A stretch of 64,000 nt of DNA from Cellulomonas sp. URHD0024 (lineage in GTDB: Bacteria > Actinomycetota > Actinomycetes > Actinomycetales > Cellulomonadaceae), in contig NZ_AUEW01000012.1 of the NCBI RefSeq assembly GCF_000426185.1, positions 1-64,000 of the forward strand, written 5' to 3'. Below are positions 1-64,000 of this stretch, in pieces (position 1 is the first letter of the stretch; every line of letters starts with the position of its first letter). Below the pieces are notes generated by a model that was not told where the DNA came from, did not search any database, and was given only the letters and a program-made list of their open reading frames with translations. The position numbers and the translations under genes were made by a program.

Positions 1-311
1 GCACCCGTCACGCACGGACCGTTCAGCACGGTGTCCGTCAGCGTCGACGCCTGATCCTGCAACCCCGTCGGCGCCGGCGGCTGACACGCCACCCCCCGCC
101 GCAGCTCACTGAGCCGCAGATCTACCGCCACTGTGCTGCGTTGAGAGGACCGCAAATCGCGCTCGCCCGCGCCTGCAGCCAACGTGACTGCATCCTGATC
201 GGCAGTGGCTGTCGTTTCTTGCCCGATGCTCGGCGGTTGCGCACCGACCGTTGTGGCCCCGCATACGACAATCGAGACGGCAAGTGCGCCAGCCAGCACG
301 AATCGCCTCAT
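1..311 (-). CDS. Secreted protein of unknown function, 3' part cut by window edge
   Basis: An open frame starts with ATG at 311 and runs off the left edge (about 103 codons visible). The first ~24 residues form a classical signal peptide: MRRF, then a hydrophobic core (VLAGALAVSIVVCGATTV) ending at GAQ. This implies export. The start overlaps the stop of the DUF6318 lipoprotein by one base (TGATG), so the two are probably translationally coupled and work together at the envelope. Two cysteines are visible in the mature part. I recognise no domain and the C-terminus is missing. The call rests on the signal peptide and the coupling. Confidence 0.55.
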   Translation of the reverse strand, partial: MRRFVLAGALAVSIVVCGATTVGAQPPSIGQETTATADQDAVTLAAGAGERDLRSSQRSTVAVDLRLSELRRGVACQPPAPTGLQDQASTLTDTVLNGPCVTG

Positions 312-925
312 CAGGAGACCGGCGTGACATCGACTTCGCGGACGGACCAGCCCGCTTTCCATTCAAGGGCGATGGCGAGTTTGAACTGGGCGGCAGGAGC
401 GCGATCCACCACGGTCCCTGCAGAGTCGAGTTCCAACCCAGCCGCCTGATCCATGACGACGTTGACGAGGTAGAACGCCGAAGGGCTGACCTCCGCCGCG
501 GATACGTCCGCAACAGTCACCGCTCCGCCCGAGCCCTTGTGCGCCGCACTCGCCTGAGTTGCCACGTGGTCGTCCACGCTGCCGCAGAAAACGCAAGACG
601 GGTCGGCTAGGGCATCCCATTCCGCGAGGTCAGCGGTCGCGTAAACGTACGGGTACAGATGGAGGAAGTACTCCGCCACGGCCGCGGCGTTGTCGGCGGT
701 GGGTGGGCCGTCCATCGCCGATGGGCGCTCGGGCTTGATCGTCACGTCGACCGCTTGGGATGTCGGGGTCGGGGTCGACGTGGGTGTCGGGGTACGAGCT
801 GGCGCGGTCGTCGTCGTCGGGTCCGGGTCCTTCGTCGCGTCGCTCGTGCAACCCGCGGTGAGCAGCAGACCGCCCAGCAGCGCCACGGACGCGAGCGAGC
901 GACGGGTCCTTCTCCCCCTGAGCAT
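311..925 (-). CDS. DUF6318-type lipoprotein
   Basis: This 204-residue protein has a lipoprotein signal: an Arg-rich N-terminus, a hydrophobic stretch and the lipobox LTAGC with Cys at about position 26. A Thr/Pro-rich linker (about 35-60) follows, then a globular domain with an aromatic segment (YFLHLYPYVYAT), a W, and the pair CVFCG. The W...CxxC arrangement fits the DUF6318 family of actinobacterial lipoproteins, whose function is unknown. It is predicted to be anchored to the outer face of the membrane. It forms a coupled pair with the partial secreted gene downstream. The DUF assignment is from memory of the family pattern. Confidence 0.75.
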   Translation of the reverse strand: MLRGRRTRRSLASVALLGGLLLTAGCTSDATKDPDPTTTTAPARTPTPTSTPTPTSQAVDVTIKPERPSAMDGPPTADNAAAVAEYFLHLYPYVYATADLAEWDALADPSCVFCGSVDDHVATQASAAHKGSGGAVTVADVSAAEVSPSAFYLVNVVMDQAAGLELDSAGTVVDRAPAAQFKLAIALEWKAGWSVREVDVTPVS

Positions 926-1181
926 GCGCAGAACCTACCGAAACCGGACAGGCGGCGGGGGCGGTTCTCCACAGCGCGGTCGGTCGGGCCTGGCGTAGTC
1001 GCGCGAACCCAGCGCCACTTGGTACGGGAGTCGCTGGAGTGACCTCAGATGGCGCCCGACCAGTCACACGGGTACCACGCGTCCCAGGAGGCGCTAGGTC
1101 GATACGAACCACCGCGCACAACGCGATCGGAGCGCGGAACCAGTCGAGCGAGTCCGCGGAGAGACCGACGCAGCGCCAGAC

Positions 1182-2864
1182 CTACCGCGCCCGCTCCACG
1201 CGGCCCACGTCCCAGACCGGCTCCGGCGTCTCGATCACGTCGCCGTCGGCGCCGAACACCAGGAACCGGTCGAACGTGCGCGTGAACCAGCGGTCGTGCG
1301 TCACCGCCAGGACGGTCCCCTCGAACGCGGCCAGACCCGTCTCCAGCGCCTCCGCCGAGTGCAGGTCGAGGTTGTCGGTGGGCTCGTCGAGAAGCAGGAG
1401 CGTCGCTCCCCCGAGCTCGAGCAGCAGGATCTGCAGGCGGGCCTGCTGACCGCCGGAGAGCGTCTCGTACCGCTGCTCGGCGGCGCCGACGAGCTCGTAC
1501 CGGTCCAGCGCCTTGGACGCCTGCTCCCGGCCGATGCCGGAACGATGCCCGTCGCCGCGATTCAGGATCTCGAGCAGCGTGCGGCCGACGAGCTCCGGGT
1601 GCCCGTGGTTCTGCGCGAACCACCCGGGACGCACGCGCGGGCCGAGGACGACGCGGCCGGTGTGCTTCACCGGCGCGACGGGGGTGTCGTCGGCGGGCTC
1701 GTGCTCGGGGCTCGGGTCGCTGCCGCCCGCGGCCAGCAGGCGCAGGAAGTGCGACTTGCCCGACCCGTTGGAGCCCAGGACCGCGACGCGCTCGCCGAAC
1801 CAGACCTCGAGGTCGAACGGCTTCATCAGACCGGTCAGCTCGAGACCGGAAGCGACGACCGCTCGCTTCGCCGTCCGGCCGCCGTGCAGCCGGACGCGGA
1901 CGTTCTGCTCGCGGGCCAGCAGGGTGGGCGGACCGGCGTCCTCGAACTTGCGCAGCCGCGTCTGGGCGGCCTGGTAGCGGGAGGCCAGACCGTCGTTGAA
2001 CGCCGACTTGGTCTTGAGCGTGAGCACCAGCTCCTTGAGCTTGGCGTGCTCCTCCTCCCATCGTCGCAACAGCTCTTCCATCCGAGAACGCCGGTCTTCC
2101 CGGGCCTGGTGGTAGGTGCCGAAGCCGCCGCCATGCACCCAGACCGTCGCGCCCATGACGCCTGGCTCGAGGGTGGCCACCTGGGTGGCGACGTTCGCCA
2201 GCATCTCGCGGTCGTGAGACACGAACAGGACGGTCTTGTTCGAGGCGCGCAGCTTCTCCTCGAGCCAGCGCTTGGTCGGCACGTCGAGCGCGTTGTCGGG
2301 TTCGTCGAGCAGCAGGACCTCGTCGGGACCCCGCAGGAGCGCCTCCAGGACCAACCGCTTCTGCTCACCGCCGGACAGCGAGCGCACCTCGCGGTGCTGG
2401 GCCTCGTCGAACGGGATGCTCAGCACGGCGTCGGTGACCCGGTCCCAGCCGGCCTCCGCCTCGTAGCCGCCCACGTCGGCCCAGTCGACCAGGGCCTGCG
2501 CGTACCGCATCTGCGACGGCTCGTCGTCGGTCTCCATGATCGCGATCTCAGCGGCGCTCAGCTCGACGGCGGCGTCGCGCACCGCGGGCACCGCCAGCGA
2601 GGACAGCAGGTCCCGGATGGACCGGTCGTCATCGATCCGGCCGATGTCCTGGCGCATGATCCCGAGCCCGCCGCTGCGCCCGACCGAACCTGCGTGCGGC
2701 TGCTCGTCGCCCGCGACGATCCGCAGCAGCGTGGTCTTGCCCGCACCGTTGGGTCCGACGAGGGCCACCCGCGCTCCGTCACCGACCCGGAAGGTGACGT
2801 CGTCGAGGAGCGGACGGCCGTCGGAGAGCACGTAGCCGATACCGCCGATGTCGAGGTGACCCAT
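1182..2864 (-). CDS. ABC-F family ATPase (ribosome-associated type)
   Basis: The 560-residue protein has two ABC ATPase domains on one chain and no membrane segments, the layout of ABC-F proteins that act on the ribosome rather than in transport. Domain 1 has Walker A GPNGAGKT at about 37-44, signature LSGGEQKR and Walker B LLLDEPDN. Domain 2 has GSNGSGKS, signature LSGGQQAR and LLLDEPTDN. The segment between them is rich in charged helix, like the P-site tRNA interaction motif region. I chose ATG at 2864 because the family starts near MGHLDIGG; an in-frame start eight codons earlier adds nothing conserved. Both antibiotic-protection and housekeeping ABC-F members look like this, so the specific role is open. 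It is divergent from the DUF5709 gene. Confidence 0.9.
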   Translation of the reverse strand: MGHLDIGGIGYVLSDGRPLLDDVTFRVGDGARVALVGPNGAGKTTLLRIVAGDEQPHAGSVGRSGGLGIMRQDIGRIDDDRSIRDLLSSLAVPAVRDAAVELSAAEIAIMETDDEPSQMRYAQALVDWADVGGYEAEAGWDRVTDAVLSIPFDEAQHREVRSLSGGEQKRLVLEALLRGPDEVLLLDEPDNALDVPTKRWLEEKLRASNKTVLFVSHDREMLANVATQVATLEPGVMGATVWVHGGGFGTYHQAREDRRSRMEELLRRWEEEHAKLKELVLTLKTKSAFNDGLASRYQAAQTRLRKFEDAGPPTLLAREQNVRVRLHGGRTAKRAVVASGLELTGLMKPFDLEVWFGERVAVLGSNGSGKSHFLRLLAAGGSDPSPEHEPADDTPVAPVKHTGRVVLGPRVRPGWFAQNHGHPELVGRTLLEILNRGDGHRSGIGREQASKALDRYELVGAAEQRYETLSGGQQARLQILLLELGGATLLLLDEPTDNLDLHSAEALETGLAAFEGTVLAVTHDRWFTRTFDRFLVFGADGDVIETPEPVWDVGRVERAR

Positions 2865-2945
2865 ACGACCAGTGTCCCCTGCGCGCACGAGTCAGCAGCA
2901 CTCCAATACTGGCGCGCAGCCACGGCGGGTGCGAGGGTCGGTGGC

Positions 2946-3395
2946 ATGAGCTACGACACCTCCGGGACCAGCAGCGACCCCGAGCTCGACAGCGAGGGCG
3001 ACACCGACCAGCTCTCCAGCGAGGACACCCTCCTGGACCGGGGGGTGGACGACCTCCTCGACGAGGGCTACTCGGTGCCGCTACGCCCGCGATCGACCCA
3101 CTACGGCGAGACCCCGTGGGAAGAGGCGCACCGCGAGACGATCGACCAGCGCATCGGCCAGGAGGAGCCCGAGGTCTGGGAGGCGCGCCAGATCCCGCTC
3201 GACGACCGGGAGCAGTACCGCGCGGGGCGGCTCGTCGAGGACGACGGCGCCGTCTCGGCCGGCGGTACGGACGGGTTCGCGATCGACGCCGGCATCTCGG
3301 GCGGCGCAGCGAGCGCCGAGGAGGCCGCAGTCCACCTGATCGCCGAGGAGTTCGTCGACGAGTCCCGCTACCACGACGACGACGACGAGATCTGA
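2946..3395 (+). CDS. DUF5709 acidic cytoplasmic protein
   Basis: The ATG at 2946 opens a 149-residue, strongly acidic protein with no signal peptide or membrane segment. It contains the pattern LLDRGVDDLLDEGYSVPLRP, then GETPWEEA and ETIDQRIGQEEPE, which matches my memory of the actinobacterial DUF5709 family. The middle is Gly/Ala-rich and the C-terminus ends in an Asp run (HDDDDEI). The function of this family is not known. It is transcribed alone, divergent from the ABC-F gene with about 80 bp between the starts, and converges on truA with a gap of only 5 bp between stop codons. Confidence 0.8.
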   Translation: MSYDTSGTSSDPELDSEGDTDQLSSEDTLLDRGVDDLLDEGYSVPLRPRSTHYGETPWEEAHRETIDQRIGQEEPEVWEARQIPLDDREQYRAGRLVEDDGAVSAGGTDGFAIDAGISGGAASAEEAAVHLIAEEFVDESRYHDDDDEI

Positions 3396-3400
3396 GGGTC

Positions 3401-4285
3401 CTACCCGCAGCAGCCCGCGTTCGCCGGTCGGGGGTCGACGTCGTGCGCCTCCCTGCGAGCGCGCGTCTGCGCGGCTCGCGCCCCGAGCTCCTCGTCGGCC
3501 GGATAACCCACCTCTTCCAGGGTCAACCCGTGCGCAGGCACCACGTGCGCACCAGCCAGCCGGCTCTTCGCGGCGAGCAGCTCGGCGGGCCAGCTCGGGC
3601 CGCGGCGCCCCTCGCCCACGGCCACGCTCGCGCCGACCAGGGTCCGCACCATGGAGTGGCAGAAGGCGTCGGCCTGCACGGTCGCGACGACGAGTCCCGC
3701 GTCCGGCCCGTCGAGCGGCCTCGACCAGCGGAAGACCTCCAGCGTGCGGATCGTGGTGGCCCCGGGACGCGGCTTGCAGTACGACGCGAAGTCGTGGCGG
3801 CCTTGGAGCGGTGTGCCCGCGCGATCCATCGCCTCGACGTCCAGCGGCCGCCGGTGCCAGAGCACGTGAGCGCGGGCCAGCGGGTCCCGCCGAGCAGCGT
3901 CGTCGCAGATCCGGTAGGTGTAGCGCCGCCGGAGTGCTGAGAACCGCGCGTCGAATCCCTCCGGCGCACGGGTCACGGCGTGGACGACCAGATCTGTCGG
4001 CAGGACACCGTCCAGCCGGGTGAGCAGCGCCTCGGCGATCGGCCGCTCCGCGCGCCCGCGCGAACGTTCCAGGAGATCGACCGGGATGTCGACATGTGCC
4101 ACCTGTCCACGCGCGTGCACACCCGAGTCCGTCCGGCCGGCGACGGTCACCCGCGGTGGTCCGTCGGTGCGCAGCACCATGCCGAGCGCATCCTCGAGCA
4201 GGCCCTGGACCGTCCGCAGCCCCGGCTGCACCGCCCAGCCCGCGAACGCGGAGCCGTCGTAGGCCAGGTCCAGCCGCAGTCGCAT
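3401..4285 (-). CDS. truA: tRNA pseudouridine(38-40) synthase TruA
   Basis: TruA isomerises uridines 38-40 in the anticodon arm of many tRNAs. The 294-residue product starts MRLRLDLAYDGSAFAGW and carries the catalytic motif AGRTDSGVHARGQVAH, with the nucleophilic Asp at position 53. Later family segments are also visible (RRRYTYRI, HDFASYCK, FCHSMVRTLVG). Length is normal for the family. I chose ATG 4285 because the family begins at this segment; a GTG further upstream is possible. In many actinobacteria truA follows rplQ directly. Here three genes separate them, so the ancestral rplQ-truA pair has been opened. Stop-to-stop distance to the convergent DUF5709 gene is 5 bp. Confidence 0.95.
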   Translation of the reverse strand: MRLRLDLAYDGSAFAGWAVQPGLRTVQGLLEDALGMVLRTDGPPRVTVAGRTDSGVHARGQVAHVDIPVDLLERSRGRAERPIAEALLTRLDGVLPTDLVVHAVTRAPEGFDARFSALRRRYTYRICDDAARRDPLARAHVLWHRRPLDVEAMDRAGTPLQGRHDFASYCKPRPGATTIRTLEVFRWSRPLDGPDAGLVVATVQADAFCHSMVRTLVGASVAVGEGRRGPSWPAELLAAKSRLAGAHVVPAHGLTLEEVGYPADEELGARAAQTRARREAHDVDPRPANAGCCG

Positions 4286-4490
4286 GACGGGAGCTGTGCG
4301 GTCGTCGTCGCCCGGGCTCACGTTCACGGGTCCACACGCTAGTCGTCGCGCGCCCCACCTCGACGCGCCGCGCCACCCTCGGGACACCGTGAACAGCGAT
4401 GTGGATGCGCGCGACGCCGTCCAGGTCGGTCTCGGCGCTCGCGAGCCGAGGCGGTCGGCGTCCTCCGCGTCCCCTCGATAGCGTGGCCAC

Positions 4491-5258
4491 GTGTCCGCGA
4501 CCGAAGGAGACCTGTTCACGCTCGCCGTCGACTGCGGCGGCGGCGGGATCAAGGCGTCCGTGCTCGACTCCGCGGGCACCCTGCACGCCCCGGCGGTCCG
4601 CGTCGCGACGCCTTATCCGCTGCCCCCCGACCGGCTGGTGTCGACGATCGCCGACATCGCCTCCGAGCTCCCCGCGGCCGACCGCGTCACGGTCGGCATG
4701 CCGGGAATGATCCGGCACGGTGTCGTCGTCGCGACCCCGCACTACGTCACACGCAGCGGACCTCGCAGCGCCGTGGACCCCGACCTGCTCGCTGCCTGGA
4801 CCGGCTGCGACATCCGCGCCGGCGTCGAGGCGAGGCTCGGGCTGCCGACGCTGGTCCTCAACGACGCCGAGGTGCACGGTGCCGGCGTCGTCTCGGGCAC
4901 CGGCATCGAGCTCGTCCTGACCCTGGGGACCGGTCTGGGTTCGGCGCTCTTCGACGGCGGTCAGCTCGCGCCGCACCTCGAGCTCTCGCACGCGCCAGTC
5001 CGTTGGGGCGTCACGTACGACGTCTACATCGGGCAGAACGAACGCGCCCATCTCGGCGACGGCCTCTGGTCCCGTCGCGTGCGTCGCGTTGTCGAGGGGC
5101 TGCGTCCGGTGTTCTTGTGGGACCGCCTCTACCTCGGCGGTGGCAACGCCCGGCAGGTCACGCCGCAGGTGCTGGCGAGGCTCGGCGACGACGTCGTGGT
5201 CGTACCGAACCAGGCGGGCATCGTCGGCGGCGTCAGAGCCTGGTCCCTCGGCCGCTGA
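4491..5258 (+). CDS. ROK / polyphosphate-glucokinase-like kinase
   Basis: This 255-residue protein (GTG start) has the actin-like ATPase fold signatures of the ROK superfamily: phosphate-1 loop LAVDCGGGGIK at 11-21, the catalytic segment LNDAEVHGAG, phosphate-2 LTLGTGLGSALFDGG, and a late YLGGGNAR adenosine motif. Short length and the loop sequence make it closer to the polyphosphate/ATP glucokinase branch than to ROK repressors: there is no helix-turn-helix, and the Cys-rich zinc motif of classical ROK proteins is absent. The likely substrate is a hexose, but this cannot be read from the sequence. It is followed after 16 bp by a protein of unknown function on the same strand. Confidence 0.75.
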   Translation: MSATEGDLFTLAVDCGGGGIKASVLDSAGTLHAPAVRVATPYPLPPDRLVSTIADIASELPAADRVTVGMPGMIRHGVVVATPHYVTRSGPRSAVDPDLLAAWTGCDIRAGVEARLGLPTLVLNDAEVHGAGVVSGTGIELVLTLGTGLGSALFDGGQLAPHLELSHAPVRWGVTYDVYIGQNERAHLGDGLWSRRVRRVVEGLRPVFLWDRLYLGGGNARQVTPQVLARLGDDVVVVPNQAGIVGGVRAWSLGR

Positions 5259-5274
5259 CTCCTACACTCCCCGG

Positions 5275-6171
5275 ATGGCCCTCTTCTCGCGGCGACCGAC
5301 CCCCGTCCCCGACCCATCGCTGCCGATGCTGTCGGTCGACGACGCCGAGTGGCTGCGCGCGACCGCGGTCGCGGAGTTCGCCCGCGCCGGTGCGCCCGAC
5401 CCACGCGCCGTCGACGACTACCTGGTCGACGCCACCGGTGCCGTCTACGGGCTCGGCAACCTTGCGGCGATGCTCGGCGCGACACCCAAGCGCCAGCGCA
5501 CCGACGCCGTGCGCGAGCACGCCCGGATCATCGTGACGGCCCAGCACCGCACCGAGCCGACGACGATCGACGACGTCGCCCACCTCGTCGTCGCTCGCGT
5601 CATGAGCTCGGAGGTCCCTGGCGACGGACCTGACCTGGCGCCCGGGCTCGTCGTGCGGGCCTGCATCGACTATCCCGAGAGCGTCTCGACACTCGGCTCC
5701 CTCGAGGCCTTCGGGGGCTGGGCAGCCGTCGAGCCGCTCGCCCTCTCCAACCTGCGACGGCTCCCGGTCCCGACGCACAAGCAGTCCGTCGCGCCGGGCG
5801 GAGGCGTCGTCCACATGCTCTGGTCCGACGACCTGTTCGGTGCGAGCAGGCTGCTCCTCCTCGACGAGCTGCTCTCCCGGCTGCTGCAGCTCGAGCGGCC
5901 GGCACACGGTGTGCTGGTCGCCGTGCCGCACCGGCACCTCCTGGTGCTGCACGTGGTCGAGGACGCCTCAGTCGTCACCGCCATGCAGTCCATGGTGCGG
6001 GTCGCCCTCGCGGGCTTGGACGCGCCCGGACCCGTCAGCCCGTTCGTCTACTACCGCGACCCGGCCGGGATCCTCCAGCAGGTCTCGCAGATCGGGGAGG
6101 ACGGGAGCGTTCAGATCTCGGTCACCGGTGCGTTCGCCGACGCGATGAACGGCCTCGGGCTCACCTCCTGA
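5275..6171 (+). CDS. Conserved hypothetical protein
   Basis: The 298-residue product (ATG 5275) has no signal peptide and no membrane segment. An N-terminal helical part (about 20-110) is followed by an alpha/beta part with hydrophobic strands such as HGVLVAVPHRHLLVLHVV and QSMVRVALAGL. The late segment VSPFVYYRDPAGILQQVSQI and the ending VQISVTGAFADAMNGLGL resemble the closing strands of a globular enzyme-like domain. I do not recognise the family. It follows the ROK-like kinase by 16 bp and may be cotranscribed with it. Its last 61 bases overlap, tail to tail, the end of the hydrolase gene on the other strand. Confidence 0.7.
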   Translation: MALFSRRPTPVPDPSLPMLSVDDAEWLRATAVAEFARAGAPDPRAVDDYLVDATGAVYGLGNLAAMLGATPKRQRTDAVREHARIIVTAQHRTEPTTIDDVAHLVVARVMSSEVPGDGPDLAPGLVVRACIDYPESVSTLGSLEAFGGWAAVEPLALSNLRRLPVPTHKQSVAPGGGVVHMLWSDDLFGASRLLLLDELLSRLLQLERPAHGVLVAVPHRHLLVLHVVEDASVVTAMQSMVRVALAGLDAPGPVSPFVYYRDPAGILQQVSQIGEDGSVQISVTGAFADAMNGLGLTS

Positions 6172-6884
6172 CCGTTGCGGTCCTCGACCTCGGCCAGTGC
6201 CTCCAGCAGCACGCGCGTGAACCTTGCAGGCTGGACCAGGTTCACCAGGTGCGTGGCACCCGGGACGACGACGAGCCGCCCGTCACGGCAGGCAGCCAGG
6301 AAGCGGCGTTCCTCACCGCGGAAGTGGTCGAGGCGGCCGTTCACCAGCCACACCGGTGCCTCGACGCGGCCCAGGTCCTCCAACGGCGTCGCCGCCGCCA
6401 TCTCGCGCAGCACGTCGTCGGTGACCTCCAGCGCGAACCCGCCCGCGCCGGCATCTGCGGCTCCCGTGGGCGGCAGCGCGAGATCGACGAAGAACTGGTT
6501 CAGCCGCGCACCCCCGTCGGGCAGCCGGACGATGTACCGCGCCCCGAACGCCCACCCCGAGAGCAGGATGCGGTGCGGACGCGTCGAGCACGACGCAGCG
6601 AGCAGCCCCCTCACCTGCTCGGGGTGTCTCGCAGCGTGCCGGATGGCGACGTAGCCACCGAGGGACAGTCCGCCGACGAACGCGCCGCCACCGACCTCGT
6701 CGACCGCAACGGCCACGGTGTCCACGGCTGCGTCCAGCGTGAACGGTTCGCCGATCCGGGAACCGTGCCCCGGCAGATCCACCGCGACCGCCGTCCGACC
6801 GGCGCGCTCCAGCGACTCGAGCTGCGCCCGCCACATCGTCCGCGACGTCCGCAGCCCGTGCACCAGCACGACGGGCACGCTCAT
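6111..6884 (-). CDS. Alpha/beta hydrolase
   Basis: The 257-residue alpha/beta-hydrolase-fold enzyme shows the oxyanion segment VLVHGLRTSRTMW near the N-terminus and VDLPGHGSR. The nucleophile elbow is GLSLG with Ser at 74, the late acid is in NGRLDHF and the catalytic His in PGATHLVN. It is an esterase/lipase-like enzyme of unknown substrate and is predicted cytoplasmic. ATG 6884 is preferred because an upstream start adds only a non-conserved decapeptide. It lies just downstream of the strong rplQ terminator, so it probably has its own promoter. The C-terminal tail (about 20 residues) is encoded antisense to the end of the neighbouring hypothetical gene. Confidence 0.88.
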   Translation of the reverse strand: MSVPVVLVHGLRTSRTMWRAQLESLERAGRTAVAVDLPGHGSRIGEPFTLDAAVDTVAVAVDEVGGGAFVGGLSLGGYVAIRHAARHPEQVRGLLAASCSTRPHRILLSGWAFGARYIVRLPDGGARLNQFFVDLALPPTGAADAGAGGFALEVTDDVLREMAAATPLEDLGRVEAPVWLVNGRLDHFRGEERRFLAACRDGRLVVVPGATHLVNLVQPARFTRVLLEALAEVEDRNGQEVSPRPFIASANAPVTEI

Positions 6885-6925
6885 GATCGCGACTCTAGGC
6901 ACGCACGCAGACACCCGCCAGACAG

Positions 6926-6964
6926 CGAGAGGGCCCGGAACCTGTGCGGTTCCGGGCCCTCTCG
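6926..6964 (-). terminator. Rho-independent terminator of the rplQ operon
   Basis: A perfect 17-bp inverted repeat (6926-6942 with 6948-6964) surrounds a 5-base loop, 9 bases past the rplQ stop. The stem is built on GAGAGGGCCCGG. It ends the long alpha operon transcript. The U-tract is poor, as is usual in high-GC actinobacteria. Confidence 0.9.
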
Positions 6965-6973
6965 TGAGCTGCG

Positions 6974-7516
6974 TCAGGCCTTGTCGGCCTCGGGCGCGTC
7001 GGTCTCCTCGACCGCAGCGTCCTCGACGGGTGCATCCTCGACCGGAGCGTCCACGACAGCGTCCTCGGCCTTGTCGGCGTCGTCGGCCTTCTTCGCCTTC
7101 GGCGCAGCCTTCGCGGCGGCCTTGGTGGCCTCCTTCACGACGGCCTGCTTCGGGGAGAGGGGCTCGAGCACGAGCTCGATGACGGCCATCGGGGCGTTGT
7201 CGCCCTTGCGGGGGCCGATCTTGGTGATGCGCGTGTAGCCACCCTGACGCTCGGCGACAGCCGGCGCGATCTCGGTGAACAGCACGTGCACGACGGACTT
7301 GTCCTTGACGACGGTCATCACGCGGCGGCGGGCGTGCAGGTCACCACGCTTGGCGAACGTGATGAGGCGCTCGGCGAGCGGACGCAGGCGCTTGGCCTTC
7401 GTCTCGGTCGTCGTGATGCGCTTGTGCTCGAACAGCTGCGTCGCGAGGTTCGCGAGGATCAGCCGCTCGTGCGCCGGTCCGCCACCGAGCCGGGGACCCT
7501 TGGTGGGCGTAGGCAT
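6974..7516 (-). CDS. rplQ: 50S ribosomal protein L17
   Basis: L17 is a large-subunit protein near the exit tunnel. The first ~120 residues are canonical ([12 protein letters not shown], then [13 protein letters not shown] and the GGYTRI segment). The remaining ~60 residues form an Ala/Lys/Asp/Glu-rich low-complexity tail ending DAPEADKA, which is far longer than in E. coli L17 (about 127 residues). Such tails occur in actinobacteria. It follows rpoA by 73 bp and is the last gene of the alpha operon before a perfect terminator hairpin. Confidence 0.97.
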
Positions 7517-7589
7517 GGTTATTACTCCTTGAGTTCCAGTGATGGGCTACCAACGGACCCAGTCGGGCAGGTCCGTGGTTTCCCCGGCG

Positions 7590-8600
7590 TCAGTACTGCT
7601 CGTCCTCGACGAAGTCGCCCTCGTCGTCGCCGTAGTAGGCGGTGGCGGACGGGTCGAAGTCGAGCGGGCTGTCCTTGAGCGTCAGGCCGAGCTCGGCGAG
7701 CTTCTCCTTGACCTCGGTGATGGACTTCGCGCCGAAGTTGCGGATGTCCAGCAGGTCGGCCTCGGAGCGTGCAACGAGCTCACCCACGGAGTGGATGCCC
7801 TCACGCTTGAGGCAGTTGTAGGAGCGGATCGTGAGCTGCAGGTCCTCGATCGGCAGGGCGAGGTCGGCGGCGAGCGCGGCGTCCGTCGGCGACGGGCCGA
7901 TCTCGATGCCCTCGGCCTCGACGTTGAGCTCGCGGGCCAGACCGAACAGCTCCACCAGCGTCTTACCGGCCGAGGCCAGCGCGTCGCGGGGGCCGATGGC
8001 CGACTTCGTCTCGACGTCGACGATCAGCTTGTCGAAGTCCGTGCGCTGCTCGACACGCGTCGCCTCGACCTTGTAGGTCACCTTGAGGACGGGCGAGTAG
8101 ATCGAGTCGACCGGGATGCGGCCGATCTCGGCGTCGAACGACTTGTTCTGGTTCGCCGACACGTAGCCACGGCCACGCTCGACAGTCAGCTCGATCTCGA
8201 GCTTGCCCTTGTCGTTCAGCGTCGCGAGGTGCAGGTCGGGGTTGTGGACCTCGACACCGGCCGGCGGCACGATGTCCGCGGCGGTGACCTCACCGGCACC
8301 CTGCTTGCGCAGGTACATCACGACGGGCTCGTCGTTCTCCGAGGAGACGACCAGCTGCTTGATGTTGAGGATGATCTCGGTGACGTCTTCCTTGACACCG
8401 GGGACCGTCGAGAACTCGTGGAGCACGCCGTCGATACGGATCGACGTGACGGCGGCACCCGGGATGGAGGACAGCAGCGTCCGGCGGAGCGAGTTGCCGA
8501 GCGTGTAGCCGAAACCCGGCTCCAGGGGCTCGATGGAGAACCGCGACCGGTTCTCCGAGATGACCTCTTCGGTCAGGGTGGGGCGCTGTGCAATCAGCAC
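7590..8600 (-). CDS. rpoA: RNA polymerase alpha subunit
   Basis: The 336-residue alpha subunit has the N-terminal assembly domain (about 1-230, containing [20 protein letters not shown]). The C-terminal domain (about 245-315) carries the helix-hairpin-helix with [14 protein letters not shown] and [15 protein letters not shown], which contacts UP elements and activators. The C-terminus is acidic. It sits between rpsK and rplQ in the standard alpha operon order, and its dosage is tied to ribosomal proteins. Length and sequence are typical. Confidence 0.98.
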
Positions 8601-8734
8601 GGTGTGTTTCCTCTCAGCGGGCGTCCGCCATATGACGCTGCGCAGTACTACGAGCCGACCTGGTCTCGGTCCACCTGGTCGGACGGACTGATGCCGGGCC
8701 GGTGCCCGAAGACACCGACCCGGCTACAACTGGG

Positions 8735-9136
8735 TCAGACGCGGCGGCGCTTGGGCGGACGGCAGCCGTTGTGCGCCTGGGGCGTGACGTCCTGGATCGA
8801 GCCGACCTCGAGGCCGGTCGCCTGGAGCGAGCGGATCGCGGTCTCACGGCCGGAGCCGGGGCCCTTGACGAAGACGTCGACCTTCTTCATCCCGTGCTCC
8901 TGAGCGCGGCGCGCAGCAGCCTCGGCGGCAAGCTGCGCCGCGAACGGCGTCGACTTGCGCGAGCCCTTGAAGCCCACCTGGCCCGACGAGGCGGACGCGA
9001 TGACGGCGCCCGACGGGTCGGTGATGGAGATGATCGTGTTGTTGAACGTGCTCTTGATGTGCGCCTGGCCGTGGGAGACGTTCTTCTTCTCCTTGCGGCG
9101 CGGCTTGCGCACGGCGGAACGGGTCTTGGGAGGCAT
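8735..9136 (-). CDS. rpsK: 30S ribosomal protein S11
   Basis: S11 lines the mRNA exit region of the 30S platform. The 133-residue protein begins with a basic tail ([18 protein letters not shown]) and contains the typical [16 protein letters not shown], the [20 protein letters not shown] segment and the ending [18 protein letters not shown]. It lies 60 bp after rpsM and 134 bp before rpoA. Confidence 0.98.
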
Positions 9137-9196
9137 TCTCTTCTTCTCTCGAGGTCTTGGCGGCTTGCCCTGGCGCGAGGCGCCCGGGGCGGAGGG

Positions 9197-9577
9197 CTAC
9201 TTGCGCCCGGCCTTCTTCTTGCCGGCGACGGTGCGCTTCGGGCCCTTGCGGGTACGCGCGTTGGTCTTCGTGCGCTGACCGCGCACAGGAAGGCCACGGC
9301 GGTGACGCAGGCCCTCGTAGCAGCCGATCTCGACCTTGCGGCGGATGTCGGCAGCGACCTCACGGCGGAGGTCGCCCTCGAGCTTGTAGTTGCCCTCGAG
9401 GAAGTCACGGAGCGCGACGAGCTCGGTGTCACCGAGGTCCTTCACGCGGATGTCCGGGCTGATCCCGGTGGCGACGAGGGTCGCCTGCGCGCGCGTGCGC
9501 CCGACGCCGTAGATGTAGGTGAGTGCGATCTCGAGCCGCTTCTCGCGGGGGAGGTCGACTCCGACAAGTCGTGCCAT
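9197..9577 (-). CDS. rpsM: 30S ribosomal protein S13
   Basis: S13 sits in the 30S head and contacts the P-site tRNA and the B1 bridges. The 126-residue product starts [14 protein letters not shown] and contains the helix-two-turn-helix segment YGVGRTRAQ and the basic tail [14 protein letters not shown]. The ATG at 9577 matches the universal family start; in-frame codons further upstream have no family similarity. The gene belongs to the rpmJ-rpsM-rpsK-rpoA-rplQ unit. Confidence 0.98.
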
Positions 9578-9734
9578 GTGCCTGGTGGCTCCTGAACTGC
9601 TTCGGAGGTCTTCCGCACCACCTCCCCGCGTACTGCGGGCCCCGGCCTCCGACCGAGGGTTCACCGGACCTGACGTCCGGAGTGGTGGTGCGCTGACGTG
9701 CTGGTGGTGCTAGATCCTGCTGAGCTTCAGGGCG

Positions 9735-9848
9735 TCAGCCCTGGCGCTGCTTGTGGCGCAGGTTCTCGCAGATCACCTGGACGCGACCGTGCCGGCGAAT
9801 CACCTTGCACTTGTCGCAGATCTTCTTGACGCTGGGCTTGACCTTCAT
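9735..9848 (-). CDS. rpmJ: 50S ribosomal protein L36
   Basis: This is a 37-residue protein, [17 protein letters not shown] to NLRHKQRQG. It carries the CxxC...C...H zinc-ribbon set (CDKCK, then C and H near the end), so it is the zinc-binding L36 form. It lies 65 bp after infA, the normal infA-rpmJ-rpsM order. Confidence 0.97.
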
Positions 9849-9913
9849 CGCGTGATTTCCTCCGCCGCCGTGTCCGCTCCCATGGGGAGGCTGACGGCGT
9901 GATCGAGTGGCTG

Positions 9914-10135
9914 TTACTTGTAGCGGTAGACGATCCGGCCACGGGACAGGTCGTACGGGCTCAGCTCCACCACCACACGGTCCTCTGGGAGGATCCTGAT
10001 GTAGTGCTGACGCATCTTGCCCGAGATGTGGGCGAGCACCTTGTGGCCGTTGGTGAGCTCCACGCGAAACATCGCGTTTGGCAGAGCCTCCACGACGCTG
10101 CCCTCGATCTCGATGACACCGTCCTTCTTCGCCAT
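9914..10135 (-). CDS. infA: Translation initiation factor IF-1
   Basis: IF-1 is a 73-residue OB-fold protein that occupies the A site of the 30S subunit during initiation. The sequence [20 protein letters not shown] through [15 protein letters not shown] is essentially invariant in the family. ATG 10135 gives the family length. It is the first gene of the infA-rpmJ-rpsM-rpsK-rpoA-rplQ operon. A -10 like element (TAAGAT) lies about 220 bases upstream, so the mRNA probably has a leader of around 210 nt. Confidence 0.98.
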
Positions 10136-10353
10136 ATCCTCCGCTAACTGTTTGTCCGAGACTGTTCGACCCACGTCCGCCACGTCGCCCAGCGGGAAGC
10201 TGGCCGTCGTCGCTCGCGAGGAGAGTGCGGGTGCCCGTACCTGGCTGTCCGTGACGGAGAGCCGAGCCTTCGAGGAGCCCCTGGGTGGATCTCTGACGGA
10301 TCAGTGACCACTCGAGGCGTTCCGATGAACCGGGCGCACACACCCAACGGACT

Positions 10354-10359
10354 ATCTTA
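10354..10359 (-). promoter_or_regulatory. Candidate -10 element of the infA operon
   Basis: On the minus strand the hexamer TAAGAT lies in a 438-bp gene-free stretch upstream of infA. Seventeen bases further upstream is TTCGTC, a weak -35. It fits the TAnnnT consensus of the primary actinobacterial sigma factor. Transcription would start near 10347 and give a leader of about 210 nt. The rest of the gap (10136-10573) holds no credible gene, only the terminator at 10496-10529. Confidence 0.5.
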
Positions 10360-10495
10360 CGGCATGGACGGCCTGCGACGAAACCGGTCGACGTTCCGTC
10401 AGGACCTGTCGCCCATCGAGGATCGGATGGGCGGCCGTGGCCACCACCCGACCGGCCGCCGCACCCACGAGAGCGGCCCGGGTCCCGGTCGACGA

Positions 10496-10529
10496 CGAGG
10501 GCCGCCTCTCGGTGGAGAGGTGGCCCTCG
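10496..10529 (-). terminator. Terminator after the LAxTG surface-protein gene
   Basis: A 15-bp stem (10496-10510 with 10515-10529) containing one G-U pair and closed by the loop GGTG. The stem core is GAGGGCC/GGCCCTC. It lies 45 bases past the stop of the sortase-anchored protein and insulates the infA promoter region from it. Confidence 0.8.
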
Positions 10530-10573
10530 CGCTCACGCCGAACCGTCAGTCGCGGTGCGTCGACCTGTCGCCC

Positions 10574-11407
10574 TCAGGCGCGACGGCGACGCAGCACGAC
10601 CAGGGTGGCACCCGCAAGAACGAGGACCACCGCTGCGAGGAGGCCCGGCAGTGGCGATGCACCGGTCGCCGCGAGCACGTCACCGGGCTCGCCGTCGTCC
10701 GCCAGGACCTCGCTCGTGTCGGTGGAGCTCGGCGACGGGGCCGCGTGCGCCTCGACCGTCCCGGAGGGCGACGGCGTAGGCGCCGCGTTGACCTCGGCAC
10801 CCGGCGGCACGGACGGGGACGGCGCGGGCAGCACCTCGTCCGTCGGTGTGGGCACGGGGACCGTCGACGGAGGCGGGGTGTGCGTCGAGGGAGTCGAGGC
10901 GGGTGTGGAGGGGGTCGGCGTCGACGGCGTCGGCGTCGGCGTCGGGACGTCGGTGGCGCACGCCGGCACCTTCACCATCGAGCTGAGGTCCCAGTGCTCG
11001 GCCGCGAAGATCGGGCCCCAACCCACGTAGTCCGTCGGGAAGGACGGGGCCGCCTTGCTCGTGAACACGGTGGTGGCGCCGTCGGCCTGGTCCTCCTGGA
11101 CCGCCCAGCCATCGCCGCAGAGCGTCACGCCCTCGGGAAGGGCAGAGGCCACCGCGTCGAGCGTCAGGTTGCGGTAGGAGGCGGTCGGCCACACCGCCAC
11201 CAGGTACTGCTGGGTCGAGTTCTCCCAGGACGCCGGCTTGGCGGCATCCTTCTTGAGGTAGACATAAGCGGCCGTCGACTGCTGCTGGGGCTGGTCGTGC
11301 GCCTGTGCAGCTCCCACGCCGATCGCGAGAAGGAGCGAGGCCACGGCAACCACGGAGCCACCGCGGCGGAGGAAGGGGATCGGGGAACGACGAACACTGC
11401 GCTGCAT
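10574..11407 (-). CDS. Sortase-anchored (LAxTG) cell-surface protein
   Basis: The 277-residue protein has an N-terminal signal peptide (positive start MQRSVRRS, hydrophobic 19-34, cleavage near AQAHD). An extracellular domain follows (about 38-150) with two Cys. Next come a Pro/Thr/Ser-rich stalk (150-235), the sorting signal LAATG at about 245-249, a hydrophobic segment, and the basic tail RRRRA. This is the layout of proteins covalently linked to peptidoglycan by sortase. The LAxTG form is typical of class E sortases of high-GC actinobacteria (family knowledge); no sortase gene is in the window. The extracellular domain is not recognised. The gene interrupts the usual map-infA neighbourhood. 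Confidence 0.85.
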   Translation of the reverse strand: MQRSVRRSPIPFLRRGGSVVAVASLLLAIGVGAAQAHDQPQQQSTAAYVYLKKDAAKPASWENSTQQYLVAVWPTASYRNLTLDAVASALPEGVTLCGDGWAVQEDQADGATTVFTSKAAPSFPTDYVGWGPIFAAEHWDLSSMVKVPACATDVPTPTPTPSTPTPSTPASTPSTHTPPPSTVPVPTPTDEVLPAPSPSVPPGAEVNAAPTPSPSGTVEAHAAPSPSSTDTSEVLADDGEPGDVLAATGASPLPGLLAAVVLVLAGATLVVLRRRRA

Positions 11408-11675
11408 GAGTCACCCATCGCATCGAGTGCAGGCGCGCAGGTACCACGAGCCTGCCTGAGGTGAGCGCCCACCCTCCACCGCGCAGTCACCCGCGCGGGC
11501 CCCGGAGCGCCCATGGCGGATCGTCCGCCGCCGGGCAGGACCATATCCGACATTCCGGTCGGTGGGGCGTGATTCGTCGCCGAATGTCCGATTCAGCAGA
11601 TCCGCCGGGTCGCCTCACTCCATCGGCGGTGGTCGCCGAACATTCGCACGCGCTGTCGCCGGCCGACGACCAGGG

Positions 11676-12518
11676 TCAGGCGAGCGGCGCAACGGTCACG
11701 CCGAGCTCGGAGAGCCTCCCCGCACCCCCGTCGACAGCCGTCAGCACCCAGATCCCGTCCGCCAGGATCGCGACCGAGTGCTCCCAGTGGGCGGCGCGCG
11801 AGCCGTCCTCGGTCACCACGGTCCACTCGTCGTCCAGCTCACGAGTGAACCGCGACCCGCGGACCAGCATCGGCTCGACGGCGACGCACAGGCCCGGTCG
11901 CAGCTTCGGGCCCCGGTCGCGCGTTCGGTAGTTGAGGACGTCCGGTGGCTGGTGCATCGCCGTGCCGATCCCGTGCCCGACGTACTCCTGCACGATGCCG
12001 TAGCGCGCTCCCCCGTTGAGGCCGGCCGACTGGGCCTCGTCGACGAGGTCCTCGACGGCCTCCCCCACGACGCCGAGCCGGTCGCCCGAGGCCAGAGCCG
12101 CGATACCGGCCCAGAGCGCGCGCTCGGTCGTCGCCGCCAGCTGCGTGTCGAGCTCGTCGCCGCCCTCGAGCACCACCGTGATGGCCGAGTCGCCGTGCCA
12201 GCCGTCCACGATCGCTCCGCAGTCGACGCTGACCAGGTCACCGTCAGTGAGGACACGCGAGCCAGGGATGCCGTGCACGACCTCGTCGTTGACCGAGATG
12301 CACAGCGTCGCGGGATAGCCGTGGTAGCCGAGGAAGGACGCCGTCGCTCCGTGGTCGCCGATCACCGTGGCAGCCATCGAGTCGAGCGCGGCCGTCGTCA
12401 CGCCCGGTACCGCAGCCTCTCGCACGACACGGAGCGCCTCGGCAACGACGAGACCGGCGCGACGCATGAGCAGCACCTGCTCGGGCGACTTGTACTCGAT
12501 ACGCTCCCGGCCGAACAT
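11676..12518 (-). CDS. map: Type I methionine aminopeptidase
   Basis: The enzyme removes the N-terminal Met from nascent proteins. The 280-residue product has the pita-bread fold landmarks: His in NDEVVHGIPG, the two metal-binding Asp in SVDCGAIVDGWHGDSA, His in GHGIGTAMH, Glu in VAVEPM and Glu in WEHSVAIL. No SH3-binding or zinc-finger extension is present, so it is the short type Ia form. It follows adk by 15 bp and ends the secY-adk-map operon. Confidence 0.97.
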   Translation of the reverse strand: MFGRERIEYKSPEQVLLMRRAGLVVAEALRVVREAAVPGVTTAALDSMAATVIGDHGATASFLGYHGYPATLCISVNDEVVHGIPGSRVLTDGDLVSVDCGAIVDGWHGDSAITVVLEGGDELDTQLAATTERALWAGIAALASGDRLGVVGEAVEDLVDEAQSAGLNGGARYGIVQEYVGHGIGTAMHQPPDVLNYRTRDRGPKLRPGLCVAVEPMLVRGSRFTRELDDEWTVVTEDGSRAAHWEHSVAILADGIWVLTAVDGGAGRLSELGVTVAPLA

Positions 12519-12533
12519 GGCGTGACCGCCCGG

Positions 12534-13112
12534 TCAGCCGATCGCTGTGTCGATCGAGGCGAGGAGCCGCGTGGTCACGTCGTCGACCTCGCCGATCGCG
12601 TCGACCTGCGTGAGCAGCCCGCGCCCGGCGTACACGGCGGCAATAGGTGCGGTCTCCTGGGCGTACACGTCCAGGCGGTGACGGATGACGTCCTCGGTGT
12701 CATCCTCGCGGCCCTCGATCTCGGCGCGCTTGAGCAGGCGCGGCACGACGACCTCCGGGTCGGCCTCGAGCTCGACGGCCAGGTCCAGCGCCACGCCGGC
12801 ATCGGCGAGGATCGCGTCGAGCTCGCTCACCTGGGCGACGTTGCGCGGGTACCCGTCCAGCAGGAACCCGTCCGCCGCGTCCGGCTGCGCGAGGCGGTCG
12901 CGCACCATGTCGTTGGTGACCGAGTCCGGCACGAGAGCACCGCGCGACGTGTACTCCTGGACCTTGAGGCCCAGGGGTGTGCCGCCCTTGATGTTGGCGC
13001 GGAAGAGGTCGCCGGTCGAGATCGCCGGGATCCCCAGCGCCTCGGCCACGCGGACCGCCTGGGTGCCCTTGCCTGCGCCGGGGGCGCCGAGCAGGACGAG
13101 ACGTCTGCTCAT
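12534..13112 (-). CDS. adk: Adenylate kinase
   Basis: Adenylate kinase interconverts AMP + ATP and 2 ADP. The 192-residue protein has the P-loop GAPGAGKGTQ from residue 9, the AMP-binding STGDLFR, DGYPRN and the short lid GREDDTEDVIRHRL, so it is the short form without the zinc lid. The ATG overlaps the secY stop by four bases (ATGA), which gives translational coupling in the secY-adk-map operon. Confidence 0.98.
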   Translation of the reverse strand: MSRRLVLLGAPGAGKGTQAVRVAEALGIPAISTGDLFRANIKGGTPLGLKVQEYTSRGALVPDSVTNDMVRDRLAQPDAADGFLLDGYPRNVAQVSELDAILADAGVALDLAVELEADPEVVVPRLLKRAEIEGREDDTEDVIRHRLDVYAQETAPIAAVYAGRGLLTQVDAIGEVDDVTTRLLASIDTAIG

Positions 13113-14407
13113 CGCAGGAATCCCTCGTAGTGACGCTGCTGAAGCTGCGACTCGATCTGCTTGACGGTCTCGAGCCCGACGCCGACGACGATGAGGATCG
13201 ACGAGCCGCCGAACGGGATGTTCGTCCCCACGCCGAGCGCGATGAACACGATGGTCGGGATGAGCGCCACGACAGCGAGATAGATCGAGCCCGGCGCGGT
13301 GATGCGCGAGATCACGAAGTCGAGGTACTCGGCCGTCGGTCGGCCCGCACGGATACCCGGGATGAAGCCGCCGTACTTCTTCATGTTGTCCGCGACCTCG
13401 TCCGGGTTGAACGTGATCGCCGTGTAGAAGTAGCAGAAGAAGATGATCAGGAAGACGTAGAGCGCCAGGTGCAGCGGAGCGCTCTGCTGCGCGAGGTGAC
13501 GCGAGATCCACTGCACCCAGGCAGCCGACGGGTCGCCGAACTGTGCGAGCAGCCCAGGGACCGCCAGCAGCGACGACGCGAAGATGATCGGGATCACGCC
13601 GGCCATGTTGATCTTGATCGGGATGTAGGTGCTCGAGCCGCCGTACATGCGCCGTCCGACCATGCGCTTGGCGTACTGCACCGGGATGCGACGCTGCGAC
13701 TGCTCGACGAACACGACCATGCCGACGACCAGCACGATCACTGCCAGCACGATGATGAACTTGACGGGACCGTTGTCGCCGCCGGCGATCGACCACAGGG
13801 CCGTCGGGAAGCTCGCCGCGATCGACGTGAAGATCAGGAGCGACATGCCGTTCCCGACGCCACGCTCGGTGATGAGCTCGCCGAGCCACATGATCAGGCC
13901 CGTACCGGCGGTCATGGTGATCACCATGATCAGCAGGACGTACCAGGAGTCATTGGGGATGACCGACACGGAGCAGGTGCCGAAGAGCTGACCGCTGCGC
14001 GCGACCGTGATGATCGTCGTCGACTGCAGGATCGCCAGGCCGATGGTCAGGTACCGCGTGTACTGCGTCAGCTTCGCGGTGCCCGACTGGCCCTCCTTGT
14101 GCAGCTCCTCGAAACGGGGAATGACCACCCGGAGCAGCTGCACGATGATGCTCGCCGTGATGTACGGCATGATCCCGAGCGAGAAGACGGAGAGCTTGAG
14201 CAGCGCGCCGCCACTGAACAGGTTCACGAGACCCAGAAGGTCGTTGTTGCCCTTGCTCTCGTCGATGCACGTCTGGACGTTCGGGTAGGAAACCCCGGGG
14301 GTCGGCAGGAACGAGCCCACCCGGAAGATCACCATGATGCCGATGGTGAAGAGCAGCTTGCGCCGCAGGTCGGGCGTTCGGAACGCCCGCACGAATGCGC
14401 TGAGCAC
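13109..14407 (-). CDS. secY: Protein translocase subunit SecY
   Basis: SecY is the channel subunit of the Sec translocon. The 432-residue protein has about ten membrane spans, the plug/early segment TPGVSYPN, and the cytoplasmic loops with IPIKINMAGVIPIIFASS and GGFIPGIRAGRPTAEYL. I chose GTG at 14407 because an AGGAGG ribosome binding site lies seven bases upstream and the family begins at LSAFVRAFRTPDLR. It is separated from rplO by a terminator, so secY-adk-map is expected to have its own promoter in the 14408-14525 gap. Confidence 0.97.
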   Translation of the reverse strand: MLSAFVRAFRTPDLRRKLLFTIGIMVIFRVGSFLPTPGVSYPNVQTCIDESKGNNDLLGLVNLFSGGALLKLSVFSLGIMPYITASIIVQLLRVVIPRFEELHKEGQSGTAKLTQYTRYLTIGLAILQSTTIITVARSGQLFGTCSVSVIPNDSWYVLLIMVITMTAGTGLIMWLGELITERGVGNGMSLLIFTSIAASFPTALWSIAGGDNGPVKFIIVLAVIVLVVGMVVFVEQSQRRIPVQYAKRMVGRRMYGGSSTYIPIKINMAGVIPIIFASSLLAVPGLLAQFGDPSAAWVQWISRHLAQQSAPLHLALYVFLIIFFCYFYTAITFNPDEVADNMKKYGGFIPGIRAGRPTAEYLDFVISRITAPGSIYLAVVALIPTIVFIALGVGTNIPFGGSSILIVVGVGLETVKQIESQLQQRHYEGFLR

Positions 14408-14525
14408 CTGTGTCCTCCTGAGCCGCCGAGGCGGGATCTCGTACGACCGGTCCATTCCGGCCGTGCCGCCTGCGAAGCGTCGCAGGCACCGGGGCACCCT
14501 AACTGATGCTGACGAACAAACGGAA

Positions 14526-14561
14526 CGGGACCGGTGGGGAACTACGACCCCACCGGTCCCG
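14526..14561 (-). terminator. Terminator of the S10-spc ribosomal transcript (after rplO)
   Basis: A perfect 14-bp inverted repeat (14526-14539 with 14548-14561) has an 8-base loop and the stem core GGGACCGGTGGGG. It starts 9 bases past the rplO stop and separates rplO from secY, which in many bacteria are cotranscribed. Confidence 0.88.
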
Positions 14562-14569
14562 AACTTCGA

Positions 14570-15301
14570 TCAGTCCTGCGCGACGCTTCCACCGGCGGCC
14601 ACGATCGCGTCCTTCGCGGACGCCGAGTAGGCGTCGACCGCGACAGAGACCTTGACCGTGAGCTCACCGGTGCCGAGCACCTTGACGGGCTGGCCCTTGC
14701 GGACCGCGCCCTTTGCCACCAGATCGGCGACCGTCACGTCGCCACCGTTCGGGTACAGCGCCGAGAGCTTGTCCAGGTTGACCACCTGGTACTCGACGCG
14801 GAACGGGTTCTTGAAGCCACGCAGCTTCGGAAGGCGCATGTGCAAGGGCATCTGCCCACCCTCGAAGCGCGTCGGCACCTGGTAGCGGGCCTTCGTGCCC
14901 TTGGTGCCACGACCGGCCGTCTTTCCCTTGGACGCCTCGCCACGACCCACACGGGTCTTGGCGGTCTTGGCGCCCGGAGCCGGACGAAGGTGGTGCATCT
15001 TGAGCGTGCCACCGTTGCCGGGCTTCGCAGCCTCCTCGGCAGCCTTGGCGGCAGCCGCGGAGACGGTCTTCTTCGGCGCAGCAGCCTTCGGCTCGGCCTT
15101 GGCCTTCGCCGGGGCCTTCGCCTTGGGCTCAGCCTTGGCGTCCGCCTTCGGCGCAGCCTCGGTTGCTGCCTCGGCCTTGGCGGCCTTGGCCTTGGTCGCC
15201 TTCGGAGCGGACTCCGTGTCGGCGGCCTTCTTCGCGGGGGCCTTCTTGGCGGCGGCCTTCTTAGGGGCCGTCACCTCCTCAGGCGTGTTCTCGTCTGCCA
15301 T
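14570..15301 (-). CDS. rplO: 50S ribosomal protein L15 with long Lys/Ala-rich N-terminal extension
   Basis: L15 is an early assembly protein of the 50S subunit. The conserved part begins near residue 100 ([22 protein letters not shown]) and runs to the end at normal length. In front of it are about 95 residues made almost only of Ala, Lys, Pro and Glu ([14 protein letters not shown] and similar), resembling histone H1 tails. I chose ATG 15301 (MADENT), two bases after the rpmD stop; a GTG two codons earlier is possible. The extension has no counterpart in E. coli L15 (144 residues). It may bind rRNA or DNA, but that is inference. Confidence 0.95.
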
Positions 15302-15303
15302 GG

Positions 15304-15486
15304 TCACTCCACCTCTTCGACCGCGACAAGGTGCGTCACCGTCTTGACCATGCCGCGGATCTCAGGACGGTCCTCCTTGACGACGACGTCGCCGATCCGC
15401 TTGAGGCCGAGGGTGCGCAGGGTGTCGCGCTGGTTCTGCTTGCCGCCGATGCCCGACCGTGTCTGGGTCACCTTGAGTCGAGCCAT
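15304..15486 (-). CDS. rpmD: 50S ribosomal protein L30
   Basis: The 60-residue protein [16 protein letters not shown] through VAVEEVE is canonical L30. Its start overlaps the rpsE stop by one base (TGATG), and rplO starts two bases after its stop, so rpsE-rpmD-rplO is tightly coupled. Confidence 0.97.
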
Positions 15487-16157
15487 CAGGCACCTGCCTT
15501 CGTACCCGCTGCGGCAGCCAGGCCAGCAGCCTGGGCACGCAGGAGGGCAGCCGGGACGACGTGCTCGACCGGGAGCCCACGGCGCGCGGCCACAGCCTCC
15601 GGACGCTCGAGACCCTTGAGGGCCGCGACCGTCGCGTGCACGATGTTGATGGCGTTCGACGAACCGAGCGACTTGCTCAGGACGTCGTGGATGCCGGCGC
15701 ACTCGAGCACGGCGCGCACCGGACCACCGGCGATCACACCGGTACCCGGGGACGCCGGACGCAGGAAGACGACACCGGCAGCGGCCTCACCCTGGATGGG
15801 GTGCGGGATGGTGCCCTGGATGCGGGGGACCTTGAAGAAGTTCTTCTTGGCCTCCTCGACACCCTTGGCGATCGCCGCGGGCACCTCCTTGGCCTTCCCG
15901 TAGCCGACGCCGACCGTGCCGTCGCCATCGCCGACCACGACGAGCGCGGTGAAGCTGAAGCGACGGCCGCCCTTGACGACCTTGGCGACGCGGTTGATCG
16001 TCACGACGCGCTCGAGGAACGCGCTCTTCTCTGCGGTGTCGCGGCCACCACGGCCGCCACCGTCACGGCCACGACCGCCGTCACGACGGTCACCGCCGCC
16101 GCCGGCCCCGGCGCCGCCCGCAGGCGCGCCGGTGTTGCTGCGCTGAGGAGCAGCCAT
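15486..16157 (-). CDS. rpsE: 30S ribosomal protein S5
   Basis: S5 helps form the mRNA entry channel and is important for decoding accuracy. The 223-residue protein has a Gly/Arg/Asp-rich low-complexity N-terminus of about 45 residues ([12 protein letters not shown]). The double-stranded-RNA-binding-like domain follows ([21 protein letters not shown]), then the second domain ([32 protein letters not shown]). The start region is glycine-rich but the reading frame is continuous from ATG 16157. It is 37 bp after rplR. Confidence 0.97.
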
Positions 16158-16194
16158 CAGATTGTCCTCTTCTTAGTTCCGGAGTTCGTCGTCG

Positions 16195-16566
16195 TCACAG
16201 CTTCAGACCGCCCTCGCGAGCGCCGTCCGCAACCGCTGCGACGCGGCCGTGGTACTTGTTGCCGCCGCGGTCGAAGACCACAGCGTCAAGGCCGGCAGCC
16301 TTCGCACGCTCGGCGATGAGCTCGCCGACCTTGCGGGCCTTGGCAGTCTTGTCGTCGTTCGAGCCACGCAGGTCGGCCTCGAGGGTCGAGGCGGACACGA
16401 GCGTCTGGCCGATGCCGTCGTCCACGACCTGCGCCGTGATGTGCCGGGCGGACCGGGTCACGACGAGACGGGGACGGACAGCCGAGCCCGAGACCTTCTT
16501 GCGAAGGCGCAGGTGACGACGCTGGCGGGCAATGCGCTTGCCCTTGCCGATGATCTTGAGTGCCAT
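16195..16566 (-). CDS. rplR: 50S ribosomal protein L18
   Basis: L18 binds 5S rRNA. The 123-residue sequence contains the basic N-terminus ([20 protein letters not shown]), [20 protein letters not shown] and the ending [20 protein letters not shown]. It starts two bases after the rplF stop. Confidence 0.97.
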
Positions 16567-16568
16567 GG

Positions 16569-17108
16569 TTACTTACCGGCCTTTCCGACCTTGCGACGCA
16601 CGTTCTCGCCCGCGTACCGCACGCCCTTGCCCTTGTAAGGCTCAGGCTTGCGGATCTTGCGGATGTTCGCGGCGACCTCGCCGACCTGCTGCTTGTCGAT
16701 GCCCTGCACCGAGAAGCGGGTCGGAGCCTCGACGACGAAGGTGATGCCCTCCGGCGGGTTGACCGTGACGGGGTGGCTGAACCCGAGCGCGAACTCGAGG
16801 TCGTCACCCTTGGCCGTCACGCGGTAACCGGTGCCGACGATCTCGAGCTTCTTGACGTAGCCGTCGGTCACGCCGATGACGAGGTTCGACAGCAGCGTGC
16901 GCGTGAGGCCGTGCAGCGAACGCGAGGCGCGCTCGTCGTCGGGGCGGGTGACCACGAGGGCACCTGCCTCGTCGCGCGCAACCTCGATGGGTGCGGGGAT
17001 CGTGTGCGTCAGGGTGCCCTTGGGGCCCTTGACCGTCACGACCGCACCAGAGATGTTGACGTCCACGCCGGTGGGGACCGGGACGGGGACTCTGCCGATT
17101 CGGGACAT
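16569..17108 (-). CDS. rplF: 50S ribosomal protein L6
   Basis: L6 is a two-domain protein near the factor-binding centre. The 179-residue protein begins [17 protein letters not shown] and carries the C-terminal signature [14 protein letters not shown] followed by a basic tail. It is 24 bp after rpsH in the spc order. Confidence 0.98.
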
Positions 17109-17132
17109 GGCTAGCTCCTTTCCGTCTCGGAC

Positions 17133-17531
17133 TTACCAGACGTAGGCGAGGACTTCCCCACCCACGCCCTTCTTGGCGGCCTGCTTGTCGGTGAGGAGAC
17201 CGGAGGACGTGGACAGGATCGCCACGCCCAGGCCGCCGAGCACCTTGGGCAGGTTGGTCGACTTGGCGTACACGCGCAGGCCCGGCTTGGACACGCGCTT
17301 GACACCGGCGAGCGCACGCTCGCGGTTCGGGCCGTACTTCAGCTCGATGATGAGGTTCTTGCCGACGACGGCATCCTCGACCTTCCAGCCCGAGATGTAA
17401 CCCTCGGCCTGCAGGATCTCCGCGATGTGCGACTTCAGCTTCGAGAACGGGATCAGCACGGTGTCGTGGTGAGCCGAGTTCGCGTTACGCAGCCGCGTGA
17501 GCAGGTCTGCGATGGGGTCGGTCATGGTCAT
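17133..17531 (-). CDS. rpsH: 30S ribosomal protein S8
   Basis: S8 binds helix 21 of 16S rRNA and in E. coli represses the spc operon. The 132-residue protein begins [18 protein letters not shown] and ends with the signature [26 protein letters not shown]. Two ATG codons lie two residues apart; the first has a GGAAG element at suitable spacing and is used here. Confidence 0.97.
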
Positions 17532-17607
17532 GGGGCTTCCGCCCTTCCTCGCCGGGGTATCCCGCCCGTTGCTGGGCTGGACCTACCGACGTTCGTGTTG
17601 CGTGGAA

Positions 17608-17793
17608 TTACCAGCTGCTCTTGGTGACGCCGGGGAGCTCGCCGCGGTGGGCCATCTCGCGCACGCAGATCCGGCACAGGCCGAACTTGCGGTACACCGA
17701 GTGGGGCCGGCCGCAACGCTGGCAGCGCGTGTAGCCACGCACCGCGAACTTCGGCTTGGCAGCAGCCTTGTTCTTGAGGGCAGTCTTCGCCAT
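17608..17793 (-). CDS. rpsN: 30S ribosomal protein S14, zinc type
   Basis: The 61-residue S14 is the short zinc-binding form with the pair CQRCG...CRICV. The longer zinc-free paralogue used under zinc limitation is not in this window. It starts two bases after the rplE stop and precedes rpsH by 76 bp. Confidence 0.98.
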
Positions 17794-17795
17794 GG

Positions 17796-18365
17796 TCAGA
17801 TCTCCTTGAACGGGAAGCCGAGGAGCTTGAGGAAAGCGCGACCCTCGTCGTCGGTGTCAGCGGTCGTGACGACCGTGATGTCCATCCCGCGGACCCGGTC
17901 GATCTTGTCCTGGTCGATCTCGTGGAACACGGACTGCTCCACGAGGCCGAAGGTGTAGTTGCCGTGGCCGTCGAACTGCTTGGGCGACAGGCCGCGGAAG
18001 TCACGGATGCGCGGGAGCGCGGTCGAGAGCAGACGGTCCAGGAACTCCCAGGCACGGTCGCCGCGCAGCGTGACGTGCGCGCCGATCGGCATGCCCTCAC
18101 GCAGCTTGAACTGTGCGATGGACTTGCGAGCCTTGGTGACCTGCGGCTTCTGGCCCGTGATCTGCGTGAGGTCGCGGATCGCGCCCTCGATCAGCTTGGA
18201 GTCCTTGGCGGCCTCGCCGACACCCATGTTCACGACGACCTTCACCAGGCGCGCGACCTGGTTGATGTTCTCGTGACCGAACTGCTCGAAGAGCGCGTTG
18301 CGGATCTCGTCGTTGTACTTGGTCTTCAGACGGGGCAGCTCGACGGCTGTCTGAGTCTCGGTCAT
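17796..18365 (-). CDS. rplE: 50S ribosomal protein L5
   Basis: L5 binds 5S rRNA and bridges to the 30S head. The 189-residue product contains [33 protein letters not shown], the [16 protein letters not shown] segment and the ending LLGFPFKEI. It starts on the last base of the rplX stop region (one-base overlap), so the two are coupled. Confidence 0.98.
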
Positions 18366-18706
18366 CAGATGTCCTTACCGGAGCGCTTGGCGACGCGGAC
18401 CCGAACGGTGCGGGTACGGCCGTCGCGCTCGACCTGCTCGGTGCGGTAGCCGACCCGGGTGCCCTTCTTGGTCTCCGGGTCCACGAGCATCACGTTGCTG
18501 ATGTGGATGGGGGCCTCGATCGTCTCGATGCCACCCGTGCGCGTGCCGCGCTGCGTCTGGCCGGCCTTGACGTGCTTGGTGACGCGCTGGACACCCTCCA
18601 CGACGAGGCGCTGCGACTCGACGAGGACCTCGAGCACACGGCCCTGGCGTCCCTTGTCGCGGCCGGAGATGACGACGACGAGGTCGCCCTTCTTGATCTT
18701 CGCCAT
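18365..18706 (-). CDS. rplX: 50S ribosomal protein L24
   Basis: L24 is an assembly initiator protein at the tunnel exit. The 113-residue protein has the KOW motif ([23 protein letters not shown]) and continues with [29 protein letters not shown]. It starts two bases after the rplN stop. Confidence 0.97.
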
Positions 18707-18708
18707 GG

Positions 18709-19077
18709 TCAGAGCACCTCCGGTGCCAGCGAGATGATCTTCATGAACTTCTTGTCGCGCAGCTCGCGCCCGACCGGGCCGAAGATGCGCGTGCCGCGGG
18801 GCTCGCCGTCGGCCTTGAGGATCACTGCGGCGTTCTCGTCGAACTTGATGTACGAACCGTCCGGACGGCGGCGCTCCTTGCGGGTGCGCACGATGACAGC
18901 CTTGACGACGTCGCCCTTCTTGACGTTGCCGCCGGGGATGGCGTCCTTGACGGTGGCGACGATGACGTCACCGATGCCTGCGTAACGACGGCCCGAACCA
19001 CCGAGAACACGGATGCACAGGATCTCCTTGGCACCAGTGTTGTCAGCGACACGAAGCCGCGACTCCTGCTGAATCAT
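18709..19077 (-). CDS. rplN: 50S ribosomal protein L14
   Basis: The 122-residue protein starts [19 protein letters not shown], the invariant L14 start, and contains [24 protein letters not shown] and [23 protein letters not shown]. It lies 140 bp after rpsQ. That larger gap may hold a promoter for the spc part; I see no clear one. Confidence 0.98.
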
Positions 19078-19217
19078 TACTTCTCCTGTCGTCTGGCGGG
19101 TTCTCGCTCCACGGGGAACGAGCCTGGCCGAACGGGTAGTTGCCGTGATGCACACGTTGCGCCGGGTGTCGCTGCTGCGTCACCCGGCGCCCGTGGGCAA
19201 CTGGGGGAACTGCTGTG

Positions 19218-19523
19218 TTACTTAGCCTTCTCGAGGACCTCGACCAGGCGGAAGCGCTTGGTAGCGCTCAGCGGCCGCGTCTCCATGATGAGGACGAGGT
19301 CCCCGACGCCGGCAGTGCCGTTCTCGTCGTGAGCCTTGACCTTGCTCGTGCGCCGGATGACCTTGCCGTAGAGCGGGTGCTTGACCCGGTCCTCGACCTC
19401 GACCACCACGGTCTTGTCCATCTTGTCGCTGACCACGTAGCCGCGGCGCGTCTTGCGGTCGCCACGCTTGACTGCAAGCGCCGTGACAGCGTCGGTGTTC
19501 TCTGCGTTCTTCTCGTCTGCCAT
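19218..19523 (-). CDS. rpsQ: 30S ribosomal protein S17
   Basis: The 101-residue S17 has the OB-fold segment [20 protein letters not shown] and the [20 protein letters not shown] motif. I chose ATG 19523 (MADEKNAEN). A GTG three codons upstream overlaps the rpmC stop (GTGA) and is an alternative start. It is the last gene of the S10 part before a 140-bp gap. Confidence 0.96.
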
Positions 19524-19528
19524 CAGTC

Positions 19529-19768
19529 TCACTCGCTCGCGCTCGGGGCGGTACGGATGCCGAGCTCGCGCTCACGCAGGATCGTGTAGATCCGCGCGAT
19601 GTCGCGACGAACGGCCTTCAGACGCCCGTGGCTCTCGAGCTGACCGGTTGCCGACTGGAAGCGGAGGTTGAACAGCTCCTCCTTGGACTTCTTCAGCTCG
19701 GCGACCAGCTTGTCGTCGTCGAAGGTGTCCAGCTCGCTGGGAGCCAGCTCCTTGGTGCCGATAGTCAT
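19529..19768 (-). CDS. rpmC: 50S ribosomal protein L29
   Basis: The 79-residue protein contains the family helix-turn-helix pair [27 protein letters not shown] and [15 protein letters not shown]. It overlaps the rplP stop by one base. L29 lies beside the polypeptide exit tunnel. Confidence 0.97.
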
Positions 19769-20184
19769 CAGTTACCACCCTCGCGAACCACGAAACGTGT
19801 CTTCATCGGGAGCTTGTGCTGGGCGCGACGCATGGCCTCGCGCGCCAGGGGCTCCGGGACGCCGGCGAGCTCGAAGAGAACTCGGCCCGGCTTGACGTTG
19901 GCGATCCACCACTCGGGCGAGCCCTTGCCGGAACCCATGCGGGTCTCGGCGGGCTTCTTCGTGAGGGGGCGGTCCGGGTAGATGTTGATCCAGACCTTCC
20001 CTCCACGCTTGATGTGGCGGGTCATGGCGATACGTGCAGCCTCGATCTGCCGGTTGGTGACGTAGGCCGGCTCGAGAGCCTGGATGCCGAACTCACCGAA
20101 GGAGATCGCGGTACCACCGGTCGCGGCGCCGGAACGCCCCGGGTGGTGCTGCTTGCGGTGCTTCAGCCTGCGCGGGATGAGCAT
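19768..20184 (-). CDS. rplP: 50S ribosomal protein L16
   Basis: L16 contacts the A-site tRNA elbow. The 138-residue sequence runs from [15 protein letters not shown] and contains [33 protein letters not shown], the RNA-binding core, and the ending PMKTRFV. It is five bases after rpsC. Confidence 0.98.
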
Positions 20185-20189
20185 TGCGG

Positions 20190-21023
20190 TCAGGCCTCCG
20201 ATCCGTTGTCAGTTGCAGCCGGCACCTCGGCCGGGGCGGCAGCCTCGGCCTCGGGCGCGGCGTCGCGGTCACGACGAGGAGCGCCACCGGCACGGGGGCC
20301 GCGGTCGCCACCACCGGGACGGTCCGTCCGCGGGCCACGAGCCGGGCGCGGGGCCTGGGTCGCCTGCTCGCGAGCAAACTCCTTCTCGGTCATGTCGCCC
20401 TTGTAGACCCACACCTTGACGCCGATGCGGCCGAAGGTGGTGCGAGCCTCGAAGAACCCGTAGTCGATGTTCGCGCGCAGCGTGTGCAGCGGCACACGAC
20501 CCTCGCGGTAGAACTCCGTGCGGCTCATCTCCGCGCCACCGAGGCGGCCGGAGACCTGCACGCGGATGCCCTTGGCACCGGCGCGCTGAGCCGACTGGAT
20601 GCCCTTGCGCATGGCGCGGCGGAACGAGACACGGCTCGCCAGCTGCTCGGCGATGCCCTGGGCGACCAGCTGTGCCTCGATCTCGGCGTTCTTGACCTCG
20701 AGGATGTTCAGCTGGACCTGCTTGCCCGTGAGCTTCTCGAGCTCGCCACGGATGCGGTCGGCCTCCGCACCACGACGCCCGATGACGATGCCCGGGCGGG
20801 CGGTGTGGATGTCGACACGAACGCGGTCACGCGTGCGCTCGATCTCGACCTTGGCGATACCGGCGCGCTCCAGACCCGTGCTCATGAGCTTGCGGATCTT
20901 GACGTCCTCGCCCACGTAGTCGCGGTAGCGCTGACCCGGCTTCGTCGAGTCGGCGAACCAACGCGAGCGGTGGTCGGTCGTGATGCCCAGGCGGTACCCG
21001 AGCGGGTTGACTTTCTGTCCCAC
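20190..21023 (-). CDS. rpsC: 30S ribosomal protein S3
   Basis: S3 forms part of the mRNA entry helicase. The 277-residue protein has the N-terminal segment [15 protein letters not shown], the KH domain with [17 protein letters not shown] and the C-terminal domain ([32 protein letters not shown]). A tail of about 60 residues rich in Arg, Pro, Ala and Glu follows, longer than in E. coli. It overlaps rplV by one base. Confidence 0.98.
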
Positions 21024-21394
21024 TATCGGGCCCTTCCCTTCGATGTCTCACGCTCAGCGACGACCACGGTGATGTGGCTCGTCCGCTTGAGGATCTGACT
21101 GGCTCGGCCCTGCGCACGCGGACGGAACCGCTTGAGCGTCGGACCTTCGTCGACGAACACCTCGGAGATGTAGAGGTCGTTCTCGTCGAGACGCTCGTTG
21201 CTGCGCTTGGCAGCCTCACGAGCGTTCGCGATCGCGCTCTCGACAACCTTGAGGACGGTCTCCCCAGCGGCCTGCGGTGCGAACTTCAGCACCGCCACGG
21301 CCTCGCCGGCCTGCTTGCCACGGATGAGGTCCACGACGCGCCGGGCCTTCTGGGGCGTGACGCGGACGAACCGCGCCTTCGCCTTGGCTTCCAT
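21023..21394 (-). CDS. rplV: 50S ribosomal protein L22
   Basis: L22 reaches into the exit tunnel. The 123-residue product from ATG 21394 begins [26 protein letters not shown] and ends with the SHITVVV segment after the family signature PRAQGRAS. It follows rpsS by 56 bp. Confidence 0.98.
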
Positions 21395-21450
21395 TGCTGT
21401 CCTGCCTTCTTGTCTCTGCCGGTGAGGGCGTCGCCTGGCTGACCCGGGGG

Positions 21451-21732
21451 TCAGCGGCGACGACCCTTCCGGTCGTCCTTCTCGTGGCCGCGGAACGTGC
21501 GCGTCGGGGAGAACTCGCCGAGCTTGTGCCCGACCATCGCCTCCGTCACGAACACCGGGGTGTGCTTGCGTCCGTCGTGCACAGCAAACGTGTGGCCGAG
21601 GAAGTCCGGCGTGATGACCGAACGGCGCGACCACGTCTTGATGACGTTCTTCGTGCCGGCGGTGTTCTGGACGTCGACCTTCTTCTGCAGGTGACCGTCG
21701 ACGAACGGACCCTTCTTCAGGCTACGTGGCAT
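21451..21732 (-). CDS. rpsS: 30S ribosomal protein S19
   Basis: The 93-residue protein contains [42 protein letters not shown] and the ending [18 protein letters not shown], all canonical. It binds the 30S head with S13 and lies 12 bp after rplB. Confidence 0.98.
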
Positions 21733-21744
21733 CTCAGGCTCCTA

Positions 21745-22584
<840 letters not shown>

Positions 22585-22600
22585 GAGTTCTCAGTCCTTA

Positions 22601-22903
22601 TCAGCCGACCGGACCACCGAAGATGTCGATCGTTCCCTCGCGGAGGGTGACGATCGCACGCTTCGTGTCCTTGCGGCGGCCGGTGCCGAAACGGGTCCGA
22701 CGGGACTTGCCCTGCCGGTTCGCGGTGTTGACCGAGTCGACCTTGACGCCGAAGACCTGCTCGACGGCAATCTTGATCTCGGTCTTGTTCGCCCGCGGGT
22801 CGACGAGGAAGGTGTACTTCCCCTCGTCGAGCAGGCCATAGCTCTTCTCGGAGACGACCGGCGCGAGCAGGATGTCGCGCGGGTTCTTGCCGATGTCGGT
22901 CAC
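22601..22903 (-). CDS. rplW: 50S ribosomal protein L23
   Basis: L23 is the docking site for trigger factor and SRP at the tunnel exit. The 100-residue product includes [25 protein letters not shown] and [23 protein letters not shown]. The ATG overlaps the rplD stop by four bases (ATGA). Confidence 0.98.
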
Positions 22904-23568
22904 TTGGAGTCGCCCTTCGCGTCGGCAGCGCCCTTGACAGGCCCCGCGAGGAACGCGTCGAGCGCGCCCTGCGTGAACACGACGTCGTCCGAGATCAGGA
23001 CGTCGTAGGTGTTGAGCTGGTCAGCGACCAGCAGGTGCACCCGCTCGACGTTCCGCAGCGACTTCCACGTGATCTCGTCCTGACGCTCGACGACGACCAG
23101 GACGTTCTTGCGTCCGGACAGGTTGTCGAGCACCGCGAGCGCGGACTTGGTCGACGGCGCGGTGCCCGGGGCGAAGCCCGTGACAACGTGCACGCGGCCG
23201 GCACGAGCGCGATCCGAGAGAGCACCACGGAGCGCCGCGGCCTTCATCTTCTTGGGGGTGCGCTGCGTGTAGTCACGCGGGGTGGGGCCGTGGACGACGC
23301 CACCACCGGCGAACTGCGGAGCACGCGTCGACCCCTGACGGGCGCGGCCGGTGCCCTTCTGCTTGTACGGCTTGCGCCCACCACCACGGACCTCGCCACG
23401 GCTCTTCGTGTCGTGGGTGCCCTGGCGAGCCGCTGCGCGCTGCGCGACGACGACCTGGTGGATCAGCGGGATGTTGGTCTGCACGTCGAAGACCTCGGCG
23501 GGCAGGTCGGTCGAGCCGGCCTTGTTGCCCTCGAAGTCGACGACGTCGACGGTCAGCGTGTCAGACAT
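22900..23568 (-). CDS. rplD: 50S ribosomal protein L4
   Basis: L4 lines the exit tunnel and in gamma-proteobacteria autoregulates the S10 operon. The 222-residue product contains [28 protein letters not shown], the tunnel-loop segment, and [13 protein letters not shown] [20 protein letters not shown] chose ATG 23568; a GTG two codons upstream overlaps the rplC stop and is possible. Confidence 0.97.
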
Positions 23569-23570
23569 GG

Positions 23571-24230
23571 TCACGCCCCCTTCACGGCGGAACGCACGAC
23601 CACGACGCCGCCCTTGGGGCCGGGAACGGCACCCTTGACAAGCAGGAAGCCCCGCTCGACGTCGACCGCGTGCACGGTCAGGTTCTGGGTGGTCTGGCGG
23701 TCCACGCCCATGCGACCGGCCATCTTGATGCCCTTGAACACGCGCGACGGCGTCGAAGCGCCACCGATCGAGCCGGGCTTGCGGTGGTTGCGGTGCGCAC
23801 CGTGCGAGGCGCCGACGCCGTGGAAGCCGTGACGCTTCATGACACCGGCGGTGCCCTTGCCCTTGGTGGTGCCGATGACGTCCACGAGCGCGCCGGCCTC
23901 AAAGAGGTCTGCGGTGAGCTCCTGGCCGAGCGTGAACTCGGAGGCGTTCGGCGTACGGATCTCGGCCACGTGCCGGCGCGGCGTGACGCCGGCCTTCTCG
24001 AAGTGGCCCTTCAGCGGCTTGGTGACCTTGCGCGGGTCGATCTGGCCGTGGGCCAGCTGGACCGCGGCATAGCCGTCAGCGTCAGCGGAGCGCACCTGGG
24101 TCACGACGTTCGTCCCGACAGCGACGACGGTGACCGGGACGAGACGACCGTTGTCGTCCCACACCTGGGTCATGCCGAGCTTCGTGCCGATGAGGGCCGT
24201 GACTGCGCGCTCGTTCTGCTGGGTAACCAT
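23571..24230 (-). CDS. rplC: 50S ribosomal protein L3
   Basis: L3 is an assembly initiator whose loop approaches the peptidyl-transferase centre. The 219-residue protein contains [25 protein letters not shown] and the loop signature [25 protein letters not shown]. It is 22 bp after rpsJ. Confidence 0.98.
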
Positions 24231-24252
24231 AGAAATCAGTTCCTTCCCAGCG

Positions 24253-24561
24253 TCAGAGCTTGATCTCGATGTTCACGTCCGCGGGCAGGTCGAGACGCAT
24301 GAGCGAGTCGACGGCCTTCGGCGTGGGATCGATGATGTCGATGAGACGCTTGTGCGTGCGCATCTCGAAGTGCTCGCGGCTGTCCTTGTACTTGTGGGGC
24401 GAACGGATGACGCAGAAGACGTTCTTCTCCGTCGGCAGCGGCACCGGACCCACGACCGACGCACCAGCGCGAGTCACCGTGTCGACGATCTTGCGCGCCG
24501 AGCTGTCGATGACTTCGTGGTCGTAGGACTTGAGCCTGATGCGGATCTTCTGTCCCGCCAT
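24253..24561 (-). CDS. rpsJ: 30S ribosomal protein S10 (NusE)
   Basis: S10 is both a 30S head protein and the NusE transcription factor that pairs with NusB/NusG. The 102-residue product from ATG 24561 reads [19 protein letters not shown] through [13 protein letters not shown], essentially invariant. It is the first gene of the long S10-spc transcript. A leader motif shared with the rpsL transcript ends 36 bases upstream. Confidence 0.98.
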
Positions 24562-24597
24562 GGCGCGTCTACTTCTCTCTGTTGAAACCGGCTCCGT

Positions 24598-24623
24598 CCG
24601 ACCCCCGCACTCGGGCGTGTCGC
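24598..24623 (-). promoter_or_regulatory. Shared leader element (copy upstream of rpsJ)
   Basis: These 26 bases match 31073-31098, in the leader of rpsL, at 25 of 26 positions. On the transcribed strand the element begins GCGACACGCCCGAG and ends in GGGGGTCGG. It lies 36 bases before the rpsJ start codon. The motif can fold into a small CCCG/CGGG hairpin. Its presence in the leaders of two separate ribosomal-protein operons argues for a common control element. Confidence 0.55.
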
Positions 24624-25131
24624 TTGGCGCGACACACCGTTGCGCTGCGTACCGTTGTCGGCACGAGATCGGTGGTTGTTGTCGGGCGCCAACCTCCGGG
24701 TGAACCCGGGGTCCAGACGCCGTCCACGTGTGTGAGCCCCGTCGTGTGCCGCGCGCGCAAACGCGCCGCCCTCGACTAGGCAACCTGAACAGTGTGCCAG
24801 ACCGGACGCAGGAACTCCAATCGCCTGCGTCACACCTGGCCAGTTCTCCCACGTGATCTCGGCAACCCCACGGGGCACCTGCGCTGCACCGGACCCGACC
24901 CGGACCGCCGATCCGGTCGGTCCGCAACGCGCCGACGGACCGTCGAGTCGCCCACGGAGGGCCGCGGCGCACCCTCCGACGGTGCTTGGACGGTCCGTCG
25001 ACGGATCGAGGCTCGCATGGAGCAGATCGCGACGTGGGGGCAGCCGCTCGGGCGCTCCGGGCGGCTACCCGGTGCGCGGGTCCGCGACGGAGGCGTCGCG
25101 TACGGGCGGCAGCACGCTGCGGTCATACGGT
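24624..25131. other. Gene-free stretch upstream of rpsJ
   Basis: I see no credible gene here. The rpsJ promoter should lie here on the minus strand. The best candidate is the stretch around 24770-24805, with CTGGCA and TAGTCG 16 bases apart, but it is weak. The stretch also holds a 12-base inverted repeat (24933-24944 with 24989-25000) built on GACGGTCCGTC, a motif that recurs at 26391-26401 on the other side of the AbiEi-like gene. Confidence 0.5.
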
Positions 25132-25317
25132 GCGGCGTGTCAGCGACGGATGCGTCGCACGCCTGCCGCCGACAGTGCGGCGTGTCAGCGACGGGTCTGC
25201 CGCCCAGGGTGCGGCGCGTCAGCGACGGGTCTGCCGCCCAGGGTGCGGCGCGTCAGCGACGGGTCTGCCGCCCAGGGTGCGGCGCGTCAGCGACGGATGC
25301 GTCGCACTCCTGCCGCC
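25132..25317. repeat. Tandem repeat array that copies the 3' end of the AbiEi-like gene
   Basis: Five units start at 25132, 25177, 25211, 25245 and 25279. The last four are spaced exactly 34 bp apart and share GCGGCGYGTCAGCGACGG. The outer two units (25132 and 25279) also share the longer block GATGCGTCGCAC plus CTGCCGCC, which in the 25279 copy is the last coding segment and stop codon of the AbiEi-like gene. The array therefore looks like slippage or unequal exchange starting from the 3' end of that gene. There are no spacers, so this is not a CRISPR array. Small GCGACG/CGTCGC hairpins could also act in termination. Confidence 0.85.
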
Positions 25318-26231
25318 GCGAGCTGCGAGTCCAGCCGGCGGGCGTCCAACGCGGTGGTCCACGTCCAGCGCGTCATCCTCCGGCCGGTTGCTCGGATCCG
25401 GTCCTCCCGGAGCTTCTCCGCCCACAGTCGTTCCTCGACAGCCCGCTGGTCGTCGATCCCTGCGACCCGATACTTCTGGCGTCCGTCGAACTCGCCGACG
25501 AGCCCCACGCTCTCCCACCAGAAGTCCACGCGTCCGACGCGGCCGGCGCCGTCCACGACCTCTACCTGGAGCTGGGGCGGCTCCAGCCCGAGCTCGTGGA
25601 TGCGCGCCCGACTCAAGGACTCCCCCACCGACTCGGCACGCTCGTCGGCGAAACCGACGACCGCTTTCGCCCGGCGGACCCCGCGTGCGGACCCGAGCCG
25701 TGAGACCTCGTCGCTCAGCACCGCTCGAGTGACGAGCCCCGTCCGCAACGCGTGATCGGCGGCGGTCACACCTGCCGCGAAGGAGCAGGTCCGCGCGAGG
25801 TCGACAACCGTTCGTGCGGCAGAGGTCACGACCACACCGTCGTGGGCCTCCGGCGAGGGAGGCAGCTCCGAGCCGTGCCATCGGAGCTGCCCGGACGAGC
25901 GACCGCCTCCGTTCCAGGCTCCGGACACGTGGACCACCGCGGGCCAGACGCCGATGATCGGCAGGCCCCAGACGGCGGCGGCGCTCTGATGGGAGAAGAC
26001 GGCGCCCGGGAGGTCTCCGGCAGCGGCGAGAACCCGCAGGCGATGACGCCCGCCTGGGCCTGCCCCAGCCCACACCTCGGCCTCGACGTACGTCCCGCGT
26101 CGGACGCGCACCAAGACCCCAGCCGCTGCCAACCGTTCGAGTCGGCGCGAGTCATGACCGAGCCGACGCAGGTCGCCGGCCGAGACGAGACCCGACGCCC
26201 GCGCAACGAGCCCGATCTCGGCGATGCTCAT
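25287..26231 (-). CDS. AbiEi-like antitoxin-domain protein with DUF559/nuclease-like C-terminus
   Basis: The 314-residue product has an N-terminal winged-helix segment (MSIAEIGLVARASGLVSAGDLRRLG, then AAGVLVRVRRGTYV) of the AbiEi_4 type, the DNA-binding part of type IV antitoxins. A middle domain contains VFSHQSAAAVWGLPI and TSAARTVVDLAR. The C-terminal part shows VDFWWE...GEFDGRQKY, a D...ExD...K pattern like the PD-(D/E)XK fold of DUF559/Vsr proteins. No AbiEii-type toxin partner is beside it. ATG 26231 is chosen because the open frame upstream is low-complexity Arg/Ala/Pro and overlaps repeats. It sits between tuf and rpsJ, which are normally adjacent. Nuclease activity is inference. Confidence 0.75.
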   Translation of the reverse strand: MSIAEIGLVARASGLVSAGDLRRLGHDSRRLERLAAAGVLVRVRRGTYVEAEVWAGAGPGGRHRLRVLAAAGDLPGAVFSHQSAAAVWGLPIIGVWPAVVHVSGAWNGGGRSSGQLRWHGSELPPSPEAHDGVVVTSAARTVVDLARTCSFAAGVTAADHALRTGLVTRAVLSDEVSRLGSARGVRRAKAVVGFADERAESVGESLSRARIHELGLEPPQLQVEVVDGAGRVGRVDFWWESVGLVGEFDGRQKYRVAGIDDQRAVEERLWAEKLREDRIRATGRRMTRWTWTTALDARRLDSQLAAAGVRRIRR

Positions 26232-26396
26232 GCGCCCCAGCCTGGATCGCCAGAGCCCTCGAGACATGGCGAGAACCGAGACGCTCGGCGGCTGGGTGGC
26301 TGGGGTCGCCTCATCCCTCGCGCTCGGGATCCGTCGGCGGACCGTTTCCGCGCATGCGGAGAGCACGCACCCATGGTCCGGGGGCGCACGGACGGT

Positions 26397-26530
26397 CCGT
26401 CGGCGCTCGGGTGCGAGCACAGCGGGGCGGGCCGCGCAGCAGGGGGAGCTGAGTGCACCCCGTCGGCGCTCGGGTGCGAGCGCAGCGCAGCGGGGCGCGC
26501 AGCGGGGCGCGCAGCGGGGCTTGCGTGCGC
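26397..26530. repeat. GC-rich direct repeats upstream of the AbiEi-like gene
   Basis: A 22-base block (CGTCGGCGCTCGGGTGCGAG plus flanks) occurs at 26397-26418 and again from 26460. The second copy runs into a run of 12-base units (GCGCAGCGGGGC) between about 26486 and 26525. The stretch from 26232 to 26541 carries no credible gene. It lies between the start of the AbiEi-like gene and the tuf terminator. Confidence 0.7.
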
Positions 26531-26541
26531 GAATCCGCATG

Positions 26542-26579
26542 CAGAAGGGCCCGGTCGCCGTGGCGACCGGGCCCTTCTG
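26542..26579 (-). terminator. Terminator of the rpsL-rpsG-fusA-tuf operon
   Basis: An 18-base perfect inverted repeat (26542-26559 with 26562-26579), stem core GAAGGGCCCGGTCGCC, begins 30 bases past the tuf stop. With steric limits the working loop is about 6 bases. Confidence 0.9.
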
Positions 26580-26608
26580 TCAGATCAGCTGCCCCGGGAG
26601 GGCGAGCA

Positions 26609-27802
26609 TCACTTGATGATCTTGATGACCTTGCCCGAGCCGACCGTGCGGCCACCCTCGCGGATGGCGAAGCCGAGGCCCTCTTCCATCGCGATGGGCT
26701 GGATGAGGTTCACGTGGATCTCGGTGTTGTCGCCGGGCATGACCATCTCGGTGCCCTCAGGCAGCGTGATGACGCCGGTGACGTCGGTGGTGCGGAAGTA
26801 GAACTGGGGGCGGTAGTTCCCGTAGAACGGGTTGTGACGGCCACCCTCGTCCTTGGCCAGGATGTAGACCTGACCCTCGAACTCGGTGTGCGGCGTGATC
26901 GAGCCGGGCTTGACGACGACCTGGCCGCGCTCGACCTCCTCGCGCTTCGTGCCACGCAGGAGCAGACCGACGTTCTCGCCGGCCTCGGCGTAGTCGAGCA
27001 GCTTGCGGAACATCTCGACGCCGGTGACCGTGGTCTTGATCGCCTTCTCCTTGATGCCGACGATCTCCACCTCCTCGTTCACCTTGAGCTTGCCGCGCTC
27101 CACGCGACCGGTGACGACGGTGCCACGACCGGTGATCGTGAAGACGTCCTCGATCGGCATGAGGAAGGGCTTGTCGATGTCACGGACGGGGTCCGGGACG
27201 TTCTCGTCGACAGCGTCCAGCAGGTCCTGCACGGACTTGACCCAGACCGGGTCACCCTCGAGTGCCTTCAGGCCGGAGACGCGCACGACGGGGACGTCGT
27301 CGCCGTCGAAGCCCTGGGCCGAGAGAAGCTCGCGCACCTCGACCTCGACGAGCTCCAGGATCTCCTCATCGTCGACCATGTCGGTCTTGTTCAGCGCGAC
27401 GAGCAGGTACGGCACGCCGACCTGACGGGCGAGCAGGACGTGCTCACGCGTCTGGGCCATCGGGCCGTCGGTGGCGGCGACGACGAGGATGGCGCCGTCC
27501 ATCTGCGCCGCACCCGTGATCATGTTCTTGATGTAGTCCGCGTGGCCGGGTGCGTCGACGTGAGCGTAGTGACGCTTCTCCGTCTGGTACTCGACGTGCG
27601 CGATGTTGATGGTGATGCCGCGCTGCTTCTCCTCAGGGGCCTTGTCGATCTCGTCGAAAGGCGTGAAGGGGTTCAGGTCGGGGTACTTGTCGTGCAGCAC
27701 CTTCGAGATGGCAGCGGTCAGCGTCGTCTTGCCGTGGTCGACGTGGCCGATGGTGCCGATGTTGACGTGCGGCTTCGTCCGCTCGAACTTCGCCTTGCCC
27801 AC
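26609..27802 (-). CDS. tuf: Elongation factor Tu
   Basis: EF-Tu delivers aminoacyl-tRNA to the ribosome. The 397-residue GTPase has G1 GHVDHGKT at about 19-26, G2 RGITI, G3 DAPGH, G4 NKTD, and the two beta-barrel domains ending in [17 protein letters not shown]. It is the last gene of the str operon, 124 bp after fusA. In that gap two short stem-loops (27847-27862 and 27906-27921) precede an AGGAGG ribosome binding site, and tuf may have an internal promoter. Confidence 0.98.
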
Positions 27803-27925
27803 TGGGTGTCCTCCTCAGGACTTGGTAGAGATTGGCCGACGGTGCGGCTACCGGACGGTAGCTGCTTGGCGCGGCGTCCTACGGGTCGGTTTGTGTGATG
27901 GAACTACAGGTTTCGACCTGTGGGA

Positions 27926-30028
<2,103 letters not shown>

Positions 30029-30117
30029 GTGAGTTGCCCCTTACAGGTTGGCTTGGGTGGCGCCACCGGTCCGGCCCGAGGATCGGACCGGCGGCGCAGC
30101 GCCCGAGGGTGCTGGGA

Positions 30118-30588
30118 TTACCAGCGGTAGTGCGCGAAGGCCTTGTTGGACTCGGCCATCTTGTGCATGTCCTCACGACGCTTCACCGCGGCACCGAGGC
30201 CGTTGGACGCGTCGAGGATCTCGTTCATGAGGCGCTCGGTCATCGTCTTCTCGCGACGAGCGCGCGAGTAGTCCGTGAGCCAGCGCAGCGCGAGGGTGGT
30301 CTGGCGGACCGGACGAACCTCGACGGGCACCTGGTACGTGGCGCCACCGACGCGGCGCGAACGCACCTCGAGCGACGGGCGCACGTTGTCCAGGGCGCGC
30401 TTGAGCACGACGACCGGGTCGCCCTGCGTCTTCTCACGGACACCCTCGAGGGCGCCGTAGACGATGTGCTCCGCGACGGACTTCTTGCCGTCGAGCAGGA
30501 CCTTGTTGATCAGCTGCGTGACGACCGGGGACCCGTAGACGGGGTCGATGACGAGCGGCCGCTTCGGGGCCGGACCCTTGCGAGGCAT
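30118..30588 (-). CDS. rpsG: 30S ribosomal protein S7
   Basis: S7 nucleates 30S head assembly and touches the E site. The 156-residue protein begins [20 protein letters not shown] and contains [20 protein letters not shown] [17 protein letters not shown] and the ending AHYRW. It overlaps the rpsL stop by one base, giving translational coupling. Confidence 0.98.
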
Positions 30589-30959
30589 CAGCCCACCTTC
30601 TTCGCGCCGTAGCGGCTGCGCGCCTGCTTACGGTTCTTGACGCCCTGCGTGTCGAGTGCGCCACGGACGATCTTGTAACGAACACCCGGGAGGTCCTTCA
30701 CGCGGCCACCGCGGACGAGCACGATCGAGTGCTCCTGCAGGTTGTGACCGACACCGGGGATGTACGCGGTGACCTCGACCTGGCTCGAGAGACGAACGCG
30801 CGCGACCTTGCGGAGGGCGGAGTTCGGCTTCTTCGGGGTCGTGGTGTAGACGCGGGTGCACACACCGCGTCGCTGGGGGGAGCCCTTGAGGGCAGGCGTC
30901 TTCGACTTGTTCGACTTCGCCTGCCGGCCCTTGCGGACCAGCTGCTGGATCGTAGGCAC
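30588..30959 (-). CDS. rpsL: 30S ribosomal protein S12
   Basis: S12 is the decoding-centre protein and streptomycin target. The 123-residue protein contains [17 protein letters not shown] and [29 protein letters not shown]. The two lysines that define the streptomycin-sensitive state (in TPKKP and RVKDLPG) are intact. It is the first gene of the str operon, with a promoter about 300 bases upstream and a leader carrying an element shared with rpsJ. Confidence 0.98.
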
Positions 30960-31072
30960 TACGTCTCCGTCTGTTGGATGATCTCTGGTCGACCGGACCC
31001 GTCACCCAGGACGGCCGGCATGGTCGGGGATCGTCGCCCGTCGCGCGACTACCTCAGGTCTGGAGTCCCACA

Positions 31073-31098
31073 CCGACCCCCGCGCTCGGGCGTGTCGC
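31073..31098 (-). promoter_or_regulatory. Shared leader element (copy upstream of rpsL)
   Basis: This is the second copy of the 26-base element described at 24598-24623, differing at one position. It lies 113 bases before the rpsL start, downstream of the mapped promoter and so inside the transcript. The surrounding gap (30960-31252) holds no gene. Confidence 0.55.
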
Positions 31099-31252
31099 CC
31101 CGGCCTTCCGCACCGCATCCCGCAGGAACGCTCCTGGCGGGGTGACGACGCGGTGGAGGGAAACCACCCGATGCTCCCGGTGACGGACCCGCTCGCAAGA
31201 GGGATCCTTCGGGTGCATGCGCGAGAGCCCGACGGCGCGGGCACGGTGTCCT

Positions 31253-31281
31253 ACGTTACCTGGCGTCCGAGGGGGCGTCAA
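31253..31281 (-). promoter_or_regulatory. Promoter of the rpsL operon
   Basis: On the minus strand a -35 hexamer TTGACG (31281-31276) and a -10 hexamer TAACGT (31258-31253) are separated by exactly 17 bases. This is close to the primary sigma factor consensus. The transcript would start near 31246 with a leader of about 285 nt. Confidence 0.75.
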
Positions 31282-31415
31282 AGCGACCTACCACACACCT
31301 CGACCGTACCCTCGTCACGAGTGACGTCGTGCTCAGTCTTCTGACTGGTGCGCTGCGCGGTCCGGCCATGGGCCCGTCTCGCGACGACGGTAGAGAGCGC
31401 GGGCCCCGACGCTGG

Positions 31416-31852
31416 TCACGAGGATCTCGGCTGTCCTGCCTCAACCGCCAGCGACCCGCCCGGCGCCCAGGGCCGGACCGCGCGTCTCTCCATGTACCAC
31501 CGTTCCGGATCATCGACGGGAATCGCCAGCACACCGTCGCGCGATCCTGCCCGTAGCCGCGCCGGATCAGCCCGGCCGTCGGAGAGTCGATGCGCGGACG
31601 CGAGGAAGGCCGTCCGGAGGAGTACCTCGCGTCGTCCGGCCACGACCCTGAGACGCTCCAGACGCGAATGATCTTGGCGAAGATCCAGCGGGCGCTGGTC
31701 GGTCGCTCGCTCGACCGCTCGACGTGCCAGGAGTCGACGTCCTCCACAGGGATCACGAGCACGCCCTCGACCTCGCCCGGCGTCGCACCGAACGAGTACC
31801 GCACGTTCTGCGTGTCCTCGCTGACCTTCTTGCCGTAGGCCATGCCCGCCAT
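31416..31852 (-). pseudogene. Decayed immunity-like gene (frame disrupted)
   Basis: From about 31852 (MAGMAYGKKVSEDTQNVRYSFG) one frame reads like a real soluble protein with GVLVIPVEDVDSWHVER and WIFAKIIRVWSVSGSWPDD. After about 31640 that frame becomes Arg/Ser-rich noise. A neighbouring frame then carries GVLAIPVDDPERWYMERR followed by APGGSLAVEAGQPRSS and a stop at 31416. The two motifs are alike (GVLxIPVxDxxxWxxER), so this is either one gene with a frameshift or two tandem paralogues joined by a deletion. It follows the immunity candidate directly and looks like a further small cytoplasmic partner of the toxin islet. I cannot tell the intact ancestral form. Confidence 0.45.
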
Positions 31853-31911
31853 GACCGTCATCCCCCACAGGCTCAACATGATCGGCATTCGGACGACCGG
31901 TTCACTAGTCA

Positions 31912-32301
31912 CTAGTCAGGTGGTGGGGGCGAGAACGCCTCGGCGAGCTCCATCACCTCTGACTCCGTGAACGTCGGAGGAGGACCAGCGTTCGCTCGTG
32001 CGACAAGGTCATCGGGGACAGCGGCACCATAGGTCCGCACGTAGTAGGCGAGGTCTTGGCTCCAGACGTACACGCCATCTGTCAGGCGGTTGATGGGACT
32101 GACCGCCTGCCTCGTGGGATCCAGGACGTCGTCGGCTCGCTCCGAGGTGGCAACCAGCACGGCCCCCGCCTCGAGGTACGCCGCGACGGCCTCGCGGTCG
32201 CTCGGTCGCATCGGCTCCCGAATGGCGTCGTGAATGCTGGGACCGTCCGCGCGGCCATGACGCAGTTCCCTGAAGAACCCGATGCGCTCGAGCTGAGTCA
32301 T
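31912..32301 (-). CDS. Candidate immunity protein of the toxin islet
   Basis: The 129-residue protein (ATG 32301) has no signal peptide and is predicted cytoplasmic. It shows REAVAAYLEAGAVLVATSERADDVLDPTR and the aromatic segment GVYVWSQDLAYYVRTYGAAVPDDLV, a pattern I associate with small proteins found beside actinobacterial polymorphic toxins. Its ATG overlaps the toxin stop by four bases (ATGA), the coupling expected of a toxin-immunity pair. Size and acidic C-terminus (MELAEAFSPPPPD) also fit. The immunity role is inferred from context. Confidence 0.65.
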   Translation of the reverse strand: MTQLERIGFFRELRHGRADGPSIHDAIREPMRPSDREAVAAYLEAGAVLVATSERADDVLDPTRQAVSPINRLTDGVYVWSQDLAYYVRTYGAAVPDDLVARANAGPPPTFTESEVMELAEAFSPPPPD

Positions 32302-33515
32302 CTTGCACCTTTCCCCGGAGTGAACGATCGCCACACGCCACTCAGGTCGCTGTCGGACGGCCCGATGCCTATCTTGCCGTTCGGCCAGATCCACAACGTG
32401 TCGGATGGCGCTTCCACGATCTCGCCGAGGGAGTCGGCCAGTCGCTGTGCCAATCCGTCGTCGCGTGCTCCTGTTCGACAGCTCAAGAGCCGAACAGGGC
32501 CACCGTCGTAGTCCGGCTGGCGCCTGATGAGGTCCGCGAGCACGCGGTGGTCGACGGCGACGTCGGTGCCATCGGCAGCCCGCAGGAACACGCTGTTCGG
32601 GTTCCCGTGGAGCCCGACGTCGTAGAAGCCGTCCTTCGGTGCGACTCTCTCGAAGTAGCGATTGATGCGCTCGGGCACGGGGAACCGATTCAGGTCCGCC
32701 GCCTCTGGAGTGTGGAAAAGTCGGTCGAGCAGGCCCGGGGCGTCGGCTGCCTTGGCGCCCGGAAGCTTGGCGCGCACGCCCGAGGCCATGCGGCGCAGCA
32801 CGTCCTGCAACGCCTCGAGCAGGCGCTTCAAGGACTTCGCCGAGGCGATGACGTCGGTGACGGACCGGCCGACCCGCGTGGCCAGCGACGAGACCCGCGT
32901 CGTCACCTGCCCGACGATCACCGGTGTCGCCAGCCCGAGCGTGAACACGGCTTCGGCGGCCCACGAGATGATCGAGCCGACGAGCTGTGCCAGCGTGTCC
33001 CGCACCAGGTCGTGCACCACCTGGACGACCATCGCGCACGTCTTCAGGGCCCCGCCGATCGCGGACGCCGATCCGCCGGTCGTGCGGATCCGGTCCGCCA
33101 GACCGGCCGCGTACGCGGAGTACGCCGCGATCGACTCCCCCGACATCGCCTCCAGGTCGGCACGCACGATGCGCGTGAGCTCGTCGCCGGCGGCACCCAT
33201 TGCGTCGGCGACGTTCTGCCACGTCCCAGCGAAGCCGAGGACGGCGCCGGCGTCGCCGGTCAGGTCGTTGAGCCATCCCTTGAGCGGTTCGAGGTGCTCC
33301 ATCAGCCAGCCCAGGCCCGCGCCGATCAGCGAGCCCAGCGGGTCCACGACCGCTGCAGCGGTGTCGAGAGCGACTCCCAGGCCCGCGAGGCCCGCCGAGA
33401 CCCACGACCCGGACTCCAGCGACGAGCAGAGGTCGCTGACGGACTCCAGCAGGCCTGCGCCACCGAACGCGGCCGAGGTGTCCACACGCCCCGCGACCAA
33501 AGGATTGCTGCTCAC
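32298..33515 (-). CDS. Type VII-style polymorphic toxin candidate
   Basis: The 405-residue product starts at GTG 33515 (VSSNPLVAGRVDTS), with GGGGG as binding site; a GTG five codons upstream is possible. Residues 1-150 are helical with a W-containing hairpin (GTWQNVADAMG), like WXG100/ESX-secreted proteins. Residues 150-260 are a hydrophobic, Ala/Val-rich helical region that may cross or insert in membranes. The last ~120 residues form a separate domain with FYDVGLHGNPNSVF, VRLLSCRTGARDDGLAQRLADSLG and APSDTLWIWPNGKIGIG. The LLSCRTG motif is common at the ends of polymorphic toxins, but I do not know its activity. No signal peptide is present. It lies between rpoC and rpsL with a coupled immunity candidate. 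Confidence 0.7.
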   Translation of the reverse strand: MSSNPLVAGRVDTSAAFGGAGLLESVSDLCSSLESGSWVSAGLAGLGVALDTAAAVVDPLGSLIGAGLGWLMEHLEPLKGWLNDLTGDAGAVLGFAGTWQNVADAMGAAGDELTRIVRADLEAMSGESIAAYSAYAAGLADRIRTTGGSASAIGGALKTCAMVVQVVHDLVRDTLAQLVGSIISWAAEAVFTLGLATPVIVGQVTTRVSSLATRVGRSVTDVIASAKSLKRLLEALQDVLRRMASGVRAKLPGAKAADAPGLLDRLFHTPEAADLNRFPVPERINRYFERVAPKDGFYDVGLHGNPNSVFLRAADGTDVAVDHRVLADLIRRQPDYDGGPVRLLSCRTGARDDGLAQRLADSLGEIVEAPSDTLWIWPNGKIGIGPSDSDLSGVWRSFTPGKGAR

Positions 33516-33603
33516 ACGGTGCCCCCGCACGTTCGTCCCGACCGGGCACGAACCTAGCGTCGTGCCCGGGCGGACGCCAGACGCGTCACCGGCCTACCGA
33601 AAG

Positions 33604-33644
33604 CCCGCAGGGGGCCCACCGCGATGCGGTGAGCCCCCTGCGGG
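33604..33644 (-). terminator. Terminator of the rpoB-rpoC transcript
   Basis: A 19-bp stem with one mismatch (33604-33622 with 33626-33644) and a 3-base loop, stem core GCAGGGGG, starts 15 bases past the rpoC stop and lies upstream of the toxin islet. Confidence 0.88.
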
Positions 33645-33658
33645 GTGGGTCGGATCGA

Positions 33659-37534
<3,876 letters not shown>

Positions 37535-37607
37535 GGGGGGTCCTACTTCCTTCGCTTGCCGGCTGTTCGAGCCGGCTGAACGGAAATGTTGCTAAGGGTG
37601 CGGGCAC

Positions 37608-37638
37608 CTGCCGCCCGCCCTTCCGGAAGGGCGGCAGG
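37608..37638 (-). other. Hairpin between rpoB and rpoC
   Basis: A perfect 16-base palindrome, GCCCTTCCGGAAGGGC (37617-37632), is flanked by further complementary bases (CCTGCC and GGCAGG) with a 4-base bulge. It begins 9 bases past the rpoB stop. It may act as a processing or partial termination site setting rpoC level. The function is inferred. Confidence 0.5.
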
Positions 37639-37646
37639 GCTCGACG

Positions 37647-40600
37647 TCAGATCTCTTCGATGCTGCTGGCGTTCGGGCGCCGCGACAGGTCGATGCCGAG
37701 CTCCTCCGCTGCGCGGTAGACCTCGTCGTCGTTCTCCTTCATGTCGATGGAGACGCCGTCCGAGGAGAGCACCTCCACGTTCAGGCAGAGCGACTGCATC
37801 TCCTTGAGGAGCACCTTGAAGGACTCCGGGATGCCCGAGTCGGGGATGTTCTCCCCCTTGACGATCGCCTCGTACACCTTGACGCGTCCGGGGACGTCGT
37901 CCGACTTGATGGTGAGGAGCTCCTGCAGCGTGTAGGCAGCGCCGTACGCCTCCAGGGCCCACACCTCCATCTCGCCGAACCGCTGGCCACCGAACTGCGC
38001 CTTACCACCCAGCGGCTGCTGCGTGATCATCGAGTACGGGCCCGTGGAGCGAGCGTGGATCTTGTCGTCGACAAGGTGGTGCAGCTTGAGGATGTACATG
38101 TAGCCCACGGCCACCGGCTCCGGGAACGGCTCGCCGGAGCGGCCGTCGAAGAGGCGCGCCTTGCCGTCGCCACCGACGGTGCGGACACCGTCGCGGTTGG
38201 GCAGGGTCGAGGACAGCAGACCCGTCAGGGTCGCCTCGGGCACACCGTCGAACACCGGGGTCGCGACCGGGTTGCCGGCCGGCGACTTCGCCGCGATCGC
38301 GGGCACGCCGTCACGCCAGGACAGGTCGTCGCCGTCGGCGATCTCGATGTCCCAGCCCTGCTTGGCGACCCAACCGAGGTGCGTCTCGAGCACCTGGCCG
38401 ACGTTCATGCGGCCGGGCACGCCGAGCGGGTTCAGGACGACGTCGACCGCGGTCCCGTCCGCGAGGAACGGCATGTCCTCGACGGGCAGGATCTTGGAGA
38501 TGACGCCCTTGTTGCCGTGCCGGCCGGCCAGCTTGTCGCCGTCCGTGATCTTGCGGCGCTGCGCGATGTACACGCGGACCAGCTCGTTGACACCGGCGGG
38601 CAGCTCGTCGCCGTCCTCACGGCTGAACGTGCGGACCTCGATGACCGTGCCGGACTCGCCGTGGGGCACCTTGAGCGACGTGTCGCGGACCTCGCGCGCC
38701 TTCTCGCCGAAGATGGCGCGGAGCAGGCGCTCCTCAGGGGTCAGCTCGGTCTCGCCCTTGGGCGTGACCTTGCCGACGAGGATGTCGCCGGCCGCGACCT
38801 CGGCACCGATGCGGATGATCCCGCGCTCGTCGAGGTCCGCGAGGACCTCCTCGGAGACGTTGGGGATGTCCCGCGTGATCTCCTCCGGGCCGAGCTTGGT
38901 GTCGCGCGCGTCGACCTCGTGCTCCTCGATGTGGATCGAGGACAGGACGTCGTCCTGCACGAGGCGCTGCGACAGGATGATCGCGTCCTCGTAGTTGTGA
39001 CCCTCCCAGGACATGAACGCCACCAGCAGGTTGCGGCCGAGCGCGAGCTCACCCTCGTCCGTGGCGGGGCCGTCCGCGAGCACCGAGTTGACCTCGACGC
39101 GCGCGCCGGTGTCGACCAGCACGCGCTGGTTGTAGCTGGTGCCCTGGTTGGAGCGGCGGAACTTGGCGACGCGGTGCGTCGAGGAGGTGCCGTCGTCGTT
39201 CGCGATGACGATCAGGTCGGCGGACACCTCGGTGACCACACCCGGCTTCGTCGCGACGATGACGTCGCCCGCGTCGATGGCCGCACGCCGCTCCATGCCG
39301 GTGCCCACGAGCGGGGCCTCGGAACGGACCAGCGGCACGGCCTGGCGCTGCATGTTGGCGCCCATGAGGGCACGGTTGGCGTCGTCGTGCTCGAGGAACG
39401 GGATCAGGGCCGTGGCCACCGACACCATCTGGCGCGGGGAGACGTCCATGTAGTCGACGGCCTCGCCGGCGACGTACTCGATCTCGCCGCCCTTGACGCG
39501 GACCAGGACGCGGTCCTCCTCGAAGGCACCGTTCGCCTTGAGGGGGGCGTTGGCCTGGGCGATGACGTGGCGGTCCTCGTCGTCGGCGGTCAGGTAGTGG
39601 ACCTCGTCGGAGACCTTGCCCTTGATGACCTTGCGGTACGGGGTCTCGACGAAGCCGAACGGGTTGATGCGTCCGTACGTCGCGAGCGAGCCGATGAGGC
39701 CGATGTTCGGGCCCTCAGGGGTCTCGATCGGGCACATGCGGCCGTAGTGCGACGGGTGGACGTCACGGACCTCCATGCCGGCGCGGTCACGGGACAGACC
39801 ACCCGGGCCCAGCGCGGACAGACGACGCTTGTGCGTCAGGCCGGCGAGCGGGTTGTTCTGGTCCATGAACTGCGACAGCTGCGACGTGCCGAAGAACTCC
39901 TTGATCGACGCCACCACGGGGCGGATGTTGATCAGGGTCTGCGGCGTGATCGCCTCGACGTCCTGCGTCGTCATGCGCTCGCGCACGACGCGCTCCATCC
40001 GCGACAGGCCCGTGCGGACCTGGTTCTGGATGAGCTCGCCGACCGCGCGGATGCGACGGTTGCCGAAGTGGTCGATGTCGTCGGTCTCGACGCGCAGCTC
40101 GATCGCCTCGCCGCCACGGCGGCCGGGCAGGGTCGGCAGGTCGATGTGCAGCGACGCGAGGTACTTGATCGTCGCGACGATGTCGTCACGCGAGAGCACC
40201 GAGTCGGCCAGCGGGACGTCCTCGCCGAGCTTCTTGTTCAGCTTGTAGCGGCCGACCTTGGCGAGGTCGTAGCGCTTCGGGTTGAAGTAGAAGTTCTCGA
40301 TGAGCGCGCGACCGGCCTCGACCGTGGGCGGCTCGCCCGGGCGGATCTTGCGGTAGAGGTCGAGCAGCGCCTCGTCCTGCGTCTGGACGTGGTCCTTGTC
40401 CAGGGTGTCGATGACGGCGGGGTACGCGGCGAACTCCTCGCGGATCTCGGCGTCCGACATGCCGAGGGCCTTGAGCAGCACGGTGGCGTTCTGCTTGCGC
40501 TTGCGGTCGACGCGCACGCCGACGTTGTCGCGCTTGTCGATCTCGAACTCGAGCCAGGCGCCGCGGCTCGGGATGACCTTGGCCGTGAGGATGTCCTTGT

Positions 40601-41156
40601 CGGACGTCTTGTCGGCCGTGCGCTCGAAGTACACGCCGGGCGAACGGACGAGCTGCGAGACGACGACGCGCTCGGTGCCGTTGATGATGAAGGTGCCCCG
40701 CTCCGTCATGAGCGGGAAGTCGCCCATGAAGACCGTCTGGCTCTTGATCTCACCGGTGGTGTAGTTGACGAACTCCGCCGTGACGAACAGCGGGGCGGCG
40801 AAGGTGAAGTCCTTCTCCTTGCACTCCTCGGCCGTGTACTTCGGCGGCTCGAAGCGGTGCTCGCGGAAGGAGAGCGACATGGAGCCGCCGAAGTCCTCGA
40901 TCGGCGAGATCTCCTCGAAGATCTCCTCCAGACCGGCGGTCTCGGGGACGTCCTGACGTCCGTTCTCGAGGGCCTTGGCAACTCGGCCCTGCCACTTCTC
41001 GTTACCGAGGAGCCAGTCGAAGCTCTCGGTCTGGAGACCCAGGAGGTCCGGGACCTCAAGTGGCTCGTGAATCTTGGCGAAAGAGATACGACGGGATGCG
41101 GTGCGGTTCGCGATGGCGTCGGCGGTCGGAGCAGAAGGGGTGCGCGAGGCAGCCAA
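37647..41156 (-). CDS. rpoB: RNA polymerase beta subunit
   Basis: The 1169-residue beta subunit carries all main segments, including the rifampicin region [31 protein letters not shown]. Its D, H and S positions are wild type, so sensitivity is predicted. The ending [23 protein letters not shown] is normal. I prefer a TTG start at 41156 ([26 protein letters not shown]). It has a GAAGGA element upstream, and actinobacterial RpoB proteins start at this point. An ATG 13 codons upstream is the alternative but would place the ribosome site in poor context. It is the first gene of rpoB-rpoC. Confidence 0.96.
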
Positions 41157-41307
41157 AAGAGGGGTCCTTCCCAGCGGATCGAGTGCACGCTGCACTGGTC
41201 CTGGCTAGGCGCGATCCCCCGGCCGGCGAGCCCGTCACGACGTGTACGAACGACGTGGGTGGGCTCGGGTTATACGGGATCGCGGGCACAGGCCAGCGCA
41301 AAGCGCT

Positions 41308-41336
41308 AGCATACTCGTACGCACGGGCAAAGTCCA
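41308..41336 (-). promoter_or_regulatory. Promoter of rpoB-rpoC
   Basis: On the minus strand TGGACT (41336-41331) and TATGCT (41313-41308) are 17 bases apart. A second possible -10, TATAAC (41274-41269), lies downstream with a weak -35. Either would give an rpoB leader of 110-150 nt. The gap 41157-41548 has no gene. Confidence 0.6.
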
Positions 41337-41548
41337 CCCGCCATCGACACCTCTGAACGTCCCACTCGCGTGGGCCGACCCTGAGGCGTCCGGTCCGCGT
41401 CAGCCGCGTCAACTGCGCTGCTGCACGTGGCGACGACATTGGCGCCGCGCACATGGTGGCACACCGAGCGGGCCGGGGAAAGTCTGCCTGTGTACGGCTG
41501 GTGAACACGCGCCTGTCCGGCACGCTCCGTGCGCCTTCGGACAGCGCA

Positions 41549-41583
41549 ACGAGGCCCGCATCCGTGACGGATGCGGGCCTCGT
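41549..41583 (-). terminator. Terminator after rplL
   Basis: A perfect inverted repeat (41549-41565 with 41567-41583, core GAGGCCCGCATCCG) lies 29 bases past the rplL stop. It separates rplJ-rplL from the rpoB promoter, so RNA polymerase genes are not simply read through from the ribosomal genes. Confidence 0.88.
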
Positions 41584-41611
41584 CGGATCTCCGGTGAACC
41601 CGGAGGTCAGA

Positions 41612-42001
41612 TCACTTGAGGGTGACGGTGGCGCCAGCGGCCTCGAGGGTCTCCTTGGCCTTCTCGGCGGCCTCCTTGGCAACGCCCTCCAGGACGGCCT
41701 TGGGGGCGGCGTCAACGAGGTCCTTGGCCTCCTTCAGACCGAGGGACGTCAGGACGCGCACCTCCTTGATGACCTGGATCTTCTTCTCGCCGGCAGCCTC
41801 GAGGACGACGTCGAACGAGTCCTTCTCCTCCTCGACGACAGCCTCAGCGGCGCCACCGGCGCCGGCCGGGGCCGCGACGGCGACGGGAGCAGCAGCGGTG
41901 ACCTCGAAGACCTCCTCGAAGGCCTTCACGAACTCGGAGAGCTCGATGAGGGAGAGCTCCTTGAACGCGTCGATGAGCTCGGTGGTGGTGAGCTTCGCCA
42001 T
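41612..42001 (-). CDS. rplL: 50S ribosomal protein L7/L12
   Basis: L7/L12 forms the ribosomal stalk that recruits GTPase factors. The 129-residue protein has the N-terminal dimerisation helix ([24 protein letters not shown]), the Ala/Gly hinge and the C-terminal domain ([36 protein letters not shown]). It lies 86 bp after rplJ. Confidence 0.98.
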
Positions 42002-42087
42002 GATGGCGGTTCCTTCCGTTCGGTGCCCGGTGGTCCTGGATGACCTGCGCGGGCGGGGGTTCAGATGAGCGCCTGCAGCCGAATGGC

Positions 42088-42621
42088 TCAGGCAGCGACC
42101 TCGGCCGACTCGTCCAGCTTGAGCCGGAGCGCGTCGACGGTGCGAACAGCCTGAGAAGCGGGGGCAGTGAACAGGTAGGCCGCCTGGTAGAGCTTGGCCT
42201 TGAACACGCCGGCCGCCTTGGCCAGCAGAACCTCACGGGACTCGAGGTCCGCGAGCTTGGTCACGTCCGCAGCGGTCAGGGCGCGTCCGTCGAGGACACC
42301 ACCCTTGATGACCAGTGCGGGGTTCGCCTTGGCGAAGTCACGCAGTCCCTTGGCAGCCTCGACCGGGTCACCGGAGACGAAGGCGATCGCCGACGGGCCC
42401 GCAAGCACGTCGTCGAGGCCCTCGAGGCCGGCATCCTTGGCCGCGATCGCGGTCAGCGTGTTCTTCACCACGGAGTACGTTGCGTTGCCGCTGAGCGCCT
42501 TGCGCAGCCTCTTGAGCTGAGCAACGGTGAGCCCGCGGTACTCGGTCAGCACGGCCGCGTTGGAGTCACGGAACAGGTCCGTGAGCTCTGCGACAGCGGC
42601 TGCCTTGTCCGGCCTCGCCAT
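42088..42621 (-). CDS. rplJ: 50S ribosomal protein L10
   Basis: L10 is the stalk base that binds L7/L12 dimers and, with them, represses its own mRNA in many bacteria. The 177-residue product from ATG 42621 ([21 protein letters not shown]) contains [18 protein letters not shown] and the C-terminal L12-binding helix. A leader of about 210 nt with an L10-leader-like fold precedes it. Confidence 0.98.
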
Positions 42622-42672
42622 GGCAATCCTTCCGATGGTGGTGCCACCGGTCGTCACGCCCCACAAACGAAA

Positions 42673-42830
42673 GAGCCCCGCGCAGGCGCGGGGCTCGTCA
42701 TCAGGCTCGGCTTGCGCACGGGCCTTCCGGGAACACTCACCTGCGCTGGCCTCCGCGTGCTGCGGGACTTCGGGCGATCGTCAGGCGCTCACTGCGTGGG
42801 CGCGCGACGGTCGACGACCGGCGGTCTCTG
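42673..42830 (-). ncRNA. Ribosomal L10 leader with terminator-like hairpin
   Basis: The leader before rplJ contains, on the transcribed strand, AGACCGCCGG near 42820-42830 and GCGCAGGTGAG near 42738-42748. These resemble the two conserved parts of the L10-leader autoregulatory RNA. It ends with an 11-bp GC-rich hairpin (42673-42683 with 42686-42696) followed by TTTCGTTTG, a likely attenuator. Binding of L10(L12)4 would control rplJ-rplL. The assignment is from memory of the motif. Confidence 0.55.
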
Positions 42831-42839
42831 GATGCCCCA

Positions 42840-42868
42840 AGAGTACGTGACGCCTGCGTGACAGCCAA
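42840..42868 (-). promoter_or_regulatory. Promoter of rplJ-rplL
   Basis: On the minus strand TTGGCT (42868-42863) and TACTCT (42845-42840) are separated by 17 bases. The promoter lies just past the stop of the CHAT gene (42878), so rplJ does not depend on read-through from that gene. The start is expected near 42833. Confidence 0.72.
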
Positions 42869-42877
42869 ATCGGTCCG

Positions 42878-45568
42878 TCACGCAGCTCCGTGGGCGCTGA
42901 ACGTGCACCAGTTGACGAACCCCTCCGGGCTGTCCCGGTCGATGCGCCCACGGGCCGCGTGCAGGGCGCGCGCGAGCGTCAGTCCCTCACGCAGCCCCCG
43001 GTGCAGCTCGAGCATCAGGTCGACGGCCGCGACGTCGGGCACCGCCGCGATGCTGGCGACGACCCCCGCGGTCCCCTGCGCGAGCATCGCCGACACGAAT
43101 CCGAGGACCTCGTCGCCGAGATAGGCGACATCGGCGCCCGAGTGGCAGGACGCGAGAACCAGGCGGTGCGGCGCGACGCCCGCGCCGTGGAGCTCCTGGA
43201 CCGTCACAGGGCCGTCGGCGAGCAGGAGGGACGAGAACATCGGGTTGTCCGTACGGGACGTCCCGTGGCACGCGAGATGGGCGAGGTCAGCGTCCGCGAG
43301 TGCCGCCACAACCGCTGCGGCCGTGCCGGAGCTCGGCTCGAGAACCGTCGCGCCGGGGTGGAGGTCGACGAGCGCCTCGACCTCTTCGCGTGCGCCTTCG
43401 AGTCCCGGACCCGCGACCAGCACGGTCGCACCTTGGCCGGGCCGAGCGAGCGCCGCACGGCGCGTGCGGACCCAGATGGTGGCAGACGGCGCCTGCGTCA
43501 GCGGCCCGTCGTGCAGGCATGACCACGGCACACCGTGCAGCAGCCCGACCGGCACGACGACGAGCTCGGCGTCCGCGTCCACACCGAGCGGGGCGACGAG
43601 TATCGAGCGCAGCCGGGCGATGCGCAGGTCCGCGCTCGCACGGGCCGCGTCGGCCGCCTGCGGGCTGCGTGGGTTGGCCAGCCGCCGCAGGGCGAACAGC
43701 AGGGGGCGCAGCTCGTTCTGGACGTCGGCCGCGGCGCCGAGCTCGACCAGGCGGGCCTGCCTCGGCTCGACGACGACGGCGACGAGCCGCCCTTCCCGGG
43801 TCCCGAGCTCGACGAGCGTGGCCCCGGCGAGCTCGGCACGCAACGCGGTCAACCCCATCGGCCGCAGGTCCTGTGCAGGGTCCACGACGGGCTCGACGGA
43901 ACGAGCCCACTCCGCCGTGCGGATCCTGTGGTCGTCCGCGGTCTCTGTCGTCACGACCGAGCGCCCGGTGCTCGAGGCTGCCTGCTCCTGCGTGTGCGTC
44001 CGCCGCTCGACCACGGCGTCGACCGACCGCGGGAACCGTGCCGTGAGCGCCGCCGCGCGGGTGCGTTCCATCCAGGCGAGCGTCTGGGCCGGAGAACCGG
44101 TCTCGAGCACGATTCCGAGGCCGATCTCGCCGAGCTCCGCCCCGTGACCGGAGGCCAGGGCGCGCAGCTCGATGGTGGGCAGGTTCGAGCGGTGCACCGC
44201 CAGGTCGCGCAGACCCGCGCGGCACTGGACCAGCGCCGACGCGGACCGACGTCGTGCCCTGTCGGCGAGCGCAGCTGCCAACCTGCCGCGCAGCCGGACC
44301 AGGACCTGACCCTCTCGACCGAGCTCGTGAGCGCGGACGAGCGTGGGCACCGCGTCACGGGGACGATCGACGTCGAGCGCGAGCCGGCCGGCGACCAGGT
44401 ATGCCTCGACCGCGCTGTGCAGATGTCCAGCCCGCTCCAGGTTGCGTGCCGCCCGCCGCGCGGCGCGCAGCTCGGTGACCCCGGCCGAACGGAGGCGCAG
44501 GCGGGCCTCGACCCCGACGAGCACGGCCTTGTCCCGCCAGCCCGCGCGGTGTTGTCGCCTGGCCTCGTCGGCCGCGGCGTCGGCAAGGTCACGGGCGGCC
44601 TCGAGGTTCCCCGTGAGCAGGGAGATGTGCGCGAGCCGGAGCTTGGCCTCGGTCGCCATCAGAGCGCTGCCCACCGACACGAGCTCCTCGACGGCGCGCT
44701 CGGCCGCGGAGGTCGCCTCAGGGAGCAGCCGCAGGTCCACCATCGCGTCGGCGTACTCGTAGTAGTACTCGCCGAGGGGAACGCCTGCGTCCGTGTGTGC
44801 CTGGGCGGACCGCTCGAAGTCGACCAGTCCCTGCGCCAGACGCCCGGCCCGGACCGCGATCCACGCCCGGGTCTGCAGCACGGGACCGAGGAAGCCCGGC
44901 GCGTCGGCCGTCATAGCGACGGCGGCATCCGCCTGCTCCAGGGCCTGGTCGTAGGCCCCGCGCTCTGCGAGCGCGAGCGCGAGGTTGTTGTGGACCAGCC
45001 GGCCGACGAACTCCGAGCTGACGCCACCCGCCAGCAGCGCCCGGTACCGGGCCTCCGCCACCGCGGGCATCCCCGCGTTCTGTGCCACCACGGCCCGCGA
45101 CACGAGGATCCGTTCGAGGACGCGGGCGCGCTCCCCTGCCTCGATGTCCGTGGCGCGACTGATCGCTGCGAGCGCAGCATCGAGATCGCGCATGGACCCA
45201 TTGACCCGGCCGAGCTCTTGGAGGACCGTCGCACGCGTGACCAGCGCGCCCGCAGCGACCGAGTGCAGCTCGTGCCTACGAGCGACGTGGACCGCCTCGT
45301 TGAGCAGCCGGCGCGCGCCCGGATCGTCCATCCGTGCTCGAAGTGCCATCGCGAGCACTCGTAGGCTCAGGCCGAGGATCTCCGGGTCTTTTCGGCGACG
45401 GGCGGCCGCCACCGCGGCCGCCGCCTCGGTCTCGAGCGCGACCGGGTCCACATCTGCGGCAGCAAGAAGTGAACGCACGTGTATCAGGAGCGCGACTCGG
45501 CTCTCTGACAGTGCGAAGGGATCGTTGTGTGGAGTCGTCGGACCGGCCTCGACCCCTTGCGGGCACAT
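42878..45568 (-). CDS. TPR-CHAT (caspase-like) protease
   Basis: The 896-residue protein (ATG 45568) has a long N-terminal solenoid of TPR-like helical hairpins (about 20-520, rich in A/L/R with repeats such as GNLEAARDLADAAADEARR). The C-terminal CHAT domain belongs to the caspase/separase clan: catalytic His in HLACHG (about 768) and Cys in LASCHSG (about 808), followed by GTAGVVASIAAVPD and the final helix ALHAARGRID. No signal peptide or membrane span is present. TPR-CHAT proteins act as regulated cytoplasmic proteases, for example the protease of type III-E CRISPR systems. Here it is divergent from a subtilisin-like protease, sigma factor and small protein. The substrate is unknown. Confidence 0.88.
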   Translation of the reverse strand: MCPQGVEAGPTTPHNDPFALSESRVALLIHVRSLLAAADVDPVALETEAAAAVAAARRRKDPEILGLSLRVLAMALRARMDDPGARRLLNEAVHVARRHELHSVAAGALVTRATVLQELGRVNGSMRDLDAALAAISRATDIEAGERARVLERILVSRAVVAQNAGMPAVAEARYRALLAGGVSSEFVGRLVHNNLALALAERGAYDQALEQADAAVAMTADAPGFLGPVLQTRAWIAVRAGRLAQGLVDFERSAQAHTDAGVPLGEYYYEYADAMVDLRLLPEATSAAERAVEELVSVGSALMATEAKLRLAHISLLTGNLEAARDLADAAADEARRQHRAGWRDKAVLVGVEARLRLRSAGVTELRAARRAARNLERAGHLHSAVEAYLVAGRLALDVDRPRDAVPTLVRAHELGREGQVLVRLRGRLAAALADRARRRSASALVQCRAGLRDLAVHRSNLPTIELRALASGHGAELGEIGLGIVLETGSPAQTLAWMERTRAAALTARFPRSVDAVVERRTHTQEQAASSTGRSVVTTETADDHRIRTAEWARSVEPVVDPAQDLRPMGLTALRAELAGATLVELGTREGRLVAVVVEPRQARLVELGAAADVQNELRPLLFALRRLANPRSPQAADAARASADLRIARLRSILVAPLGVDADAELVVVPVGLLHGVPWSCLHDGPLTQAPSATIWVRTRRAALARPGQGATVLVAGPGLEGAREEVEALVDLHPGATVLEPSSGTAAAVVAALADADLAHLACHGTSRTDNPMFSSLLLADGPVTVQELHGAGVAPHRLVLASCHSGADVAYLGDEVLGFVSAMLAQGTAGVVASIAAVPDVAAVDLMLELHRGLREGLTLARALHAARGRIDRDSPEGFVNWCTFSAHGAA

Positions 45569-45575
45569 CTTCCGA

Positions 45576-45581
45576 AGTCTA
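45576..45581 (-). promoter_or_regulatory. -10 element for a possibly leaderless CHAT mRNA
   Basis: The hexamer TAGACT on the minus strand ends exactly seven bases before the ATG of the CHAT gene. This is the spacing seen in leaderless actinobacterial transcripts. No Shine-Dalgarno sequence is evident before that ATG. The start codons of the two divergent protease genes are only 35 bp apart. Confidence 0.5.
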
Positions 45582-45603
45582 GGCGGAACGTGAAGGAGCA
45601 GAC

Positions 45604-47004
45604 GTGAGTGTTTTCTCGGACGACCCCGCGACTCCGGGGCGCCCATTCGGCACGGACTACTCGTCGGGGCAGGAAGCCGAGGACGTCGACCCGCGCGTGC
45701 GGCTGCAGGTTCGACGCCAGGTCGACGAGCTGGTCCAGCGTCACGTCGACCCGGCCGTGCGCCGGCGGATGAACGGCACGATCCGCGGGCGCTGGTCCAC
45801 CAGGCGCGGCGTCGCGCTCGATGTGCTGGAGACGACGAACGGCCAGGAGACGCTGGTGGTCGGCGGCGAGCTGCTCGTCACCGCCCGGTCCTGGGCGGAC
45901 CCGGCCATCCAGGCCTATCTCACCCGTCGCCGGCTGGAACGCGTCGAGGTCGGCTGCCCTGACCTGGAGGACCGCCTCGTCCGGCTGGTCACCACGGGCA
46001 CCGTACGACCCGGATACCTCGAGGACGTGGTCGACGAGCTGCGTCGTCGCGGCGCCGCGGCCTCGCTGACCCATGTCACGCCGCTGGCCGGCGTGATGAA
46101 GCCGCACGGCGTCTCCGTCCCCACGATCGGCACGTTCGGGGACTACGGCACGCACCCCGCCGGCGACGGTCCTGGCGCGAACGTCGCGATCATCGACACC
46201 GGCATCGACGCGCACCTGCGTTCCGACGGCTGGCTCACCGGCATCGAGCGGCGTGCGGACGTCCCGGCGACACATGCAGACGAGATGAACGTCGACCCGC
46301 TCGACAACACCCCCGCCGACGGCTTCCTGGACTTCTCGGCAGGCCACGGGACGTTCGTGGCCGGGGTCGTCGCGCAGGTCGCCCCGACCGCCGACATCGA
46401 GGTCTACCGCTCGTTGAGCACCGCCGGGGCGGGCAGCGAGATCGAGGTCGCCTGCGCCCTCATCCGCTCGGTGCGCGACGGGGCCGACGTCGTCAACCTG
46501 TCGCTCGGCACGCAGACGCAGTACGACCAGCCGTCGCTCGCCGTCGCCGCGGCGCTCGAGGTGGTCCGCGAGATCGAGGTCCAACGGGGCCGCGAGGTGC
46601 TCATCGTGGCCGCGGCCGGCAACTTCGGCGACACGACCCCCGTCTGGCCCGCCGCCTTCCGCCGGGTCGTCTCCGTCGGGTCGCTGACCGCCGACGCCCG
46701 GCCGAGCACCTTCTCGAGCAGAGGGTGGTGGGTCGACTGCTCCACCGTCGGCGAGGGCATCCTGTCGACGTTCGTCGAGGGCGAGCAGTCCCCCGACTTC
46801 ACCGCCGACCCCGAGACCTTCCCCGAGAGCGCCTTCGCCCGGTGGAGCGGCACCTCGTTCGCCGCGCCACAGGTTGCAGGCGCCATCGCGCGCGTCATGC
46901 ACGAGCACGGGCTCGGCCCGCGAGACGCGTACGTCCAGCTGCTCGCCTCGGGCACGCCCCTGCCGGACTTCGGCCAGACCTTCAGCATCCTTCCGGGGGT
47001 GTAA
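45604..47004 (+). CDS. Cytoplasmic subtilisin-like (S8) serine protease
   Basis: The 466-residue protein (GTG 45604, preceded by GAAGGAG) has an N-terminal region of about 190 residues with no signal peptide, then an S8 catalytic domain. Asp 198 is in AIIDTGID, His 248 in AGHGTFVAG, the oxyanion Asn 340 in AAAGNFG and Ser 418 in GTSFAAPQVAG. All four catalytic residues are present, so activity is predicted. Lack of a secretion signal suggests intracellular cleavage. It is the first gene of an operon with a sigma factor and a small protein, and is divergent from the TPR-CHAT gene. The N-terminal part may be a prodomain or binding domain. Confidence 0.9.
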   Translation: MSVFSDDPATPGRPFGTDYSSGQEAEDVDPRVRLQVRRQVDELVQRHVDPAVRRRMNGTIRGRWSTRRGVALDVLETTNGQETLVVGGELLVTARSWADPAIQAYLTRRRLERVEVGCPDLEDRLVRLVTTGTVRPGYLEDVVDELRRRGAAASLTHVTPLAGVMKPHGVSVPTIGTFGDYGTHPAGDGPGANVAIIDTGIDAHLRSDGWLTGIERRADVPATHADEMNVDPLDNTPADGFLDFSAGHGTFVAGVVAQVAPTADIEVYRSLSTAGAGSEIEVACALIRSVRDGADVVNLSLGTQTQYDQPSLAVAAALEVVREIEVQRGREVLIVAAAGNFGDTTPVWPAAFRRVVSVGSLTADARPSTFSSRGWWVDCSTVGEGILSTFVEGEQSPDFTADPETFPESAFARWSGTSFAAPQVAGAIARVMHEHGLGPRDAYVQLLASGTPLPDFGQTFSILPGV

Positions 47005-47072
47005 TGATGCTGGGCACAGTGTGGCGGGCGCGACATGATGGCATCCACGTCGACAGACGAAAGGATGGACGC

Positions 47073-47702
47073 GTGGACAACGACGACCCGTACCGCGCGT
47101 GGGACTCTCCGGCGCTCGTCGCCGGTGCGCTCGACGGCGACCAGGGAGCCTGGACCGAGATCGTGCGTCGGCACGCGCCCGCCGTGATCGCCCGTGTGCG
47201 GCAGTTCCGGCTGACACCGCACCAGGCCGAGGACGTGGCGCAGACCGTCTGGCTCAACCTGCTGGAGAACCTCGACAAGCTGCGCGACCCGCACGCCCTG
47301 CCGGGCTGGATCGCGACGACGGCGCGGCACGAGTGCATCCGCGTCACCAACCTCAACCGCCGCACGGTGCCCGTGGACCCGCAGGGTGGCCGGCTCGACG
47401 GTGCGGCGGAGTCCGACCTGGACGAGCGCATCTTGCTGGTGGAGCGCGAACGGGCTCTGCGAGAGGGGCTCGCGGAGCTCCCGACGCACCAGCGCGAGGT
47501 ACTGCTCATGCTGGCGGTCGACCCCCCGCTGAGCTACGCCGAGATCGCCGAGAAGCTCGGCGTGCCCATCGGCTCGATCGGCCCCACCCGGGGTCGAGGC
47601 CTCGCGCGGCTTCGTGAGACGGCCGCGATCAAGAACTATGTGGCGGCCTGGACGGCCCCCGCAGCAGGAGAGGGAGGCCGCGATGTCCTGGCACTCGGAT
47701 GA
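47073..47702 (+). CDS. Sigma-70 family (ECF-like) RNA polymerase sigma factor
   Basis: The 209-residue product has region 2 (about 15-85: AWTEIVRRHAPAVIARVRQFRL, AEDVAQTVWLNLLENLDKL, LPGWIATTARHECIR). Region 4 (about 130-185) shows LPTHQREVLLMLAVDPPLSYAEIAEKLGVP and GSIGPTRGRGLARLR. It directs transcription of a yet unknown regulon. I chose GTG 47073 with an AAAGGA element; an ATG at 47004 overlapping the protease stop (TAATG) is a possible longer start. The gene lies 68 bp after the S8 protease and overlaps the next gene by 20 bases, so the three are one operon. Confidence 0.88.
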   Translation: MDNDDPYRAWDSPALVAGALDGDQGAWTEIVRRHAPAVIARVRQFRLTPHQAEDVAQTVWLNLLENLDKLRDPHALPGWIATTARHECIRVTNLNRRTVPVDPQGGRLDGAAESDLDERILLVERERALREGLAELPTHQREVLLMLAVDPPLSYAEIAEKLGVPIGSIGPTRGRGLARLRETAAIKNYVAAWTAPAAGEGGRDVLALG

Positions 47703-48195
47703 CCGCACCCGTGCCCAGTCCCCCTGGGCCGACGACGACGCGCTCGGCGCGAACCTCGCGACAGCCGTCGCGGGAGCAGATTTGTACGACCGCGTCCTCG
47801 CCAGCGCCGACCTGGCGTTCCGGGCTCACCGCGGGATGGTGGAGGCGCGCGGGGGCCTCGAGATGGACCTGATGCTGCTGCAGCTCGTCTACGACTCGGG
47901 GTCGCTCGAGGCGTCGGCCGGCGTTCGCGACCGGTCGGGTGGCACCTCGCGCACTCTCGTCTTCGAGGGCGACGCGCTGAGCGTGGAGGTCGAGGTCGAG
48001 ACCACCTCGATCGAGGGCCAGCTCATTCCCCCGCGGCCCGGCCACGTGACGTTGCGGACGCCCTCCGACGACGTGGCCTCCGTCGACACCGACGACGTGG
48101 GGTACTTCCGGTTCGACGTCCGGCCCGACGGTCCCCTGCGGCTCGAGTGCAGCAACGGAGAGGGCACCTGCGTCACGCAGTGGCTCCCGTACTGA
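47683..48195 (+). CDS. Small sigma-associated protein with carboxypeptidase-regulatory-like domain
   Basis: The 170-residue protein (ATG 47683 with GGGAGG) overlaps the 3' end of the sigma-factor gene by 20 bases. Residues 1-65 are helical with LYDRVLASADLAFRAHRGM and LEMDLMLLQLVYDSG. Residues 75-170 are a beta-sandwich-like part (TLVFEGDALSVEVEVETTSIEGQL, VDTDDVGYFRFDV, PDGPLRLEC, TQWLPY), like carboxypeptidase-regulatory or transthyretin-fold domains. It has no membrane segment. Position directly after a sigma factor suggests an anti-sigma or sensor role, and it is a plausible protease substrate. That role is inference. Confidence 0.75.
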   Translation: MSWHSDDRTRAQSPWADDDALGANLATAVAGADLYDRVLASADLAFRAHRGMVEARGGLEMDLMLLQLVYDSGSLEASAGVRDRSGGTSRTLVFEGDALSVEVEVETTSIEGQLIPPRPGHVTLRTPSDDVASVDTDDVGYFRFDVRPDGPLRLECSNGEGTCVTQWLPY

Positions 48196-48203
48196 GCGTG
48201 GAA

Positions 48204-48242
48204 CGACGAAGGCCCGGTCCCCATGGGACCGGGCCTTCGTCG
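48204..48242. terminator. Bidirectional terminator between the sigma operon and rplA
   Basis: A perfect 18-bp inverted repeat (48204-48221 with 48225-48242) with a 3-base loop and core GAAGGCCCGGTCCC lies between the stop of the small protein (48195) and the stop of rplA (48256). It can end both convergent transcripts. Confidence 0.9.
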
Positions 48243-48255
48243 ACAACACCCAGAA

Positions 48256-48975
48256 TCAGGCGGCGTCGTCCTCGGCGGTGAGGTTCCGCGTCCGGTTCTG
48301 GTCGACCAGGATGCCGGGGCCGTTCGTGGTCGAGAACGTCGCCTTGGCGATGTAGCGACCCTTCGAGGCGGACGGCTTCAGACGCAGGATCTCGTCGAGC
48401 GCGGCGGCGTAGTTCTCCACCAGCTGCACGTCGCTGAACGACGTCTTGCCGATGATGAAGCAGAGGTTCGCGTGACGGTCCACGCGGAACTCGATCTTGC
48501 CGCCCTTGATGTCGGCGACGGCCTTGGCCACGTCCATCGTCACGGTGCCGGTCTTCGGGTTCGGCATGAGCCCACGCGGGCCCAGGACCTTGCCCAGTCG
48601 ACCGACCTTGCCCATGAGGTCCGGCGTCGCGACGGCGGAGTCGAAGTCGGTGTATCCGGCCGCGACCTTGTCGATCAGCTCGTCGCCACCGACCTCGTCG
48701 GCACCGGCGGCACGGGCCTGCTCGGCACGCTCGCCCGTCGCGAAGACGATGACGCGGGCGGTCTTGCCGGTGCCGTGGGGCAGGTTGACCGTGCCACGGA
48801 CCATCTGGTCCGCCTTGCGCGGGTCCACACCGAGGCGGAAGGCGACCTCGACGGTCGCGTCGTACTTGGTGGTCGACGTCGCCTGCGCGAGCCGGACAGC
48901 CTCGAGCGGGCTGTAGAGGTTGCCCGCCTCGATCTTCTCGGCGGCGTTGCGGTACGCCTTGCTGTGCTTAGCCAT
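48256..48975 (-). CDS. rplA: 50S ribosomal protein L1
   Basis: L1 forms the mobile E-site stalk and represses its own operon in many bacteria. The 239-residue product from ATG 48975 begins [16 protein letters not shown] and contains [21 protein letters not shown], the signature [24 protein letters not shown] and a normal end. It follows rplK by 77 bp. Confidence 0.98.
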
Positions 48976-49052
48976 CTGCTTGGTTCTCCTTGTGAGCAGT
49001 CGTGGTCTGTCGGGCCGCACATGGCCCTGCCACTGGGGGTGTTACGGGTAGA

Positions 49053-49484
49053 TCAGCCCTGGACCGTGATGCCCATCGAACGGGCGGTGCCCGCGATGAT
49101 CTTCTCGGCCGCGGCCAGGTCGTTCGCGTTGAGGTCCTCGAGCTTGGTGCTCGCGATCTCGGTGATCTGCGCCTTGGTCAGCGAGGCGACCTTGACGGTG
49201 TGCGGCGTCGGCGAGCCCTTGGCCACACCGGCGGCCTTCTTGATGAGCTCCGCGGCCGGCGGCGTCTTCGTGATGAAGGTGAACGAGCGGTCCTCGTACA
49301 CCGTGATCTCCACGGGGATGACGTTGCCGCGCTGCGCCTCGGTGGCCGCGTTGTACGCCTTGCAGAACTCCATGATGTTGACGCCGTGCTGACCCAGCGC
49401 CGGACCGATCGGCGGCGCGGGGGTGGCGGCGCCGGCCTTGATCTGGAGCTTGATCAGGCCGGTGACCTTCTTCTTCGGGGGCAT
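49053..49484 (-). CDS. rplK: 50S ribosomal protein L11
   Basis: L11 binds the GTPase-associated centre. The 143-residue protein starts [40 protein letters not shown] and has [14 protein letters not shown] and the end [11 protein letters not shown]. The proline-rich switch region that is the target of thiopeptides is intact. Confidence 0.98.
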
Positions 49485-49566
49485 GCTGAACTTCCGTTCT
49501 GTGTCGTGGGCCGACGCCGTGGGCGATGACCCGGTTGCAGGACCCGTCCGCTGGACGGGCTTCCAG

Positions 49567-50400
49567 TCAGATCTTGGCGACCTGGCTGAAGGACAGCTCG
49601 ACCGGGGTCTCCCGGCCGAAGATGGACACGAGCACCTTGAGCTTCTGGTTCTCGGCGCTGATCTCCGAGATCGTCGCCGGCAAGGTGTCGAACGGGCCGT
49701 CGGTCACGGTGACCGACTCGCCGATGGTGAAGTCGACCTTGATCTGTGAGGCGGCCTTGGCGGCGCTGGCAGCGGTCGTCGGGGTCTTGGGCTCCAGCGA
49801 CGGCGCGAGCATCGAGAAGACCTCGTCGAGCGTCAGCGGCACCGGCTGGTGGGTGTGGCCGACGAAGCCCGTGACGCCCGGGGTGTGCCGGACGGCGCCC
49901 CACGACTCGTCGGTCAGGTCCATGCGCACCAGGACGTAGCCGGGGATCCGCACGCGCTTGACGACCTTGCGCTGAGCGTTCTTGATCTCCACGACCTCTT
50001 CCATGGGGACCTCCACCGCGTAGATGAAGTCCTCCATGTTCAGGCTCTGGCGACGGTTCTCCAGGTTGGCCTTCACGCGGTTCTCGTAGCCGGCGTAGGA
50101 GTGGATGACGTACCAGTCACCCAGCTGGCTGCGGAGCTGGGCCTTGAACGCGGCGACCGGGTCCTCGTCGACGTCGGGCTCGTCCTCGACCTCGTCGGAC
50201 TCGACGGCGTCCTGCGGCTCGGCGTCGTCCCCGGCCTCCTCAGAGCCGTCGACCTCGCCGTCGGCGTCGCTCTCGGTGGCGTCGACGAGCTCGACACCCT
50301 CGGCGTCCCCGGCCGATGCCTCGACCGCCTCGACCGACGCGAGGGCGTCGTCGAGCTCAATCTCGGCGCCCGTCGTGGGCTCCTGCGACTCCTGCGACAC
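49567..50400 (-). CDS. nusG: Transcription termination/antitermination protein NusG
   Basis: NusG binds RNA polymerase and couples it to Rho or S10. The 277-residue product (GTG 50400, [11 protein letters not shown]) has a ~100-residue acidic Asp/Glu/Ala/Val extension. The NGN domain follows ([62 protein letters not shown]), then the KOW domain ([22 protein letters not shown]). The acidic extension is common in actinobacteria and absent from E. coli NusG. It follows secE by 90 bp. Confidence 0.97.
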
Positions 50401-50490
50401 GTGCGAACCTGCCTTCTCTAGCGAATGCGCCCCGGCGTGCCGGAGCGGTGAGCGCCCCACCGGAGCGGAGCGTCTGCGGGACGGCGGGCG

Positions 50491-50775
50491 TCAGCCGCCG
50501 AAGACCCAGAACGTGAGCTTGCCGACCGCGAGGTCCACCACGGTGACGAACGCCATGATCACGGCGACGAACACCAGCACGACGCTGGTGTAGGTCACCA
50601 GGTCGGGCCGCGTCGGGTAGACGACCTTCTTGAGCTCGCCCTTGACCTGACGGAAGAACAACCCGGTCCGGGCGAACAGTCCGGGACGCTCCTTGCCCTT
50701 GCGGGCAGGCTTGGTCGACGGGCGCGCCGCCGAACCCTCGGCGTCGGACGCCGCAGCCGGTGCTGTTTCGCTCAC
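50491..50775 (-). CDS. secE: Protein translocase subunit SecE
   Basis: The 94-residue SecE has a disordered Ala/Ser-rich start, the amphipathic cytoplasmic helix (FFRQVKGELKKVVYPTRPDL) and a single membrane span (about 62-84) ending VGKLTFWVFGG. It supports SecY and is in its usual place between tRNA-Trp and nusG. Confidence 0.97.
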   Translation of the reverse strand: MSETAPAAASDAEGSAARPSTKPARKGKERPGLFARTGLFFRQVKGELKKVVYPTRPDLVTYTSVVLVFVAVIMAFVTVVDLAVGKLTFWVFGG

Positions 50776-50904
50776 GTCTGGCCCCTACGTCTCGTGGTGG
50801 TCGGGTTCCGTGCGGAACCCGACGATCGGACGGGCCGACGCGTCGCGCCGGACCGACCGGCGGTCCTGCTCACTGTCCAGCCCTTGCGAGGCTGGATCCG
50901 TGCG

Positions 50905-50977
50905 CAGGGTAGACAGGACTCGAACCTGCAACCTGCGGTTTTGGAGACCGCTGCGCTACCAATTGCGCCACTACCCT
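50905..50977 (-). tRNA. tRNA-Trp (anticodon CCA)
   Basis: A 73-base cloverleaf on the minus strand has acceptor arms AGGGTAG and CTACCCT, a D-arm with GCGCAATTGGTAGCGC, the anticodon loop CTCCAAA (anticodon CCA), and the T-loop GGTTCGAGTCC. CCA is not encoded. It lies just upstream of secE, the standard actinobacterial order. Confidence 0.95.
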
Positions 50978-51290
50978 TCGGCGACCTCGACCGCCATGAA
51001 ACGCCGCGCGCGCACCGATGGCCACCACCCGGAGGGGGGACCGTCAGCACCCGGCACACTGACTGCGCTGCACTTCTGCATGCGCGCTCGCACTGCCGGG
51101 GCACGGCTCATCATGGCGGATGTCAACCGCCGGGGGTCCACTGTACGCGACGAGGACGGCTGGGTCGAACCACGGTCACGCCGTCGTCCGAGCGGCTGCA
51201 CGGCGTCTCGTCGCGACACGTGGAACACGTTCGCCCGACCAGTGAAATGCATGGGCACCGCCCCACGTGACGTCTGCCACTATGGGGGCC
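50978..51290. other. Gene-free gap between tRNA-Trp and the aminotransferase
   Basis: This 313-bp divergent gap should hold the promoters for tRNA-Trp/secE (leftwards) and the aminotransferase (rightwards). I find no convincing -35/-10 pair and no gene or repeat. Confidence 0.5.
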
Positions 51291-52508
51291 GTGAGCGAGC
51301 AGACGTCCTCCCCCCGTCCCCGCGTTTCCACCCGAGTGGCCGCGATCGCCGAATCGGCGACGTTGGCGGTCGACGCCAAGGCGAAGGCGCTGAAGGCCGC
51401 CGGGCGCCCGGTCATCGGCTTCGGTGCCGGCGAGCCCGACTTCCCGACGCCCGGGTACATCGTCGACGCGGCCATCGCGGCTGCGAAGGACCCGGCGAAC
51501 CACCGGTACACGCCGGCCGCCGGGTTGCCCGCGATGCGTGAGGCCGTGGCCGCCAAGACGCTGCGTGACTCCGGGTACGAGGTCAAGCCGTCGCAGGTCC
51601 TGGTGACGAACGGCGGCAAGCAGGCCGTCTACCAGGCGTTCGCGGCGATCGTCGACCCGGGTGACGAGATCCTGCTGCCCGCCCCGTACTGGACCACCTA
51701 CCCCGAGGCGATCAGGCTGGCCGGCGGCGTGCCCGTCGAGGTCTTCGCCGGCGCCGAGCAGGGCTACCTGGTCACCGTCGAGCAGCTCGAGGCCGCGCGC
51801 ACCCCCCAGACCAAGGCGTTGCTGTTCTGCTCCCCCTCGAACCCCACCGGTGCGGTCTACTCCCCCGAGCAGACGATCGAGATCGGGCGGTGGGCCCTCG
51901 AGCACGGGATCTGGGTGATCACCGACGAGATCTACGAGCACCTGACCTACGACCACGCGGTGTTCACGCCCATCCTGCGCGTCGTTCCCGAGCTCGCCGA
52001 CACGACGATCGTGCTGAACGGCGTCGCGAAGACCTACGCCATGACCGGCTGGCGCGTGGGCTGGATGATCGGGCCGGCCGACGTGATCGCCGCCGCGACC
52101 AACCTGCAGTCGCACCTGACCTCGAACGTCGCCAACGTGTCGCAACGGGCGGCCATCGCCGCACTGACCGACGACCTGGCAGCGGTCGAGGAGATGCGCC
52201 ACGCGTTCGACCGTCGGCGCAAGCTGATCGTCGAGATGCTCAGCGTGATCCCCGGCTTCGAGGTGCCCGTCCCGCAGGGCGCGTTCTACGTGTACCCCTC
52301 GGTGCAGGGCGTGCTCGGCCGCACGATCCGCGGGGTCACGCCGACCACCTCTGCCGAGCTCGCCACTCTCATCCTCGAGCAGGCCGAGGTCGCGGTGGTG
52401 CCCGGCGAGGCGTTCGGCCCCAGCGGGTACCTGCGGTTCTCGTACGCGCTCGGCGACGACGACCTCATCGAGGGCATCAGCCGCATCCAGGCGCTGCTCG
52501 CGCAGTAG
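51291..52508 (+). CDS. Class I/II pyridoxal-phosphate aminotransferase (aspartate type)
   Basis: The 405-residue fold-type I PLP enzyme has substrate loop [24 protein letters not shown], the NPTG motif in [10 protein letters not shown] and [10 protein letters not shown]. The PLP-binding Lys is at 247 in [16 protein letters not shown], and the carboxylate-binding Arg is in YLRFSYA. This is the group-Ib aspartate aminotransferase pattern. GTG 51291 has GGGGG upstream; an ATG three codons earlier is possible. It is likely to make aspartate from oxaloacetate and glutamate. Confidence 0.93.
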
Positions 52509-52574
52509 GCGTCGGCCCGGTAGCCCTCCGGCTTCCCTGCCCGCGGACGGTCCCGCGCGGACATACTGTCCGAC

Positions 52575-54146
52575 ATGTCCCGCAGCGTCGGTGTCGCCGG
52601 TCGTGCTCATGCACGGCCGCGCGCCCGGCGCGAGGTGCCGACGACGGCCACGGGGTCGATCGCGATCGGACGGCGAACGCTCGCGCTCCTGACGGTCCGC
52701 GCCCGTCTGCTCGCCGCTGTCGTCGCGCTCTCGGCGGTCGCGGTGCTCACCGCCGGCGGTTCCGCCTTCGCTCTCCAGACGCGTGCTACCGACGCGCGGA
52801 TCGACAACTCGCTGTCCCGTGCGGTCGCCGCGCTGCGCGTCGTCGAGACCTCGGCCGACCCGACCACGGGGCTGGCGTGGACACGGACCTCGCTGCTGCT
52901 CGAGGAGAGCGTGCGCAGCCAGGTGCCGAGCGAGAACGAAGGAGTGCTGACCTTCATCGACTCGACACCGCGTTGGTACGCGGCGCTCGCCACGCAGGCC
53001 CTCCGGCTGGACGAGGACCCGGTGCTGGTGAGCGTGCTCGAGGCAGTCCCGCCGAGCGACCCCGTCCGGACGCGAACCGTGCGGACACCCACCACCGAGT
53101 ACCGACTCGTCACGGTTCCGGCGTCGATCGCGGGTGACGCCGAGCAGGGGGTGTTCGTCGTCGCGTACGACCGGACGGCCGAGCTGGCCAGCCTGCACAG
53201 CTCGTTCCGGACGTTCCTCGCGGTCGGCGGGTTGGCGCTCGCGATCATCGCACTGGTCGCCTGGTTCGTGGTCGGGCGGCTCTTGCGGCCGGTCCGGCTG
53301 CTGCGCGACACGACGCGTCGGATCACCGAGTCCGACCTGTCCGAACGCATCGACGTCTCCGGTCGCGACGACCTGTCGGACCTGGCCCGTACGGTGAACG
53401 CGATGCTGGGGCGGCTGGAGCGTGCGTTCGGGTCGCAGCGCGAGCTCGTCGACGACGTCGGGCACGAGCTGCGCACTCCGCTGACCGTCGTGCGCGGGCA
53501 CCTCGAGCTGCTCGACCCGCGCGATCCCGACGACGTCCGCGCCACGCAGGCCCTCGCGCTGGACGAGCTCGACCGCATGCAGCGCCTGGTGAACGACCTC
53601 GTCACGCTGGCTACGGCGGACCGGCCGGACTTCGTGCGATACGCCCCCACCGACATCGGGCGCCTCACGGACGACGTGCACGACAAGGCGCGCGGGCTGG
53701 GCGACAGACGCTGGGTGGTCGCCGCGCGGGCCGACGTCGTCGTCCAGCTCGACGCACAGAGGATCACGCAGGCGTGGCTGCAGCTGCTGGCGAACGCGCA
53801 CCGCTACTCGGACCCCGGCTCGACCGTGCGCCTGGGGTCGGAGGTCGCGGGCGACCGCCTGCTCATCTGGGTTCGCGACGAGGGCAGCGGTGTGCCACCC
53901 GAGGAGATGGAGCAGATCTTCGAGCGGTTCCACCGTGGCCGTGCGGATCGCACGACCCACGGCGCCGGCCTGGGACTACCGATCGTCGCGGCGATCGCGG
54001 CGGCGCACCACGGACGCGTCTTCGTCGAGCAGCCGCCCGCGCACGTCGGGTCCGGCGGTGCCGTGTTCGTGCTCGACCTGCCGGCGCGCGACCTCGTCGT
54101 CGGCGAGACCCGGCGCACACGGTCCCGGGCGCTGGTGCGCCGATGA
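52575..54146 (+). CDS. Sensor histidine kinase
   Basis: The 523-residue kinase has a cytoplasmic start and a first membrane span (about 42-66). An extracytoplasmic sensor domain of about 145 residues follows, then a second span (212-234) and a HAMP linker. The dimerisation/phosphoacceptor motif DDVGHELRTPLTVV has His 297. The ATPase domain has LLANAHRYSD (N box), RDEGSGVPPEEMEQIFERFHRG (G1/F) and GAGLGLPIVAAIA (G2). It senses an unknown extracellular cue and passes phosphate to the regulator encoded next, with which it overlaps by four bases (ATGA). Confidence 0.93.
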   Translation: MSRSVGVAGRAHARPRARREVPTTATGSIAIGRRTLALLTVRARLLAAVVALSAVAVLTAGGSAFALQTRATDARIDNSLSRAVAALRVVETSADPTTGLAWTRTSLLLEESVRSQVPSENEGVLTFIDSTPRWYAALATQALRLDEDPVLVSVLEAVPPSDPVRTRTVRTPTTEYRLVTVPASIAGDAEQGVFVVAYDRTAELASLHSSFRTFLAVGGLALAIIALVAWFVVGRLLRPVRLLRDTTRRITESDLSERIDVSGRDDLSDLARTVNAMLGRLERAFGSQRELVDDVGHELRTPLTVVRGHLELLDPRDPDDVRATQALALDELDRMQRLVNDLVTLATADRPDFVRYAPTDIGRLTDDVHDKARGLGDRRWVVAARADVVVQLDAQRITQAWLQLLANAHRYSDPGSTVRLGSEVAGDRLLIWVRDEGSGVPPEEMEQIFERFHRGRADRTTHGAGLGLPIVAAIAAAHHGRVFVEQPPAHVGSGGAVFVLDLPARDLVVGETRRTRSRALVRR

Positions 54147-54823
54147 CCCGCATCCTGATCGCCGAGGACGAGGAGCGGATCGCGTCGTTCGTCGCCAAGG
54201 GCCTGCGCGCCGAGGGCTTCGAGACGACCGCCGTGACGACCGGTCAGGAGGCGATCTCCCGCGTGCGCGCAGGCGACGTCCACCTGCTCGTCCTCGACCT
54301 CGGACTGCCCGACATCGACGGCTTCGAGGTCCTGAACCGGCTGCGCGCCCAGGGCTCCACCGTGCCCGTGATCGTGCTGACGGCGCGGTCGTCGGTGACC
54401 GACACCGTCACGGGGCTGGAGTCGGGGGCCGACGACTACATGTCCAAGCCGTTCCGGTTCGAGGAGCTGCTCGCGCGCGTCCGGCTGCGGCTGCGCGCGT
54501 CGGGCACGCCGTCGGGCGAGACCTCGATGCTCCGGCACGGCACCCTGCAGCTCGACCTGCGCACGCGTCGGATCCGGTCGGGCGACTCCGAGGTGGACCT
54601 GTCGGCCCGTGAGTTCGCGCTGGCCGAGACGTTCCTGCGGCACCCGGGCGAAGTGCTCAGCCGCGAGCGCCTGCTGTCCGAGGTGTGGGGGTACGACTTC
54701 GACCCGGGGTCCAACGTCGTGGACGTGTACGTGCGCTATCTGCGTCGCAAGGTGGGCGCCGAGCACTTCGACACCGTGCGCGGCGTCGGCTACCGGCTGG
54801 CGGATGCGGGCTCCTGCGACTGA
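54143..54823 (+). CDS. OmpR-family response regulator
   Basis: The 226-residue regulator has a receiver domain (1-120) with acidic pocket AEDEE, phospho-Asp 52 in LVLDLGLPD, Thr in VLTARS and Lys in SKPFRF. A winged-helix DNA-binding domain (about 130-222) shows LSAREFALAETFLRHPGEVLSRERLL and VDVYVRYLRRKVG. It is coupled to the kinase gene by ATGA. Kinase before regulator is the less common gene order for this family. Confidence 0.95.
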   Translation: MTRILIAEDEERIASFVAKGLRAEGFETTAVTTGQEAISRVRAGDVHLLVLDLGLPDIDGFEVLNRLRAQGSTVPVIVLTARSSVTDTVTGLESGADDYMSKPFRFEELLARVRLRLRASGTPSGETSMLRHGTLQLDLRTRRIRSGDSEVDLSAREFALAETFLRHPGEVLSRERLLSEVWGYDFDPGSNVVDVYVRYLRRKVGAEHFDTVRGVGYRLADAGSCD

Positions 54824-54835
54824 CAGACTGACCCG

Positions 54836-55852
54836 GTGCGAGACCTGGCCACCCTGCCCAAGGCCCACCTGCACCTGCACTTCACGGGATCGATGCGCGT
54901 GTCGACGCTGGCCTCGCTCGCACAGAGCCACGGCCTGCACCTTCCGGACGCACTCCTGGACGACGACCCGCTGCACGTGCCCGCCGACGAGCGCGGCTGG
55001 TTTCGGTTCCAGCGCCTGTACGACGCCGCACGGGCGTGCGTCCGATCCGAGGCGGACATGCGGCGGATCGTCGACGAGGCAGCCTTCGACGACGCCGCAG
55101 AGGGCTCCGGGCGGCTCGAGATCCAGGTGGATCCGACGTCCTACGCGCCGTTCGTCGGTGGCCTCACGCCCGCGCTGGAGATCGTGCTGGACGCCGCCCG
55201 GGCTGCCTCTCTCGCGCACGGCCTGGACATCGGGGTCATCGTCGCGGCCTCCCGGATGCGGCATCCGCTCGACGCACGGATCCTCGCGCGCCTGGCAGCG
55301 CACCATGCCGGCGAGGGTCCCGGTCAGGTGATCGGCTTCGGGCTGTCCAACGACGAGCGCCGTGGCGAGACCGCCGAGTTCGCCCACGCGTTCGGCATCG
55401 CCCGCGACGCCGGGCTCGCCTCCGTCCCGCACGGCGGAGAGCTGCTCGGTCCCGCGCACGTCGAGGACGTCCTCGACCACCTCCGTCCCGACCGGCTCGG
55501 GCACGGCGTGCGGTCGGTTGAGGACCCGCGGGTGCTCGACCGGGTGGTGTCGTCGGGGATCGCGCTCGAGCTGTGCCCGGCGTCGAACGTGTCGCTCGGG
55601 ATCTACCCGACGACCGCGGACGTGCCGCTGCGTTCGTTGGTGGACGCGGGCGCAGCCGTGGCGCTCGGCGCCGACGATCCTCTGCTGTTCCGGTCCCGCC
55701 TGGTCGACCAGTACGAGATCGCACGCCAGGTACACGGCTTCACCGACGGCGAGCTCGCCGACCTGGCGCGCTCCTCGATCCGCGCCAGCCGCGCGTCCGA
55801 CGCAGTCAAGACGCGCCTGCTTGCGGGCGTCGACACGTGGCTCGCTTCCTGA
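54836..55852 (+). CDS. Adenosine deaminase-like amidohydrolase
   Basis: The 338-residue protein has the metal-dependent deaminase motifs: zinc-binding HLH at 11-13 (PKAHLHLHFTGSMR), SVPHGGE, RLGHGVR and LELCPASNV, and the Asp pair in ALGADDPLLF. It is predicted to deaminate adenosine or a related purine nucleoside. The substrate loop reads HFTGS rather than HLDG/HLEG, a variant seen in a branch of actinobacterial proteins, so the exact substrate is uncertain. It starts (GTG) 12 bases after the response regulator and may be in the same transcript. Confidence 0.88.
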   Translation: MRDLATLPKAHLHLHFTGSMRVSTLASLAQSHGLHLPDALLDDDPLHVPADERGWFRFQRLYDAARACVRSEADMRRIVDEAAFDDAAEGSGRLEIQVDPTSYAPFVGGLTPALEIVLDAARAASLAHGLDIGVIVAASRMRHPLDARILARLAAHHAGEGPGQVIGFGLSNDERRGETAEFAHAFGIARDAGLASVPHGGELLGPAHVEDVLDHLRPDRLGHGVRSVEDPRVLDRVVSSGIALELCPASNVSLGIYPTTADVPLRSLVDAGAAVALGADDPLLFRSRLVDQYEIARQVHGFTDGELADLARSSIRASRASDAVKTRLLAGVDTWLAS

Positions 55853-55902
55853 CGGTTCGCCCCAGCCCGCGTTCCTTGACGCGGGGAGGGTCCACGGTGC
55901 AT

Positions 55903-55930
55903 TGTGTCAATCATTCGATACATTGACACA
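55903..55930. promoter_or_regulatory. Operator for the downstream GntR regulator
   Basis: A perfect 9-bp inverted repeat TGTGTCAAT / ATTGACACA with a 10-base spacer lies 12 bases before the membrane-protein start. Its position at the head of an operon that ends with a GntR gene suggests autoregulation. Confidence 0.65.
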
Positions 55931-55941
55931 TAGGAGTTCGA

Positions 55942-56862
55942 GTGCCGCTCTACCAGGCGATCCTGCTGACGCCGATCCTGCTGCTCTTCACCGTCGTCGC
56001 CTGGAGCCTGCGACCCGTGCGCACGGTCGGCCCGACCACACCGTCGGAGGCGTGGGTAGCCGCCGAGAGGCATGCGCGCCGGGTCGTCGCGTTCGCCTGG
56101 CTGGTGCTGCTGCTCGCCCCTGCCCAGGCGCTTCTCGTCATCGAGAGCGGACGCGCGTTCAACCTCCTCGCCCTCGGTGGACCGATGATCGCCGCGCTGC
56201 CGCTGATCGGCGGCATGGGGTTCCTGGCGGTCGGAGCGATCGGCGAGGTCACGTGGCCGCGTCCGGTGGGCGCCGTGCGGCGCGCTGCGCTGGAGCGGCG
56301 CAGGGTTCGGGACATCGCCCCCCGGGGGCTGTCGATCCTCACCGGCACGTGGACGGCCCTGCTCGTAGCGGTGCTCGTCGTCTGTGGCGCCGTGGCAGAC
56401 GACCCTGGTGGGGCACTCTCCAAGGCGGACAGCCTCGGTTACTTCCGCGTCGCGCGCCCGTTCCCGGGGTGGCACTACGGACGTCCCCTCATGCTCGCGC
56501 TCGTCCTCGTCCTTCTGGCGACGTTCGTCGTGCTCGCCCTCGTGGCACGTCGGCCCCCGGTCAGCGACACCGCTCCCGCGGCGGACGTGGCTCTGCGTCG
56601 CACCTCGTGCCGTCGCATCCTGGCGGGGGTCCAGCTCGTCCTGGCGTGGACCTTCGCCGGATGCCTGTTCTTCTCGGCTCGTGCGATCGGCGTGCTCGAG
56701 ACGTCCTGGGCTCTCGGGCCGGACGCATGGGAGACGATCCGGCTAGCCAGCGAGTACGTGGCCGTGTCCATCCCCGTCGTGTCGGCCGTGATCGCGGTAC
56801 GTGGCTCGCGTGCGAAGGCGCCCGCCCCGGCTCAGGTGCCGGCTGAGCTGGTGACCGCATGA
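55942..56862 (+). CDS. Multi-pass membrane protein of unknown function
   Basis: The 306-residue protein (GTG 55942 with AGGAG upstream) has about six to seven hydrophobic segments: [112 protein letters not shown], and VAVSIPVVSAVIAV. No catalytic motif is seen. Its stop overlaps the GntR gene by four bases, so the regulator most likely controls it. It could be a DUF1648-like or transporter-accessory protein, but I do not recognise it. Confidence 0.75.
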   Translation: MPLYQAILLTPILLLFTVVAWSLRPVRTVGPTTPSEAWVAAERHARRVVAFAWLVLLLAPAQALLVIESGRAFNLLALGGPMIAALPLIGGMGFLAVGAIGEVTWPRPVGAVRRAALERRRVRDIAPRGLSILTGTWTALLVAVLVVCGAVADDPGGALSKADSLGYFRVARPFPGWHYGRPLMLALVLVLLATFVVLALVARRPPVSDTAPAADVALRRTSCRRILAGVQLVLAWTFAGCLFFSARAIGVLETSWALGPDAWETIRLASEYVAVSIPVVSAVIAVRGSRAKAPAPAQVPAELVTA

Positions 56863-57287
56863 GCGCCCAGCTGGAGGTCGACGTCACCTCGGGCGTGCCG
56901 GCGTTCGAGCAGATCCGGGCGCAGGTCGTCGCGCACGTCGCCGCCGGTCGGCTGGTCACCGGTGACCGGCTGCCGACGATCCGCGCCCTGGCCACCGACC
57001 TCGGCCTCGCGGCCGGGACCGTGGCACGCGCGTTCCACGAGCTCGAGGCCGAGGGGGTCGTCGAGACCCGTCGCCGCGCGGGGACGGTCATCGCTGCCGG
57101 CGCCTCCGTTCCCACGGACATCGCCCGGCGTGCCGCGCAGACCTACGTCGCGGCCGTGCGGGCCGCCGGGCTGGCGGACGACGAGGCGCTCGCACTGGTG
57201 CGGGGCGCCCTCCTGGGCACACCGGCGCAGGCCGCCCCGGCCCTCGCGCATCCCGGTGGCCCAGCACTGCACCCGTCGGCCCGGTAG
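56859..57287 (+). CDS. GntR-family regulator, YtrA-like
   Basis: The 142-residue protein has a winged helix-turn-helix (about 12-78: PAFEQIRAQVVAHVAAGRLVTGDRLPTIRALATDLGLAAGTVARAFHELEAEGVVETRRRAGT). Only a short C-terminal helical part follows, with no FCD or UTRA effector domain, which is the YtrA subfamily layout. Such proteins repress small transporter operons. The start overlaps the membrane-protein gene (ATGA), and a perfect inverted repeat lies before the operon. Confidence 0.9.
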   Translation: MSAQLEVDVTSGVPAFEQIRAQVVAHVAAGRLVTGDRLPTIRALATDLGLAAGTVARAFHELEAEGVVETRRRAGTVIAAGASVPTDIARRAAQTYVAAVRAAGLADDEALALVRGALLGTPAQAAPALAHPGGPALHPSAR

Positions 57288-57296
57288 CCGCTCGCC

Positions 57297-57348
57297 AGCT
57301 TGTCGATGCGCACGCCATTCGGAGCAATGACGTGCGTATCGACAAGCT
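57297..57348. repeat. Long palindrome between convergent GntR and murB genes
   Basis: A 17-base inverted repeat (57297-57313 with 57332-57348) with one G-T pair reads AGCTTGTCGATGCGCAC and its complement. The 18-base loop contains a further CATT/AATG pairing around CGGAGC. It sits between two convergent stops and could be a bidirectional terminator or a dispersed REP-like element. Confidence 0.7.
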
Positions 57349-57388
57349 CGGCACGGACGAGGTCCCGGCCGGCGGCCGGGCGGGCCCG

Positions 57389-58543
57389 TCAGAGGGTGAC
57401 GCCTACCAGCACCGGTTCCGGCTCCAGGGTGACCGCGAAGGTGGACGCGACGCCGTCGCGCACCTCACGGGCGACCGCGAGCAGGTCCTGCGCCGTCGCA
57501 CTCCCCCGGTTGGTCAGGGCGAGGGTGTGCTTGGTGGACAGGGTCGCCCGGCCGGGGGCGCCGTAGCCGCGGGCGAAGCCGGCCCGGTCGATGAGCCAGG
57601 CGGCGCTCGTCTTGACCAGACCGTCCGCCGCGGGGAACCGGGGGGCGTCGGCGGGCAGAGCGGCGGCCTCGGCAGGCGTGAGCAGCGGGTTGGTGAAGAA
57701 CGAGCCCGCGCTCCACGTGTCGTGGTCGGCAGCGTCGAGCACCATGCCCTTGCCCGCACGGAGCTGCAGGACCGCCGACCGCACGTCGGTCAGCGGTGCC
57801 CGCTCGCCCACCGCGATGCCGAGCGTGCGCGCCAGCTCCGGGTACGCCACAGGGCGCGACAGGTCGCCGGGTCGCAGCTGGAACGTCACGTCGAGGACCA
57901 CGTACCGCGGGGTCGGCGACCAGGGGGCCTGTGGGTCGGCGTCGTCGGCGCCGTGCATCGAGCGCTTGAGCAAGGAGGTGCGATAGCCGAAGGCGAGCGT
58001 GACCAGCGGCAACGACCGGACCCGACCGCGAGCGCGGTCCCACACCCGAACGACCGAGATGCTCTGCGACACCTCCTGGCCGTACGCGCCGACGTTCTGC
58101 ACGGGCGTCGCGCCGGTGGACCCGGGAATGCCCGAGAGCGCCTCGATGCCGGTGAGCTCCTGCTCGACGGCATACCGCACGACGTCGTCCCAGGGTGTTC
58201 CCGCGGGGACGGTGAGGGTCGCGCCGGCGCACGCAGAGGCGTCCGGGACGTCGACGCCCGAGCGGACGTCCCGCACGACGACGCCGTCGAAGCCCGCGTC
58301 GGAGACGAGCAGGTTGGAGCCACCGCCGACGACGAGCAGGGGCTCGCCGTCCGCGTCCGCAGCCCGTACGGCGTCGAGCAGCTCGGCCTCTGTGCTCGTC
58401 TCGACGTACCGGGCGGCCGGCCCGCCGACGCGCAGCGTGGTCAGGTCGGCGAGCGTGGTCCCGGCGGACCGGACGGAGGGCCACACGATCGCCGGGGGGA
58501 CGGTCGCGGGGGAACAGTCGGCGGTGCTCAGCTCGGTCTGCAC
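57389..58543 (-). CDS. murB: UDP-N-acetylenolpyruvoylglucosamine reductase
   Basis: MurB makes UDP-N-acetylmuramate for peptidoglycan. The 384-residue protein has TTLRVGGPAARYVE, FAD-binding VVGGGSNLLVSD, GIEALSGIPGSTGATPVQNVGAYGQE, the catalytic-Ser segment SAGSFFTNP, and WLIDRAGFARG...STKHTLALTN. The long insertion with RVWDRARGRVRSLP fits the type I form with the extra loop. Start is GTG 58543. It is in the usual neighbourhood upstream of secE, although several genes now separate them. Confidence 0.95.
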   Translation of the reverse strand: MQTELSTADCSPATVPPAIVWPSVRSAGTTLADLTTLRVGGPAARYVETSTEAELLDAVRAADADGEPLLVVGGGSNLLVSDAGFDGVVVRDVRSGVDVPDASACAGATLTVPAGTPWDDVVRYAVEQELTGIEALSGIPGSTGATPVQNVGAYGQEVSQSISVVRVWDRARGRVRSLPLVTLAFGYRTSLLKRSMHGADDADPQAPWSPTPRYVVLDVTFQLRPGDLSRPVAYPELARTLGIAVGERAPLTDVRSAVLQLRAGKGMVLDAADHDTWSAGSFFTNPLLTPAEAAALPADAPRFPAADGLVKTSAAWLIDRAGFARGYGAPGRATLSTKHTLALTNRGSATAQDLLAVAREVRDGVASTFAVTLEPEPVLVGVTL

Positions 58544-58552
58544 GCGCTCAGG

Positions 58553-59794
58553 TTAGTCCTGGGCCGTGTCGGCGCCGACGCGCAAGGGAGCGGCGGCCCC
58601 CACCACGCTCAGGCCGAGCGCGATCGGGGCGATCACGACGAGCAGGGCGTGCCGGTAGCCGACGTGCTGGGCGAGGAGCCCGATGAGCGGCGGACCGGCC
58701 AGGAACGCGCTGTACCCGATGGTCGCGACCACGCTGACCCGCGCAGGCGCGCGCGCGGGGTCGTCGGCTGCCGCGCTGAGCCCGACGGGGAACCCGAATG
58801 CAGCCCCGGTCCCCCAGGCCACCACGCCGACGAGTGCGAGCCACAGCGGCCCGGCCAGGGCGAAGACCAGCAGACCGACGAGCGACAGCGCCGCGCACAG
58901 CCGCAGGACGACGACGCGACCGCGCCTGTCGAGCAGCGTGCCGCCGAACCAGCGCATGGCGGTCATCGCGGCGACGAACACCCCGAAGGCCAGCGCGCCG
59001 AGAGCCTCGGCGGTGTTGAAGCCGTCGACGACCGCGAGGCTGACCCAGTCGTTGGCCGAACCCTCGGTCAGCGCGGCCGCCAGCACGATGAGCCCGATCA
59101 GCAGCGTGCGCGGTTCGACCCAGGCGGCGAGCGCACCGCGAGCGCCCTTCTCGGGAGCGTCCTCGTGCGCGACGGCGGCCTCGTCGGCGGGCGGCAGGAA
59201 CCGGCGCACCACGATCCCGACGACGACGACCGAGGCGAACACGACGACCGGGATGTGCACGACGACGGGCACGTGCAGCGCCGCCATCGCGGCAGCGAGA
59301 CCGGCGGCGGCGACCGTGCCGAACGAGAAGCCGGCGTGGTAGCGCGGCATGATCGTGCGGCCCAGGTGCTGCTCGACGGCCGCACCCTCGAGGTTCATCG
59401 CGGCATCCCAGACGCCGGTCCCGACGCCGAACAGGACGAGCCCGAGCCCGACGACGACGACCTGACCGAGGGCGACCCCGACCGACGCGACGACGAGCCC
59501 GGTCGCATTCAGCACCGCGAACGCGAACACCGTCCGGCGGGCGCCGAGCTTCTCGACGACCATGCCCGCCAGGGGCAGCGACAGCAGCGACCCGACCGCG
59601 CCGATGAGCAGCAGGGCACCCATCTGGGCGGGCGAGAACCCGAGGCCGTCGCGGATCGCGGGCAGGCGCGCGGCCCACGTCGCGAAGTTGAAGCCGTTGA
59701 GGAAGAAGACGACGAACACCGCCACGGAGGCGCGCTCGACGAGGCGCGCGTGGGAGGTCGTCACGGTTCGATCGTCCTGCACGGGGTCGGTCAC
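58553..59794 (-). CDS. MFS transporter (second of a tandem pair)
   Basis: The 413-residue permease has about 12 membrane spans. It opens with VFVVFFLNGFNFATWAARLPAIRDGLG and contains GVGTGVWDAAMNLEGAAVEQHLGR and EGSANDWVSLAVVDGF. This is the MFS branch with WAxRxP signatures seen in fucose permease-like and YbjJ-like transporters. It is clearly paralogous to the gene before it. Its GTG start overlaps the upstream stop by four bases (GTGA), so both permeases are translated together. The substrate is unknown. Confidence 0.88.
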   Translation of the reverse strand: MTDPVQDDRTVTTSHARLVERASVAVFVVFFLNGFNFATWAARLPAIRDGLGFSPAQMGALLLIGAVGSLLSLPLAGMVVEKLGARRTVFAFAVLNATGLVVASVGVALGQVVVVGLGLVLFGVGTGVWDAAMNLEGAAVEQHLGRTIMPRYHAGFSFGTVAAAGLAAAMAALHVPVVVHIPVVVFASVVVVGIVVRRFLPPADEAAVAHEDAPEKGARGALAAWVEPRTLLIGLIVLAAALTEGSANDWVSLAVVDGFNTAEALGALAFGVFVAAMTAMRWFGGTLLDRRGRVVVLRLCAALSLVGLLVFALAGPLWLALVGVVAWGTGAAFGFPVGLSAAADDPARAPARVSVVATIGYSAFLAGPPLIGLLAQHVGYRHALLVVIAPIALGLSVVGAAAPLRVGADTAQD

Positions 59795-61272
59795 GGCACA
59801 CGCACCAGCCGACGGCGGCGCGTGAGCCGCCTCCGGACGACGTGCCGGGACACGAGCGCCCCGACGGGGTCCGCTCCGGCTGCCGGGTCCCGCTCCGCAT
59901 GAGCGAACGCGACCGGGTCGAAGGACGCGATCGGGTCGAAGGCCGCGACCGGGTCCGTGCCGGCGTCGGCGAAGACGGCCGGGTCCGGCCCGGCGCCGTC
60001 CCCCTGCGAGGACCGGTCTGCCGGCCGCTCGGGGGCGACGCGCCGGGCGAGCAGCACGCTGGCCACCATCGCGACCGTGATGAGCACCAGCGCGTGCCGG
60101 GCTCCGGTCGCGGCGGCGGCGAGGCCGAGCAGCGGCGGTGCGGCGATCGAGGCCACGGACGCGAACGACGAGACGACCGCGACCCGACCTGCGGCGCGCA
60201 TCGGGTCGTCGGAGGCAGCCGCGATGCCGATCGGCACGGCGAGCGCGGCCCCGAAGCCCCAGAGCACGACACCGACCCCGGCGAGCGGAAGGGTGGGCGC
60301 GAAGCCGAACAGCAGGAGCCCGACGATCGCGACGGAGCCGGAGGCCCGCAGGACGACCACGCGGCCCAGCCGATCGATCAGGTGGGTACCCAGCAGCCGG
60401 ACCAGCGTCATCGCGCCGACGAACACGCCGAGCATCGCGGCGCCGACCGCCTCGGGCTCGGTGAAGCCGTCGACGACCGCGAGCGAGAGCCAGTCGTTGG
60501 CGGACCCCTCGGACAGCGCGGCGGCCATCACGACGACACCGATGAGCAGCGTCCGCGGCTCGCGCCACGAGTCGAGCGCGCTGGCGATCCGACGTCGACG
60601 ACCAGCGGGAACCGCGGCGCCTGTGCGAACCGGTCCCGAGGCCACCGCGACGGACCCCGTCCGCGGGCGGTCGCCGGGCGCCGCGTCGAGCACCACGCCG
60701 CGCAGCGACCCGAGCCGCCACGCGACCGCGACGGCCGCGACCACGCAGAACTGCCACGCGACGGAGATGTCGAAGTGCGCCGCGAGCGCCCCGATCGCGG
60801 ACCCGACGACCGCGCCGATCGAGAACGCCGCGTGGAACTGCGGGATCACCGTGCGGCCCATGGCCCGCTCGATGCGGGCGGACTCGACGTTCAACGGCAC
60901 GTTGCCCAGCGCGATGGCCACGCCGTTCAGGAAGATGCCGACGCCGAGCAGCGGGACCGACCCCGCCGTCGGGCCGATGCCCATGAGCACGTACCCGACC
61001 GCCAGCACCACCGTGGACAGGAGCAGGGAGGTGCGGCTGCCGAACCGCTGCACCACGATCCCGGCGAACGTCACGGTCAGCAGCGCTCCCAGAGAGCCGA
61101 TCAGGAGCATCAGGCCGAGCTCGGCGGTCGACAGGTCGAGCAGGTCCCGGACGGCCGGGATCCGTGCGAGCCAGCTGGAGAAGATGATGCCGGTGAGGGC
61201 GAACAGTCCCATCAGCAGCCAACGCGCTCGACTCACGGCAGCGGGCAGCCCGGGGCGGGCGGGGTGACTCAC
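59791..61272 (-). CDS. MFS transporter (first of a tandem pair) with polar C-terminal tail
   Basis: The 493-residue permease (GTG 61272, GGAG upstream) shares the ordered motifs of its neighbour: SSWLARIPAVRDLL, IALGNVPLNVESARIERAMGR, EGSANDWLSLAVVDGF and LIDRLGRVVVLR. After the last span (about residue 405) comes a tail of about 85 residues with repeated units DPVAAFDP, IASFDPVAF and DPAAGADPV, then a basic ending. The second permease has no such tail. The pair is divergent from a LacI regulator with two palindromic operators between them, so a sugar-like substrate is plausible. Confidence 0.87.
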   Translation of the reverse strand: MSHPARPGLPAAVSRARWLLMGLFALTGIIFSSWLARIPAVRDLLDLSTAELGLMLLIGSLGALLTVTFAGIVVQRFGSRTSLLLSTVVLAVGYVLMGIGPTAGSVPLLGVGIFLNGVAIALGNVPLNVESARIERAMGRTVIPQFHAAFSIGAVVGSAIGALAAHFDISVAWQFCVVAAVAVAWRLGSLRGVVLDAAPGDRPRTGSVAVASGPVRTGAAVPAGRRRRIASALDSWREPRTLLIGVVVMAAALSEGSANDWLSLAVVDGFTEPEAVGAAMLGVFVGAMTLVRLLGTHLIDRLGRVVVLRASGSVAIVGLLLFGFAPTLPLAGVGVVLWGFGAALAVPIGIAAASDDPMRAAGRVAVVSSFASVASIAAPPLLGLAAAATGARHALVLITVAMVASVLLARRVAPERPADRSSQGDGAGPDPAVFADAGTDPVAAFDPIASFDPVAFAHAERDPAAGADPVGALVSRHVVRRRLTRRRRLVRVP

Positions 61273-61325
61273 GAGGGCTCCGAGACGGTGGTGGCGAGGA
61301 AGAAGTGGTCTGTCCTGGTATGCCG

Positions 61326-61374
61326 GTCGAATCGATTCGACACACGGGCGATCGCTGGGGTCGAATCGATTTGA
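61326..61374. promoter_or_regulatory. Two LacI-type operators in the MFS/LacI divergent region
   Basis: GTCGAATCGATTCGAC (61326-61341) is a perfect 16-bp palindrome. TCGAATCGATTTGA (61361-61374) is a near copy. Their centres are 34 bp apart. Both have the central CG of LacI-family operators (ATCGAT core). The second overlaps a -35 like TTGAGG that precedes TACGCT (61396-61401), a possible lacI promoter. The layout suggests joint repression of the permeases and autoregulation. Confidence 0.75.
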
Positions 61375-61496
61375 GGGACGGCGCCATTCTGCGGGTACGC
61401 TTGCCGCTGCGTCAAACAGAATCGTGTCGTGCCTCCGCGGTTGGCCGCTCGAAGGCGCCCTCGACGACCTGCAGCAACGCACCTCGGAGGTCCGCC

Positions 61497-62582
61497 CTGT
61501 CCCCGTCCCGCCCCACGCTGGCCGACGTCGCCGCCGCAGCGGGCGTCTCCGTGTCGACTGCCTCGCTCGCGTTCTCCGGCGCCGGGCCCATCGCCGGCGC
61601 CACCCGCCAGAAGGTCCTCGATGCCGCCGTCCGGCTCGACTACTCCGGGCCCAACCCCCTCGGTCAGCAGCTGCGCCGCGGGCGCTCGGGGATCGTCGGG
61701 GTCGTCGTCGGCGACTCCCTGGGCCGATCGTTCCGCGACCCCGTGTCCATCCAGGTGCTCGACGGATTGGTGAGCACCCTGGGCCCGCTCGACCTGGGCG
61801 TGCTGCTCATCCCGGGCTCCAGCGACCCGGCGGGCCCGGTGGTCGACCCGCTCGTCGAGACGGCAGCCATGGACGTCGCAGTGCTCATGTGGGGCGGAAC
61901 CACCGACGACCCGATGCTCAGCGCCCTGCGCCGACGCGGCATCCCCGCCGTCATCGTCGAGGGCAAGAGCTCCGAGGACGTCGCGTCGGTCGGCATCGAC
62001 GACCGCGGCGGCATCCGGCAGGCGGCCGAGCACCTCCTCTCGCTCGGGCACACCCGGATCGCGACCGTCACCCTTCCGTTCAACCGACTCCGCAACGAGG
62101 GCCTTGTCGACGAGGACCGCATGACCCACCTCGAGTGGGAGATCACGAAGCGGCGCATGGCCGGCGTCACCGACGCGGGCGTCACCCCGGTCGCCGTCTA
62201 CGAGACCCCCGCGTCGCTGGTGGAGCACGGCCGGTCGGCAGGTCTCGCACTCCTGACCGACGCCGACCGCCGCCCCACTGCCGTCGCCTGCCAGTCGGAC
62301 CTGCTCGCGTCCGGGGTCGTGCTGGCGGCGCGCGAGCTCGGGTTGCGCGTCCCCCAGGACGTGTCGGTGTGCGGGTTCGACGGGCTCGACCTGCCCTGGC
62401 TCGCACCCGACGTCCTCACGACCGTCGCGCAGCCGCTCGCCGAGAAGGGCGCGGCGATCGGGCACGCGGTGGAGGACGTGCTCGCCGGTGAGCCGCCCAC
62501 GTATCGAGAACTGCCCGTGGAGCTGCGGATCGGGACGACGACGGGGCCGGCACCGACCCCGTCCGACGGTCCTACAGCCTGA
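61497..62582 (+). CDS. LacI-family transcriptional regulator (apparent CTG start)
   Basis: The 361-residue regulator has the N-terminal helix-turn-helix and hinge (PTLADVAAAAGVSVSTASLAFSGAGPIAGATRQKVLDAAVRLDYSGPNPLGQQLRRG). The periplasmic-binding-protein-like effector domain follows (GIVGVVVGDSLG, GHTRIATVTL, TAVACQSDLLASGVVLAARELG, VPQDVSVCGFDGLDLPWLAPDVLTTVAQP). No ATG, GTG or TTG lies in frame near the conserved start. A perfect GGAGG (61486-61490) sits six bases before a CTG at 61497, which I take as the start. It is divergent from the two MFS genes and converges on the hydratase gene with an 11-bp overlap. Confidence 0.88.
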   Translation: MSPSRPTLADVAAAAGVSVSTASLAFSGAGPIAGATRQKVLDAAVRLDYSGPNPLGQQLRRGRSGIVGVVVGDSLGRSFRDPVSIQVLDGLVSTLGPLDLGVLLIPGSSDPAGPVVDPLVETAAMDVAVLMWGGTTDDPMLSALRRRGIPAVIVEGKSSEDVASVGIDDRGGIRQAAEHLLSLGHTRIATVTLPFNRLRNEGLVDEDRMTHLEWEITKRRMAGVTDAGVTPVAVYETPASLVEHGRSAGLALLTDADRRPTAVACQSDLLASGVVLAARELGLRVPQDVSVCGFDGLDLPWLAPDVLTTVAQPLAEKGAAIGHAVEDVLAGEPPTYRELPVELRIGTTTGPAPTPSDGPTA

Positions 62583-62982
62583 CGACCGCCTGGGCCTTAC
62601 CCAGCACCCGGGCCCCGTCGAGGCTCACGGTCAGGTCGATGCGCGCGGTCCCCGCCGCGGCGTCCAGCGCTCCGACGACGGCGACGACCTCGACGGTCGC
62701 CGCACCGGGGTCCGGAACGGGAACGGGCCGCGTGAAGCGCACCTGATAGTCGACGACCCGGCCCGGGTCCCCAGCCCAGTCGGCGACGACGGCCCCGGCG
62801 GCACCCATGGTCCACATGCCGTGCGCGATGACGTCGGGCAGCCCGACGGAGGTGGCGACGCGCGCGTTCCAGTGGATCGGGTTGAAGTCGCCACTGGCAC
62901 CCGCGTAGCGGACCAGCCGTGCGCGGTCGACGGTGACCTCGCGACGTGCGACCTCGGTGCCGACGGTCAGGTCGTCGCTCAT
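62572..62982 (-). CDS. hadB: MaoC-like dehydratase, HadB type
   Basis: The 136-residue hot-dog protein has the hydratase motif GDFNPIHWN (Asp 32, His 37), followed by ARVATSVGLPDVIAHGMWTMG. In mycobacteria the HadB subunit pairs with HadA to dehydrate 3-hydroxyacyl-ACP in fatty acid elongation. The gene overlaps the upstream hadA-like gene by four bases. Its last 11 bases overlap the end of the LacI gene on the other strand. Confidence 0.88.
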   Translation of the reverse strand: MSDDLTVGTEVARREVTVDRARLVRYAGASGDFNPIHWNARVATSVGLPDVIAHGMWTMGAAGAVVADWAGDPGRVVDYQVRFTRPVPVPDPGAATVEVVAVVGALDAAAGTARIDLTVSLDGARVLGKAQAVVRL

Positions 62983-63428
62983 GAGTCCTCCGGACGCACC
63001 GCGAGGCTCGACACGACGGTCGCCACGGCCTCGCCGGACTCGTCGGCGATCTCCGCACGCGTCGTGATCATGGCCAGGCCCGCCCGGACGGTGATCGAGT
63101 CGACGTGCAGCACCGTCACCAGCCGGTCACCGGCGTGGATGGGCCTGTGGTGCGTGAACCGCTCGTCGGCGTGCACCACGCGGCTGAAGTCGATGCCGGC
63201 TGCGGGGTCCTCGAACAGCTGGGCCTCGGCGCGCTGGGCGACCACGACGGCAAACGTCGGGGGCGCGATCACGTCGGGGTAACCGAGCGCGCGCGCCGCC
63301 GACGGATCCGTGTGGGCGGGGTGGGAGGCACCGACAGCGTCGGCGAACTCCCGGAGCTTCTCGCGACCTACCTCGTAGACCGCGTTCGGCGGGTACTCGC
63401 GTCCCGCGTAGCTCGTGTCGACCTGCAT
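62979..63428 (-). CDS. hadA: MaoC N-terminal-type dehydratase subunit, HadA type
   Basis: The 149-residue single hot-dog protein shows GREKLREFADAVGASHPAHTDPSAARALGYPDVIAPPTF and the FTHHRPIHAGDRL segment. It lacks the catalytic Asp-His motif of its partner, as HadA proteins do, and supplies the substrate pocket. It is coupled to hadB (ATGA). It follows rpmG by 22 bp, the usual rpmG-hadA-hadB order of actinobacteria. Confidence 0.88.
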   Translation of the reverse strand: MQVDTSYAGREYPPNAVYEVGREKLREFADAVGASHPAHTDPSAARALGYPDVIAPPTFAVVVAQRAEAQLFEDPAAGIDFSRVVHADERFTHHRPIHAGDRLVTVLHVDSITVRAGLAMITTRAEIADESGEAVATVVSSLAVRPEDS

Positions 63429-63450
63429 CCTCGTCGTCAGGCGAGCGAGA

Positions 63451-63621
63451 TCAGCGGGTCTCGCGGTGGACCGTGTGACGGTTGTCGCGGGGGCAGAACT
63501 TCTTCATCTCGAGACGGTCGGGGTCGTTCCGACGGTTCTTCTTCGTGATGTAGTTCCGCTCCTTGCACTCAGTGCACGCGAGCGTGATCTTCGGACGGAC
63601 GTCCGAGCTCTTGCTGGCCAT
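63451..63621 (-). CDS. rpmG: 50S ribosomal protein L33
   Basis: The 56-residue product runs from [19 protein letters not shown] and contains [35 protein letters not shown]. The Cys pattern is incomplete (CTEC, then a single FC), so the fourth zinc ligand is doubtful. It lies between tRNA-Met and hadA. Confidence 0.96.
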
Positions 63622-63704
63622 GGTCTTGCCACCTCTCGCACCTGCTAGGGCGCTGCGATTCTGTCGTTGCGCGCCGGCCGACGCGCTGTTGTGTCACTTG
63701 GCGG

Positions 63705-63778
63705 TAGCGGGAGCGGGACTCGAACCCGCGACACCACGATTATGAGCCGTGTGCTCTAACCACCTGAGCTACCCCGCC
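63705..63778 (-). tRNA. tRNA-Met (anticodon CAT, elongator)
   Basis: A 74-base cloverleaf on the minus strand has 5' arm GGCGGGG, D-arm GCTCAGGTGGTTAGAGC, anticodon loop CTCATAA (CAT), and T-loop GGTTCGAGTCC. The acceptor has G-U pairs at its ends. The start does not show the C1 mismatch of initiator tRNA, so it is the elongator form. Confidence 0.93.
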
Positions 63779-63847
63779 ACTGTCGGTGGGATCTGGGGAC
63801 GTGCCGCAGGCAGTTACGCAGCGGCACTTCCTTCGAACACACCACAG

Positions 63848-63920
63848 AGCCCCGAAAGGGAATCGAACCCTTGACCTTCTCCTTACCATGGAGACGCTCT
63901 GCCGACTGAGCTATCGGGGC
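63848..63920 (-). tRNA. tRNA-Thr (anticodon GGT)
   Basis: A 73-base cloverleaf on the minus strand has acceptor arms GCCCCGA and TCGGGGC, D-arm GCTCAGTCGGCAGAGC, anticodon loop ATGGTAA (GGT), and T-loop GGTTCGATTCC. It is the first RNA gene before tRNA-Met and rpmG. The last 80 bases of the window hold no clear gene. Confidence 0.95.
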
Positions 63921-64000
63921 AGCGCGAGCAAGGTTACACGGGCCCTGGGGTCCTCGCGAAATCGGCCCCGTCCGAGGGCCTGCGCATCCGCGTCGAGCGC

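Follow-up and report, generated by a model that had tools for sequence, protein, structure and literature searches.

The locus analyzed here lies in a 64,000-nucleotide stretch of Cellulomonas sp. URHD0024 (the window), where a TPR-CHAT protease gene faces the genes of a subtilisin, a sigma factor, and a small protein. The question that it raises is whether these four products form a circuit in which proteolysis governs transcription and, if so, which of them regulates and which is the output.

Gene content of the rplA-rplJ interval

The preliminary description had read the four genes as an islet inserted between rplA and rplJ, and gene coordinates and Pfam searches bore out both the positions and the location between these genes. 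The interval contained these four genes only, recognized by PF12770 (CHAT), PF00082 (Peptidase_S8), and Sigma70 regions 2 and 4, with the small protein as the fourth. The surroundings are a ribosomal-protein cluster, and in Cellulomonas they belong to the core genome. The features are as follows.

42088-42666, minus strand: rplJ
42878..45568, minus strand: TPR-CHAT protease, 896 aa (PF12770, E 2.2e-31)
43265-43267 and 43145-43147, minus strand: CHAT catalytic codons for His and Cys, respectively, from alignment
45480..45505, plus strand: candidate ECF promoter, TGTATCAGG-N14-CTC, upstream of the subtilisin-sigma-small protein operon
45604..47004, plus strand: signal-less S8 subtilisin, 466 aa (PF00082, E 2.9e-31)
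45856..46083, plus strand: region of the subtilisin resembling a pro-domain (about residues 85-160)
46195-46197, 46345-46347, and 46855-46857, plus strand: subtilisin triad codons for Asp198, His248, and Ser418
47073..47702, plus strand: ECF sigma factor, 209 aa, GTG start preceded by AAAGGA (PF04542, E 8.4e-12; PF08281, E 2e-08)
47683..48195, plus strand: small partner protein, 170 aa, ATG 47683 (profile A1; modeled fold)
48256-49020, minus strand: rplA

The starts of the sigma factor and small-protein genes were assigned by reading the sequence, and the two genes overlap by 20 nt. By simple hydropathy, no signal-like stretch was found in the first 60 residues of any of the four proteins. No Pfam domains were detected in them besides CHAT, Peptidase_S8, the Sigma70 regions, and weak sub-threshold matches.

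The CHAT domain scored 109.8 bits against a cut-off of 24, and its His and Cys were invariant in 36/36 aligned sequences. The dyad named earlier, His768/Cys808, was present with numbering from ATG 45568; counted from the ORF start at 45646, the same residues are 794 and 834. ATG 45568 is most likely the start and the in-frame upstream ATG 45646 is less favored, because relatives, the closest excepted, align only from residue 10 or beyond of the longer ORF. Matches to TPR_1, TPR_2, and TPR_8 were weak and below the Pfam cut-offs. The only solved sequence relatives were entries named "CHAT domain protein" (E 0.015 to 0.017), which we take to be type III-E Csx29. Against the curated Csx29 model NF041237 (NCBIfam), the protein scored 18.1 bits for a cut-off of 300, and no Cas7-11, Csx30, or Csx31 gene was found between rplA and rplJ.

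The subtilisin triad was intact, as had been claimed, and was invariant in 31/31 aligned sequences. The structure model of the whole protein, with a mean pLDDT of only 50 and a quality too low for detail, aligned with unautoprocessed pro-subtilisins from residue 86, and on this model the subtilisin looks like a zymogen. The sigma factor is an ECF (group IV) sigma-70 factor, with sigma2 and sigma4 above cut-off in about 200 aa and 61.8 bits against TIGR02937 (cut-off, 42.9). The small protein was modeled with N-terminal helices (residues 16-71, at low confidence) and a C-terminal Ig-like beta-sandwich (about 80-170), a fold too common to imply any one function, and a functional assignment from it was rejected. 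Its match to CarboxypepD_reg was sub-threshold (E 0.034) and came without a peptidase domain, and none of the anti-sigma models of Pfam and NCBIfam matched it.

Conservation and splitting of the module

The same four genes were found at the same rplA-rplJ site in 9/18 other Cellulomonas genomes searched as well as in the genome of origin, a recurrence beyond chance. At this site, 3/18 carried a second version, composed of sigma factor, small protein, CHAT, and a divergent trypsin-like protease. A Pfam check showed the trypsin-like assignment to be weaker than first assumed: for Trypsin_2, the protease of L071 scored 33.2 (cut-off, 27.6) and that of L034 fell below it at 25.0; the phylum relative L123 was just below the Trypsin cut-off (20.2 versus 20.6), and all three gave weak NAL1 matches.

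Profile A1 of the small protein matched 94/394 genomes of the class, about a quarter. Among loci collected through the small protein, all module parts occurred together in 26/40 class and 17/25 phylum loci; by part, the class loci contained the sigma factor in 38/40, CHAT in 33/40, and S8 in 28/40. The small protein lay directly downstream of the sigma factor in 38/40 class and 20/25 phylum loci. It stood alone, with no sigma, CHAT, or protease match in the stretch, at four phylum loci (L103, L105, L114, and L124, the last a 6.8-kb contig); the contig of L114 also carried CHAT and S8, at a distance of about 25 kb. The neighborhood is conserved phylum-wide, and the prospect raised in the preliminary description that the four genes might never co-occur elsewhere did not materialize.

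In eight genomes the module was split, the small-protein stretch lacking CHAT and comprising sigma factor plus small protein in seven and the small protein only in G215. In 8/8 regions fetched from elsewhere in these genomes, CHAT was located next to S8. A CHAT gene was present somewhere in the genome in 10/10 genomes tested that had a CHAT-less small-protein locus (one of them, G069, also having a complete locus). This co-presence is weak evidence taken alone, and the CHAT-S8 linkage was relied on instead, because CHAT is common anyway, occurring in 12/20 genomes without a small-protein match. With the module CHAT profile, 7/10 gave about 1e-87 to 1e-117, compared with 1e-28 and 6e-20 for 2 of those 12, the only two CHAT loci examined among them.

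A candidate promoter motif and its distribution

The candidate promoter is embedded in the beginning (5' end) of the oppositely oriented CHAT gene. The motif was conserved in Cellulomonas and, in a looser form, phylum-wide. It was found at the locus in 11/13 Cellulomonas carriers, with one-mismatch forms in the other two, and was absent from 6/6 non-carriers; in Cellulomonas it is nearly private to the module locus.

The class loci were retrieved after the pattern, GTATCA[GC]-N15/16-CTC[CT], had been fixed, with the reversed pattern as control. The motif was present in 22/40 class loci and the reversed pattern in 0/40; the strict motif was missing from the remaining 18/40. Placement was weaker than presence: within limits set by the analyst, 17/27 matches, in 15/40 loci, lay upstream of a module gene (13 before S8 and 4 before sigma), and 10/27 fell outside these limits. 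The phylum loci yielded 22 matches in 13/25 and none with the reversed pattern, against a mean of 0.28 and a maximum of 1 in dinucleotide-shuffled sets (n = 40); these loci had been inspected while the pattern was loosened. At the split CHAT-S8 regions, it preceded S8 in 2/8.

In other genomes, the same motif was located ahead of small-protein genes standing as orphans and of protease genes not linked to the module (S8, M14, and M8), including a true M14 enzyme in one genome. Only the protease and small-protein cases are claimed from the set of 45 motif matches (15 with the control pattern), in which many preceded unrelated genes, e.g., a decarboxylase, and probably reflect chance. The genome of origin had one further strict match (G000:C5:64535). 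A histidine-kinase gene (HisKA_3, Pfam) follows it after about 100 nt, and a glyoxalase-like gene on the opposite strand, judged by eye, starts close by. A regulon beyond the locus was not adopted on this match, which was treated as chance or lineage specific because the closest relative, G005, had a single match, at the locus.

Because this ECF-type motif recurs upstream and is nearly locus-private in Cellulomonas, the sigma factor probably drives its own operon together with the zymogen-like protease. The subtilisin accordingly has the look of a sigma-factor output and not of a second regulator, a role that the preliminary description had not foreseen. Its suggestion that a transcription switch is linked to proteolysis and works without CRISPR agrees with the data, since a probable sigma promoter fronts protease, sigma, or small-protein genes at many loci.

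Possible readings of the locus

The preferred reading, which we consider about evenly balanced between right and wrong, is that of an ECF54-type switch, autoregulated and based on a cytosolic protease, and the module as a whole looks like a self-amplifying proteolysis switch. The sigma factor would transcribe its own operon, including the signal-less pro-subtilisin, resulting in positive feedback, and the small protein, its most constant neighbor, would keep it inactive as an anti-sigma factor or scaffold. The TPR-CHAT protein would act as the sensor: when signaled, this protease would cleave either the small protein or its complex with the sigma factor, a step modeled on the cutting of Csx30 by Csx29 in type III-E CRISPR but here without CRISPR. 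The output would be a cytoplasmic burst of protease by which the cell is remodeled or killed. The genetic linkage of the four parts and the wiring from sigma to protease are likely; the substrate and trigger proposed for CHAT are guesses. Against this reading stand the lack of an anti-sigma match for the small protein, the low confidence of its modeled helical part, the 18/40 class loci missing the strict motif, the 10/27 class matches placed elsewhere, and the phylum loci at which the small protein stood alone.

Sigma release by a protease is a model borrowed from anti-sigma proteolysis of the RseA/DegS and RsiW types. Those anti-sigma factors are membrane proteins, whereas the four proteins here have no signal-like N terminus. 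Anti-sigma proteolysis is also named in PMC10028731, according to which Csx30 inhibits CASP-sigma and is cleaved by Csx29, and motifs for CASP-sigma occur in its own locus. The present locus resembles that CASP/Craspase system in its CHAT protease with putative TPR repeats, its ECF sigma factor, and the candidate sigma motifs in the locus itself. It differs in having a subtilisin output, in the absence of Cas7-11, Csx30, and Csx31 from the rplA-rplJ site, and in its distance from the Csx29 model. In the EACC2-caspase systems of Kaur et al. 2021 (PMC8195603), which also include an ECF sigma factor and a TPR protein, the constant component is a different one, and the passages that describe them include neither an S8 protease nor a small Ig-like partner, both of which are present here.

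The gene context itself is not new, a point that the preliminary description had not foreseen. CHAT, subtilase, and "carboxypeptidase" genes are noted near the ECF sigma factors of group ECF54 in PMC8999054, which cites Huang 2015 and Casas-Pastor 2021 for the group; the likeness is one of gene context, and the "carboxypeptidase" may correspond to the CarboxypepD_reg-like small protein. What the present analysis describes is a promoter motif, a small-protein family, split loci, trypsin-like, M14, and M8 alternatives, and junction repeats. The published proposal, stated from gene context in section 3.3 and Table 2 of PMC8999054, is that neighboring proteases degrade the sigma factor and keep its level low, with no anti-sigma factor involved. 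This appears quite unlikely here: S8 lies behind the sigma factor's own probable promoter, as expected of a feedback product and not of a resting-state repressor, and the passages of PMC8999054 drawn on here mention no small sigma partner apart from the "carboxypeptidase."

In another reading, CHAT could cut the pro-subtilisin, or the trypsin-like protease, at the pro/mature junction and thereby activate it, as an initiator acting on an executioner; the sigma-small protein pair would then set only the protease dose, and the small protein would not be the CHAT substrate. This is fairly unlikely but draws on several observations: the modeled alignment with unautoprocessed pro-subtilisins, the persistence of CHAT and S8 together where sigma factor and small protein sit elsewhere, and perfect tandem peptides between the pro-domain-like part and the catalytic Asp. 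Such peptides were found in 8/17 phylum S8 reading frames (at least 4 copies) and at 3/28 class loci with S8 (at least 3 copies, at least 15 residues), in units of NPAYQG x8, NPGYQG x6, ANPAYQ x7, HPMYDG x4, PFTSGG x7, PFWGGH x4, PGGTPY x11, GYGDGV x6-7, NPHGRT x4, and GHPITG x7. In the eight phylum arrays, identical peptide copies were encoded by 2 to 7 differing DNA units each, and the module's trypsin-like proteases had repeats in 5/5 seen (PFTE, EPHYQ, and PVTRDP). Against it, tandem peptides were absent from the S8 of the window and the other type-1 Cellulomonas S8s (0/13) and from four S8s of 8-10 Mb Streptomyces-like genomes (L111, L112, L113, and L115); in the class S8 of L234 the repeat was N-terminal instead, and the frequencies cover module S8 proteins only. 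Moreover, subtilisin pro-domains are usually self-processing. An extended form, in which the TPR-CHAT protein is the sensor-initiator, dormant cytosolic subtilisin-like and trypsin-like proteases of unrelated folds are the executioners, lineage-specific tandem peptides at the pro/mature junction or C terminus are a docking or cleavage code for the cognate CHAT, and sigma factor and partner amplify executioner supply, is unlikely. If true, actinobacteria would commonly harbor a relative of the type III-E sigma/caspase switch that operates without CRISPR.

Instead of an anti-sigma factor, the small protein may be an effector or an inhibitor, because it sometimes occurs without the sigma factor and, at L103, the motif precedes the small-protein gene itself. 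As an intracellular inhibitor or immunity protein of the protease, comparable to the Ig-like intracellular proteinase inhibitor of Bacillus subtilis, it would be destroyed by CHAT, unleashing S8; this reading we hold to be distinctly improbable. Very unlikely is an ordinary stress or protein-turnover regulon with an incidental CHAT gene and no switch-like logic, as the core-genome surroundings might suggest, since two proteases, the sigma factor, and its partner are repeatedly kept together over the phylum and in Cellulomonas the motif occurs almost exclusively with the module.

If the wiring of the preferred protease switch is right, one promoter sequence would serve as a direct reporter for the system, and genetics could find the trigger and substrate of a CHAT protease whose sigma output can be measured. 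The caspase-sigma logic of type III-E CRISPR would then also exist without CRISPR, with a dedicated protease output. The sigma factor's small partner is present in about a quarter of the sampled class genomes, yet a search of the open-access literature returned no experimental paper on the system.

Phage defense, raised as a possibility in the preliminary description, was left without support. PADLOC profiles matched S8 (generic subtilase model, 6e-16; IetS models weaker, best 1.4e-05) and gave no match at E up to 0.1 for CHAT, the sigma factor, or the small protein; the surroundings are ribosomal-protein genes. A mobile-element origin was rejected, as the 7 plasmid records and 1 phage record that matched CHAT did so only in part and with divergence. 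No clean empty site was seen among the non-carrier Cellulomonas examined; the search located no rplA in the G004 stretch and no rplJ in the G013 stretch. In G001, G009, G015, and G017, which had no rplA in the stretch, OsmC-like and FAD-oxidase-like genes lay upstream of rplJ, as confirmed by Pfam in G009 and by eye in the other three.

Gene content and distribution of the module

The module in the window comprises four genes inserted at a single site:
Between rplA and rplJ, minus strand: TPR-CHAT protease (CHAT domain, E 2.2e-31)
Between rplA and rplJ, plus strand: subtilisin in a three-gene operon (Peptidase_S8, E 2.9e-31)
Between rplA and rplJ, plus strand: ECF sigma factor of the same operon (sigma regions 2 and 4)
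Between rplA and rplJ, plus strand: small protein of the same operon (sole family match CarboxypepD_reg, under the cut-off at E 0.034)

The only solved sequence relatives of the CHAT protein were four entries, all titled "CHAT domain protein" (E 0.015-0.017), which we take to be type III-E Csx29. In alignments of the Cellulomonas and phylum sets, His and Cys were present in 36/36 CHAT proteins, and Asp, His, and Ser in 31/31 S8 proteins. The window belongs to a Cellulomonas genome: in a search limited to close relatives, the named sources of matching CHAT proteins were Cellulomonas sp. URHE0023, sp. Root485, C. terrae, C. humilata, and C. xylanilytica.

The module is real and widespread. Across 29 genomes, the CHAT protein was matched in 15 and the small protein in 11. 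At the rplA-rplJ site, the window genome and 9 of the 18 other Cellulomonas genomes carried the complete four-gene set; in 3 of the 18 (G002, G008, and G010), the same site held a diverged second version, consisting of a sigma-small-CHAT operon and a divergent trypsin-like protease with PFTE repeats. A CHAT match was absent from 6 of the 18, including G013, an assembly 89% complete in 920 contigs. Genome G005 coincides with the fetched stretch L018, and G018 with L021, so neither pair is to be counted twice. In C. terrae (L020 3582-4935), an extra diverged S8 gene lies between the small protein and rplA. In four Cellulomonas that lack the module (L191-L194), the genes lying upstream of rplJ are OsmC-like and FAD-oxidase-like, and rplA is absent from the stretch.

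With a small-protein profile built from 18 sequences (A1), matches were obtained in 30 of 296 genomes of the phylum (E up to 0.001) and, in the class, in 94 of 394 genomes (E up to 1e-8). Apart from the window, 32 matches were listed for the phylum; the six weakest were omitted, and the other 26 supplied the phylum set of 25 loci. The 40 class loci were hand-picked to spread over genera. Sigma, CHAT, and S8 were found at 21, 17, and 16 phylum loci, respectively (trypsin-like protease at 2), and at 38, 33, and 28 class loci. The gene neighborhood from which the preliminary description had proposed a proteolysis-driven switch is conserved, with all parts together in 17/25 phylum and 26/40 class loci. 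The small protein adjoined sigma on its downstream side (profile matches within 350 nt) in 38/40 class and 20/25 phylum loci. In Nonomuraea gerenzanensis (L190), S8, sigma, small protein, and CHAT are consecutive on a single strand.

Candidate promoter motif

Comparison of the CHAT-S8 intergenic regions yielded the motif TGTATCAGG-N14-CTC[CT]. In Cellulomonas loci of differing architecture, it stood before whichever genes begin operons, and at the divergent protease locus it was found on both sides. The pattern TGTATCWGG-N13-15-CTC gave 18 matches in 29 genomes, 13 of them at the module locus, with 11 for the reversed control and zero in all six non-carrier Cellulomonas. A looser pattern, GTATCA[GC]-N15/16-CTC[CT], gave 22 matches in 13 of the 25 phylum loci (reversed, 0; at most 1 in each of 40 shuffled sets), a test not fully independent because the pattern was fixed only after inspection of these loci. 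The class set was fetched afterwards, and the motif was found in 22/40 loci (reversed, 0/40). By author-set distance limits, 17 of the 27 class matches (15 loci) lay upstream of a same-strand S8 (13) or sigma (4) gene; the other 10 fell outside the limits, some through overlapping profile envelopes or a more distant next gene. Genes directly downstream in the phylum and Cellulomonas loci included S8, trypsin-like, sigma, and small-protein genes, and a weight matrix detected degenerate forms in loci of 8-10 Mb genomes. Position, shape, and co-occurrence suggest that the motif is the sigma factor's own promoter.

By eye, a candidate S8-operon promoter lies within the CHAT 5' end (window 45480-45568), and its transcript would therefore run in antisense across the beginning of CHAT. 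A -10-like TAGACT precedes the CHAT ATG (45568) by 7 nt, also by eye, a spacing which suggests that the CHAT mRNA may be leaderless.

When 22 genomes were scanned, a similar pattern was matched 45 times, versus 15 for the control. Away from the locus, it preceded the following genes:
L168: second S8
L174: M14 carboxypeptidase, second of two ORFs
L158: M8-like protease
L160 2580-4187: DUF6345 protein (function-unknown family)
L103, L073: orphan small-protein genes

The remaining off-locus matches look random. The window genome has a second strict match (G000:C5:64535; L068 6536), ∼100 nt ahead of a histidine-kinase gene.

Split loci, protease repeats, and related systems

In all ten tested genomes with a CHAT-less small-protein locus, CHAT was found elsewhere; one (G069) also has a complete locus. 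S8 lay beside CHAT in 8/8 unlinked CHAT regions fetched from such genomes, preceded by the motif in 2/8, while the small-protein locus held sigma and small protein in 7/8. In G215, the small protein stands alone, ∼25 kb from the CHAT region on the same contig, and one CHAT region (L255) has a further, more distant sigma match. The system thus consists of two pairs, sigma-small and CHAT-S8, either linked or separate.

The gene context had been noticed earlier: in a review, carboxypeptidase, subtilase, and CHAT are conserved neighbors of the sigma group ECF54, for which sigma control via proteolysis, without an anti-sigma factor, is proposed (PMC8999054). Beyond this review, no paper on the system was among the literature matches listed (open-access titles and abstracts). 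Other sources cover the type III-E precedent (PMC10028731) and related caspase and ECF systems (PMC8195603, PMC7159879). Given the proposed promoter logic, the partner protein, and the zymogen-like output, we regard the module as a testable candidate for a CRISPR-free sigma/caspase-type switch.

The trypsin-like proteases of the second Cellulomonas version (L034 11376-13196, L071 2450-4381, and L036 4648-6417) carry long C-terminal PFTE repeats interrupted by ALGANP-like spacers; for L034 and L071, weak NAL1-like matches were obtained with Pfam. Perfect tandem peptides occur in S8 proteins of L104, L117, L119, L120, L121, L123, L125, L204, L206, and L241, between a pro-domain-like part and the catalytic domain; they mostly contain Pro, and the unit is lineage dependent. 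In L120, CHAT and S8 are each represented by two genes within one cluster, the junction repeats differing (HPMYDG versus PFTSGG), which provides a natural specificity test.
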